A program made the position numbers and the translations under genes. A DNA stretch of 64,000 nt from Morinoia aosen (lineage: Eukaryota > Arthropoda > Malacostraca > Amphipoda > Talitridae): assembly GCA_030386875.1 (NCBI GenBank), contig CM059567.1:81399130-81463129 (forward strand). The letters are read 5' to 3'. Below the pieces are notes generated by a model. It ran no database searches and had not been told where the DNA came from. It was given only the letters and a program-made list of their open reading frames with translations. Shown here piece by piece: positions 1-64,000 of the stretch. Positions within the stretch are counted from its first letter, which is position 1. The number at the start of each line of letters is the position of its first letter.

Positions 1-2049
1 AGTGGGAAGCCTTTTAATTTTTTATGCAAAAACAAAAATTACAGATGAACTCACGGAAAGAATAGGGAAGATAATTTTGGGCAGATTACATCAGAAGTCT
101 GTCGTTGGGCTTGTGTTATGGACGTTTATGAAAGCGGCAATATGCGATCGTTTGCTTGAGGATGAATGAAAAATTTAGCACCATTGCCAGAAAAATAAAC
201 GTTCAATATTAGCAAGCTAAAATAAAATTCTGTGTTTATAGGCTACTAATATAACATAGAACTTTAATAAGATTTAACAGAATTTTAATTTAATTTTTAA
301 TTTGGTGTCATTTTTATTTACTTTTGTGTATTTCTCTGCGCTCCTGGTGTTTATGAACCATGAAAGATATTAACATCAAAATTTTGAACTCGGTGAAACA
401 CTTTATACCAATAGGTAAATTTAATTACCAATGCAGTAACAACGCGTTGAAATTCTCGTGCTCAAAAGACGTTTTAGCCGAAGCAGTAGCCAGTAGTCAC
501 CGTGAGCAGGCAACGAGATGGAGCAAGCGGAGAGCGAGGCGGTGAGCTCCCATTAATCAGACAGCGGAAGACTCCTGAAAACCTTCAAGTCCACGTCAGA
601 ACTTCTAGTACATGAAATTTTATATTAGCTACAAGGGAAGCGAAACCTTTCTAATTAGGCTGCTTTGAAGGGAATGTATAAAAATGATCAGTACATGTCA
701 TACCCTGTGAACACATTGTTCGAAAGCTGATAGCATTTTTATCGAAACGAGAGATATTCATGTGAGTGAAAATGGAATTTAATTACTTTAATTTTTCTGC
801 AACGAAAAATATTTCAGTTTTCAATCTAGTTTGAAGCAAAATGTGGTGTTGGGTTAATCGGTTTCATCTACAATTCTTCAAGGGAATGTTTTCACCGAAA
901 TGTAATTTAGCCTCAAAGATGACACACCATATCATAAGTAAAAGGATTCGGTGAATTGAGCGAACAGTTCTTCCGCCTCAAGAACTTGATATAAAACCAT
1001 TGAACAAAAAAGAAATTGGTGTACCTTGTTTCTAATAATCCCCTCGCGAGGATTACTTCGCTCGTTTAAATATCGTGAAGGGACAGCACCTCTCTGAAAA
1101 ACAATGTTATGAGGTGATTCGTTTCGAGTAATTGCAAGACATTTTTTCAATTCTGGTACAGCTCAAGTAGCTAATTTTTAACACTGCATGTAATTATTTA
1201 TACCAGGGAATAGATCGAGGCAAACACCTATATTATAAGCATTTTTAAGATCACTTTCCTGGCGGGGAAATATTTTTGAATCCTACTCTTTGTTAGGTGA
1301 AGTAGTAGAAAAGCGTTGTTCCACATTCAGTAGCCCGTGATTTTAGTCTTAGCGAAGAAGAGACGAAGGATTTTCAAAGAATTTATGTCGTCAAATAGCA
1401 AAGCAGCCAGCATTGAAAGTTTTTCTGCAGCATTGGTAACATTGCGTGCTGTTTTTCTCGGAACAAAATATTCAAGTTTTAGTTCTCTCAAATGAAATTT
1501 AAACTTTCAGTATCTTTACAGGGTTACCAGGTGCTAAGTGTTAAAATTATCGGAAGCATTCTCAATGTCGCGTTATTTGTGGTGAACCTACCTCACATTT
1601 CAGTGTTTTGGAAATATATCTTCAGCAAAGACTGTTGGAAAAGGACTTGACTGTTGAAAAGGGATGCATGTTGACTGTTAACATGTAGCTGATTTTGGAC
1701 CATATTTTGGAGTTTAATTAACTCTGATGTTTTAAGGTGACATTCAGTGTGTTATTAAATTCAAAAATATTTGAGTAAAAGTCATATTTACTTTTGTACT
1801 AACGATCTTTTACTCAAAGTTTAGCCACCTAAACTTTCATGAATAATTTTTTGAGTTAATCAAGATAATAATGGTACATATGAGATCGTAACATAAGTCT
1901 TCTCGGTTTTCACGTTGTAACAAGTTTGTACTCGTGTTACAGAGAAAGTATAAATTTGTGATCTATTCCGCGAGGCAATCAGTCCATTGTGGTCTTCCAT
2001 ACATTTTGTAGTGAAATACTTGTGTATATTTAGTATTTTTTTCTGAAAC
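1..2049. other. Non-coding, nothing recognised
   Basis: AT-rich DNA with only short frames. No repeats or motifs were found that I can support. Confidence 0.7.
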
Positions 2050-3088
2050 CCTTCAATTAATACGGATCGTTCAACCGAACACACGGGACACGTAATACTG
2101 CTTCAGTTAAGGATGTAATGCGTCAAAAGTTGCCAAAAATATTCAAGAAGTGTGTGGATCAGAAGTTTTTAATGAACGGACATTCAAAATAAGATTGTTC
2201 CAAAAGTTTTCAAATGGTGAATACAGCCTTGAAGATAGATAGCCTTTGAGAAGGTCTGCCAATTGAGTGTTATGCAACTTTATCGGAGGAAACACTAGCA
2301 GCTAACCCTGCAGAATCCATAAGGCAATTGAGCTCTGAACTTAGTTGCTAGCGCAATGACAATTCAACTTCAATCAAAGGAGCTTGGAAAGACGCCCAAA
2401 TTTGGAAAGTGTTCCTTATGACCTCTCTGATGCTACTGTAGTCATCAGCAGTGCGGGAATGCCTGTGCATCTTGCGATCCCGCCAATTGCAAGCACCAGT
2501 TTTGGGTAGGGTTATTACTGGAGAAAGAGCATTAACAGCAATGTTAAACGTCAACATCAATGGTGAGGTCGACGCTCAAGACTACAATCACAACCAAAAA
2601 CAGGACTCCATGTGAAAACGATTTTATAAAACGTTGGGTGGAACATAAGAGGAACTATTTATTACGAGCTTTTTCGAAGCAATCAAACAATCACTGCAAA
2701 ATTGTACAGGCAGTAGCGGCGAAGACTAAATATTGTTATGGAAAAGAAGTGCCCAGCTTTGGTCAATTGAAAAGACATCATCCTTCAGCAAGACAATGCG
2801 CGTCAGAATACGGCACGAATGACTTTGGACACAATTCGAATTCCGAAATGGGAAACCTAATTGTATCTGCCCTATTCTTCCCATTTTGTTCCTTCAGACT
2901 TCCATCTCTTATTGAGGAGTCCAGTCAATCACTTATAGGGAAAACTATGAAGGACAGAAACGCAGTTGAAAATGAACTTAAGCTCGTCTTTTACTCAAAA
3001 ATAGAAATTTCTATGAACGAGACCTTAAAAATTGGTAAGTAGGTGGGTAAAAGTTACCACTAACGATGGAGAATATGTTATTGAATAG
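2050..3088 (+). pseudogene. Degenerate mariner (Tc1/mariner) transposase
   Basis: Conceptual reading with frameshifts and stops follows a mariner transposase from end to end. The N-terminal helix-turn-helix part is at about 2120-2250 (AKNIQEVCGSEVF, FSNGEYSLED). Next comes ECYATLSEETLAANP (about 2265-2310), then GWNIRGTIYYELF (about 2635-2680) and the second catalytic Asp in ILQQDNAR (about 2785). The third-Asp block reads VPSDFHLL (about 2885-2910), and the C-terminus is RWVKVTTNDGEYVIE with a stop at 3086-3088. The span of about 1.04 kb equals a full-length mariner gene (about 345 codons). Several internal stops and frame changes show it is long dead. The first-Asp GDEKW block is not recognisable, and I could not define terminal inverted repeats. 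Confidence 0.8.
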
Positions 3089-6000
3089 ATAATACTTGAT
3101 TGATTCATTTTTACTTTCCTAATCGTACTAGTAAAAAAAGACCGGGCTTATGGTACGACCTGATTTTTACTTCAGAAAAGGCCTGCTGTTGATTTCTCAA
3201 ACTGCCGTAGAGGCTTGACTTTCTAATTATGACACACTTTGACATTTTTTTCTAAGGTACTAAAGTCCGTAAAAACATCCAGAAGAATGTTACTACCTTT
3301 CCATCCTATACTTCACGTATACTAAAAGGAAATTACTCAATTTTTTTTCTTCCATTGCCATGACTTGAAGAAACAGCTTAATCTATCAGAGATAATTACA
3401 ACTGCACGTTGAGAGCAGTACTTAAAAGTTGCTTGAGTGTATGAGCTGTCACATGCTTGTGGCGATCATTTGAAAACTACAAATTTTCCACTCAAATAGG
3501 AAGTTTCAGTTCAGTTTACGTACGAGTACAATACTGCATGCACTGTGATCTTCGCGTTTGTGATATACGTGAATCAAATATGCCAAAAGCGCTCAACATT
3601 ATTACTACGTATTGAAGGGCGAAAACTGTTGAAATAAAGTCGAAACAATATGAAATTTTACTGCTAGATGTAATTTTATTATGGAAAATGGAAGTAAAAT
3701 TCTGGCATGTCTCGTCACCAATTTTGAACTTGGAACAAAAAATAGAGCAATTCCCTTTACGGCATTTACTTATCATTTTGTGTGTCAAGTTAATTGTTGG
3801 AATATATAATGATTATAGTTTAAATTATTGCATCACAAGTATTCATGGAAGATAAAGTAGTACGCAACTAGGGCACCATCAATTACGGTCGAAGCAATGG
3901 TAACAGAACTCATCTCTAAACTCGTCAAATGAGCAGGAAGAAGCAACTTGAGCCATTGGCTCATGTGCTGCTATAGACAACGTTAACAATTTTGAAATTC
4001 TGTGAGGAAAGTAAGATTCATCTTCCACTTTGTCTGAAAAATTAAAGACTTAATGATGTATCTCTAGTGATGATGCATTAATTAAAGTCTCTCGCCGCAA
4101 AAATGCTTCCGTCAAAATACGAAGTTTTAACTTCACTTTTTAAAATGAGTTGCCAAAACCCGCTGTGATTCTTCCGGTTGAAAAGAGTATATCAGATGAG
4201 ATTTTCGATAAATTTTGATGCCGTAATGTCTTTTTGAGCTGATTTAAGTGAAGATATTTACAGCTGAAAGCGTTTGTCAGTAGAATTTTTAAATTGAACT
4301 TTAGAAGTGCATCGTATATTGTTCCATAACTCTGACCATTCTTGGATAATTATGGTACTTGTTTTTCCTTTGCAATTAGCTATTCCATATACCTATAAAT
4401 CAAGCGCCTCTGTAGCAGACAATGTATGGCAAAAACCTAAAAGAAGCCTGATACACATGCCGTCCCGCATGTTCTCAAGGTCCGCTCCTATGTAGACAAC
4501 GCTAGTCCGCTTGCATGTATACCACGGTGGTGCGTCAAGCCCACTTTAACTCGAAGGCTTCAATAGCTGAGGGCCTCGAAATTTTGCTTCTTAATTGCAA
4601 TATTATTTGAATGTAAGCGAATTTCACAAAATGGCTATGATAGCTCAGTCTTATTCTTTTTCATTGCTCGCTTTTCTCAATAGCGATTAGTCTGAAGTAG
4701 CTCAACTTGTTTCCAAAATCTTACAGTTGTTCTTTGCTCAAACGCATTCACCATCCTTCAATGAAATTAGCTTTCGAGCATGATTTCTCAGTAATTTTGA
4801 CAGTGGTGAATGATATCACTGTGGTTGTAATTCCAGCTTTAATTAGTTTTTTTATGGATTTTGTATTAAAATCACTCCAGTTTTTACCCCTAAAATATAA
4901 ACTGGAAAGTACTAAACGGCGGAGACAGCGTGAGGGTTAGCTCATGGCGGTGACTTGCTGATATTTAAGGAATAACCAATCCTGCAGGTATACAAGTTTT
5001 CGATGTTTGGTTGCATGGAACGATCGTAACTAAAAATGCTACTGTTTGTTCAAGGGTTGGACAACATTTGGTTTTAGGTACTTGCACCGTAAATCTACCT
5101 AAAGGGATACTCAGAAGATCAATGCTGGTGCTTTCGAGAGGTGTCAACCCCATTTAGACCCTACAGAACATTATTCCCGCGCCAACTTTTGGACATTGTT
5201 CTACTGTCTGGAAATCTGCAGTGTTTAGAAGTGTAATTGAGTTACCCCATAAACAAGCTACACTTTCATCACAAAAATAAACGTAACTCACAAAATGTAA
5301 GTTTTGGAAGTGATCTGACCGTCTATGGAAGGTTAAGGTCACTTTGAAGGAACCAATTTATGATACACATCTGGCTACAGTGAATAATTCTTCAGTGTTT
5401 CCACAAGAGAAAATATTAATGAACGTTCAATTTTGCCTGCACCTCCCATATGTTCAAAAATTCAATAGAATCAATGTAGTGTATATGATAGGTGTGAATT
5501 TAACACGTTGACCGCAAGGTGCACCACCGGTGGCCATGGGTGGGATTTTTATTATGCTGTTGTTGACCGACCAGTAGTCTCAAACTCAAATTTCATAAAT
5601 ACTTAATTAAAGCTAAATCAAGGCACGAGCCAGTTAATATTTGCTATTTTCAAAATTGCTCACTACTATTGACTTTAAATGTGAGTTGAATATTGAACTT
5701 AAGTTTGACCATTTGCGGTCGAAGTGTTGAGGAACGAAAATAGTTGCGGGTCCCGTAAATTTGATGTTTCTCAACAGCCTTTTCGAGGCAGGCGAAGCGT
5801 GAGGTTGAAGTGAAAGCAAGATTAGGACGGTGTAGAGGCACGCCTCGGGAAACACTGGCGAGCTTCTATATGGGCTCGCTCGTCAGCTGGTCCCTCTGCC
5901 ATAGAATGAACACGAGTCTGCCAGCGTAGGACTAACGTCAATCTGGTCTGCTTTATCTCTTTTTCTATGCTAGAAAGTAGTTTATGGGGACAATGGTATT

Positions 6001-9000
6001 TGACAGCGTGTACATTCTCAATTAGAGACAAGTTTCTTTGAAAAGAACGAACAACCAGAACATTTTTCGTTGTTGAAACAACGTTACAGGTTTTCTTAGC
6101 TCTATTATGCGATACAACTAGATGCAAATTTACGAGTTAACGTTTTCATAGCGTAGGTGGCATGTTCACATGCAAGCAGTGCTATATAAATAACGTTTAT
6201 TCGTATTCCTGTTCTGAAATGTTTCCATTGAATTTAGTTTCATTCTTTCTGGATTTGGTAAAAGATAGTAAACGGGAATGACAATGAAGTAAAAAAAAAA
6301 TTAAGCCCAAACTTCACTTAGCAGTATTTACAATTAATCTAAGAGAGAAAGAATAATTAGCAACATTCTTCACAAGTGACGACTGACGAAGGTATCCTAC
6401 ATCGTGATGACGTCAGGTAAGAACATGCCCAGTGAATGTGCATCAGGGACGTTCGAAGAGTTAAGGGAACGGGCGCGCTGTGCAATCGTCGATTCTGTGA
6501 ATCAAGCTTGAAGCTGCGAAGCAGTCGACTGGGCGATGCGTCCAGGTGTGGTTGTGTGTGTGTGCCGCGCTGCTTGTACTCTCAGCGGGGAAGTTAAAAT
6601 TATTGCAAGGAATTAGCCCGGGTTAGTTTTATAATGTGGTAACGAGAAGTCATGATTTATATTACGTACACTGTTGAAACATAGTGTAACTACCAAGTTT
6701 TATGTATTTAAAGCATCGGTATGTAAGAAGTACAAGCGGCGAGCGTCCCCCAGAAGATGGTGTGAGCGTTCATACCATTTGTTGGAATGGTTTCGTCTAA
6801 CACTTAATTATTTTCTAAATTTCATGCGAGGCTTATTATTCTCGTTATTCATTCAGAAAATGTTATGGTTACCAAATTCCAACGTAAAATTATATTAACG
6901 TGGAGTTTGTAGACAAAAATACAGCGTTAGTGTCGCATTCTTGGCGTGTTCATGATCCCAACTAAAGCGTTGCCGTGGAAAACAGGTAAAAACAGGTGAA
7001 CAGCTACTAAATGTCTGGGATAGGTAGTAAGTGTTGTCTATCCCTTTTTTGAATCGATGTTGTCATTGGCTGGGCTGAAATATGCGCGGGGAATGCCAAT
7101 TATCGATTGTGTTAATGAGCGTCGTTTTAGTCTGCGAGTTTTTGCTGGCCCGGGCTCCGTAGGTGTCGTGAAGGATGATCAGATGATGTTGTCGGGTGCG
7201 CCAGCTGGGCGCTTTCCGGACCGTGACTGCGAATAGGATTGGAAAATGGAAAGCCTCACAAAGGGTGCAAATGCCGTTGGAAGAACTTGGGATTTCTACT
7301 TATTGTTGTCACCGAACTATCGCTTTGATTAACTAACGATTGATGTGTATTTTTTCCCTTTTGAGGGGGCATGCGGCATTTGCGTTTCAACGAAAGGATT
7401 ATGCTTTTAGCGCCTACTTAGAAATTTCTATTTAAGCTTTCATTTACAAATTTTAAAAAGTTGCTGCATTTATTCTTTAATTTTTATAGCGAGTATAGTG
7501 AAAGAGTGTGTTAAAATGTCCCCGTTGAATTTCGAACCATCCTTTTTGGAGCTGAAAGAAAATCGATGGAAATGCTTACTGTAAATTATTAAGCATATCT
7601 TCATCGATATTATGAATATAAGAACTTCACAAAATTATCTAAACATAGTTGTGGTGGACTTTTAATAATCGAAGAATAATAAAAACTCTAATTTTACAAG
7701 GGTCGCGATAATAAACAATATACACCCCACTGTTATTTAGAAGGGTTCACAATTTCATAGTAACCTTTACCAGACTTTTTTATTCATTTCGACCAGAGAA
7801 GATTTAAGGTTAGTATGAGTTTAAACTGAAGTCACACGGTTGTGATAGTGCTGAAAGTGAATTTCATTGTATACAAGATAAATAATTTAGAGTTCATTAG
7901 TAAAAAGCCTGAGTGTAATAGTCGGTGTCTGATCATGCGTTGTTGGGAGTAGATCTTTTTCTGTACAATACGAAAGTAAGCAGGGATAAAGTTCTTGCTC
8001 TGAAAACATGGAAGAATGACGGTAATATTTCCTCGAGTTACCCACACGGAAGTGTCCTTCATATTTGACAGCGCTCTTAGGCGAGAATGGGTCATTGTTT
8101 TACGTCGCTTAAATTTTCGCTTTCAATTTGCTGGCTGTCTTGATTGATGAAGTATTTTCATGTTCTGATCTATTTAACGCATGTGATATGCATATAATTG
8201 GAATCGTCCTCACGTACAACGATTGAGAAGCGTTGTACCATTTGATTGAAGTGCCAGTTTGTGTGGGTAAATGAGGTGGTACACGACGATTGATAGGTTT
8301 CCTTGGTTCATTCTTGAGGTATTATTGGACCGTTGTAGTCTGGATACCTGGTGCCAGTGTGGGTCACCTTGGGTATACTGAGAAGTCGCCACGCCGGTAT
8401 GCGTGCGACAACAGCTCATGTGCGGTGGTGTTGTGAACGACGTTCACAAGCGCTTGCAATTTTGCTGATGATGTGCGTGCTTACGTTAGCTGCAGACTCT
8501 TCAGATCGAGTTGTGTCTGGCTGTTTAGCATATTCATATCACTTCGAAAAGATTCCTTGCTCATTGATTTGTCTTCTCGGAGTCAAATGGCGTCACTGGT
8601 GCGCGTATTTTACTTGTAGTGAGAGATGCACGTGCTACTGATGGTAATTTCTACATAGGAGACTCCAAAACCTCACTTTTAATTAGATTTTAAAACTTTC
8701 TGCCTCATTGCATCAGTTATTAATTGGAAATGGTAATGCAAGTAATGAGTTGTGACATTTTATAGCTTACATCGAGAGGTCAGGTGATAACGTCCTAGTT
8801 ATATTAGAATTTTCTACTTCTTCTATGTAACAAGAAAGCATTTGAGATATGTCGATGCTGCTCGCTTTGGTGTAGATGAGCTCGACGCTGAAGTTTGCAG
8901 AGTGTTATTTCGCTAATTTTCTTACGTTTTTTTTTATCTCGATAAAAGTACCGCATAACTTGTCATTATTTCGAGAGGATTGAGCAGAATTATCGCTTGT

Positions 9001-12000
9001 TACGTGCAAAGTCCTGTTAAAAATATTATAACTCTACTTATTGTATCTCACTGTCATAACATATTAAAAAATAAAATTCCATATGCGCGAAGGATGAGCA
9101 GTGGAATAAAAAAACCGAAGATTTAATAGGAGTTGCGTTAACGGAATTAGGTAGGCGGTGTCGCGAGGCCCGAGACGCTGTGAGGCCTCCGGACGGAGTG
9201 CGGCTGGTAGCTTCAAGTTCAGTAACTCACGGAACTTTTCGTTGTTCTCGCTTGTTGTCTCATTTGCAGGTTACTTCCGGAGTGTGCAAGTAATGCTTTT
9301 AAAACGTCCTTACTGAGCCCCTGCAGGCGTAGTTGTTCATGAGCAAGGCTCAAGTATGCTGTGTGTGTAAAGTCGCAACGACTTCTGGGAAAAAATATAC
9401 ACTTTGCTACGACAAATGTTTTAAAAATTTGTTGTCGACAGTTCTAAGAAACCAAGTGCATTTTTTAATTTTATTTGTTAAATACGTCATTTCCGGTTCA
9501 TCGTTTCTCTAGTTCCTGGGAACACAGGACCTGTGTTGTGTGTACGCCTCGGTTGTTTTGCGCATTGTTACGAGGGCTTCTTTTTATGAGGCTATGATCA
9601 TTAACGGAGGTAAGATTGTAATATGATACTGCGTCTCTTTTATTATAGAAGTGCATTTTACGTTGTTTCTTGGCCACTTCTAACTCAGTTCTTACTATCA
9701 AGTATATCAAACTTTTCTATAGTAGTTCAACTTCAAAAAAATATCGTAACCATTCTTTATTGCCGACTGTCAATAATTAAAGAACAATAAAGAACACTAG
9801 TTGAGAACACCCACCAGTAATTGAAATGCGTTTACAACTTTGTATCTAAATATGAAAGAAGGTACAGAGAAGATATTTTCTTTCCTATCTGAATAGTTGC
9901 AGAAAACTACTCTTGGTACTTGTTCTTTGCTTGTACACACATATTGATTCCGCTGAATATGGCTTCTTAGGGGAAATTTATTTCTAGAACTCTCTTAATA
10001 ACTCAGCGTAAATTATGACTACTATGATACAAAGTTTAAGCAGGTTATTCTAGTGGGAGAATGTACAAAGTGTGACAATCTTTAGGAGTGACTCAAGTGA
10101 AAGCTTTCACTTTGTTTGATGGTGAACACTTGTTAGCTTGTGCCAACGTCTTAGATTTTTCGGGGATGTGGTGATGTGAAGTTCTCCTGAATTGTAGTGA
10201 AACGTTCTTTGAAGCATAGCATGTTGTAACGGTAAAATTTTACCTATTTCAGCTTGATTTTAGTTTGAACGAATGCTGCTACGTTTATTTCTACGTGTAT
10301 ATCTTGTGTCTTGAGTGATTTTTCATTCAATAGTGCACTTTCTGCTAGTGAAAACGAACAGAAAACGTGTTCAGAGTTAAATTAGATGGAATTTTGAACA
10401 GGCATTTAATTTTACTGGGCTTCAGTTGAACCAGCGCACAGTTATAAAGTGAAATCCTCTTCAGTAACTCTATTTGAAGAAATCGCGCTTTGTAAATTAC
10501 TCGTCACGCATCCACGCTCTGAAGAGCTACTCTGCCTCCGAGCGAAACACGATTATCCGGGGACCGCTAGCTCACCTCGAGCGTCTTCTGTACATACCAT
10601 ACTTCTTCATTACATTGCTCAAGCTTTAGTTTCCTCCTTTGGTTCTTCTTCATATATCCGAAGCTGAAATTTCATCGTTGCGTAGGGGGAACACGTGTAA
10701 ACCTCGACTTTCCCTCCTCTTCCAACATGTTTTGTTAAGTTGTATTAGGGTGCAGCATTACGTTGTAAGAGTGCTGTTCAACGAGGAATGTGTTTTTTTT
10801 ACTGGAAAGCTTAGAACTGTTTAATAGAGTGCTTATATCTAACGTTTGATAATCCACTGAAAAATATTTTCTGGTCAAGACCATCACTGAGCAAATGAGT
10901 CTCGTGTTGCCCCTCACTTTCATTGAATGAGTCCCAAATGCTTCCAATCTATTTATACTAATGAGGGAGAATTTCGTTTTTTTCTTTTTGTTGCACTGTA
11001 AACTTCAGCCTATTCAGTTGATCACGGACGATGTCAAATTGGACGTACTTTCATTTTATTTTTTCATTGCGGTGTGATTAATGGCATCGATCAATATAAT
11101 GAGTTTTGCAAAATGTCATTAGTGGCTTTAAATATGCCCTTGACTTCTCGTTTTTTTGATCAAGTTCCTTTGGTGTACGGAGGAAGGCTTTAGGTCAACT
11201 CTTGCTTCGTCAGCCCGCCTGATGGATCTGGGCTATGTCAACATTCAGTGGTCATGTCCTGTGTTGTACCAGCGCTGTACTGCTTTAACTTCTTCCTTCG
11301 GTCTTGGCTCTCATTGCTCCTAGAAATTTGATGGAAAGCAAGGAATGAAATTCAAGAAATAAGTTCGTATAAGTTCCAGCCTGAGTTAAGTGTTTAGAAT
11401 ATTTTGATCTAGGGAGAAAGATTTTACGAGCAATACTATGGGAAAAACATTCAATGATGACTTTTTCTATTAAGTGAACTGCTGTTTATTTGATACCGAT
11501 AAAACTGGATGGGGTGTCGATGTTAAGGATACTCAATTATCAATCGTGTATGTTTAAGTTAAGGGTTTTCATATCCAGTTCTTGTATATGCATGCATTCA
11601 AATAGCTTTGAAACTACCGTGGTAGAAGCCCGCAGAATTTTAAATGCTATTTTGCATTCATGGCGCTTCGCTTGGCTTCTTGTAAGATATTTGTGATTAT
11701 TGCAGCTGAATGCAAGAGGCAATTCAGACGAGGTGAGGTACACTTTTCCTTCAACGACGACTCAATTCTTTCGCTGCTAGAGCAAGCTGGCGCCAGTCCG
11801 ATTTTCCTCGTCGCCTTCACAATTTGCCTAGGACAAGCTCACTTTCTATTAATCCATCGAGGACTTTTCTACTGACTTTCTGCCGTCAGTCTGCTAAAGC
11901 GTGGCGAGTAATATAAACATGTCCTGAGACGCTTGGGCAGAAAAATTGTGTTCGATTTGTGTGCATCCGATGTTTTTCAAGGTGCGAATTGGAAACTTCA

Positions 12001-12092
12001 GTGTTCGGTATCAAATGAATTTTTGTGAGAGGGTTTTGTACTTCTGCTAACTACTGCACTGCTTCGAGTTATTGCTTATTCGGTAATATGTA
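3089..12092. other. Non-coding, with small GC-richer patches
   Basis: No gene recognised. GC-richer patches lie at about 6460-6590 (with a short GT run near 6550), 7140-7250 and 9140-9240. TTAACACGTTGACCGC near 5499 resembles a piggyBac-type end, without a partner. All open frames are short and unrecognised. Confidence 0.7.
6408..6415. promoter_or_regulatory. CRE site followed by a splice-donor-like sequence
   Basis: Perfect TGACGTCA. The last bases also form CAG|GTAAGA (6414-6422), a full-consensus 5' splice site on the plus strand, next to a GC-richer stretch (about 6460-6590). This could be the end of an upstream non-coding exon, but there is no further support. Confidence 0.3.
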
Positions 12093-12560
12093 TACGAGGT
12101 GCTGTCGAATTATTCCCGAACTTGGTCTAATTTTATATCTGTTTGTCTAGAGTCCTCGGGCATGATGGTTTCCATCTCCTTAAACGTAGTCTCCTGGCGA
12201 ATTAATGCGTTTTTCTGACTATCAAAAAATGGTGATTTTCATGTGAATTTTCGTTTTCCCAATCAAAACCAAGTCACTGGGAGTTATATTTAATGAATAT
12301 GGAGGGTTTTGGACGGCATTCATTATGTGTTCCGTCAAAAATGGTGTTTTCATTGAAGCGTGAGCTGGATCATTGTCGCGATATTTCGGCCAGTTTTGGT
12401 ATTTCCACAACTTGGACTTTTTCGTTTCATATTTTATCTCAGCTTCTCGAACTTTTGGAATGTATCATTGGACTTGCCAAGTTTAATGCAAAATTTTGTC
12501 TAAGCTCATTGCTTGAATTTATCAATCATAAAATGAACGTTAACAACTTCACGATGTAAC
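12093..12560 (-). mobile_element. Internally deleted mariner element
   Basis: The left end reads TA then TACGAGGTGCTGTCG at 12093, like the terminus of many insect mariners with a TA target site. On the minus strand the C-terminal half of a transposase is readable: KSKLWKYQNW, the second-Asp block RDNDPAHASMKT, the third-Asp block PPYSLNITPSDL, then KTKIHMK, all between about 12430 and 12230. Just upstream on that strand (12520-12440) is KFCIKLGKSNDTFQK, which fits a mariner N-terminus. So N-terminal and catalytic parts seem to be joined with the middle missing. No matching right terminal repeat was found, so the right boundary is approximate. Confidence 0.7.
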
Positions 12561-15500
12561 GGAACTCAGCACCCTGACTCATCAGATATTTCATAGTTGC
12601 TCACTGGCATGCTGACTTGTGCAGTCACGTCCGACTCGTGACGATTATTGTCAAAGTTTTCTGATGCTATCACTTGTTTGCTTGGGTGGGATAATTCAAA
12701 TAACTATCTTGCTGGATATATTGTATATACGCTATATGTATATTGGATATATCTTCATCGTACTAACTGTTATTTGACTTATTTCTCGAGCATTTTTAAT
12801 GAGTAAAAAGTTCCATTAAGATGCGAAGGCACGCGCTTTATTTACCAAGTTAAGAGAAAAAAGAAAATCTTGTTTTCTTAACTGCTCTCCTACTGAAGCT
12901 TAAACTTTGTTCAACTGCTATGCACACACGTTCGTCACTGTGCTACCGGGAGTATTTTAACAGGCACAGTACTGCACACTCACCGTCGAGACACTAGGTT
13001 TTGTTGAACGATGACGTCGGCACTTCTGTGCCCGGCAGGAGACGCGGCTGCTGGTAGTCGCGTCGTCTACCCGGGCCCTGGAACACCGAGCTGACCTTAC
13101 TTGTCTGTTTCGCGGCACTCCCTTTCTCTTGGCTCCTGCCGTTTGCTTCTTCTCCCTGTTCCATCTGCTGGCGCTTATTTTGTAGTTACCTTCGTGTCGC
13201 TGTGTCCCATTCTATTGATCCATGTCTAAGTAGCAATTTTTTTATCTTGTGGGGTAATTTTTAGGATTCATCATTAAGTTTTGGCAAATATTTTATTCAC
13301 AAGTTTTTTTTGAGATAATTAATCTCTTGTGCTCTAATGCTGCAGGATTTTTTCTGCATTGCTTTCTTATCTGTCTAATACTAATTTTTCGGTTTTAATT
13401 TGTGTGTATTAAAATAAACAAAACACAGTTGTCATTTCGAAATGTTCATGCATTCACAGATATTTTTATACTATTTCCGTAATTATACATCATGTTTTGC
13501 CAATGATTTTTTATAGTTGCTGAACTCGCATAAAATAATTTTAAATCTTGTTACAACTGGAATATTTAATTCAGAGTGCTTGTGTCCTAGTGCTAGCAGA
13601 AAAAACAATACTTTGATTGAAGACAGTCAAAAAGAGAATTTTCAACTTTAATAAGAGACACTGAACAGGGAATCCTCACCACTTGGTGACCATGTTCAGC
13701 AAAAAAGCAGTAGTAGAAATGTTGAATATATATGACTAACAGTCCTATACTGTTACCGTGTGGAGAAAACTGCCACTTCAAAAAAGATACTGCTGGTACA
13801 TCGGCGCGCTTTGCTGGACTTCCCTTTACAGTGTCAAGTCTTGATATTTCTTCCCATTTCAGCCCCGCGATGCTAATAAATTCGATATTTCTCAACGTCC
13901 CGGTACTTCCCGTCTCACTTACTGCAACTCCCTTGCGAAAGGTCGAATTAAGTTCTTCCTGTGTCGGATGCAAGTCCGTTCGTATTTTGCGTTTCCGGAT
14001 TCTTATCAGTGTTGTACAGTATAACGTATTTTTTCATGCGCATGATTTCAGTGTAGATGACCATTTTGTGTTGTCTCATACCGTTGCGGAGTTTTTGTCT
14101 TGCTACCTTCTACGCTCCTGATGCGGATGCTAAATCGCTGTTCTGTTCCTGGATCTCCTTGCGTAACTTCGGATGTCGAAACTAGAAAAAGCTTTGTATA
14201 AAATGGCCATCAGCCTTCATTTACGGACTATGGGGTGTGCATAGAATCATTTTATTATAAAAGATTCAACTGTGTGTTAAATATTGTGTTTCGTTGGGAA
14301 AAGAATTTTAGCAAATTTAAACGTGTTTAGTTGCCTACTCAAAAGTTGAATGCAAGTTTTGCAGAATCTGACCTTCATCAAATGCAAACGTGCGTTTGAT
14401 GAACTATTAAGAGTTTGCCTATTTTCTTAAAGTTGTTGGGGTGGATCAATGTAATATATCACATTAACTTGCTTGAAATAGCTATAATTTCTTCTCTCAT
14501 GTGTTCTCCCAAGTGTACTTTCATTTTCCCAAATACTCCTGTTCATTTCGATTCTAGCGTTAATATAATACCGGCTTTTATAACTTCATCCTCACGTTCG
14601 GTTGAGTAGTATGGATTCATGTATGCACGACGTGAATGCGGCAAACTTAATTTTGACGGAATAACATTTTTACCATTAACTTGCGCGACCTTGATTTTAT
14701 TAGTGTGATATACTGCTGGGCCTACCTAAATTTGTCCATACTTATAACTTCAGTCCAGCGTGAGACTGTCCGCTTAAGTTTTCTAACGAAAACTCGTCAT
14801 GCTGAATAGCTTACTTTACTTTTACATTATATTAACTTGAATAATATTTGAATTTCATGGAGAATGTTTTTGGCTGGAATTGTTTCTTCTTCTCTTGAAC
14901 CATCGCGGAAACGGAAGGGTTGAAATGTTGAAACTTTCACAAATTCTCGTGTTGTCGTGTGTACGAAATATTTACTTAGTCTCATTTGGGATGAGTTCAT
15001 TTTATTGCTGTGTTCATTCTTATTTGTCCGTATTTTGTTGGCCACTGAGGAGAAGTCGAGGGAAATGTGATCCAATTATTTCTTCTGTTTACGATGTTCA
15101 TCAATGATCAGTTAGAACATATGCTCCAACATTTCATAGAAATTGTTTCGAAGTTTTCAATGTGAATGAAATGAAATGTTAATGTGTTGGTATTTTTTTG
15201 TTTGATGACGTTTGATTGAATTTGAAGCAATTTTCTCTCGAATACGCAGAGAACGAACATTGGATAACCATGATTGTGGTAGTGCGTTTTTCTAGCGTAA
15301 GACTACTGCGCAAAAATGTCAGTATGAGCGAATGCTTGATGACTTGGGAAGTCAGTAGGAGACGGTCCGATTGTTTGGAAAGGAATTAATTTTTGAAGTT
15401 TTCTCCTCTGAGCGCTTGAAACTTAGCTGCCTGCGAAGGCACGTGTGACACACGCATGCTGTCATGCCGCTGAGGTGACGATAGAACAAACTAAATAACA

Positions 15501-17004
15501 CAACGAGTCTCAGATACTATACAATCACTTTGTGTATGTATAAATGAATGCATCACATTTCGCGAGAATGCGTAGGAGTTGCCATAGCGACATATTTACG
15601 GCATCTACATTTCCGAAAGCCTGCAGGGATGCCAGTTTCTTAATAATATTCAAGGCCAAGTTCCATTTGAAAAGAATACGCGAATTTTGACGATAGGAAA
15701 GCTAATCTGGCAATGGTGTTCTTGAGCGAACGTATTGCGCTAGCTCTCGCCGATGTGAGAAGACTGTGGCCATGAGGGTGCCTGCATTGCGGCGCCTGAC
15801 CTACAGCGCTGTCAAGGCGGAGAAGTGACCTCTGAAGGATACCGCCTGATCTGTTCCGGTATCTTGGGGGCCATTAACTGTGCGCGCTGACGCGCTGTCG
15901 GTACCGCTACCCTAACTCTTCCCGAGTGGCTTCTATTTCTTCGCTGATGGAGTGACTTGTGATTCTGCGCAGCTCATTTACCCATTTCCTTGTTGTTTTC
16001 AAGTTTAGATGATTGGACTAAAAACAGTACGAATGACCTACATAACGTGAAGCTTCTCGTTTTTCTCATGTTTTTGAGTTAGTGTGACCAACAGAATGTT
16101 ACCAAGCTTCTATGAGTCGGTTAGATTTGGTGTAGTTCATCTTACGACCCAGGATGTGTTGTTCTCTGTACGTCAAGGGTCACGGACCGTAATATTTCGC
16201 TTCTCCATCAGCGAAGTATCTGCTCCAGAAGAAAATAGAGTGAATTTCCATGGAATGTGACCCATTATAATTGCTTGATGTATCCTCCATTTTATCTCGC
16301 GAGACTCAAAAAGTCATTAGAAAATTACTTACGTGTTTGACATCGTAAATTATAGTACATCACCTGTAAGGTATTTTTGTGGTTAATGTAAGCCTTTGTT
16401 CATATACGTGAACAGTTACATTTAGTGGCCTATTGACGATGGCTGTAAAAATGTACCTTTAAAGTAATGACATTAAATTTTGCCCTATAATATTTTTAAA
16501 ACTGTAAAACGATTGACATCGTATTTTCCTTTTTATACGTGTAATAGTTTTGTAAAAAGTTCCCGTTCTAAATTCACTTTTTTCTATGTGAACTTTCATC
16601 CTGCTTTTCTTACGTAAATTTACGCCCTGAAAAATCACCCATGGGGAAGGCGTTCTAACTTCACAAATTGCAGGGGCGCTTCCAGCAAATTGAGGGCAAC
16701 TGCCTGAGTTACGTTAGTTGTGTTGGCGGGCGCGTTCTCAGACCCCGCTCGTTTGTTTTACTTTATTTGTGTGTAGTTCCCGCATGACGGTGCCATTTAT
16801 TAGTGCGTGATGTGCAAATGATGTTTTCGTTGAAGGTCGATTCGGTGCGGCGACATATATCCTTTATTTGCTTTTGAATTCTGTGTGTTCAAGATTAAAT
16901 TCTCGAGTAACTGATAAATTTGTTAGTAACTCATGATTGCTTGGAACTCCGGAATGAATTTTTCTGTGGGGATGTTTTTCTTCTCTTTCCTGTGTTAGCA
17001 ATTA
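12561..17004. other. Non-coding, with GC-richer patches
   Basis: GC-richer at about 13010-13140 (includes a half-CRE TGACGTCG) and 15720-15920. Apart from the two-strand open block at 13593-14121, nothing is recognised. Confidence 0.65.
13593..14121. other. Block open on both strands, unrecognised
   Basis: A 126-codon minus frame (13973-13593, MHPTQEELNSTFRKG) and a 129-codon plus frame (13732-14121, MTNSPILLPCGENC) overlap. Neither matches a family I recognise. It may be a fragment of an old element or chance. Confidence 0.25.
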
Positions 17005-17294
17005 CATTCGATGGTTGACAAAGACGGATCGACAATCAAGGACCCGGGATCGAGTCTCGGCGCTGGCAGTGGCGATTTTCTCTGTTGGGTATAGGAGAAA
17101 AATTCCAAGCACAATACCCCACCCCACCCAGGTGTCTGAAATGGGTACCGGTCTCGACCGGGGGAAAGCGTTATGGCGTCCTGGCGTTAGTTATAAGGCA
17201 TTTGAAAATCCAATGTAAAAGGTGATATATGTATCAGGCTTGATTGGAAATAAAGCATCCGTAGATGCCTTCATTATTATTATTATTATTATAA
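17005..17294 (+). mobile_element. tRNA-type SINE (SINE-A)
   Basis: About 290 bp with RNA polymerase III-like internal boxes: an A-box-like TGGTTGACAAAG at 17012-17023 and a B-box-like GGGATCGAGTC at 17046-17056, about 34 bp apart as in tRNAs. A tRNA-unrelated body follows, with an AATAAA at 17249, and the element ends in an (ATT)n microsatellite tail (17272-17291). No clear target duplication was found. No second copy occurs in the window. Confidence 0.65.
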
Positions 17295-17380
17295 ACATAG
17301 TACCGTTATCTAGCGGATTTACGGCAGTCTTGGTTGGTCCTAAACCTAATACGCACGAGATTTAATTAAATTAGGTGTTT

Positions 17381-17722
17381 GATTAAGGCTAGCTCCCTTA
17401 CCGCCAAAAAAAGCGTTCCGAAGAGAGGAAAAAGAAAGGCACCAATTAGTCAGGATGAGGGAATGCGGAATCTATGCAGAAGGGGCGTAGAAACAGTAAA
17501 TTAAAAAAAGTTTATGAAACAAGATGAAAATTGAAGAAAAAGAAAGTAATAAGTGCTGAAAAACAGGACAGCAGCGAATTGAAAAAAGGTGGTCCTTAAC
17601 ATAAAAACAAGTATTTTATTTCAATAAAAAGAAGGCCTACCTAGCTCTCGGCTCGGGCCCTCACATTTTCCCCCTGGGAGTGCTGATTCCCATAGATACA
17701 ATAGTTGTATCCCCCTGAGGGG
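17381..17722 (-). mobile_element. SINE-B copy 1 (unrecognised short retroposon family)
   Basis: On the minus strand it opens with a CCCCTCAGGGGGATACAACT-type head (right end, near 17722). It runs through ACTCCCAGGGGGAAAATG and the conserved core CTGTCCTGTTTTTCAGCAC, and ends CCTTAATC at 17381. About 342 bp. It aligns over its whole length with four other segments in this window. No coding potential. No target duplication was seen for this copy. Confidence 0.75.
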
Positions 17723-18991
17723 AAAAAACACCTGCGAGAAATGGACAATTGAGGATAGTGTTGTGGCGACCTCAGTGCTCCCGAAGCACATATTGGAAAT
17801 AGATGAGCATCCTGAGGACTTGAATATGTATGCGGCGTGCTCCGTCATCTGCAATGGTTGAAAATTTGTGGTCTAGAGGAATTTAGCCCAAGCCATGCAT
17901 TTTGATTAATTTTCGATTTACTGAAAAACATCGTGCTTTTCCAGTGTTTTTTTTTGTCTCTCACAACCCTTGCAGGCATTGAAATTGAGAACAGGAAGTA
18001 GGACATTGCCGGCTGAGTGTTTGTCTCAGCCGCCCGAGCGCACGAGCTGCAGCTTGTGAAATACTTGCGAGATGATTGTAGATAATATTTTATCCCTGCC
18101 TACGTCTTCCGACGCGTTAGTACAGCGCGATCTGCTTTATTGCCTTCGCCTCGGTACCGTTACTCAGCTTCCTGATTATGGAAAAAGCTTACCTACGGTG
18201 CTTCCCCCTAGTTTTATGCGCGATGTTTCCTGTAAATACAGTAACTAGATCACTAATGGATTCATCATTTTTGATCGTTGAGTGTGCCTCACGCCGCAGG
18301 CTGCATCGCGCGCGTGTCAAGGCTGTTGGCTCTTCAAACAACTTCCACTGGCGTGCAAGACCCACGCAGTTCTGTATGCCAGCTTAGACTCGTCGATGTT
18401 TCCTACTACACACATTCCGGGCCTCTTGTGTTCTGAAACTTTGTGTTATGTAATTTGATATGTAATTTGAATTGCCAATATTTTTCAGATACATTAACCT
18501 GTAGAAAAATGCTACTGTTGTCCTGATGTTTCCTCCCATGTTTCTTTTCGTATATGGCATGTGAGGAAAGATCGCAATGCTCTGAAACGTAGCTGTTACT
18601 CGTGATTTTTTGTTTTTGCCTTTTGTTGTTCAGTTGGAGGTATTAGTTAATATAGACCGAGTCTATCCAGGCATTTTCACATTTAGTATGTTGTTTTTTG
18701 TTACTTGTAGATACTAGGCTTAACAGTGGTCTTGAAGTAAAAGCATATTGAAGTGAGATCAAGCAAGCCTTTGACCTATTGTTTTCTTAATGCAGGTAGA
18801 AGATCGAACCAGCTCTGGTGAGGGTTTTATATAATTTTTTTCATGGTTTCGGAGTTGATGGTAAGATAGAATGCGTCCAGTTAAAAACATGGCTATTCCA
18901 AAGCTCATGTCTTGTAGCTCATAATGAGCCTATTCTAGTTCTTGTACATGGATGCCTAATCTATATGTATTTTTTTCTGAAAAATGTACAT
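17723..18991. other. Non-coding, nothing recognised
   Basis: Lies between SINE-B copy 1 and hAT copy 1. Only short frames. Confidence 0.7.
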
Positions 18992-18999
18992 ATACTACC

Positions 19000-20716
19000 C
19001 GGGGATGGAAAAAACCCTGGGTTTTTTAAAACAACCCAACCCACGTGGGTTTTTTTGGGTTAATTTTTTTTGGGGTTTATTGTTTTTTTTGGGGGGCTTT
19101 ATTGTTTTTTGTAATACCTGTTTTTGTTTAAAAGAGTTATTCATACAGCTCCACTTGCCTCTTTTTCAGATTTATATATATACACTTTTTGAGTAAATAT
19201 TGTTATTTGATTACTTCATTTCCAACATTATATTACATTATTATATGAATTATTACATTATATGAGCAATATATGAATTAAGTTTGCCCATCACAATTAC
19301 CATTTACCAATTACCATATGCATAGGGACATATGTAGCTCTGCAGTCTGTAAAAATGTAAGATGCACAAAGAGAATTGCTATGCTTGTCAATTCATAGTA
19401 AGTTGTTTTTAGCAGCAGACAGACGCAAGTCATGAGAGAGGGAAGCACCATGCAGATCATAAGTAACCACCACAAGCAACTTGAAGCAAGACAGCTGCAC
19501 ATCACTTAACAGTCATGCTGTTAACAACTTAACATGTGTATTGTGTGAGCTGGAGGGCTTAGCAGCGCAAGCCAAGTCAGTCAACCACACTGTTACATGT
19601 TACAACATGTTGTGACATGCCAAAATTTTTTTTTTTAAATTTACCAAAAAAATCACTTTTTGCAGTTCAGGATAGCAACAAACACTAAAATAATTAGAAA
19701 TAAATGCTCTAACAGATTCCATCGTCAAATTTGTTCCAGTGCACCTTGAATGCTCACCATAGGCCAGTCGTTTCTTTACTTTCTCACCCCATGATGGCTG
19801 CGGTCGTGTCTTACCCCATCTGACTATAATTGTTAGACTTATTTCAGGCAAAGCTCTCACAGGAGACACATATTGAAGAGTGGTTGGCTGAGTACAATCA
19901 GGAGTTTATCGGTGCGATTTATTCGTATAAATTGAAGGACTCCAACATCTTCCCAAAACACATGTTCTACAAGAGTATCACTAAGACAATGACTCCTCGT
20001 TGATGGTGGGATATTCAAGACATGAAACAGTAGAAAATGCCGATTTCTGAAAATACACTGACAGAGGGTTTCTGCAAGTTTATAAGCAATCTTCATTCTT
20101 GCTTCGCAAGTTCAGGATCCATTGAGAGAATTTTCTAAACATTTGGAATTGTGTGGAATAAATTGAGAAATAGATTCTGATCGGAACGCGCACAGAAATT
20201 GGTCTCATTATATCGCCACCTCACAAATGATCATGATGTGGATGACAATGATGAAATGGCAGTGAATGTAGAAAGAGAAATACAGTAGTACTGTAGTAGC
20301 AGTCTAGTCTAGGAGACAGAGGGAGAATTCAGAAGTCTCTATACCTTCAAATAGTCAAACTGCATTTGTTTCTTAGTTTTTGTTTTTTACTTTGGAAATG
20401 GAACTCATGGAAGTATACTAGTCCCTCGAGTTTTTTTTTTGTGATTAGGGTTTATTATTTTATTTTTATAGTGGTGTTTTTTTTTGTTTTTCAATATTTA
20501 TTGTCATAAGTCATGCAAATGCCTTGGACAAATTTTTGACAATATAAATATTTAGCTCATTTTGATTCTATAAGCTTGAAAACAAGTGAAATTAAAATAG
20601 CACTAATAAAACCCAAAAAAGCCCCAAAAACCCCGCTATTTAGTGTTTTTTTACGTGGGTTTTTTTGGGCTTTTTGGGTGTTTTTTTTTGGGTGGGTGTT
20701 TTATGTGCCAACCCTG
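19000..20716 (+). mobile_element. hAT transposon, copy 1 (non-autonomous, 1.7 kb)
   Basis: Flanked by a perfect 8-bp direct repeat ATACTACC (18992-18999 and 20717-20724), the hAT target-duplication size. The ends are CGGGGATGG (from CAGGGATGG) and CCAACCCTG, a 9-bp imperfect terminal inverted repeat of the CAGGG type typical of hAT. Both subterminal arms are built of short G-run/T-run strings such as GGGTTTTTT, with a 14-bp palindrome AACCCACGTGGGTT at 19038-19051. The interior carries a decayed plus-strand transposase C-terminus (19842-20288). At 1.7 kb it is shorter than autonomous hATs (usually 2.5-5 kb), so the transposase N-terminus is missing. Confidence 0.9.
19842..20288 (+). pseudogene. 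hAT transposase C-terminal (dimerisation) domain, copy 1
   Basis: A 149-codon frame reads WLAEYNQEFIGAIYSYKLKD, FPKHMFYKSITKT, then ERIF-stop-TFGIVWNKLRNR, SERAQKLVSLYRHLTN, and an acidic DHDVDDNDEM tail. The ERIF..G....K.RNRL....LV.L..HL pattern is the hallmark of the hAT C-terminal dimerisation domain. In-frame stops are TGA at 20001, TAA at 20136 (at the usual Ser of the ERxFS motif), and a private TGA at 20178 (Gly codon in the other copies). The first two are shared with the other two copies. Upstream, after a frame change, further degenerate coding is faint. Confidence 0.82.
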
Positions 20717-20724
20717 ATACTACC

Positions 20725-22654
20725 CGGTCTGAAAACTTACACTCAGAGTGAACTGAGTGTTGCATTTGTTTACATTTTTATGTGAAAGTTACAACTATGA
20801 AGGATTTCTTGTTGCAATAATGTAGAATTGGTCTCCTAATTTTTTCTTGCCCTGTGTTATTGTAAGTCAGATTAATCTGTCGACACATTTGAAGGTAAAA
20901 CCCTTGATATTTTTATAATTTTGTGTCGTTAATTCTGAAGAATGTTCTCATTAGTTGCACAATTGGTGCTCTGAATTTTACGGTTCAGTGTTGCTGTTTC
21001 TTATTGTTTCATTTTTCTATTTGCTTGCTACGCTGACAATTGAAAAATTCCATTCTAACTCTCTAAATTAGAATGTGCACCAAAGTGGCCAAAATTATTT
21101 TTAGTTAAAATCAAGGGAATGATCGAATCACCGGGAATAAAATCACCGGGAATGATCGAATGATAAATTAAAATTAGCAATCCTAACACAGAAGATGAAC
21201 CGGATGCCCTTTCTGTTGAGCAATTTGTTATATTCTCTTCTCTTACTCATACAGTACGAAGATAAAAGTGTTGTACTACAGGAGTATCTTTTTGGCAGCC
21301 ATAGTGGCGGAACAGCGAGCCGAATGCCCCTATTTTCGCTGTGCGCGTTCGAGCAGGGACGCTCCGAGCCTCGTTCTCAGTGATGCAAGAAATTGGACTC
21401 CCAGCACCTATTCAACCATAAGCTCAGTTGTATGGGATAGAGCAGTGACCTAGGAGAATTCGGATCTTCAGACATTTTACCTCCGTGATGCATTGCTGGT
21501 GCCAGAATAAATTTTTCTAGTTCGACTTAAGTTCTTTACAAAGCACGCTGTTTCGCCACGAAAACGGAAACTTCGAAAATCCAGCCCCTCAGTAGGAGAG
21601 TGGGGCGAAGAGTGACCTCAACCTAGAAAGCTGCCCTGGCGATAACACAGACTGCAGGAATAGAAACTTGAATATCACTCAAATCGTATATCGAACATAT
21701 CACTTGAATTTAACCGACAATATGCATTGCACGGTTGATGATACAGTTAATTTTTTTTACATTCCCTAAGATCTTTTCATTGCTCTCATACATAAATAAT
21801 TTGGGATTCTTTATGGGTTATTAAACGCTGTTAATTTGATATGATATGTAAAACATATTTTCATATAACGATCCGCCGGTTTACCTATGTATATTTGGCT
21901 TCACTGCCGCTTTCTCGCGTAGTTTGCTGCCAATCATCGCTTGTGTTGCACCGAGCCTTCATTTCTGTTTCCGTTTGTTAATGGGCGCGATCTTTGCCCC
22001 TTTCACTGCCGAGTGCGGTGCTATGCTCCAGTGAATTCTGTACCGCCATTCTAGGGTGCTTGAGTGTTACGTCATATTACCAGCGTTAGTGTCTGTGAGA
22101 GTTTTCGAATTCCTGTTCTGACTCGTAATTCATTTCTGTGATGCTTGTGTATGGGTTACTGTTCGAATTTTCTCATTTTCATACTTTTCATCCATTCTGC
22201 GTTTGTTATTCATGACTTTTGAGTAAAAGTTATAGGAATTTTTCTCGGCACGTCTCTCTCTGTGACATGCTTAATGAAGCGCGTCCGACCAGGCTGCATA
22301 ATTTGTCACCGGCACTTTTTTGGCACCGTTTGACTACTAGTTATGGTTATTTGGTGTTTTATGTTTTGAAGCCTAGTGTTCATTTACTGGTGTTTTAGGC
22401 CTTAGTAAATTTGTGCTGTCAGCAAAGAGCAGCCGAGATTCCGTCTCCTCTCTCAGCGTCAAAACGCACAAAGTTTTAATTTATTTTGAAGAAACTCGGT
22501 CCGCAGTTTTGACGTTGGCGGATTGGTGCTTTCATTATTAGAGTGTGTTTTATCATTCTAAAACCTGTTGTAGAGGCATTCAGACTAAAACATTTCCACT
22601 GGAGAACTGTACAGATGCATCTTTCACCATGCTACATCACATCAGCAGTGTGGT
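20725..22654. other. Spacer between the hAT copies
   Basis: 1.9 kb of non-hAT sequence with one short local repeat (21115-21162) and no recognised gene. It is the original host DNA between two independent insertions. Confidence 0.7.
21115..21162. repeat. Short local repeat
   Basis: GGGAATGATCGAATCACC, then GGGAATAAAATCACC, then GGGAATGATCGAATG: three imperfect units of 15-18 bp in tandem. Confidence 0.7.
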
Positions 22655-23065
22655 GTACTGTGCAGGGTTGGCACATAAATAACCCACCCAAAAAACCCAC
22701 CCAAAAAAGCCCCAAAAAAAACACATTAAAAAACCCACTAAATAGTGTTTTTTTGGGGCTTTTTTGGGTTTTATTGGTGCTATTTGAATTTCACTTGTTT
22801 TCAAGCTCATAGAATCAAAATGAGCTAAATATTTATATTGTCAAAAATTTGTTCAAGGCATTTGCATGGCTATGACAATAAATATTGAAAAAAAATACCA
22901 CTATAAAAATAAAATAAGAAAAACCCTAATCACAAAAAAAAAACTCGAGGGGCTAGTATATTTCTATGAGTTCCATTTCCAAAGTAAAAACAAAAACTAA
23001 GAAACAAATGCAGTTTGACTATTTGAGAGAAAAGAGACTTCTGAATTCTTCCTCTGTCTTCTAGA

Positions 23066-24729
23066 CAGGGATGGAAAAAACCCTAGGTTTTTTTAAAACA
23101 CTCAACCCACGCGGGTTTTTTGGGTTAAATTGGGTTTTTTGGGTTTTATAGTTTTTTTTGGGCTTTATTGATTTTTGGTAATACCTTTTTTTGTTTAAAA
23201 GAGTTACTCACATGGCTCTAGTTGCCTCTTTTCCAGATATATATACACTTATTGAGTAAATATTATTTGATTACTTTATTTCCAACATCATATTACATCA
23301 TTATATGAATTATTACATTCTATGAACAATATATGAATTAAGTTTGTCCATCACAATTACCACTTACCAATTACCATATGCATAGGGACATAGCTGTGCA
23401 GTCTGTAAAGATATAAGATGTGCAAAGAGAATCGCTATGCTTGTCAATTCATAGTAAGTTGTTTTAGCAGAAGGCAGACGCAAGTCATGTGAGAGGGAAG
23501 CACCATGCAGATTATAAGTAACCACCACAAGCAACTTGAAGCAAGACAGCTGCACATCACTTAACAGTCATGCTGTTAACAACTTAACATGTGTATTGTG
23601 TGAGCTGGAGGGCTTAGCAGTGCAAGCCAAGTCAGTCAACCACACTGTTACATGTTACAACATGTACAAAAATTTGTCAAAAAAATTACTTTTTGCAGTT
23701 CAGGATAGCAACTAACACTAAAATGATTAGAAATAAATGCTTTAACAGATTCCATCGTCAAATTTGTTCCAGTGCACCTTGAATGCTCACTATAGGCCAA
23801 TCGTTTATTTACTTTCTCACCCCATGATGGCTGCGGTCGTGTCTTGCCCCATCTGACTATAATTGTTAGACTTATTTCAGGCAAAGCTCTCAAAGGAGAC
23901 AGATATTGAAGAGTGGTTGGCTGAGTACAATCTGGAGTTTATCGGTGCGATTTATTTGTATAAATTGAAGGACTCCAACATCTTCCCAAAACACATGTTC
24001 AACATGAATATCACTAAGACAACGACTCCTCGTTGATGGTGTGATATTCAAGACATGAAACAGCAGAAAATGCAGATTCTTGAAAAAACACTGGCAGAGG
24101 GTTTCTGCAAGTTTATAAGAAATCTTCATTCTCGCTTCGCAAGTTCAGGATTCGTTGAGAGAATTTTCTAAACATTTGGAATTGTGTGGAATAAATTGAG
24201 AAATAGATTAGGATCGGAACGCGCACAGAAATTGGTCTCATTATATCGCCACCTCACAAATGATCATGATGTGGATGACAATGATAAAATGGCAGTGGAT
24301 GTAGAAAGAGAAATAAAGTAGTACTGTATTAGCGGTCTAGTCTAGAAAATAGAGGAAGAATTCAGAAGTCTCTTTACTCTCAAATAGTCAAACTGCATTT
24401 GTTTCTTAGTTTTTGTTTTTTACTTTGGAAATGGAACTCATGGAAATATACTAGCCCCTCGATTTTTTTTTGTGATTAGAGTTTTTCTTATTTTATTTTC
24501 ATAGTGTTTTTTTTAATATTTATTGTCATAGTGTTGTCGTGCAAATGCTTTGGACAAATTTTTGACAATATAAATATTTAGCTCATTTTGATTCTATAAG
24601 CTTGAAAACAAGTGAAATGCAAATAGCACCAATAAAACCCAAAAATGCCCCAAAAAAACACTATTTAGTGGGTTTTTAATGTGTTTTTTTTTGAGCTGTT
24701 TTGGGTGGGTTTTTTATGTGCCAACCCTG
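23066..24729 (+). mobile_element. hAT transposon, copy 2, nested inside copy 3
   Basis: Begins CAGGGATGGAAAAAACCC at 23066 and ends GTGCCAACCCTG at 24729, in the same orientation as copy 1. The flanking octamers are CTTCTAGA (23058-23065) and CTTTTATA (24730-24737), 6 of 8 identical. The sequence on either side rejoins to the continuous interior of the host copy (compare copy 1 near 20300-20330 in reverse), so this is a true insertion. The two mismatches in the target duplication suggest it is not very recent. Confidence 0.9.
23875..24321 (+). pseudogene. hAT transposase C-terminal domain, copy 2
   Basis: Exactly the same length (447 nt) as in copy 1 and readable over WLAEYNLEFIGAIYLYKLKD, FCKFIRNLHSRFASSGFVER, IWNKLRNRLG-type and SERAQKLVSLYRHLTN blocks. 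It keeps only the two stops common to all copies: TGA just before the W(C)DIQDMK block, and TAA in place of the Ser of ERIFS. The last codons are EREIK then TAG. Otherwise the frame is intact, so it is the best preserved of the three. Confidence 0.82.
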
Positions 24730-24756
24730 CTTTTATACTAGACCGCTACTACAGTA

Positions 24757-25203
24757 CTACTTTATTTCTCTTTCTACATCCACTGCCATTTTATCGTTGT
24801 CCTCCACATCATGATCATTTGAGAGGTGGCGATATAATGAGACCAATTTCTGTGCGCGTTCCGATCCTAATCTATTTCTCAATTTATTCCACACAATTCC
24901 AAATGTTTAGAAAATTCTCTCAACGAATCCTGAACTTGCAAAGCAGGAATGAAGATTGCTTATAAACTTGCAGAAACCCGCTGCCAGTGTTTTTTCAAGA
25001 ATCTGCATTTTCTGCTGTTTCATGTCTTAAATATCTCACCATCAATGAGGAGTCGTTGTCTTAGTGATATTCATGTTGAACATGTGTTTTGGGAAGATGT
25101 TGGAGTCCTTCAATTTATACAAATAAATCGTACCGATCAACTCCGGATTGTACTCAGCCAACCACTCTTCAATATCTGTCTCCTTTGAGAGCTTTGCCGG
25201 AAA
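24757..25203 (-). pseudogene. hAT transposase C-terminal domain, copy 3
   Basis: The minus-strand 447-nt counterpart of the domain in copies 1 and 2, ending in a TAG at 24757-24759. It keeps the same TGA and the same TAA inside ERIF-stop-TFGIVWNKL, plus private changes. The plus-strand open stretch here (MKIAYKLAETRCQC onward) is the antisense of this domain, not a separate gene. Confidence 0.8.
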
Positions 25204-26056
25204 TAAGTCTAACAATTATAGTCAGATGGGGCAAGACACGACCGCAGCCATCATGGGGTAAGAAAGTAAATAAACGACTGGCCTATGGTGAGCATTCAAG
25301 CTGCACTGGAACAAATTTGACGATGGAATCTGTTAGAGCATTTACTTCCAACCATTTTAGTGTTTGTTGCTATCCTGTACTGCAAAAAGTGATTTTTTTG
25401 ACAAATTTAAAGAAAAAATTTTGGCATGTCACTACATGTTGTAACATGTAACAGTATGGTTGACTGACTTGGCTTGCACTGCTAAGCCCTCCAGCTCACA
25501 CAATACACATGTTAAGTTGTTAACAGCATGACTGTTGAGTGATGTGCAGCTGTCTTGCTTCAAGTTGCTTGTGGTGGTTACTTATGATCTGCATGGTGCT
25601 TCCCTCTCACATGACTTGCGTCTGTCTTCTGCTAAAACAAATTACTATGAATTGACACGCATAGCGATTCTCTTTGCACATCTTATTATTCTTATATCTT
25701 TACAGACTGCACAGCTATGTCCCTATGCATATGGTAATTGGTAAGTGGTAATTGTGATGGACAAACTCAATTCATATATTGTTCATAGAATGTAATAATT
25801 CATATAATGATGTAATATAATGTTGGAAATAAAGTAATCAAATAACAATATTTACTCAATAAGTGTATATAAATCTGGAAGAGAGGCAACTGGACCTATG
25901 TGAATAACTCTTTTAAACAAAAAAGGTATTACAAAAAACCCAATAAAGCCCAAAAAAAACCAATAAAACCCAAAAAAACCCTATTTAACCCAAAAAAACC
26001 CACGTGGGTTGGGTTTTTTTAAAAAACCCAGGGTTTTTTCCATCCCTGGTACTGTG

Positions 26057-26889
26057 TACATAGTATGGTGCGAACTATCCACCTATAAGCAAGTTAAAAA
26101 TAGTCATTGTTGTTATGCTATGGTTGAAACAAACCTCCCTTGGAGGAACAAGTAGGCACAAAGTAGTGAAGACTACATTAAATTATTATAGCATACATAC
26201 GATGGATTAGAAGATCAATATGGCATCATGGCCATCTGTGAAGCAAGGCGACAAATCGATGTATGCTTTACTCTTCGTAGCCATCAGAGTTTGTGCTTGC
26301 GTTTTTTACCTTTGCTTCTTCTTTTTGTGGGGTTGCCTGACTTCGCAGTCGCTTGAGTGAAAGTTGGTGTTTCCACTGCTAAGTTAAGTGGGAATATTTG
26401 AGGGGACGCATGGTGGTACTGATACTATTTGGATACGTTTAAAAATGCATCACTGTAAAATTCCAGAAAATAACTTATATGCTCGTTGATTTGGATTTCG
26501 AATTTAACTGATTACTTTTATGTGTTCGTACTTAACTTCAACTGTTGTTCCACGTTTGTATTTCTGGAAAATGTTTCTGAGAGTAAGAAAAATTGGAAGT
26601 CGCCATGCTTCGTCAAACATTGAATTTTGACTGGTCGCTAAACATGAGGCCCTTGTAATGTGTTCACATTTCTACAGAGATGGCATGGTTTCTTTATTGC
26701 AACAACGTGCATGTATCCCAATGGCTGAAGTGTCAAATATGATTTTTTTATTTTTTTTAATAGAATGTAATTGGTGACATTGCTTTCCTTTGTTCATGTA
26801 AACTTCTTCAACACTGAAAACAGCTTGATTGTCTTCTATTCGCCGAGGTGAGAAATGAAATTTTTTGCAGCTGTAGTGAGTGTGGCGGC
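26057..26889. other. Non-coding, nothing recognised
   Basis: Between the nested hAT pair and the 25-bp minisatellite. No supported feature. Confidence 0.7.
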
Positions 26890-27260
26890 GCGCAGAGTTG
26901 TGCAGCAGTGCAGAGCTGTGCAGCAGTGTGGCGTGCAGAGCTGTGCAGCAGTGCGGCGTGCAGAGCTGTGCAGCAGTGCGGCGTGCAGAGCTGTGCAGCA
27001 GTGCAGCGTGCAGAGCTGTGCAGCAGTGCGGCGTGCAGAGCTGTGCAGCAGTGCGGCGTGCAGAGCTGTGCAGCAGTGCGGCGTGCAGAGCTGTGCAGCA
27101 GTGCGGCGTGCAGAGCTGTGCAGCAGTGCGGCGTGCAGAGCTGTGCAGCAGTGCGGCGTGCAGAGCTGTGCAGCAGTGCAGCGTGCAGAGCTGTGCAGCA
27201 GTGCGGCGTGCAGAGCTGTGCAGCAGTGCGGCGTGCAGAGCTGTGCAGCAGTGCAGCGTG
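26890..27260. repeat. 25-bp minisatellite, about 15 units
   Basis: Two shortened 20-bp units (26890-26930) precede 13 full units of 25 bp from 26931. Each unit contains GCGTGCAGAGCTGTGCAGCA plus GTGCG. Units differ almost only at one base: A instead of G at 27005, 27180 and 27255. Because 25 is not a multiple of three and the unit has no stop in any forward frame, long Cys/Ala-rich open frames run through it in all three forward frames and on the reverse strand. These are by-products, not genes. Confidence 0.95.
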
Positions 27261-27896
27261 CGGCCCTCGGCCGTAACCATGGCGATGCGCCTGTCCAACA
27301 TTTCCGCCGTGGTCATTCTGGTGATCAGTTGTTCATTATTGTACATACATGTCCTGTGTTAATTCATTATGGGGACTTCAATCCTTGAATTATTGTCTAT
27401 TCAGGTTAACGGGTTTGGTCGTTACTGCTCTTCAGCTAAAATGTCAAATCAGTTATTGTCTCTTCGATTCTTTTCATCAGGCTATGATTGCCCATTCAAC
27501 TCCTGTGCTTATTTCACTGTTGTTTCTTCAAGTTACATGCTTACCCCGATATTGTGATTATCATCAATTTTAGTTTTGTACTCTCGTATTCCCTCCTTGT
27601 AGTAATTCTTTTGTATTCTATTTTTCTATCGCTTACGTGTTTTTCGATTTTTTGTTTATAAACCCTAGCTTTAATCTTCCGAAGACTCAGCTGATGAATT
27701 AGGATGGAGTAATTCCACTTGAAATTCAGCGTAGGACTTTCAATATTGATTCTCTGTTGATCCGTGGTAATGCGCATCAACAATTACCCAGCGCGTAGTG
27801 CTTCAGACCAGCAGCATCATCCTGCTCTCTGCCCACCGACCTGACGCGATGCTGGCCGCTCTGTCGTCACGCCACCGCGCCTGCTCGCGTGCTTAC
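27261..27896. other. Non-coding, nothing recognised
   Basis: Unique sequence between the minisatellite and the MITE candidate, somewhat GC-richer near 27820-27900. Confidence 0.65.
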
Positions 27897-28105
27897 CCCT
27901 TAACTGCTCAGTGTGCCATATATGACACACTAACTGAAAATGCTAAGTACAATTTATTTCTCGTTAAATGTGAGCCCTAATGTAATTTCTGAAGCTTTCT
28001 GTCGGACGGCAGTTTCGTCCCCATTGATGACCTGATGACAGCGTCAGTCTAATAATAGTAGTTGAATTATTGGAAAAATGAAAAAAAAATTTCCGCAGTT
28101 AAGGG
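27897..28105. mobile_element. Candidate piggyBac-like MITE
   Basis: A 209-bp segment bounded by an 11-bp perfect inverted repeat, CCCTTAACTGC at 27897-27907 and GCAGTTAAGGG at 28095-28105. The right flank is TTAA and the left is TTAC, so the ends read TTA(A/C)CCCTTAACTGC inward from both sides (14 of 15 matching). TTAA target sites and CCC-starting ends are the piggyBac signature. There is no coding capacity. The short length and single copy keep confidence moderate. Confidence 0.5.
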
Positions 28106-28392
28106 TTAATTTACGGATAATCACTTCTCTTTTGCTCATCCCAATTGAGAATAAGGTTGATAGGATACTAGTAAAATTTGACTGCGTGCAGTGCATTTTA
28201 GCCGTGTATTTATGCATTTTTGTTTTTCATAGGTTTTCTGAATTAACTTTATCGCAGAGACTCGTACTATGACGCAGATACTTTGTGATGTTACCTACTG
28301 TCGTTACTAAAACTCTGCTGAGTTGGAATGTGTAATCTTGTCAGCGTGCAAAGCATACAATATAGGAGGTATTTTTCAAGTTAGTACCAGAT

Positions 28393-28760
28393 ACTCTCCT
28401 TTCAACTATCGTATCCAAGAGAATTAGTGTTCCAGGGAGAGGATGTGAGCTTCAGAGCTGAAGGTTTGATAAGCCTTCCTTTTGTTGAAACAAAAGTATT
28501 TTTTTTTACAGAGAAGCATCTTTTTTGCAGTTAACCGCCGTCCATTTTTCAACTAACTTTTTTCTTTAATTTGATCATGTTTCATGAAATTTTTTTAACC
28601 TTACTGTTTCTATGCTCCGGGTGTGAGAACTCACCTTGTGCATAGGTTCCCCATTTCTTTAGTCCCATATACTAAATGGGGTCTTCCTTCTTTTTCTCGA
28701 AGGAACTCTTCTGTTGAAATGAGAGAGACTTGAATTGACGTATAATCTAATGTAATAATC
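28393..28760 (+). mobile_element. SINE-B copy 2
   Basis: A diverged copy. The head aligns as TTTCAACTATCGTATCC, then CCAGGGAGAGGATGTGAGC at 28432, the CCTTCCTTTTGTTGAAACAA block, and CTGTTTCTATGCTCC. It includes the CACCTTGTGCATAGGTTCCC block shared with copy 4, and ends near TAATCTAATGTAATAATC at 28760. The CTGTCCTGTTTTTCAG core is largely eroded. Orientation is plus. Confidence 0.6.
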
Positions 28761-31700
28761 AAATATTCTTTACGCAGTCACAACGCACAACTCGCAGCTT
28801 CTCTTTGCCTAAGTGTTTACTCACGTATTGCAGAGCATCGCCTTCGAATTGTAAATTTAGACTGATTCATTTGTATGTCTTTTCTCTTGATTTGAATTTG
28901 CATAATTTTAGAAAAAATACAGACATGTGTATTTATTTTTGAATATTTTAGGGTTAAAACTTTAGGATAATGCGTGTTTTTAACATAGTTGGTGGGAAAT
29001 GTATACATAAGTAGTAAGATTTTCTAATAATAAATTCTCGACATCCATAAACGAACGTCATAATTTGATTACAGTTTACAAACATAATTTTCAAGAAATG
29101 AAAGTGGAAGCATGGAATGATGCTACAAACCCACATGCCTTGGTAAACAAAGAGTGAATGTGATTTGTGCATACAATTTTATGTAATGAATTGGACATAA
29201 GTTGTTTTGAATATACAAAGTGCGATAAAAGTTATGTTTTAAGGTATAATAACTGTGATAACTGTTGCCAGTACGTTCACAACAAACCATCAAATTAATA
29301 TTTTGTTCAGACGAAGAAGAAGTATTACGTCAAGAACGGCATAAACCTTTTTTGTTGTGCCTTTTCGTTCAAGTCTATTATGAATGTTGGTGTTTAAGTG
29401 TTTCGGGGTCAAGTTAGGAAAGGATTTAGAAATGTAGGTAATAGAAAGCGTAAAATTCACCAGTGGCTAAAGAGCATTTCGCTAAAACTGAGCCTGGCTA
29501 GAATTGACATTTGAGCTTCATGGTTGAATGAAAATAGAAGCCGTGCATTTGAAAGTTAATGGGTCATTTCTATAGGTATACAAATTCGCATTTTAGTTCA
29601 CCACACAGCGAACTGAAATTTGTTCGTTGTCCGGATTTTTTTACGCATTAGTATTTCTTTAAAGTGCGGTACAGTCTATCACTGCAACTCACTGTTATAG
29701 GTATTGTACCAAAATTGTAGCTCATCTACTGAAATCTTGGAAAAGTGCATCTAAGTAATAGCATGTATGATAGTTCGGTCAAATAAGGAATACAATATGT
29801 ATGCAATACTGCTCTGCTTTTTATACTTTTGACGCCGAGCTCTGAGTGTAAGCCCTGACGCAGAAACGTCTTATAACTCAACAACGAAAAGATCATTAAC
29901 GCAAGCTTCGGAATTACGCACAATTTTGTGCTGTTGACTAATGGAACGGCTTTTTTCATGTGCATAAATAGTAATGCAGAATATCAGTCGACTTCACTCA
30001 GATTTCGAAGCGAGGTTTAAAGTCTACAACTCGATATTTGCTATCTAAACGAGTACGTTTAGGAAAAATAAAGCATTGCGTCTCGTAATACTTCATAGTG
30101 AAGTGTGTAATGGCGGAATGAGTTATCATTGATTATATTTTCATTGGAAATAATTATTTTCAACTCGCAATTAGGGTTTGCGGAGAGTTATAAAGAATTA
30201 GCATTCATCATTCTTAGCCAAGAAATGTATGAAATGTATCAAGTTACGAAAAATGAGTTGAGAAAAATAAAAACCCGAGCAATGATCAGATGGGATCCAA
30301 CGCTTTTCATTCAGACGATTCAGTTCATGAACGAAGGCTGTTTCTAAAATTTTAAAATTTAATTTCAATATTATGAAGTTAATTTTAATTTCAAATTGTG
30401 GAGGAAATTCCGATTGAATATTTTGCTAAAAAAACGATATGGTTGACTGGCAGACAAAAGTTTTCATCAGTGTTCCTGAAGTAAGGCTTCGATTGAATTT
30501 CAGTTAGAACAATCATTTTCGGTTTTCTTGATGAGTTTTACGCTGAAGTCTACGTTTTAATATTCATAGCACCGAGAGGCAATGAGATATAAATTATAAA
30601 CAAAATGTACTTGAGTGTTGTACGATGATAAATATAGACCGCTAATTAAATAGATCGTTCTTGTAATTTGCTAGGTAAAATATATCACTTTATATGGCAG
30701 CCCAAGCAAACGTATTGCTCTTCATGTCGGCGCATACCTAACATATTTCGGATGAGCGTCTAATTTTAAGTAGTTAGCAATGATGTGCTGAGGATTTGTG
30801 GTAATCCTCATGCCAAACTCTTGTTGTTAAATGCGTATTAGTTATTTCAATTACAGAGCGCGTTGGCTGGATGAGTTTCCAAAAAATATCTGGGAACTAT
30901 TTTCTCTTTAACTTTCTTACTCAGGTGCAGTTTCTCTTTATTCCATTTCTGATGATATAGTCGCGTCACAAGCACAGAATCAAATGTCAGATTTACTCTG
31001 CATAGCTCTAAGTTGAGATATTCTATCATATGTTTAAAATTTAATTTCCTTTTTAGTTTATGTTCAGAAGCTTATAATGCCTATCTTTTTCGTTTCATGA
31101 GGTTCCACGTTGATCATAGGAATGAACGCAAAGCGTCCTCGAGTATGCATGCTATTTCTCTCCGTGAAACTTTCAATGTTTTTTGCTAGTTTGGATGTGC
31201 AATGTTGAACTAGTCCCAGCCTAAATTTGAGTTCTGTGGAGATCATTATCTTTATAAGTTTATTGCCTAACTCTTCTATTTCTTGCGTGAAATTGTGAAG
31301 TGGGAATTATACGTAAACGTACTGTTCAATAGTAGAAATAAATGTTCTAGTAGCTAACACGCGATTCAGTATTTTTTATGCGTGTACTAGTTTTATTATG
31401 ATATTATTCGTATTTATCATTCCAAAGTTGAGACGAAGAGATACTCCAAGTAAGTTGACTCATTTCTAGTTATAATTTATACCTTTTACTCTCAACTCTT
31501 ATTCTAGCCGAAAAAGCTTGTTTTCCTAACACATAGAATTTGTCCTCCTGCTGGTCGGTAACAACTGTGGCTTGACGTTGGACCACGTCATTATTTTAGC
31601 CTACCGTGTGTTGAAGAAGTACAACTGTGCGAATAACGAACTTTGCTATCGATCGCTCGCTCATGACCGCGGCCTGCACCTCGCACTCAGTCTCGGTGAC

Positions 31701-32575
31701 GTGTTGCTCGCTGAAAATAGTTATGTTGAACACGCATTGTAAATATATTGAAACAAGCGTTGCAAATTGCTTTTCGTAGATTAGCAAGTTCATTTATTGA
31801 TGGTTTTTCTTGTATGATCCTGTGTAAGGTATATATATTGTTCATGTGTTAAGTTTGTGAAAGCGAGCTGTATACGACAGTTGGTAAAAGCGGGGCCGCC
31901 TGGGGCGCGTTTGTTGGGCTGGCCGAAAAACCGCCACGAAGTCGGGACAATTAAGCTGGGACAATCTGAACTGGGACCGAATTTTCAAAAAAATTATGTT
32001 ACCGCAGCGCTACAACTGGCAGCGTAAGGTCTTATAATTCAACTTCAATTAACAGGCTTTCAGCAGTGCGTAAGTTCTTGCTTGTAAATTGTTAGTAAAT
32101 CCACTCCCTCAGCACTTGATATCTTTCAACCAACGCTGGGAAGTGTCTAGCTAGTTGTGTGGCTAGAAACTTTAGTGAAATCTTCTATCGATGTGGAGGG
32201 CCTTCGGAATCTATCATACAACTTGACCTTCATCGCTGCTCAATTTGATGATTGGTTACTTCAATCTCAATGTTGAACATGTGTTTTGTTTAATTAAGTA
32301 TACATGTACATATGTCGGAAATCATCATTTGAAACTTGAATGATTTCGGTCGTTCGGTTGCAGCGTTAGGGAGCTACTCAAACAGAGTTTTTAATTAACT
32401 TGCGCCCTTATTTTATTGAAATAATTGAAGTACAAAAATGTTCCGCTAATTTTTTTTTAATTTTGAATATGTATTTTAAAAAAGTTAATTTGATTCTTTA
32501 TTTTATCTTTAAAAATTCGCCTCTCAGGAAAAAAGTTATAAATGGTTGAAAAAACGGGATGCATAAACAGCCTGC

Positions 32576-32605
32576 TGACGTCATTAGACCTCACTTGTGA
32601 CGTCA
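32576..32605. promoter_or_regulatory. Pair of perfect CRE sites
   Basis: TGACGTCA at 32576-32583 and again at 32598-32605, spaced 22 bp start to start (about two helical turns). TGACGTCA is the palindromic cAMP response element bound by CREB/ATF bZIP dimers. No gene start is visible nearby, so an enhancer role is only a possibility. Confidence 0.45.
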
Positions 32606-33288
32606 TTTTGTCGTAATTGTGTTGGAAGTTTTTGAGGGTTTAATTTCAGGCAGGTCTTTTTAGCTCAAGTCGAATCAGTATATAGAAAAGTTTGAGACAG
32701 TTAAATTTCAAACCCACAATTTCTGAAGCAATGCCCTCATTTCCTTAACTCCCCCGGATGTGCTTTTTCCGGAAATAATGTGAGTACTAAGTCACTGTTT
32801 CATGTGCCTTTTAATTAAAGCAACGTTTGTATCCCGATCTAGCATGAACCCATCTAGACACTTCGGTTGAATGGAGAATTTCCGGTTGTCTTACTACCCC
32901 CAAGGACAATCCGTCGTTATCTCCGGAATTCTACTCCGCTGAAGGGCACAAACGTATTGAGGTATGAAGGAAAGCGCATACAAGTTGGCGAGTAAGTTGA
33001 AGTGAGAGAATATCGTAGTTACAGAGGACAATTGAAGTGATATTAATTTGAAGGAAGAGAATAGTAACCAAATGTGGAGAACGGTTTTGAAACGGTATTT
33101 TAGTTAAACAATTTTAGGGACGAACCGTTGAGTAGGTGAGTCTCGCGTACGGCTGTCGGATACAACCTGGAACCACTGTTTTGTTGTAGAATGGTCATTA
33201 TAGTTCTATCCAATCAAAGTAACAGTGGTTGTGAAATTGTCTTTTAACAATTAACTTGAGTAAATCAAACGCTGTGTAAAGTATTTTT

Positions 33289-33308
33289 AAATAAATAAAT
33301 AAATAAAT
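33289..33308. repeat. (AAAT)n microsatellite
   Basis: Five repeats of AAAT/ATAA ending in AAATTT. Short and unremarkable. Confidence 0.85.
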
Positions 33309-33682
33309 TTAACGTGTAAATTAGGTGTTCAACTATAATTTTTTCATTGCTTGTTGCAATGCACTGTAGTACTAGTGCATGGCTCGAAAAATTGGTGTGT
33401 GATGAGAGCTTTCTTCAGTTTTCATTTTTTGAGCAGTGCTTCATGTTAACCGGCTATGGCTGTAGTTTAATTCTACCAAAGCCTGAAGCTCAAAATCACC
33501 TTATGACTGGCATGGTGTACTTTCTACGTAGATCCCGATTTAAGAACCTTCTTCCAGAGTTTCACAGGCTTTGCTTCCAGGTTGGATAGTCACACTGGTA
33601 ATTGATGGAACCTTCTTTAAAGTAACATTAAGTAATCCCACCAACCTCTCTCTGTTTGTTCCTCCGAGTCAACACGCTCGCT

Positions 33683-33712
33683 GCCGCTTGACGCAGGCGT
33701 GCGTCAAGCGGC
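33683..33712. repeat. Perfect 13-bp inverted repeat (hairpin)
   Basis: GCCGCTTGACGCA, a 4-nt spacer GGCG, then the exact reverse complement. No T-run follows, so it is not a terminator-like element. It is the core of a cluster of GACGC motifs extending to about 33775. Confidence 0.9.
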
Positions 33713-33729
33713 CTCTTGCTCTCTGCCGC

Positions 33730-33747
33730 TGACGCACATGCGCGTCA
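33730..33747. repeat. Second GACGC inverted repeat
   Basis: TGACGC, spacer ACATGC, GCGTCA. It lies 17 bp after the 13-bp hairpin and repeats the same TGACGC half-site. Confidence 0.75.
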
Positions 33748-34954
33748 TTTATTCCTTTACATTCTGTGACGCATACATTTTGTAGGAAGGCACGATCTAT
33801 TTAGCATTTGTTGTCTTCGAAATTGATCTCTAAAATTAACTCTTATTTGAATTGAATATTGAGCTTCAGTTTAACCAGCCGCAGTTTACGTGTTGTCGAC
33901 AATTCCGGACAAATGTCCACGATAAAGTGACAAAATTCCCGTTCATTTCCTACTTTTATAGCCTTATATACTGAGCGTCTGCTTCTTGTTACTTGATTGC
34001 ACGTATGTTCGAGGCCGGGGCACATCAATGTGGAAAACGTAATTCTTTTGTCTCTAAATGTGTCAGAAAACAGTCATTACAACAACAATCATAGGGTTAA
34101 CGTTGAGCGACTGAGTTATTTAATACTCAATGCTATTCAATATTTTCTCTGATTTGTCAGAGCTTTATGCTGGTTCAATGACAATTTGTTAATATCGTGT
34201 AACATGTATAAAAATGTAGGACTCCCTTTTCAAAATGAAAGATTAAATATTACAATTAAAACATGAAATATTTCTGAAGTAGTGAAGAAATTATCGCATT
34301 ATAGGCAAAACCGGTTTGCAAGTATTGATTCATGTTACTATATGGAATTTACGTTTTTATTTCATGTGCGAAGAGTTCTAAAATATTTTGTCACGGTAAT
34401 AACTAGAAGTTCCAGTGATAAATATGCATGGTGGGGCGTAGAAAGTTTTGTTTTCTTTCTCGAATTGTAGCGCCTCGATGTGCTGCTATCACAATATTCA
34501 ATAATCTCGTCATCAGGTATATCTTTAAGCGTGCAGAGAATCATAGATTTAGACAAGTCAAGAAATATATTGTAATTACGGTTCTATTCAAAAAAGTACC
34601 GTTATCAATAGCTTGAAGGTACTTTCTGGTTATGAAAAGCTAATTCAGATCATGTGACAAAAACCTTGGCGTAGAAGAAAAGCTAAATTATCACCAAGGA
34701 TTCCACAAAAATAATCACGACGTTGGCACGAAGGAAAGGATCTTCGTGAAGGACATATCCGATAACATTGTTCAACAGTAAAAAAGTAGTGATATTAAAT
34801 GGTCGTCCTTTATAGATTTCGGGTCACTGGACGCGAAAATAACACTTCAAATTGTCTGCTGGCTCACATTTTCGATTTTTTCATTATTTACATTTAATAT
34901 GTAATGCTATGGGAATACAATTGTACGAATAGCAGTTAACAAACTGTTCCTTTT

Positions 34955-35400
34955 ATACACAACGCGTTTTCGCCTGTCACTTTTGGTGGACGTCCGCAGC
35001 ATCTCCGGGGATCATCCAGCAAAAATCCGCTAGCATGGAAACTGACCACTTTCTTTTGTAACGCTGTTCCATTGCTGGAATACGAGTATCCTGGTGGAAT
35101 CGTTCTCCTTTATCGTCACTGAAAGCTTCACAATTCACTAGGATAACTGTACAATGTCAGTGTGTGAATTTATTTGCTGGAATACGCGTATCCTGGTGGA
35201 ATCGTTCTCCTTTATCGTCACTGAGAGCTTCACAATTCACTAGGATAACTGTACAATGTCAGTGTGTGAATTTATGGAGTGCAGTTTTAGTGACTTGTTG
35301 CATAAAATTTTCTTATAGGCAGAAATAAGTTCTTCCACTAGGTCTTCGTAATTTTGAACGCGAAAGTTGCCCAAGAATAATTGTGTACTAACATTTCGGA
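34955..35400 (-). pseudogene. Decayed mobile-type protein fragment (FHQD motif family)
   Basis: Minus-strand reading gives LFLGNFRVQNYEDLVEEL, ISAYKKILCNKSLKLHSIN, a frame change, ALSDDKGERFHQD, then MEQRYKRKWSVSMLADFCWM before a stop near 34979. I recognise this order (a [D/E]xLVEEL helix, a CNxSLKxH segment, an ExGERFHQD motif and a YxxxWxxxMxADxCW motif) from a protein very often repeated in arthropod genomes, whose function and element class I cannot name. The frame is broken, and its middle is duplicated by the 102-bp tandem repeat. Confidence 0.6.
35072..35275. repeat. 102-bp tandem duplication
   Basis: Two adjacent 102-bp units (35072-35173 and 35174-35275) start TTGCTGGAATACG and end TGTGTGAATTTAT. 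I count two differences: GAG/GCG and GAAAG/GAGAG. It lies inside a decayed minus-strand protein relic. Confidence 0.95.
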
Positions 35401-35443
35401 AACATTATCAGGCATTTAGCTCATTAGGATTGAGAATTGATTT

Positions 35444-35762
35444 GATTAGATGTAAGTTTAAGTCTCCCCAGCTTCAACAAAGGCTTTGCAAAGAGAGGAA
35501 GAAGGAAGGCACCATTTAGTATGGAGTTGAGGAAACGCGGAATCTATGCTCAAGGTGCATAGAAACACCAAGGTAAGAAAGTTTTTAAAAAAGTTGAAGA
35601 AGAAAGTAGTAGGCACTGAAAAACAGGACAGCAGTGACCCGAAAAAGATGATCCGTAACAAAACAAAAAGAACATTCTATTTCAACAAAAGGTAGGCCGA
35701 CTCAACCTTTAGCTCGGGATCTCACACATTCTGTAGGTACTATAGTTGTATCCCCCCGAGGG
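35444..35762 (-). mobile_element. SINE-B copy 3, with perfect 16-bp target duplication
   Basis: Flanked by GATTGAGAATTGATTT on both sides (35428-35443 and 35763-35778), a 16-bp perfect duplication of the size made by LINE-type target-primed reverse transcription. The element between is about 319 bp on the minus strand. It begins CCCCTCGGGGGGATACAACT at 35762 and ends CTTACATCTAATC at 35444. Compared with copy 1 it lacks part of the head. This copy fixes both ends of the family. Confidence 0.85.
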
Positions 35763-35778
35763 GATTGAGAATTGATTT

Positions 35779-38700
35779 AAACTGTTTGCCTTGCAAGAGC
35801 TTGCTGGGGCTTTTCATTCCCTTATGCACTGTTAAGCTTTCGTGTGTTTTCTTGTTGCCTATTCTCATTAATGCTGCTTATATTTACCTTATTTTCAGTT
35901 TTGTTAGGCCCCAGTTGCGCATGTCCCATTCTATGATTTTTTCGACTTTCTCGTCTCATATTTATGCTAATATTTTTCCAGAGGAGGTTCCCATTCTTGG
36001 GTGTGGTTCTGAAGAGTATTATGCATGTAGTTGGCAGCATAACAAAGTTCTTAGGCAAAGCATTCTAAATTTATTTTTGCTTTAGGCATTTTTCTTTCAG
36101 ATATCCATAAGGAAACAATCGGGCATGATCAGATGAGAGGGACGAGGCGGTTCTTGAACATCGCCATACCAAGCAAGGGCAGCTTAGACATAAGCTAAAC
36201 AGCTCTTGTGTTAGGAGTACGTATGAACGTGGACTCCTCGCTCGTCACAGATTGTCACTTGCAAATTAGCAGACGTGTTCACGAGTAAAAACTGAATCAG
36301 GGAACCATGAAGCATGCTGTCTCTGACATGAAAAACTATTACGTAAGAATTTATGTGTCGTACCTTGTTAACACAATAATTACAGCACGTCACATCTTTC
36401 TTACATAGTGAGAAATTTGTTAATTATCCAATCTTTAATTCATGAAAGAAATTATCTGGTGTATTTCTTTTACGACGGCAGACGAAAATCGCAAGTCTAT
36501 TGTAACCTTTAGATTTTACACGCAGAAAAAACCGGTTCATCAGATGCCCTTCGTTTTGTAGTTGCGGCGTCATTGGTAAGAACGCGTGGTAGCCGAGAGG
36601 AGCGCATCCCTCTCACCGTTACAATCGCGACTACTACTTACGACTTCATGGCAGCACAGCACTAATCCTCGTCCCGATCTGACTGCTAACGCTGCACCAG
36701 ATTCTTTCTCTGACTCAAGAAAGTGCGAGCTTCGTTGTTGCGTTTGCCAAGTTTCTCATCGCAAGTTTGCTACCAAGCTATCTATTGAACCCTGGTAACT
36801 GACGAAGAGGACCAATGTTATTATTCTGAATTGTTGAAAAACGGATCGAGCAACATCTGTTTTGCATATTTTCGAAGAGATTTTAATTTCTTTGCCAATT
36901 CAGGTTTGGTTTGGTAATTCAAATTTATTGTTACTCTGCTATAACTCCTTTTTAGTTGTGGATATTTTTACCCATTATTTTTCACAGTGCATCCAACATC
37001 ATTTCCTTTTTTCAGTTTACCCGAAATTTTCCGTTCATGTTTCGCTACTAGACATTTGCCCTGCAATGCTGATAACTTGATAAGTGTTGGTTTTCTATAT
37101 TTTGTGTAGGTAATCAAAATTGCCTTCCCGCAAGACGGGACATTTTTTTCTAGTGGAAAGGCTTTGCTAATTTCTGAACAAAGTTTGGCTGTACTAAAGT
37201 GATTTTTTTTCTTATTTTCAATCAGTCTGAAAACCATTCCGTGCATATAACAAATATTTTCGCTGTATGAAAATATTAGCTGTACGCACATTGACCGAAT
37301 TTAGATTCAAATTGACTTTGTTTTATCCATTTTTCTTGGAGCTGCAATTTTTAACTGTGTTCAGAATAGTGGCCTGTTGCGACTGCTTCCTTTGCTTGTG
37401 TCTGTGCTGAACGCGTTTCCAGCAGTGCTGTGAAGCAATCACGATTCGCGAATCAAAGACGGAATAACATGTTTTCTTCATACCTCATGCGACTCGCCAC
37501 CAGGGTCGTTAGCTTCACGTATCCGTTTGTTTTGCTGTGTATTGATGTCTGCAGTTTCTCTCATTTCTCCAGAAGAACGGAAGGAATCGATTTTCTTGTT
37601 ACATTTTTTTTTCAAATGGTATATAAAATATTTGATTCTAAAAACGGGTTTGTATTGAGCAACTTTTTTTCGACTTCTTATTTTCTCTTTTAGTTAAATA
37701 GTTATATTCTCACGAAATTTGATGCTTAAAATGACATCAGGACAGTTTTGCGAGTAACTGCGTTGTATTTTTTAGACTACAATTTGTTCCTTCTGTCATT
37801 TTCGTCTTCATGATTGAAGTGTTTGCACCCTTGTGGATTATATTTTGAGTGCCCGTGATTGACTCCAAGATCAGTCTTTGTTATGCGCTGATGGTCTGAG
37901 CGATTTGCGGTGTTACTGTCTCTGCTGCAAGGAGTGCCCAGCATTTGTGTCTCGATCATGTAAGTAGCGCGATAAAAAATTTAATAGCTATGCGTTCTGT
38001 ATTTTATACGGTCTTGTAATTTGACCACCTGTGCGTAATTTGAGTGATTTTAATGGTTCCAGACATCGTTTATGCTATCGCGTCTGCTGCGGGCGCTTCT
38101 AATTTCTCTTAAAAGGTGATTTTAGTGAACACTTTTGTTTGTCTCAGCAAATTCAGTCATTGCCTGTTGATGAATATTGCTGTATTGCTGTTAGGTGAAT
38201 GTTATTATTGTAAGAGGGATAATGAACATTAATTGCTACATATTGCAAGGTTGAGCTTTTGTACTTTGAACGCTTCTACCTATATCAGCAAGTTGAGCCA
38301 TTGATTGTCATCGTTGAATGCCTACAAATGTTTGCTCTGTCATTTGAATTATTTTGTTTGTGTAGTTAAAGCGCGTGGCGTTGTTTTCGTACTTTATGCG
38401 CCTGCGATTGTTTGCCAAAAGTGAGCGGCTGTGTTTACAAAGTTTGCGTAATTTGAGTGTCTGCTGTGATTTGTGTAATTTGTGCGTTTGTAAGTGTTGG
38501 TTTAGAACGAGTTGCGTGACGCGTGGTGCAAGGCTCCACGGGCAGTTAGCGCAACCTGGACTGTAGTTCCATGTCGAGTGATGGCTGGTCCATCTCCCCG
38601 ATTTGGGCTGTGTGTGTGTGTGGCAGTGGCAGAATTAAGGCAAGTTGTTGGGAAGAATTTAAGCTATTCTTTTCTTATGTTCTCATTTGGAAATGAAGAG

Positions 38701-39894
38701 TCTCTTACTGTTAGCAGTCAGAAAAAAATACATGAGCTTTGAATAAGCGTCCTCAGGTTGATTTGTGGACTACAGAGTGAACTGAAGTCATGTTGCTAAA
38801 CATTATCAACATTAAAAGAAATAAGGGCTGAAAAATAAGCACGGCTCGTGTTGAAGCCACAACTTTTCTCTTCGTTGTTTGTGCTCGCCGAGACATTATG
38901 TCTGCAAAGCTTGCGGTTGGTTGCAGTTCATGTGCGTGTTTATGCTTTGTTGTTGTCGTATGGACTATTTACACCAGTTACTGAACGACTAATATGCTTC
39001 TTATCATTTTCGTGCCATGTTTTTGCATTTGACATGTAACCACCAGGTTCACTTTCATATGAACACAATTGATGCGCACCAAAAATGATTATGTTCGTTG
39101 TGCATTCTTGTTTAATCAGCGAAGTGCTTTTTGCACCACTGTGCACTGGGTTACTCATCGTTACTCACTACGCCCCGTTACTCATCAGTTACGTGAGTGC
39201 ATATCCCACTTCTGACATCACTTGTGCCTCTATAAGGATGGTGATAGCCCCGCTCTTCAGTCCCCATCTGAACGCGCCATTCCAGCTCGACTTTTTTCTT
39301 TTGTTCGTGGGCTGACCCGTCACCCAACCCCGCAGTGATGCGTCACCCCGAGCGTTTCCGGCCTGGCCTCCAGCGAGCACTTCTGGACGGAGAAAATTCT
39401 CTGCCTCGCGCAATTCAGGGGGAACTGCGCTCAGATCTGCGGTGTCGGGCGTCCCAGGCCCCGGCTCCGGGCGGGCTGTGGTGCTGCGGTCGGGCTGCTG
39501 GGGACCGTGATAATTCATCGAGTTTATTGACCTCTTACTCTGAGGCTCGATGTTCAGCTTTGAATTCGCGAGAATTTGCGTGAGGAAAGTAGCCAGTGAG
39601 TTAGTGTTCCCCAGGACTTGTATCTCTAAGTATTGGGTGACTGTATTAGCTACCCACACAGCGTGGATAGCTCACAGGAGTGAGGTGGTTGTACGAACTT
39701 ATGCTATCAGCTACACCGGTTAGGAGGTTTTCATTTTTTTTAGAAAAGAATACCTCGAGAGGAAGGTAACAAATACTTTATTTGTAGAATGGGCTTTCGC
39801 GATATTTATTTTACCTATCTGTCTCTTAAATTATGGAATTCCCTTCCCTTTCCCTCGAAAAAATCACTTACATTCTGAGGTATTTCAGTCAATA
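35779..39894. other. Non-coding, with one GC-rich island
   Basis: No gene recognised apart from the candidate island at 39330-39515. A tRNA-like string near 36585-36630 lacks a B box and does not fold as a tRNA by eye. Confidence 0.65.
39330..39515. other. GC-rich island, candidate unannotated exon or CpG-rich element
   Basis: Clearly GC- and CpG-richer than its surroundings (for example GGCCCCGGCTCCGGGCGGG around 39457-39475). On the plus strand a good acceptor (pyrimidine tract, AACCCCGCAG) ends at 39333, and an 82-codon frame starts at 39335. On the minus strand a 156-codon frame crosses it. Neither product resembles a protein I know, so no gene is called. Confidence 0.35.
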
Positions 39895-40150
39895 AGCACT
39901 TTTTACATCTTCGTATTTGTTAAAGTGTTTCTGGAAAAACGCTTGAGACGTAGATGAAAATATGTAGTAATTCGAAGGGTCCAAGTCTGGGGAGTAGAGA
40001 GCGGGACAAGACTTCCCAACCAAACGCAGAAATGGTGTCTCTGACGGCTTTTGGTGTGTGTGTGACGAGGCCTTGTTTGTAACTCAATCTTGACGCTGTT
40101 CGATCGCTGCATGGCTCAAATCGATCATTAGTTGACGGTAACAAACGATA
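39895..40150 (-). pseudogene. Possible mariner transposase remnant
   Basis: Minus-strand translation contains ISAFGWEVLSRS followed, with a frame change, by a YSPDLGPS-like string, as around the third catalytic Asp of mariner transposases. Only this short block matches. The flanks show no terminal repeats. It could be a chance resemblance. Confidence 0.4.
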
Positions 40151-43100
40151 TTCGCTGTTTCAACTGGTTTCAGCAACTCACGTACACCACATCCTTCTCA
40201 TAGATGCTAGAAAAACTCTTTCTTGACGAGAGAGTAACACTTCACTCAGTCGCACATGCACTTTATTTGATTTAAAACTAGATATATTTGCTTCGCAAAC
40301 ACAAGTTCTCGCTAACCCGAACTTGGTTGCACATCAAAAATTTTTTGAGGTGTTCTATGACTATCTGTCAAAGAAACTGACACAACATTTGAGACTGTGA
40401 AGCAGCACTTGCTTCCAGCGCTTTCCTGCAAAGTAATTGCAAATTAATAACTGGTACTCTTTAGAAATTGTTTTTTTATTGTGACGCTTCAAAGTCTGCT
40501 AAATAATTCGTACCATATCTTGTTAGATTAGATATTCTGCTCCACGCTTTGAACAAATTAAGAAGTTACTACGACGGATGCTGTGGAATTTACAGCTTCA
40601 ATGATTAGATTGTTTTGATGAAGGTAATCAAAGTTAACAAAGCTCATGCTTCCATAACTGCCTTTCTAAATGCTTGATTTTTGCGAATCAGAAATCTTGA
40701 CTTGTTGGAGTTCAAAATTGAAATTTTTTAGTGACTATTTGAATTATGTAACACGAACAGCGTTTATTTCAATAAAAACGCAATATTTGTGTATGTGTAG
40801 TGTAAATAGAAATAGTATTTGTAAAAGGTAAAGAAAACCAGCCTGGTTTACTGTGAGCGTTTGTCTGGAAGCGATCGTTTTATCGAATAATTCTCGTCCC
40901 AGAGTGTTCAATTTTTGCGTGATTAGCGAAGCATTTATTTTTTTCTGTATCGATTCTTGTTTGCATTGGTATTTCACTTCTGTATCTTGTTGTGCCCAGT
41001 ATTGAGTCAATATAGTTTGCCATCATACGCTGCTTTAGGTTGATGCTTTGCTTCGGAAAATAAGGAAGTATTTAAATTTTGATCACTGTGTTACTCGCAC
41101 GCAGGTAAAAGCGTCCATCAAACTCGTAAATCATGATTACTTTCTGGTCGAATAACTTTACTGTTATAATATTTCAAAACTGTGTACTTTTAATGAATTT
41201 CATTGCTCAGATAATGATGACCTAAATGAGAGGATCGTGGCGTGCTTAGTTTTCTTGTCACATGCAATTCAAGTTGAGCTTCGTTGACTGACTCTTGTAT
41301 TAAAATGTTTTCTGTTCATGATGAATTTGTTAGTGAACTAGTGAACTCTTACGTTATCATGCGCGTGATAGTGTATGATTCCAAAGAACCCTCATTTTAT
41401 GATATGGAATAGATAATTTTCTGAGATTGGGAGTTGAACGTGGCATTTGTGAAGCATTTAATTACTCAATAATTTTCCAGGTGCGCTGGTTTCGAGTTTG
41501 ACGTGTTAATTTGCGCGTTGTTTGGCTCTGGTTGTTTGGCTTATCTGTGCAGTCAATATTGACCAATTAGTAATGCTTATACAGGGTCATATTGAACATT
41601 GCCTCGTCGCTAGTATTCTCATTGCAGATACACTGTTTGGTCAAATCTATTGACGGATCAAGATTTTCAAAAGAAATTATAAACGCAATTTAGTTGAACA
41701 AATAACAAATATTTGCTCCATAAATAAAATGTTAAAGGGCTTCTTTGCCAGATAACGAACGGCAGTCGATCGACTCACGCATAACATGAAAGTATTCGGT
41801 TTCAGGGAACAAAACGGGAGCTCAAGTTTGTTTAGTGACTTTGTGATTTTAACCTTGGCTCTGATGTTAGTCTGTATTTACTCAACTAATGCAAAATGTA
41901 GTCCGTCCTAAGTGCGACGTTGAGCATTACATGTCGCATCTCATTAAATCGGACCCGCTCCATTTGCACAACCGCTCTACTTGTTTGGAGTCCTCAGCGC
42001 TTTGAGATTAAAGATGCCAATGAATAAATAAATGTTCATGCTTGTTAGTTTCAAAAGCTAATTCTATGTTGCTAATGTAAACAGAAATCAATTGCTTCGG
42101 TACGTATTCTTAACGTATTTTGTTGTTTTCACGATACAACATTGCCTCAAAGGTTTAATTCTGTGCTTATGTAATGCCTGGTTTTGTATGGAACAGCAAT
42201 CGTCTTAGTTGGAGATCACTCTCTGTACCTAGTGGCTTCATGACTGGGATCTGTTCTCTTCCTGACATGTTACTAATTATTCAATGTAATTATATAACAC
42301 CGATGTCTGCGAGGGAACAAATTTTGATCGATAACAATACTCGTATCCCATACGCTTTTTCACTAATTAACTCACCAATGTTGAATGCGGTTCTGAACAA
42401 CGCTGCCAAGAATGACGGATGTACATAAGTCGTTGTACTTGAGAAAAAAGGATTAACACGTTCTTTGCGATTTCCCATTCCTTGTTAGATGAGCATGAAC
42501 TTCTGCAGCTGCCAGCTTTGTGAGCGTTTTTTTTACCCTGAATCGAGCTTAGAAGGAATGAAATGAATTTAGGTATCGTATTGCCGAAAGGAAAGTATTT
42601 GGTTACGAAAATTTAGTTTAGCTGTTGATATAATAGTGCAAGTGGCCGAAAAGTCTGGCTGAAAAATTCAAAGTTTCTCAATATTGACTCCGTAAAATGG
42701 GTTCTAAACCTTGATTATAATCGATAATTTTAAGTAAACGATGAGTAAGTGCTTGAGCTTCTACTGCTAGAAACTAATGAAAATCTAAAAAGGTGGCCAC
42801 CTTTTCTGAAAAACAAATACAGTAAAAAGAGTTCATTTTCCCTCGGCGTTTTATGCAACTTCTTTTTTTGGAATAAAATTGTACAGTATTATTCAATAGG
42901 CTTCTTGAATAAAAATCGTCAGTTGTTCTGAGAGACGAATTTCATCCGGTCCTTTCAGATCTCACGACACAAGGCTCTGATACGAAGTTCTCTCTCCAAC
43001 ACTCACTGCAGACTCTGTTGTATGGGACCATTAAAATCTGAAAGTAGTGCTGGCCTACTCGAAAGTTTTGAGACCGACTGTGATTGTCGCTCTCAATTTC

Positions 43101-43527
43101 TCTACACTATATCCTTTTATCGGCTCGTCGTCTTCTTGGAAGGACACACCTTTAGGAAGCCTCGTCTAGACGATGGGATGAACTTTATTGTTTACAAATA
43201 TTTAGGTAATTGTTTCTTTATTCTACAATTCACGCAACGAAGAGCCACGAATGATACGTTCTGGCTTCTGATATTTTTGCAGATTCGCCACGGTTTAGTT
43301 GAAGAACAAAGGACGATATTAAAGGCACGTTTTTCTACTTCAATTGAAATTTGCCCCTAACAGGGAAAATGACAACAAGTCCTGTTAAAAAATATAACCT
43401 GCTTCAATTAATCCAGTGACTGTGGACGCGACAGACATAACGTTGCTTGAGTGAGTAAGAAGAACGAGATTTTTCCAATCTTCTCAGAACCTTGGATATT
43501 GAATTCAATGAAGCTATGGGGCGAATA
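40151..43527. other. Non-coding, nothing recognised
   Basis: AT-rich with short frames only. TTAACACGTTCTTTGCG near 42452 again resembles a lone piggyBac-type end. Confidence 0.65.
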
Positions 43528-43899
43528 CCCCTCAGGGGATATGGAAATGCATCTATGGAAATTAGCATTCCCTGGGGGAAAATGTGAGGTCACGAGCTGA
43601 AAATTATGTCGAAGATTATGTTTTGTTTTGTCAAGGATCATCTTTTTTTGTTTCACTGTTGTCCTGTTTTTCAGTACCTCTAACTTTCTTCCTCAACTTT
43701 TATATGGTTTCCTAACCTGCCTTCTCAACTTGCTGTTTTTAAGTGCACGGGATCCTGTGCGGGAACACACCTTGTTCATAGATTCCCCGTCCCCTTAATT
43801 CAATACTAAATGGTATCTTCATCCTTCCTCTCTTTGAACATTTCTGTTGTTGTGAGGGAGTCTGAAACTAAGTTATAATCAATCAATCAATCAATCAAT
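43528..43899 (+). mobile_element. SINE-B copy 4, with (AATC)n tail
   Basis: Starts CCCCTCAGGGGATATGG at 43528, passes CATTCCCTGGGGGAAAATG and the core TGTCCTGTTTTTCAGTACC, then GAACACACCTTGTTCATAGA. It ends in an (AATC)n microsatellite at about 43877-43898. A simple-repeat tail of this kind is typical of SINEs that borrow a LINE's 3' end. Confidence 0.75.
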
Positions 43900-46800
43900 A
43901 AGGCCGAACAATTTTGTTCAAACTGAATTCTGTGCTTTACTGATTTTGGTCCGTATCCATTTCGAGGCAGTATAGTCGCATAGTTCCCCTACTCTGACTC
44001 GTGTTAAACCTCGTTGGCTTCATTTGTGAGGCACCGGATTTCTTCAACATTACTGCTCAGCATGACCCATGCCTCACTAAACTTGATTTTATCACCATTG
44101 CAATTCTGAATGTGCAACGGTCCACTTTACTCTAATCTCTATTTCTTCGCTGCTGCTAGTTAATCTGTACGGTGGCCTATGCAACACTAATCTCAATTTC
44201 TTTACCATTAGGACTGTAGGCAACTGTTCGCAATTGAGTAATGTGGGAAGACTGTATTTTGGTTCCTCTTCTTCTCATGCGTCTTGCATTGAAAAAATCG
44301 TGACAATAGCTCAAGCTATGATACAACTTTAACAAAATCTGTGCGAAATATTTTACAGATGTAAAATGTATTCTCTCAAGGAAAATAATGCTTCTAAATG
44401 AATTAAATGTAACACCATGCCGCATGCGAGGAACCACTGACCAGAAGACACCAACGAGAATTTGTTCAATTTTTAAGCGGAGTTTACTGCTGCGGTGAAT
44501 GTCACTTTAGCTATCCAACAAGGTCAACGTAATATTTGGTTGATTGAAAAGGAAAACGAATTGAAATTTAATCCTCCGGCTATTGCACGATTTTTATTCT
44601 TTTCCATCTACTCGGATCTTTTTCATTCCATTACTGGGAAATTTCTTTTTCGATTTCGAAGGTGATGATTCTAAAATATTGGTTAAACTTCCTCGTGGCT
44701 TTTGACGATTAATCCACTCGTATGATTTGTAGGCTGTAGAACAGGTATCTAGTCAGAAGAAAAATGCCCACGGCATCTTTTTACGCAGTAGGATCTTCTC
44801 GTGATGCCGCAAAGAGCTTGTCATCGAAATAAATTGGACGTAATGATCGCTTCTATCTTCTGAGCTGATGTGATCAATTTCGATTCTCATAAACGCTTCT
44901 CTGCGAGTTCTTTATACTGTCACTCTCCTTTATTGACTGAGTGAATATTTCCAGTCGCCTCAGCTGCAGAACGCCCTTTTCTAACCTCATAGGGCATTCG
45001 ATGTCTTGAATGCTATTCGGATGCATCTATATCTGAATGTATTGGTTTGTGATATCTTAATTACGTGATTCGGCAGCATCAATCATTACGAACTGTAATT
45101 TATACGTAGAAGCGCATCTTTGTCTGTCATGTGACATATAAAATATGAGTGCATTGCATTTTTGGAAATATGTGTGGTTTGTAATATCTTCGAAGTATTA
45201 AACTGTTATCTTTTACATCTGCTTATTGCTTTATTACAATGAGGTGAGGTAATAATGATTCAGAAACTGAGTCTTGTGTCACCGGTTATAGAGCAGAGTT
45301 CATTTCCTCCTAAACTCGTAGAAGAAAATCGATATAATTGTAAAAAGACAAGGAAAATAGGTACACACATATACACTGGCGCGTGTCTGTAAAATTGAGA
45401 TATTTAGAGTTTATGTAGTGGGTAACTGCACGGTTAGTGATTTCAAGATGTTTTGGGGTTAGAACTTTGAGCTGCATGGCGTTATCACCAAAGAACATAA
45501 TTTCGTGCTGGTCAGTTGACGGTAACCGCGGCCACTGGTCTCGCTCTCAGTGTCCGGCCGCCCGCCGGACTCGGGGGACTTGCGCTCCCTCAGTGTGTGT
45601 GCGTTTCTGATTGTCTTGTTATGTAGAAATAGAAAGGATTCAGGTTCTTCATTCAGACCCGCATAAGTAATCTATATTTTAGACATGCAAACCTGTCGTT
45701 TTATGCGTGAAACCGCTTGCAAGTATATAGCGCATTTTATTTCCGTCTTTGACGAACTAAAATTTGATGTTTTAGTATAAAATAGGTACTGAATTTGGGA
45801 GCCGTATTATTTAGATATATTTTGCATGTTATTAATAAGTATTATTGGAAGGTGCTACCAAGCTCCGCATTTCTTTAAACAAATGGTTTATAACAAACAA
45901 ATGCCTACCAAAGACTTTAATAAGTCTAGGTCGAATCTGATTATTTACATCACTCGTGCATAGACGCTCCTACGTATAATGATGTTTTGCTGCTTCGATT
46001 GTTTCCGTGTATCAATTAAATTAGCATTTCTGATTATATTGATTTATTTACCGTTGTAAATCGGTCATCGATTATTTAAGTTTTTAATATTAGTAACGCA
46101 TGTTCATTTTCTGTCCTTAGATCGAGCCCTCAATGATTTGAACTGTTTTCATATTTACATTAACATTGATGATCATGTGCGTACATGGCATTTGTGAAAA
46201 AAAACAACGGTTTTCGCTCTTGAAATGATATTTAGTTGTTTTCTTACCTTTCGTTACTGTATCAGATTATTGCCTGGAACCCAACGGGAATCCACTCAAA
46301 AAATTGCAAAAGAAAATGTTCAAAACAAATGTGTGACGTGTACTGCAAATGAATGGGTGCTTGGTGTAAAGCGGCAGTTCGTTCGTCGCCCCACCTGTTT
46401 ACAAAGCGATAATTTCGAGAGTACGAAGCTTGCTTCAGTTGGGTGTCTGAAGCATTTTTAATTACATGTCCACTTGATTCAACGTTCATATCAGGAACCA
46501 GTCTTTTAGTGACCCTTTAAATGATGCCAAACAACACTGTAGCACATTTATTTACTACGGGCTTACTTAGAGCTTTTGCTAATTGTCAGTAATATGAGGA
46601 CATAGCCCTCTGAGTATACTTAATATAGAACAGGATTATTTGAAGCGATTTTTGAAGATGTATTCCATCTTCAAAAATAAAAACTAGCTATGAAGCATGT
46701 ACACATTGGGTAGGTATCTAACATCTTTTATCAATTACAAACTTAGGGTGTGTGTCAAATATTTTTTGAAACTCAATGCTAAGCAATCTTTGAGGGTATG

Positions 46801-49800
46801 AATTTTCTGACGTTTAATTGGGCTTGCTTTGATCAGCTTTGGACCTAATTGTTAAATTTGTAAGGCTGATGGAAATATTTTAAGTTGAACTGCTCGTACG
46901 TCGAGCTGTGTAGGAACTTGCACCAGCAATTCTGTCTCCAAATCACCTAAGCGCCTAACGAGCGAATAGATTATTGGATAGCGCAGCAAATCAAAGGATA
47001 ATTAGCAGTTGAGGATCGCATTACACTGCCGAGGATTGAGTTAACTGCTCTGTTGCAGAGCGGAGACCTATTGATCAGACACTAGAGTGGTGGCTTTGTC
47101 TGTGAGATAATTTGTTCATGAAATCCATGTGCGAAGCGTCTCGATGTCTTCCATTACGAAAACATTCATTTGGAGTGTATAGTTTCCTTCTACCGATTTT
47201 TAATAGGGATTGACGCGAATAAGAATTTTGTTGAGTAATGAATGTTCGACGACCTGGTTCTATGAAGGTGCTTGGCGCTTCAAACTTCATGGAGAAAATC
47301 GGATGTGTGTCGCTCATAACTACTGTCGGTATTATTTGCCGAGAACACTTGGCCTGAGCACTTGTACACACTTGGCTCTGCTCACGTGCCGTGCTCATTT
47401 TTCATGCATGCTTGTCACAATTGTAGTAATCGGTTTGTTCTTCAACATCTAAGCACACTAGTTGTGTACGCTAGTCACATATTTTGTACGCACACTTGTC
47501 TACGTAAGTGCAAAATAAACTTTTTCACGTTTGCGTAACTTCTGTTCTCTCCAGTCTTATTCATTTAGGTATCTACTATACCCTCAAACTAAATTTACTG
47601 TTTTGCAAATTAAATTATTTTCTGTCTTGCAATTATTTGATTTTAATTCAAATCGCTGCCTTACTTATTGAACTTAAGACAAATTATTTCAGTTTCTACT
47701 TACTTGTACCGCTCTCGGAAGTTCCTTAAACATGAAAAAATTGCTTCACTTCTTAGTGGAAATTATTAGTTATTCATAATAAGTCCGCGACGTTCAGTTT
47801 GCGAGGCAAGAAAGATTGGAAGCACTCAATACGGTACACGTGTCTAGGCGACGCTGTGACCTGCGTGAGACCTGCCTCGGGTGACACAGATGCCCTGGGC
47901 TGCGACCGCGGCTGGGGTGGCGGCGCTCGAGACCGCGGTTGTTGCAGCGGCTTCTGTAACTTGGAGCCGTTGACTAGAATGTTGTACTTCGGTTTAAAAT
48001 TGACTCTAAAACTTGATAGCCGATAGCCAAAGTTAGGGAGGAAGTTCATGTTCTCAGATATTTCCAAGCCACAGATCTGACGCTGCTCGAGTTCTGAGTC
48101 TGGAACGTTCCTACAGGATAGGGAATATCGTTCATTCAATCTATGAAACAGATAGAGAAGTAGAGTCTAGAAAATTTAGATGACGAAAAATATCAAAGAA
48201 GGTTTCAAAGTTTTCTTTGAATTTTAAGTATCGATTATCATTTATTTAAGCGACTTGTCTTACTGTTGAAGTAAATGTCGCAGGTTTTTCTTTAATTTTC
48301 CTGTTCTTCGCTTGCTGAAAATATCTCGAGTTATGTTAGAGGTTCTCTTTGAACGATATTTCGTTTGAAAAGTCTCTAAAAGAGTAAGGTGTTGTAATTC
48401 ATGACATATTTTCATCCTCCCCATCTCTTGTCTTCATTTATTGTAAAATTAAGAAAGATGTTAAGAAATTTTGATTGGCTTGATCCAACTGCAGGTTTGA
48501 GCTCTTGGGTGAACTAAATTTTATTGAGATGATATTGCAAACCTTTGGTTACAATATTTTGGTTTTGCTTCCGCAGTATTTCCAACTAAATGAAGCGCAT
48601 CCTTGCTGAAGTTAACGGTCGATTAACAGTACTTGTGTACCGAAATTACATGTAATATCCAAATCCCTCTTGGTGTGCTTCAGCTTTATTTGTTTCCTGT
48701 AAGGCCTATTTTCTTGAATTTCGTAGCTCTTGCCTCTTTGCCATTTTGTTTGGACTTCCATCACCGAAATGCTTTTGTAACTTCTTACCACGGTATTAAC
48801 TGATCCTTTGTACTAGAAGATATTGATTATGATTCAGAACTATTTTATTGGGCGACACACGAAACACACTGTAGAGATTCAGTCAACTTCTACTATTTAA
48901 GGTTAATCAAAATTTTCACCTCTCATTAATCTCTCATTAGGGATTATCTACACAAGCGTGCATTACCTGAACGCCGCCGTGTGCTTCACAACTTTATGCG
49001 CGCGTGTGAGCGTTTTTGTTGTGTTCGTATTGTGTTTTTCATGAGCTACCATTTGTGGAATTCTTTCGTTAAACCGTGTCTATAATTTTTCTGCTTACTT
49101 TGTTACTTCACTTTATTATTGTGTGATGATGTCCGGATGCATCGTGTTTTTTGGTCGCGTGGGCATACGCAGGTGCGTTGACGGGCCTAAAGCGATAAGG
49201 CGCACGTGTTGCTCCCTCACGCAGCCTTGTTCTCCACAAAACTGCTATTTCTGTACTTATTTGCGCCCCAGTCATCGGCGTGAGAGCCGTATTTCTGTTC
49301 ATCCTCACCATACCTTCTAATGCTTCGAAATGCTGTGATGTCACTGCTCCACCTTACGATTTTTCATTGCAATTTTAGATTTGTATACAAATTTGATTCT
49401 TTTTCCAAACATGCGATTGTAAAACAAAGAACATGATGTAGATATACCATGGGCTAATTTTCGTTCAAAATTTTCATGGTGTTCGGAATTCATGGCATTT
49501 GTAATTCTGTAGGTTGTGGCCCCCTGAACTGACAATAATTCAACATTTAAACCACGGCGGTCAATATTTATAAGGTGTTATGCGTTTCCAAGCGCAGCAA
49601 GCCACTTGCTTCCAAATTTTTTAGGTAGAAATTGGGCCGTAATAGGTTAATTCACCCTTGCTTTGGGTCACCAAGCTGCCAATAAGAAGCTGAAGCTTCA
49701 CTTTTGAGAACAACGAAAGCGGCCGCGCTGTCAATTTACCCAGCTGTGGACTTGAAAATGAACGAATATCTAGGTAATAAAACTCAGTCCTACGGCCTGC

Positions 49801-50206
49801 AGTTTGTTAAAATCATACCACTGCCTTTGCTTCATTGCGTGAAGTAAACCGGAAATGGTACACAGAAGCTACCAACAGAATTATTCCGGAATAACCAGGC
49901 ATTTGCCAAGATTTTGTCGAGGTATTTGCTACGTTAATATTCGAGTTCGTTTGATGCGATAGTTTTGGTTCCGGGTTGAACTTGCAGTTCCATTCTGATG
50001 TAAATATCAGCGTTATTATCCGCCAGAATTTGATTAGTACTTCTAATTTGACTTTTGTCGCCTGCAAGGAATCATAGGTAATTTTTCGTACATCATCAAA
50101 TGGTACGTACGTTAGTATTTTTATTGTTTGTTGATTTCATTATCTTCGATACTTGCCATGCAACTTGAAATGCTTTTGAAAATTGAACTATTTCTTTTGT
50201 TTCCAG
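43900..50206. other. Non-coding region upstream of NOS1AP
   Basis: If the acceptor at 50206 is real this is, at least in part, 5' intron of NOS1AP. GC-richer patches lie at 45530-45600 and 47840-47960. No gene recognised. Confidence 0.6.
47840..48139. other. GC-rich island with a 121-codon minus-strand open frame
   Basis: CpG-rich at 47840-47960. The minus-strand frame (48139 down to 47774) reads MNERYSLSCRNVPDSELEQ, then a Pro/Arg-rich middle. Composition alone can keep such a frame open. No domain is recognised and there are no convincing splice sites. Confidence 0.3.
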
Positions 50207-50225
50207 GTTGGACTTGACTCACAAG

Positions 50226-50291
50226 ATGCTGGCTGGAGGTGGCGCCGAGACTTGTTTGGTGTGTTGCGGATGTAGCGAGCCCAGCCTCTAG
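50226..50291 (+). CDS. uORF 1 in the NOS1AP leader (hypothetical)
   Basis: ATG plus 20 further codons and TAG, giving a Gly/Cys-rich peptide starting MLAGGGAET. It begins 19 nt after the likely acceptor and is out of frame with the CDS. It is not claimed to make a functional peptide; its plausible role is damping translation. Confidence 0.3.
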   Translation: MLAGGGAETCLVCCGCSEPSL

Positions 50292-50329
50292 TTTGCATCA
50301 GTCTCTCCTGCTTGTGCAACTCCACGAAA

Positions 50330-50455
50330 ATGAGAAGAAAATCTTCTCTAGGAAATCCCCTTTCAGTTTTTTATCATCTTTCAGATAACCCGTTTCTTTT
50401 CCATCAAAGTTTATACTTAAAGCCGCTAGATTGCGAGTCCAATTTGACGTGCTGA
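50330..50455 (+). CDS. uORF 2 in the NOS1AP leader (hypothetical)
   Basis: 41 codons starting MRRKSSLGNP and ending with TGA. It is in the same frame as the NOS1AP start but is closed 75 nt before it. It also shows that the CDS cannot be extended upstream in this exon. Confidence 0.3.
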   Translation: MRRKSSLGNPLSVFYHLSDNPFLFHQSLYLKPLDCESNLTC

Positions 50456-50530
50456 GTGAGCTATTGACCGTTTGATAGGTAGTCGTAAACACCTCAGCAG
50501 CGCCGCCGTCCACGTTTTCCCACCGCCGCC

Positions 50531-50644
50531 ATGAAGATGCCGAGCAAGAAGCAGTACAATCTCGTCATCAACGATGAGCTCGACTCCCGCATCCCGCTCC
50601 ACCCTGACGAATCTTTTGCAGAAGGAATCAAATTTTCGGCCAAG
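50531..50644 (+). CDS. NOS1AP: NOS1AP/CAPON homologue, coding exon 1 (start codon, N-terminus of PTB domain)
   Basis: Encodes 38 residues, beginning MKMPSKKQYNLV and ending EGIKFSAK, the N-terminus of the carboxyl-terminal PDZ ligand of nitric oxide synthase (CAPON). In this family the PTB domain binds small G proteins such as Dexras1 and a C-terminal PDZ ligand binds nNOS; the adaptor is cytoplasmic and linked to neuronal signalling. Start choice: the frame upstream has stops (TGA at 50453-50455, then TGA, TAG and TAA), and the ATG at 50531 sits in a strong GCCGCC context. A second in-frame ATG at 50537 matches the usual family start MPSK, so either may be used; the upstream one adds only Met-Lys. 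The exon ends AAG|gtgagg in phase 0. Joined to the next two exons it gives a 94-residue run that matches the family without a break. Confidence 0.93.
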
Positions 50645-53600
50645 GTGAGGCAACAGAACTCGTTAAATGCTTGACGGGCTGTTAAGAGACAGTCTAATTT
50701 TAGCTATTAACCGTTGTAAGCCTAAATAATTCATGAGAAAAATAATGCGATGAAGTTTGTTTGTGTCTTATCGGTTTCTGGTTGGCTGCTAGAGAGACAG
50801 CACACTAGGTTTAGTTTAGCATTGACTTATGTGGTTAGTCGATGATGAAAGCGTAGTGATTATGTAGCGTGAATTCAGGACTCACTTTTTGTCCGTAAAA
50901 GAACCCATGAATTTAATCCTAAAGCGAAAAACAATTTTATTGCTTGATCTAAATATTTCTTTTATCGAGATCAGTAAATGGTGAGTAAAAAAGTGTGCTC
51001 AAGGCTCGCATTCCTAAGTTTTTGTTGTTAATGTCCTGTGACTTATATAAAATATTGCATACCTCCCATAAAATACCTTATTAAGATAATGCCCGCTTAT
51101 AATTTTTATACTCCTCGCATAAAGCGTTCTGTTAGTTTCTACTTAGTTTAACAGTGGTTAAAAAATCGAAGTCTTTTTTTTTTGTGATCCAAATTGTTGT
51201 CATTTGTCTTCTGTATGCAGAAATGGATGCTGGAGTCATGATGCATCCTTCATATTTTTAAAAACATAAAAGTTCGCAATTGGAAAGCAAGCAGATATGC
51301 TTGCTTAGGTCTGAACTTGAGTTATTCTTAAAAGACAAGTTTCCTCTCTCGCTCGAGACCAGTGAGTTGGCGGGGCTTCCCTGCCCTCAGCTCGTGACAG
51401 CGCACTTATCTCGCGGTGCATTACTGCGTTAGTGGACACTCGGGGCTTTTGGGTGTGTGCGTCAGGGTTGCCAGATTGGCATTTTTGTTCGCCAAAATCC
51501 TAAAGTTAGCGCTTTTTAAATTGAATTTCAAATATGACGATCCCAGCCTTTCGTGAGGTTTCCTGATACTCAATGGTCCTCAATGTCAATTTCTATCTGA
51601 ACATGTCTCAACTTTAAAATTTTAGTTGGATAAAAGTTCAATCTGCCACTCCTGGTGTGCGCAGGTTTTATTATCATCGTGGATGCAGTTTGTCTTGGGG
51701 CGTCTCTTATCGTCATGCTTAATTAACTTTTGTTAGCTCCACTCTACTGTAGTGATTTCTTTTGTTGTTATCGCAGTCAGCCATTGTTTGCAAAGGTTAT
51801 TCCCTTACTGAACACTGCCGTTAAAGATGTATAGGTTGTTTTTGGTTGTTTCTTAAATGGAAAGATTTTTGAATGAAGTATCACTTGTGTATACATTGCC
51901 GTGCTGTGACTGGAGGGTAACTCGAACCAAATGACATTGGGAAGTTTCAGGGCTAATATCTGTTAATCAAAACTGTATCGTTAGAAACATTGAAATTTTG
52001 TGCAAACTTGTGATCGTCTGAGGCGTTGATACAGAGCAGAAATTAGAATATTTCAAGAGACGTAGGAACTGTGTAAACACGGTGTGCACCGTACGGGAGA
52101 CCGCAACTACGTAATCGAAGTGAGGTTCTTATTTGCGAATAATCAACTAGCGTTGAGCTTGTATTAACGTCTGGAAGCGAGAATGTTGTGTGTGTGTGTT
52201 TGCGGTGAATTTTCCACCCAAAAATAATATTTGAAATAAGAAAAAATAAGTGCGCAATTGCTGTAGCGACTGTAAAATGAAAGTTATTTTGCACTGGTAA
52301 GAATTGTGCTATTATCATGAACGACTGTTGTGTGGGTGTGATTGTTGTGTGCTATGCATGTTAAATAGATATACTTAGATGTAAATACATGACAAATTTG
52401 TAGTCTGTCAAAACCGAAGTGATGAGTGATTTAAGGAAAAGTTGAATTCAAATTTCGTTCCATTCAAATTTTAGCTGCCCATGTTATTAAAAATTTCAGC
52501 AAATCACATCGCGAAGTCCAAGATCCGTGTTGCATCGTAGTCCCGATCTTCTCGCTGCTAATATGACGTGTCTATAAAGATCCGCAGATTTTTTTGGCGA
52601 AAGACATCTCAATTTCTCTCAACATTTGTTACAGCGACACCATTTTTCAGAGTGAATACGGATGCAATTTGCTGTGGCTGTGTCGAATTTCAAAAGGGTG
52701 GCAGGAATTGACTTTACCAATTTATTAACAACTTTAGTTTAGTTTTGGAAGTAACGGTATGAAATTGGTTTTTATTATTACGCTTATTCCATTTATTTTA
52801 CGAACTGCTGAAGTTCATGCATAAAAATGAACTTCAATTGCTTGCGCTAGAAAGTGTACATCGCAATCATTTCCTCGACATGCTGGTGCAGTTGTGGGTC
52901 GGAATTTATGTTTTGGAGTCTCATGCAGCACAGTTAATTCATTTGAAACGACTGTTATTAATAGCTTCAATACAACCTCTATGTTTAGTTCACTTTTAGA
53001 AAAACAATGCGTGGTTCGAGCGCAGTGTTAATTCTAAATGAACATAGTTTTGCTAGTATATAAAATTGGTGTTACGATCTTTGAGTGAGAGACTGTCTTG
53101 CGTTCGTGCTACGGGTTACGACATGTATTCTCATGATCATGATGAAACTTCTTTTCAATGCAAATGGTGGTGATATAATCCATGCAATTTATAAACAATT
53201 GGTAATCTGAAGGTAGTAAATGTTACTGATTATAATCATTGGAATTTACGATTAGAAAAAAATTATAATAGTGTTCATTCGAATTTGTACATCAAAAATT
53301 GATTCATCAACAAATACTTATGTGAATCACCATCAGGAAGAGAAATAAAAATGTAATAATAAACCAGACTTAGTTGTGTTCTCAGATGACGAGACTAAAA
53401 TTGGTTCTTCGTTTTCGCTATCAATTAATTTTCCTTAATTGCACTCGCATCAATGTCTGCTCGAGGTGTGAGATCATTCTCTACACTGCAGAGATTTTTT
53501 ATAGCTTCCGCGTAGCCGGTGCATCGCTCCATAGCACCTTCATAAAACCAAGCCTCGACAATAAAACAACTCTGACACTGCAACACGCCTGTCAGTCCAC

Positions 53601-56105
53601 GCTCTCCTTTTATGCAAGAATATTTTCGCTCGCTTCCCGTGACATAGTCATCCTACATTCTATGCTTGAAAAATGACTTGATCGTCTTTGATAACATTTG
53701 AGTCAGTCTCTTAGTGCTTGGTGTACCGTACCTATAATAATATTCTTGTATTTTCTTGGATGTGTTTTGCTCATTTTAGAAACTTTTCTTTTTTTATGAT
53801 TGAAACCGCGAAACCATTTGCTGTCCTTTTTTAACTGTTTAAATTGGTGAGTACATATTCACTAATGTTCCTTTTTGCTCAGGAACAGCCTCTGTTAGTA
53901 ATGCTACTTTTATTCTTAAATGGCCTGTCTCCCAATCCTTTGAAATCCTGGATAGTTACTCGATACCAGTCTGTTCTGTAGTGCTGTAGAGCTTTACTTT
54001 GTTCGCCATCTCTTTGCCCCGATCCTGGAGGTGCGTGTGACGCTGCGTTAGAAACTCAGGCTTGTACCGATTGTCGGTCGCTGCGCTCGCCACTCAATAT
54101 TTTCGATCAGGCGTGAGCGCTGATCGCCTATACGCCAGGGGATCACGCAGTGTTCAATATTGACAGCATACGGCTTTTCGATGATGAATTTGATCACGCT
54201 TGGGGTAAAATTCGCCCATGCGAGGATGAGAAAAGCCCCGAGAAGGAAGTAGGTGAGAATCAGCACCTCAGGACCTGCAACTTTCAAAAAAGTTAATTGG
54301 TATATTGATCGCAAGTTGTAGTAATTTTTGCAATCGGTAATTTATTAGAACATGTTTCAAAACATAATATCGATTAATGCAAGTGATTTTTTCCAGCTCT
54401 CTAGAGAGAAATTTATTAAAATTTCGATTGATTAAACATTATGATTGCTTCTCGCATTAAGAATAAATGTGGTGTTAATTATTCGAATGAACACAACTAA
54501 ATTGGGTTATTTAGAATAAGTTTTTATGATTTGCAAGCGGTTCAGTCATCCTTCACATAATGTTTCGTCTCTTACTAATAATTTTCGTCTGGTGAATGAC
54601 TCGTTAATGAACATTTGACGGGTGCCTTGATTGAATGTCGGCAGTTATCATGGTGTTTTCATCGGTGTGAAGGAACTGATGTTTTAGTTGTGATGCTAAA
54701 TCTGGTGTACTCAGTGTGCTGACTTATGCATCCAAAATTCTACTGATAATCCTACAACATGTAGTTCTCTCCAGAGAACTCAGCCATTAACGAGGACACG
54801 CGTAAGTGCCTTCGAAACTTGATAAGTGTTTTTACTGGCAGTCATTACTTTTCCTAGAGTTAGGTCTAATGCGAGGATACACCGAGTTGTTTTGATTCTT
54901 GTCATCACGACGGGTATGCTCGCTGTCCGAGGTGATGCCACCAAGGCAGGATACAGCGACGTGCCTCGTACATCATGTCCTGCCCCACCGCACCAAAAAG
55001 ACTGCCAGCAATCACGGGGTGATGGCAGTTGCAATAGCCCAGTGTATCGCCCGCTTCTGTGGCTTCGCTGTGTTCAAAACGCTGTGAGGGGAGCGTAGTC
55101 CCCTGTTGGCTTTATTGTTCCGGCTCGTATGGCCAGAGTTTTTGTTTTCTTTTTGTGCTCGCAAAGAGCTCCCTTCACGCAATGCTTTCACTTTGTTTCT
55201 GTCTTTTATTTCGTCACTAGCGTAGTTTTCTTACTGGAACTTTATAAAATATTTTGATTAAAAAGGGGTTGCATCGAGTCTCAAGCTTTTGTTTTTAGCT
55301 ATAACAGTTCATTGCTTTTATGCTCATACTGCAGCTGCATCGTGGATTAATAACATATTTCGAAAAAATTGGCCACCAAAAATAAATAACTTTTCCTTTT
55401 TTCCTGTGAAAAAATTCTCCATGGTCGTTATGAAAATTTTGATTGTGCGTTTGCAACTATTGTTTGAAACGGTTTCTCACCTGCATTCCGCGTTGAATGA
55501 TAATTTAATTTCATATTTACGTCACAAGTCATTTATTTTGATTTACTCCTCTTGCGTATTATTAAAAAGTTGAAGCATCCTACAGTTTGTCTCGTGTGTT
55601 GAATTTTCTGTAACTTTTTTTTCTTCGTTTTACTTTGTTTTACCGACAAAGTTAAAGTTTTCTTTGATTTCATTTTCAGATAATGTTGGAATGGTTTTCT
55701 ATATTTGTTGATGATTCAATGGTGCATTGAAATTTTGTTTGGGATGATTCGTATTTTGAATTTATTAGTTGAAGGAAAAAATGGGTATCGAGGTCCCTTC
55801 AACTTCAGTACTTCTTTATGACGTGGTCAGCTAGAGCGACTACGGTAATTTATTCCTGCTTCTAGATACAACGCGAAGTTGACTAAGTCCAAGTATTTTT
55901 TGGCTGATTTATCTTTTGCTAATTTTACTACGAAGCATTCAATACGAATGTGTGATGTCTTCCGTACTTAGAACATGAAATAGAATGATAAAGATTCATA
56001 CATGAGGGGTTTGAAGCATCCTTTTTCAACAAAGGCAACCCATGAAAGTTTAAATTTTCATTCGGAAATATGCATCTAATTTAACCCTCAACGTTTTTGT
56101 TTCAG
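50645..56105 (+). other. NOS1AP intron 1 (5,461 bp)
   Basis: Bounded by AAG|gtgagg and gtttcag|TAC. AT-rich and without coding potential. A GC-richer patch lies near 51340-51460. The bases at 51468-51480 (CAGGGTTGCCAGA) resemble a hAT terminus but no partner was found. Small bidirectionally open stretches around 54050-54310 and 54780-55100 show no recognisable protein. Confidence 0.85.
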
Positions 56106-56177
56106 TACATAGGAACGTTGGACGTGCCCAGACCTACGAGCAAGATCGAGATCGTCGCCGCCATGCGCAGGATACGA
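56106..56177 (+). CDS. NOS1AP: NOS1AP/CAPON homologue, coding exon 2
   Basis: Encodes 24 residues from [10 protein letters not shown] to AAMRRIR, the most conserved strand-helix part of the NOS1AP PTB domain. The preceding bases are a good acceptor (a T-rich tract ending gtttcag) and the exon ends CGA|gtgagtg, so both splice sites are visible and the exon is exactly 72 nt, phase 0 to phase 0. Because it is symmetric, skipping it would keep the frame but remove part of the PTB core. As far as I recall, vertebrate genes place introns at the same two points (before YVGS-like and before YEFK-like residues), which suggests ancient intron positions. Confidence 0.95.
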
Positions 56178-59049
56178 GTGAGTGCGGCAGCTCTGTCACC
56201 CTCTCGAGGGGGTGCTGAGGCGGGCGTCTGGGTGTAGTTTGGGAGGAAGGGGCTCAATTTCTTGTAGGTAAACTTTTACTTCTTTTTTGACAGCTTCTGG
56301 GGCTGTTTCACTAATGAGAAACTGATTACCGAGACTAGCATTTGGTGTAAGTTACAGGTGATGTGACCCGGAGGTATGGCTGCCACTCAACGCTATTGAC
56401 GCATGGCGGTGCCGGGGTCAAATGATGTCATGCAGGGCATGAGATTTACTTTCCAGGGGCCGGATTTCCAAGCAATTTACGTCGTCGTAGCTGTGCAACA
56501 GGCAGCAAAAGTTCGTCGGTTAACTTTGCCATGATACGAGTTGTTTTTTCTTACCAAGATCTCCGAGTAAGAGTGTTTTTTCAAATAATATTTGGGTAGT
56601 CAGCATCTGGCAACTTTACTGGGTTACCAGCGGCTAATTGCTTGAATTTCTCTTGGAAAAAGCAAAATCTTGAGGATTTTGACGCAGAAAAATAACGTAT
56701 AATGTTGTAAAATTGACAGATAAACTTATACTGCCTGATGTGTGATACTACCACAACGATGGAAATAGCTAAGAAATCCCGCTCTAGGCTGTAGCGACAA
56801 TTAATATAACCTAGTCAGAGAGTAAAACTTTATCAGCTGGAATTGAATGTACCTGTTGATGCACTATGTTTTTTCAAATTGTGGATGAAAGCAATTCCTG
56901 AAGCACGTTATTTAAACTTCTGGTCCTGCGTCACCCGCGATGAAGAGGGAAACTTTTGTTTCGCTGCTTGAAGGTTTCTTCTTCATCATAGCATTAACAG
57001 AAAAAAATATATTATATATTTTGTTACCCGCCGTTAAAAATACTTCAGTGTCTGGAAGTTTTTCGTGTACATTGTAGGTTAATGCATCATTAGTAAGCCA
57101 TCATTCAGCTATGCTTGAAGATCAGTCGCCATCAATTCCAGCATTGTGAGTACGCATCACCTCACAGCGTGTCAAAGCCGAGCGTGTGCGGGCGTTATGG
57201 GAAATCATTCTCTGAAAGATACTTAAAAAGTTGATACTCGTTTCAGAAGTTTTGTGAATCTGTGACATGTACTAGTATGATTGACGGTGTTAATGACATC
57301 GGTCCGTATCTAAGGCTGAATTCCGTTCGCAGTGTACGTGGTGAGTGAGGCTTTTTTTAATTTTTTGAACCTACCACGTAAACTGTTCTAAAAATATTTG
57401 TGTGGTTTCAGTTCAAGAAACTTCATCTCGCTTGATCAAAAAGAGTGATTTGAGTGAAGGCTCGTCCATGTTTTTGATAAACTTTTCAAACGTTTTGTAA
57501 GCTTTTGTATAAAAAAGTAGACTTTGAAAACAAATCCTTCCATGAAACCCCTAATTTTTACGAACTGCTACTTTAAAAAAAAAAATAATAAAGCTGTTAA
57601 CACTGCGTAAAAATGGTTGCTCACAGTTAATGGCAAAATTTGTTTGTGCCTACAAAAGTTTTCAATTTGAATTGACTAAAACATTTGAGCATCATAAGCT
57701 TTTTCGGGGCTTGTTGGAAAATGGTGAACTCGCACTGTTTTTTTCTAAGCATGTTTCGTTCATTGCTTTAGCGGCCTCTGATGTGGAATCGTCACATGTG
57801 TTGGAAAATTGCATTTTGAGACTACACACACACTTGACGTTGGGTGGGTGGAATGTAGATGCAGCTGTCGCGTGGAAAAGAGAGATTGTTCGGCCTGCCC
57901 CCACGCACGTAAAGCATGACACGCGTTGCCTCTCGCCTGTAGCTGCTAGAGTGCTGCGGTATTATCCGCGTCAGCACAATTCTGGCACATTTGATTTTTG
58001 CTGTTAAAAATTTTTCTGTAATTGGATTGTTCGTCCTGTTAAGAAGTAGATGAACTTATTGAATCTTGTTTGTATTACCATCTTCGTACGGAGAACTCAT
58101 AGTAGATTTAATTCGAATGTATGCTCGCGTTCGTCGCTAAGAAATATCGAATTGCAATTTACTTGATAATTTTTGTTGAGATTTCTAGCTAAATCATTGA
58201 ATTTATTTCGATAAAAATCATCCGTGGAATTCTATTGAGTAAAATAATTTATTTTCTTATGTGTTCTTTTTCCATTAGAGGTGCATGGTTGCTATAAATG
58301 AAAGGTATTTTATACAGTGCGTTACGAATTCCGATATAAAGATTCATTTGATTTATAAGAAACAGCGCACGACATTCGACAATATAAAATTCTTTGAGCT
58401 AAAAATTTTCAGATACTTCCTTTCAAAATTCAATCGTTCTCCAAGTGGTCCGTAACTTTACTGTATACATCCAGCGATATTTTGGGGGGAGAAACGTGCC
58501 GAACGAATGATAATTAATAGACTTGACTTGAAGCAATTTAGGTCTCGGTCGCTCATTCACTTGTGCCAATGCAGAGTCTCTTGTAATAAAACGAAAATAC
58601 TAGTGCGATGACAAAAGTTTTCTGTGACGGTAGTATGTTAAATGTGTTAAGTTTTTTGTGTTATTGCTCAAGCTTTTCGCAATTCTTCCCGGTCTGTGAC
58701 TAGTGTGGCGGGCTGCGAACCCCAAATCCGTTTCATGAAAAGATGAAAAAGTGAAAAGAGACAACAACTGGTAGAATCATTAAGTGGGTAAAAAAAATGG
58801 CGGCTGATATTTCAGGTTGTCTAAAAAATCTGCCTAAAAATTTTGTTTGGATTTGTTGTGCTCGAAATTCAGATGTTCTAAAAGTTTCTGGATTTTCGTT
58901 TTTACCATCTGGAAGCGTATGCTTTGGAAACTTAATTTGTTAATCGGTTTGTTGCTTAACTCCCAAAGTTGAAAGTTCAGTGGAGCGTACCTATTCAAAC
59001 CATTGAAATTAACGGTGAAGTGAAACGTAACTGCCAAATTAAGTTGTTC

Positions 59050-59785
59050 TAACATGTAAAAGGCGGGAACGCAGCCAAGACTTGCAGAAAGATATAATGT
59101 GTGTAATCTGTGTATGGGCATGGTGTTGTTACAGAACGTGCATTTCAGAAGTGGTTTGTACCATTCCGATTTGGAAATTTTTCACTTTATGCACCGCGTA
59201 CTGGGCGGCCAAATATGAATCACAACAATCAAGTGAAGAAGGTAATCGAAGATGAAAATCATATTACAACTCCACAAATCGCACACTCAACATTTATCCA
59301 AACACGGCGTCGCCAATCACTTAAACTTGGTTTCATTTCAAAACCAATGTTTGGATTTCTCAAAAATTGACTTCCGTCAGCCTCTTGCAAAGTATCGCCA
59401 TCTGCCTTACATTGCTTCGGCGGGAAGCAAATGGATCGTTGTTAAGAGAACTTGTCACTAGAAGTAAGAAAAGAATGCTGTATATCAATCTTGAGCGAAA
59501 ACGATTCTGGAAGCAGTCGAAGCAACAACCACTAACAAAATCTGAAGCAGGGCTCCATCCGAGGAAGTTATCGATGTCAATAGAGTGGGATTGGCAGGGT
59601 ATTGTCTTCCATGAACTTCCCATGAACAGCACCATCAGTTCAGATGTCTGTATTGTGCGCAACGTGATCAATCAAACGCAACTATCACATGTAAACGTCC
59701 ATCGTTAGCAGAAACATCCATCGCTAGCTAATCAGAAGAGCATTTCTAGCCACCATAACAACGCGAAAAATGTTAATAATGTTTT
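59050..59785 (+). pseudogene. Degenerate mariner transposase, 3'-truncated next to a SINE-B copy
   Basis: Readable blocks in order are NAAKTCRK (about 59068), YGHGVVTERAFQKWF (about 59113-59160), FGNFSLYAPRTGRPN, VKKVIEDENHITTPQIA (about 59240-59290), LVTRSKKRMLYINLERKRFW (about 59445-59510), GLHPRKLSMSIEWDWQG, then HHNNAK (about 59750). These follow mariner order. The GDEKW motif with the first catalytic Asp has become RSKKR, and the second catalytic Asp (HHDNA) is Asn. Frameshifts lie around 59370-59440. Coding similarity stops at about 59785; a SINE-B copy begins at 59814, and I do not see the mariner C-terminus on its far side. Confidence 0.8.
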
Positions 59786-59813
59786 TTTGGAATGCTCTCT
59801 CTCTCGTCCTGTT

Positions 59814-60150
59814 TCCCTTTAGGGGGGGGATTAGCACTCCCAGGGGAAAATGTGTGATGGCCCGGACTGAGGGTTGGGTAGGCTTTCTTTTGTTGAAAAA
59901 AAGTATTTTTGTTATGTTAAGGGCCACATTTTTTCGGTTCACTGCTGTCCTGTTTTTCAGCACCTACTACTTTCTTCTTCAACTTTTATCTTGTTTCATA
60001 AACTTCTTTCTCTATTTACTGTTTCTGTGCTCCTTCTGCAAAGATTCTGCGTTCCCTTATCTACGTACTTAAAGGTGCCTTTCTCCTTCCCATATTCGGA
60101 ACGCTTTTTTTTAGCGATCAGGGAGGCTTAAACTAACATCTTATCTAATC
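59814..60150 (+). mobile_element. SINE-B copy 5, in NOS1AP intron 2
   Basis: The head is shortened (CCCTTTAGGGGGGG joined to ATTAGCACTCCCAGG). Then come the GGCTTTCTTTTGTTGAAAAA block, the core GCTGTCCTGTTTTTCAGCAC, CTGCAAAGATTCTGCG, and the end ACATCTTATCTAATC at 60150. It lies directly downstream of a truncated mariner. A degraded pyrimidine-rich repeat on each side (about 59795-59818 and 60150-60175) may be its target duplication. Confidence 0.75.
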
Positions 60151-60670
60151 TCTCTCTTCTTCGGATTTCCCTGATTTTGCTCCTGTTTTTTCACCCGTTT
60201 CGGTCGTTACAAGATTCTTTGGCCTGCCATTCATTTCCAATGATATTCACTTGATTCTGTTCTGTGCTGCAAACGACAGCAATTTCTCCGAGTAACAATT
60301 ATCCAATTCAACAAGAAAATAGTGCTAGGTTTTTGTTCAATATGATAAATGTAAAATTAAGTACATTGCTGCATCGAGTTTTTGTAGTTTGGACCGTCAC
60401 AGAAAAACGAATTAACTTTTTGGACAACCGAATGCGGTACCGACAATTTCGACGACATAAACATCATAAGTTATTTGAAGGCAAGTTTGCTGCGTAGTTA
60501 GGGGGTAAGCCGGCTGCTATGAAGTCCATATGCAGTATTGGTGAAAACTTGTTCGGTAAGTTAGGTTTATACCCGTGGTGCTGGCAAAAACTGAGTCCCT
60601 GTAGTTGCGGAATATTCCATATACCCTCCAAACTAGATATTAACGAGCTACGTTGTCAGTAAATTGCCCT

Positions 60671-60678
60671 TGACGTCA
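60671..60678. promoter_or_regulatory. CRE site in NOS1AP intron 2
   Basis: A single perfect TGACGTCA about 700 bp upstream of exon 3. Sequence match only. Confidence 0.3.
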
Positions 60679-61352
60679 TTGAGAACAAGTATAATTGTGC
60701 TTACTGATTTAACACCTGTTCTATAGACTAGTTAGAGCTGCTAGAGAAGTTTGCTTTTTTAATGGAGGTTTTATACAGCATTCTATGTTGGAAGTTTCCT
60801 ACTCATTTGACCTTCATAATTGACCGGTCTGTTTGAGTTGTTTGTTCAGAATTTGTCTTCTTTCATTATATTGCACTCATTCGAGCTTAGGTGGTATTTT
60901 TTCTACACCGTGAGCTTTATGAGATTAGAAGAGATTAAAAAAAAATTATCTACGTCTAAATCGTTTTTCTTAACGCGATCTACATTGCATGATAAAAACG
61001 AAATTTTGGATCAAGTTAATTTTTCACGAGCTTCTAGATGTTGAGAGAATATTACGATCCTATCCTAATAAATAGCTGAAGTTAGATGTATTTATGGTTT
61101 TATTGTGCTGCCGAGTCCAGAGTGTGGAGCATGGCACACAATGCAGAGCAGCACATGGTCCCAACGGCCACAGAGTGCCTCGCCTCTTCCCTGGCCAGCT
61201 GACGCCCACTTCCGGCTTCCTCAAACACAGGCCCCGTTTTTAGAGCTCGTTTTTACTGACGGCCTGTAGATTATATCAGTGCATGCAGCGAGCGTTTAGT
61301 TGGCGCGTGGTATATTTCCATCACCGTGTGCCAGGGTATGCTCAGGCGACTT

Positions 61353-61359
61353 TACTAAC
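61353..61359 (+). promoter_or_regulatory. Branch-point consensus for NOS1AP exon 3
   Basis: A perfect TACTAAC, with the branch adenosine 19 nt before the exon, followed by a pyrimidine-rich tract to tttcag. Confidence 0.7.
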
Positions 61360-61376
61360 AGTGTCCGTCCTTTCAG

Positions 61377-61472
61377 TACGAGTTCAAGGCGAAGGCGATC
61401 AAGAAAAGAAAGGTCACCGTCGAGGTGTCTGTTGACGGAGTCAGGGTCCTCGTCCGTAAGAAGAAGAAACAG
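61377..61472 (+). CDS. NOS1AP: NOS1AP/CAPON homologue, coding exon 3
   Basis: Encodes 32 residues, from YEFKAKAIKKRK through VEVSVDGVRVLV to a basic RKKKKQ tail, continuing the PTB beta-sheet. The acceptor is strong: a perfect TACTAAC branch-point motif at 61353-61359 followed by a pyrimidine tract and tttcag. The donor is CAG|gtaatg. The exon is 96 nt, phase 0 at both ends. In the family the next residues contain the HPIYRIFYVSHDS-type segment; nothing like that occurs before the window ends, so exon 4 and the C-terminal PDZ-ligand half lie downstream. If intron 3 were retained, the frame would stay open to about 61799 through a Cys/Leu-rich low-complexity stretch. Confidence 0.95.
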
Positions 61473-64000
61473 GTAATGTCTTCCTTCTGTTGTTCTTGTG
61501 TCGTACCTTGGTGCGTGTTACTGCTGATACTTAGTTGTCTCCGTGGTGCGTGTCTCTGCTGCTACTTTATTGTCTGTGTGGTGCATGTTACTGCTGCTAC
61601 TGTATTGTCTCTGTGGTGCATGTCTTTGCTGCTACTTTGTTGTCTGTGGTGCAATTCTCGGCTCCTGCTTTATTATCTCCGTGGTGCTTATGTCTGTTGC
61701 TACTTAAGTGTTATCAAAGCTCTGTTAATTTGCTCAACTCACTTGATTAGCCAGATATTTCAACCAGACTTGGAGTTCATGCTAATTCTGTGCTGGTAAC
61801 ATTGAGCTCTGATTGTGCAAGATTGCTTGATAACTATTGACTAAGTAACATTATTCTTGGAATAATGTGTCTATTAGTCGTATCAAAAGCTCTTTAAAAT
61901 GATTTCGTTTTGTTGAATTCTAGTTTAAATTCTTGAAAATGTGCTAATGTATCAATTTAAAAACCTTAATTACGTGAAGTGTTCTTTTCTATTTGCCTTT
62001 CATCGTGTCATTTCGTAGATAAGTCAATTCTATTTTTTACGTGACCACCTGTGACCCGTTGTGTCTGGTTGTTTTTGTTAATAATTCTGCAACGTAGAAA
62101 TTAACAATTTTGCATTTTGCACTGGTTTAATAAATCAGACTTAAGTTGTACAGTTTTATCAAATGTTAGCTTGAGAGTCAATGGCAAAATCTTTCGTGAA
62201 ATGAAAATTTATTACAAAACCTTATCCTTAATACTGCGTAAAGTTAGATAAAGAAGAACGTGAGCATCTCCTTATGTATGTTATTGAAAAAATTCAATTA
62301 TCGACGCATTGAAAAATTCAATTTCCGGCTGTGTGAAAAGTGAAGTTGATTTTTCCCCTATGCTATTTCTAAGAGCAGGGTGTTCTATTTCCTCATATCT
62401 TATCACTAAAACAGCGTTTAATTTTACTCTATATTGTTACTGATTATTCTTTATATATAAGGAAATTATACAATTATTTGCATGACCACTCTGTGATTAG
62501 GTTTCGATTTTGAAATTAAAGTGCTGAGTCTAACTTCACTCTTCAGTTTCACAGTTTTCCTTGTCGGAAACCTCGATTTTAGAGTGTTTTAAATTTTTTC
62601 CAGTTGACCCGAGGAGGAAATTTATCGAGTATTTATTCTATAAACTTTTGATTTAATATATCGTGAATGATTGTTATTAAAAGCTCAATTGAGCTAGCTT
62701 TTTCAAAAATAAATCTGCACTCATTAAGTTCTTTAATTAGTGTTATGCACCACACATGGTCAACATTTTATCTTAAATAGATAAGAATGAAACAGTCGTC
62801 AATAAAAATATACGCCACATAGAGCAACTATTTCATCTTAAATAGAAAGGAATGTGTCTTCCTGCGATTATCATTTACGTTTTAACAGAAAGAAGACCTA
62901 ATGCAAAATTCATTTAGTCATCAAGAGTATTATATTCACTGATATTATGAAGCATGGTGCAATTTTGCAGAAATCCGCCGTTTTCCAAGCAGCCTGAAAA
63001 GCATTGACTCGTCGTACCAACGACAACTTCAAAATTACGTCTACGTTGACCTTGGAATTTGTCTATTTGCTTGTAAGTTTGTTATAAGCCTGACCTCTCA
63101 GCATCACTTGATGGAAAGGTGCAGACGAGAATGAGCACTCGAATGGATTCAATCTCGCCTCTTAAAGCGACGACCTTTACCGCATTGCTTGTTTTCTTAT
63201 TTACGAGTGAAGTATGAGTCAGTTTTGAGTTATTGAAGAAATGATCCTAAGTGAGACCGTGTTTTACCCGGTGCCTTTAATACTGGTGATAATTACCTCT
63301 TGCATCACTGCTTTAAGTTGCTCAAATATCAACCCGGACATGTGTCACCTTTAGTAATTTCGATTTTTTACTTGGTAATCTTACTTCTCATGAACTCTCT
63401 CATTCTCACACACGCACGCAATTTACTTCATGCATCGATCCCTGCTTCAAAATGTATCATAATAACCGTGAAATTGTTACGTTTATTTTGGAAGCACACC
63501 TTGTACTAGCAATCAACATGGATGCAATCAACTGTTGCCACTACTTGAGCCTCCTGATCTGGCGAGCACTGTTGAGAGTCTGCGTAGTGGCATAACAAAA
63601 CGAAGGGAACTGCAACAAAAATAATCCCAGCTTAAACCTTGGCGGCCCTACTGCTGTTTCATTTGAGACAACTCTTGGAGCATGTTTTGGTTCAACGGAG
63701 TGTGTTTAACTTTCATTGCATGAGTTCCTTAACCTCGGATCTTTTGATTGTCATCATGCTGGAATGACTGTTCATTCTTCTCACAATTATAAGGATTCTC
63801 CTTTCAAATCAATCGCACTGTTTCTACATTGAAATGGCTTAACTTGATTTTTTTTTAGAGAATATCACTCCTCGACCACTCTCACTCTCATCTGTTGAAG
63901 ACATGACTTCACGATAATTTCAAATCAGCTTAGTGTTATACATTAAACATAGATTTTAAAATCTCCAGTAAATAACACTTAGGCTTAAATGACCAGCGTC
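61473..64000 (+). other. NOS1AP intron 3, 5' part (runs off the window)
   Basis: Begins gtaatg. The first ~240 bp hold a 35-bp minisatellite. The remainder to the window end is AT-rich, with no fourth NOS1AP exon and no recognisable gene. Confidence 0.8.
61501..61710. repeat. 35-bp minisatellite just after NOS1AP exon 3
   Basis: About six diverged units. The GGTG anchor recurs at 61510, 61545, 61580, 61615, 61648 and 61683, so the period is 35 (once 33). Unit content is like GTGGTGCATGT, CTGCTGCTACTTT and ATTGTCTC. It begins 28 bp after the exon 3 donor and keeps the exon frame open. Confidence 0.85.

Follow-up and report, generated by a model that had tools for sequence, protein, structure and literature searches.

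In the double Ds of maize, the classic chromosome breaker, one Ds element lies within another in reverse orientation, with 8-bp duplications both inside and outside the nest. A passage of PMC3260210 states that every chromosome breaker has multiple ends, double Ds being named; the same passage reports that chromosome-breaking double Ds were not detected in maize B73, suggests that nested Ds is selected against and takes chromosome breakage as the probable cause of its rarity. The window analysed here, the whole of a 64,000-nucleotide stretch of contig CM059567.1 from the amphipod Morinoia aosen, holds at 22663-26048 what is very probably a composite non-autonomous hAT transposon, the product of one ancestral self-insertion that then spread as one unit. 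Like the maize double Ds, it consists of a non-autonomous hAT copy inside a copy of the same family, with 8-bp duplications within and outside, and it presents four ends, or two 3'/5' end pairs in direct orientation; in contrast to double Ds, it is found as about 50 dispersed copies of one nest. By its ends it belongs to another hAT family than Ac/Ds, the comparison being of ends alone: the Ac 5' end is given in that part of PMC3260210 as C/TAGGGATGAAA, and the corresponding end here is CAGGGATGGAAAAAACCC. Judged from its sequence, the composite is double-Ds-like in layout and lies outside the maize Ac/Ds family.

Other described systems share single features with it. In the Ac macrotransposons or composite insertions of maize, several hAT ends likewise move as a larger unit with an 8-bp duplication (PMC9910405, PMC4270019); such insertions enclose host DNA and arise by alternative transposition, whereas the composite is hAT throughout and very probably arose by plain self-insertion. 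Its classification as a macrotransposon was ruled out, as no host DNA is enclosed between two elements. Plant Mutator-like elements with multiple TIRs, as presented in portions of PMC3310237, resemble the composite in their internal extra ends, their own duplications and the amplification of some families, and differ from it in superfamily. The results of that paper record inner ends devoid of a duplication and speak against an origin by nested insertion, its discussion leaving possible a nest whose duplication was lost; here, in contrast, an inner duplication is present, and at one locus (L079) it is identical on both sides. The carrot Stowaway-type MITEs DcSto are also nested in relatives, and the available text of PMC3695323 does not describe a nest amplified as a unit, which the composite is; the foldback elements Galileo and Tm1, in the accounts available, share its long inverted arms. 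An amplified self-nested hAT was not recognised in the accessible text of the open-licence literature searched.

Anatomy of the three copies

An earlier note had claimed three hAT-type copies in this part of the window; all three are present, with ends and coordinates as claimed, and the hAT assignment is borne out by 8-bp target site duplications (TSDs), CAGGG-type ends and a PF05699 match in a related copy. The solo copy (19000-20716, plus strand), a non-autonomous element of 1,717 bp whose ends are confirmed, is flanked on both sides by ATACTACC (18992-18999 and 20717-20724), belongs to a subgroup other than the composite's and retains a remnant of the last transposase exon with stops in frame (19848-20285, plus strand).

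At a distance of 1.95 kb lies the composite, a mobile unit of 3,386 bp on the minus strand, whose outer copy has, as previously described, GTACTGTG at both flanks (22655-22662 and 26049-26056). The outer copy is divided into a 3' part (22663-23065, minus strand), in which 22663 is the outer 3' end and the final 8 bp constitute the left inner duplication, and a 5' part (24738-26048, minus strand), in which 26048 is the outer 5' end and a last transposase exon remnant occupies 24760-25197 (minus strand). Between these parts is nested, in reverse orientation, the inner copy (23066-24729, plus strand; 1,664 bp), with its two ends intact; it is flanked on the left by CTTCTAGA (23058-23065), common to other composites, and on the right by the inherited variant CTTTTATA (24730-24737), which differs by 2 mismatches. 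It carries its own last-exon remnant (23881-24318, plus strand), corresponding to the hAT dimerisation region and scoring under the Pfam cut-off. All four transposon ends of the window composite are intact in sequence.

The outer pieces rejoin as a continuous element, aligning to solo positions 3-1312 and 1308-1717, and the length that remains without the insert (3,386 - 1,664 - 8 = 1,714 bp) is close to the 1,717 bp of the solo copy, as the earlier note had stated for the length. Except for the duplicated 8-mer, all of the 3,386 bp can be aligned to the hAT family. The two halves form a long inverted repeat (left arm 23066-24347, plus strand; right arm 24731-26048, minus strand), with arms of about 1.3 kb that are 93% complementary and separated by a 383-bp spacer. 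No Rfam family matched across the window at gathering scores.

Ends, duplications and transposase remnants of the family

The family possesses short terminal inverted repeats of CAGGG type: by hand count, 25 of 34 copies start exactly with CAGGGATGG and 30 of 34 finish exactly with CCAACCCTG, and in the composites both outer ends are found with at most 1 mismatch (15/15). The 8-bp target site duplication that is the hallmark of hAT elements is present with at most 1 mismatch in 31 of the 34 copies with both ends placed (perfect in 26, 1 mismatch in 5), the remaining three being the inner copy, with 2 mismatches, and two copies with 6. These duplications are not due to chance, because perfect agreement between left and right 8-mers drawn from different copies is limited to 3 of 1,122 pairings.

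The window copies retain only the last transposase exon. An open last exon in a related copy on contig C18 matches PF05699 (hAT C-terminal dimerisation) at 30.7 bits against a cut-off of 21.4, and the window's own remnant reaches 15.4 bits, under that cut-off. No autonomous partner possessing the full gene turned up among the best 150 of 2,753 PF05699 candidates, the best 150 of 351 PF04937 candidates (126 matches) or the best 150 of 2,563 last-exon protein candidates; the single copy among the latter 150 whose last exon is free of stops has the same short layout upstream of it. Among the matches listed, inspection by eye revealed no PF04937 match adjoining a last-exon match and two PF05699 matches within about 5 kb or less of one (C5 at 33.25 Mb and C21 at 77.52 Mb). 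The genome contains 964 family 5' ends, so that the 49 composite junctions described below amount to about 5% of family elements.

Single origin and dispersal of the composite

Across the genome, 49 places carry the right inner junction (at most 3 mismatches; reversed-pattern control, 0). The left inner junction gives 61 matches under the same threshold (control, 0) and 52 after filtering, 9 matches at 3 mismatches having been discarded as their flanks differ; 45 of the 52 match exactly. At 45 of these 49 places, with the window and its duplicate among them, the right junction is accompanied by a left one in standard order and orientation, at a spacing of 1,631-1,671 bp; 4 of the 49 right junctions are without a standard partner and 4 of the 52 left junctions stand alone. 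Composites are spread over 22 contigs, and all eight of the further loci read (L072-L079) match the composite from position 1 to about 3,170 unbroken, at 96.5-97.5% identity. Altered inner ends occur in small sub-lineages (4 left, 3 right), and a search for the excision footprint of the inner copy, by exact pattern and in a single footprint form, returned 0 matches. One composite copy has an inverted internal segment, as though its arms had reacted together.

These junctions bear on the view, put forward in the earlier note, that nesting took place at this locus, the inner copy having entered the outer one in a landing zone that is locally active or preferred. The nest indeed exists, and the nearby solo copy would also suit such a view; however, the same inner junctions are found on other chromosomes, often with the identical 2-base difference between the duplications, and local insertion is refuted to the point of being extremely unlikely. 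The two-base difference recurs at many composites, and CTTCTAGA itself stands at the right junction in 28 of the 49 places. The mismatch is therefore inherited, since other loci share it, and its interpretation as local decay is ruled out. As the window composite combines shared inner junctions with an outer TSD of its own, it must have arrived already nested; the order proposed earlier, outer before inner, stands as a sequence of events and fails as a history of this locus.

Random landing of about 915 elements predicts 0.36 self-nestings, so that a single one is within chance, and 0.84 pairs no more than 2 kb apart; neither the ancestral nesting nor the single solo neighbour thus calls for a hot spot. 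A landing zone is rejected for the nest, and the solo neighbour requires none. Close pairs are nonetheless in excess in the family (12 under 200 kb versus 2.8 expected, among 100 exact 5' ends listed of the 964), a partial list that lends the local view some support and implies some short-range hopping or segmental duplication.

Multiplication by segmental duplication or gene conversion, rather than by transposition, has a precedent in the window itself, which is present with its composite and all three elements in a second copy on C12, about 2.55 Mb away (one such duplicate found, and no empty site). Against this, 15 composites (the window's and 14 picked from high-scoring ones, not at random) have different flanks, and each has an 8-bp duplication of its own that precisely borders the outer ends: 15 different sequences, 14 of them perfect, the window's included, and one with 1 mismatch. 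Such an origin for the dispersed copies is very unlikely.

Trees of nine composites group all inner copies in one clade and all outer copies in another (support 100 for each), with a branching that is largely mirrored between the two and conflicts locally on short branches (L075, L077). Divergence is 1.75% among inner copies, 1.6% among outer copies and 3.6% between inner and outer within one locus. The solo copies included are best matches to the window's solo copy (40 of 1,866 candidates scored), and the sample leans to its kin because it was chosen in this way. Dating of the inner against the outer copy by family divergence (outer 2.5%, inner 3.2%, solo 5.5%), which at first suggested old independent copies, was abandoned, and a weak sister pair in an early tree (support 70) was superseded once paired last-exon matches revealed the composite. 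Many independent insertions into one internal target site would account for the identical insertion position and for nothing further; since each half is a single clade with a largely similar order in these nine composites, since derived duplication letters are shared among junctions, and since order and orientation are identical at 45 of the 49 right junctions, the probability of such convergence is close to nil.

The composites share their inner junctions, have separate outer duplications and show a single origin of each half; together with the inherited inner duplication, this indicates that self-insertion happened once, elsewhere, and that the product transposed whole. In the favoured scenario of ancestral self-insertion, one 1.7-kb hAT copy would have entered a copy of the same family once, in an ancestor and in reverse orientation, duplicating CTTCTAGA. 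The nested product would have retained its two outermost ends and, as one 3.4-kb unit, been mobilised to some fifty places, creating a new 8-bp duplication at each composite insertion checked; at the window locus it would have landed pre-nested, close to an unrelated solo copy. The movement was presumably ordinary cut-and-paste by a hAT transposase acting in trans.

A dispersed double-Ds-like family in an animal

The four ends might also join in aberrant reactions, and by analogy with the maize double Ds the composite could break chromosomes. The inverted halves could themselves have aided its spread, by offering extra transposase-binding ends or by giving rise to a hairpin RNA acting on the family; the long, highly complementary arms and the composites' share of family elements agree with such a role, and extra ends are proposed, in the portion of PMC3310237 concerned, to help some plant MULEs. 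Simple hitch-hiking, however, explains the same facts, and an active contribution of the halves is unlikely.

A tentative interpretation, possible rather than probable, is that a double-Ds-type element, expected to be purged for chromosome breakage, became a successful dispersed family, either as the animal tolerates or prevents breaks (for instance through its chromosome type or the use of the outer end pair only) or as the inverted halves are advantageous (through a hairpin RNA, for example). For annotation, a genome-wide search for the junctions should come before a nested insertion met once is read as local, and an imperfect duplication may reflect inheritance and not local decay. For the biology of hAT elements, the composite family makes it possible to ask which pairs of ends are really used by a hAT transposase and whether copies with damaged inner ends fare better, and its fifty or so natural double-Ds-like copies allow the direct question of whether this layout must be harmful outside maize.

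hAT copies in the window

Re-examination of the window (C12:81,399,130-81,463,129), within a searched genome of 1.99 Gb in 29 contigs, finds the three hAT copies exactly where the earlier note had placed them: a solo copy at window 19000-20716 and, on the minus strand, a composite of 3,386 bp at 22663-26048, in which an outer copy holds an inverted inner copy (23066-24729). The solo copy aligns with the inner copy at 89.7%; for the outer copy's two pieces the figures are 91.8% and 89.4%. Each of the three copies runs from CAGGGATGG... to ...GTGCCAACCCTG, except that one base differs at the solo start. A test for 8-bp duplications drew on 39 further loci from the first genome search, 7 partial loci being excluded and an eighth stretch (L046) left unused; among its 34 rows, solo and inner copies included, the duplication is perfect in 26, and has one mismatch in 5, two in the inner copy and six in 2. 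In the last two the mismatches seem to be artefacts of alignment, with a one-base shift in L036 and a further copy directly against L004. Because of their ends and the 8-bp duplications across these rows, the window elements are hAT-type transposons. Terminal branches are 0.06-0.42% in five solo copies whose duplications differ (L015, L017, L018, L024 and L028); the family has therefore moved recently.

The window copies themselves are non-autonomous; their gene remnant is a last exon with in-frame stops, which scores 15.4 bits against the Pfam hAT dimerisation region (PF05699), under the cut-off of 21.4, compared with 30.7 bits, above it, for the open version of this exon in a related copy on C18. 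Compared upstream of its last exon, that C18 copy shows the short layout of the window copies. By hand count, C21, which makes up about 6% of the genome, carries 72 of the 150 PF05699 matches listed, many of them in runs with spacings of roughly 55-190 kb at 4-6 Mb and 62-83 Mb; such an accumulation of hAT-related genes or elements on a single chromosome is unusual.

The nest as a dispersed unit

Many of the 150 matches listed in a genome search with the inner copy's last-exon protein are opposite-strand pairs on many contigs, mostly 865-879 bp apart, the spacing between inner and outer copies in the window being 879 bp. Ten of the best loci were read, two of them being the window and its duplicate, and all eight others match the window composite without a break from position 1 to about 3,170, at 96.5-97.5%. 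The nest is thus a unit present in many places: the nesting of one hAT copy in another stands, while its reading as an event at the window locus falls. The outer ends were also read in 14 other composites (these eight loci and six more high-scoring pairs of the same search); the outer 8-bp duplication is perfect in 13 and has a single mismatch in one. It is perfect in the window composite, and the duplications of all 15 differ. Each composite copy was brought by its own insertion, via the outermost ends.

The inner junctions, where the inner copy meets the outer, are common property of these loci. The left inner duplication is CTTCTAGA in 8 of 8 loci; the right one is CTTTTATA in five, a one-letter variant of CTTTTATA in two and CTTCTAGA in one. 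Genome-wide, matches number 49 for the right junction pattern (28 CTTCTAGA, 19 CTTTTATA and 2 variants) and 61 for the left, of which 52 were kept after removal of nine, each with 3 mismatches, that have other flanks; reversed-pattern controls for both junctions gave 0 matches genome-wide. Junctions occur on 22 contigs. Both lie in standard order, 1,631-1,671 bp apart, at 45 places, window and duplicate counted; the standard partner is missing for four right junctions (the left one is at an odd distance or inverted in three and absent in one), and four left junctions are unpaired. Most simply, the inner duplication began as CTTCTAGA on both sides and was altered in one lineage, to which the window copy belongs. 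The two-base mismatch that the earlier note had recorded is inherited, the variant being common to other loci.

A tree of 1,096 columns, with nine inner and nine outer copies plus solo copies, resolves the inner copies as one clade and the outer as another (support 100 each), with largely the same branching order inside both. L079, which has a perfect inner duplication, is the first branch in the outer tree and the second in the inner; the placement of L075 and L077 differs between the two. Mean differences are 1.75% among inner copies, 1.6% among outer copies, 3.6% between inner and outer at one locus and 5.0-5.3% between composite halves and solos. The sampled solos are no random draw: they are the top-scoring matches to the solo copy of the window, with 40 of 1,866 candidates scored. 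On this sampling the two clades come out as sisters (support 97) on a very short stem, and the window's solo copy falls outside the composite group.

The window locus and its duplicate

C12 has a second copy of window 1-35,148 some 2.55 Mb off, and its first 21 kb match at 99.7%. This duplicate offers no empty site for the hAT copies, all three being present (L002 is its solo copy). Divergence between the two varies from stretch to stretch, at 0-0.3% per kb over 9-27 kb and as much as 6.5% near 29 kb; a real duplication with conversion would account for this, and so would a misplaced second haplotype. Whichever it is, a second pair of alike hAT ends, 2.51 Mb apart (C12:81116477 and 83623951), hints that it extends at least 0.28 Mb further. 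The window has an empty insertion site at 21300-21307, where the duplicate carries 10.4 kb bounded by identical repeats of 202 bp or more, presumably an LTR retroelement to judge by eye from the reading frames.

Just right of the composite lies a G+C-rich 25-bp tandem repeat of 14.4 copies (26900-27261); the end of an open frame at 59325-59708 resembles a mariner transposase in its motif. TTAGG arrays are common in the genome (an eight-unit pattern matches 15,049 times, overlaps counted, against 0 for the reversed control), as would be expected of an arthropod; one, at C1:29645296-29645520, is internal to its contig, and C1 has more matches at 49.09 Mb.

Five-prime ends with at most 2 mismatches number 964 genome-wide (control 0). 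The earlier note's locally active or preferred landing zone is unneeded: random landing of 915 elements is expected to give 0.36 self-nestings and 0.84 pairs no more than 2 kb apart, so a single ancestral nest with one solo neighbour is nothing unusual. Against that, the first 100 exact ends listed form 12 neighbouring pairs less than 200 kb apart against 2.8 expected, equalled by 0 of 2,000 random sets, with the extents of two contigs guessed and segmental duplications left in. The family at large may favour short hops; the window nest does not stem from them. At L046 (C12:74560000-74568000), a close pair separate from the window's, two family members abut in opposite orientation, the first split by about 250 bp.

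Likeness to double Ds

In the composite, two arms of about 1.3 kb, complementary at 93%, flank a 383-bp spacer. Read from the left, the ends of the unit run outer 3', inner 5', inner 3' and outer 5'; two neighbouring 3'/5' end pairs therefore point the same way. At L101 (C14:16292570-16293025), an inverted left junction sits about 390 bp from its right counterpart; the stretch between them starts with the left junction's outer flank and is nearer the inner 3' part (94.8%) than the outer (91.3%). Recombination between inverted arms is one of the rearrangements that might give such an inverted inner part.

In maize, according to passages of PMC8225341, direct end pairs take part in sister-chromatid transposition and can lead to chromosome breakage; passages of PMC3260210 describe chromosome-breaking Ds as having multiple ends, nested Ds as rare and probably selected against, and double Ds as not found in B73. 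The composite shares direct 3'/5' end pairs with maize double Ds (Ds inside Ds), and by analogy might break chromosomes. In place of a local event, a double-Ds-like self-nested hAT has turned into a dispersed family.
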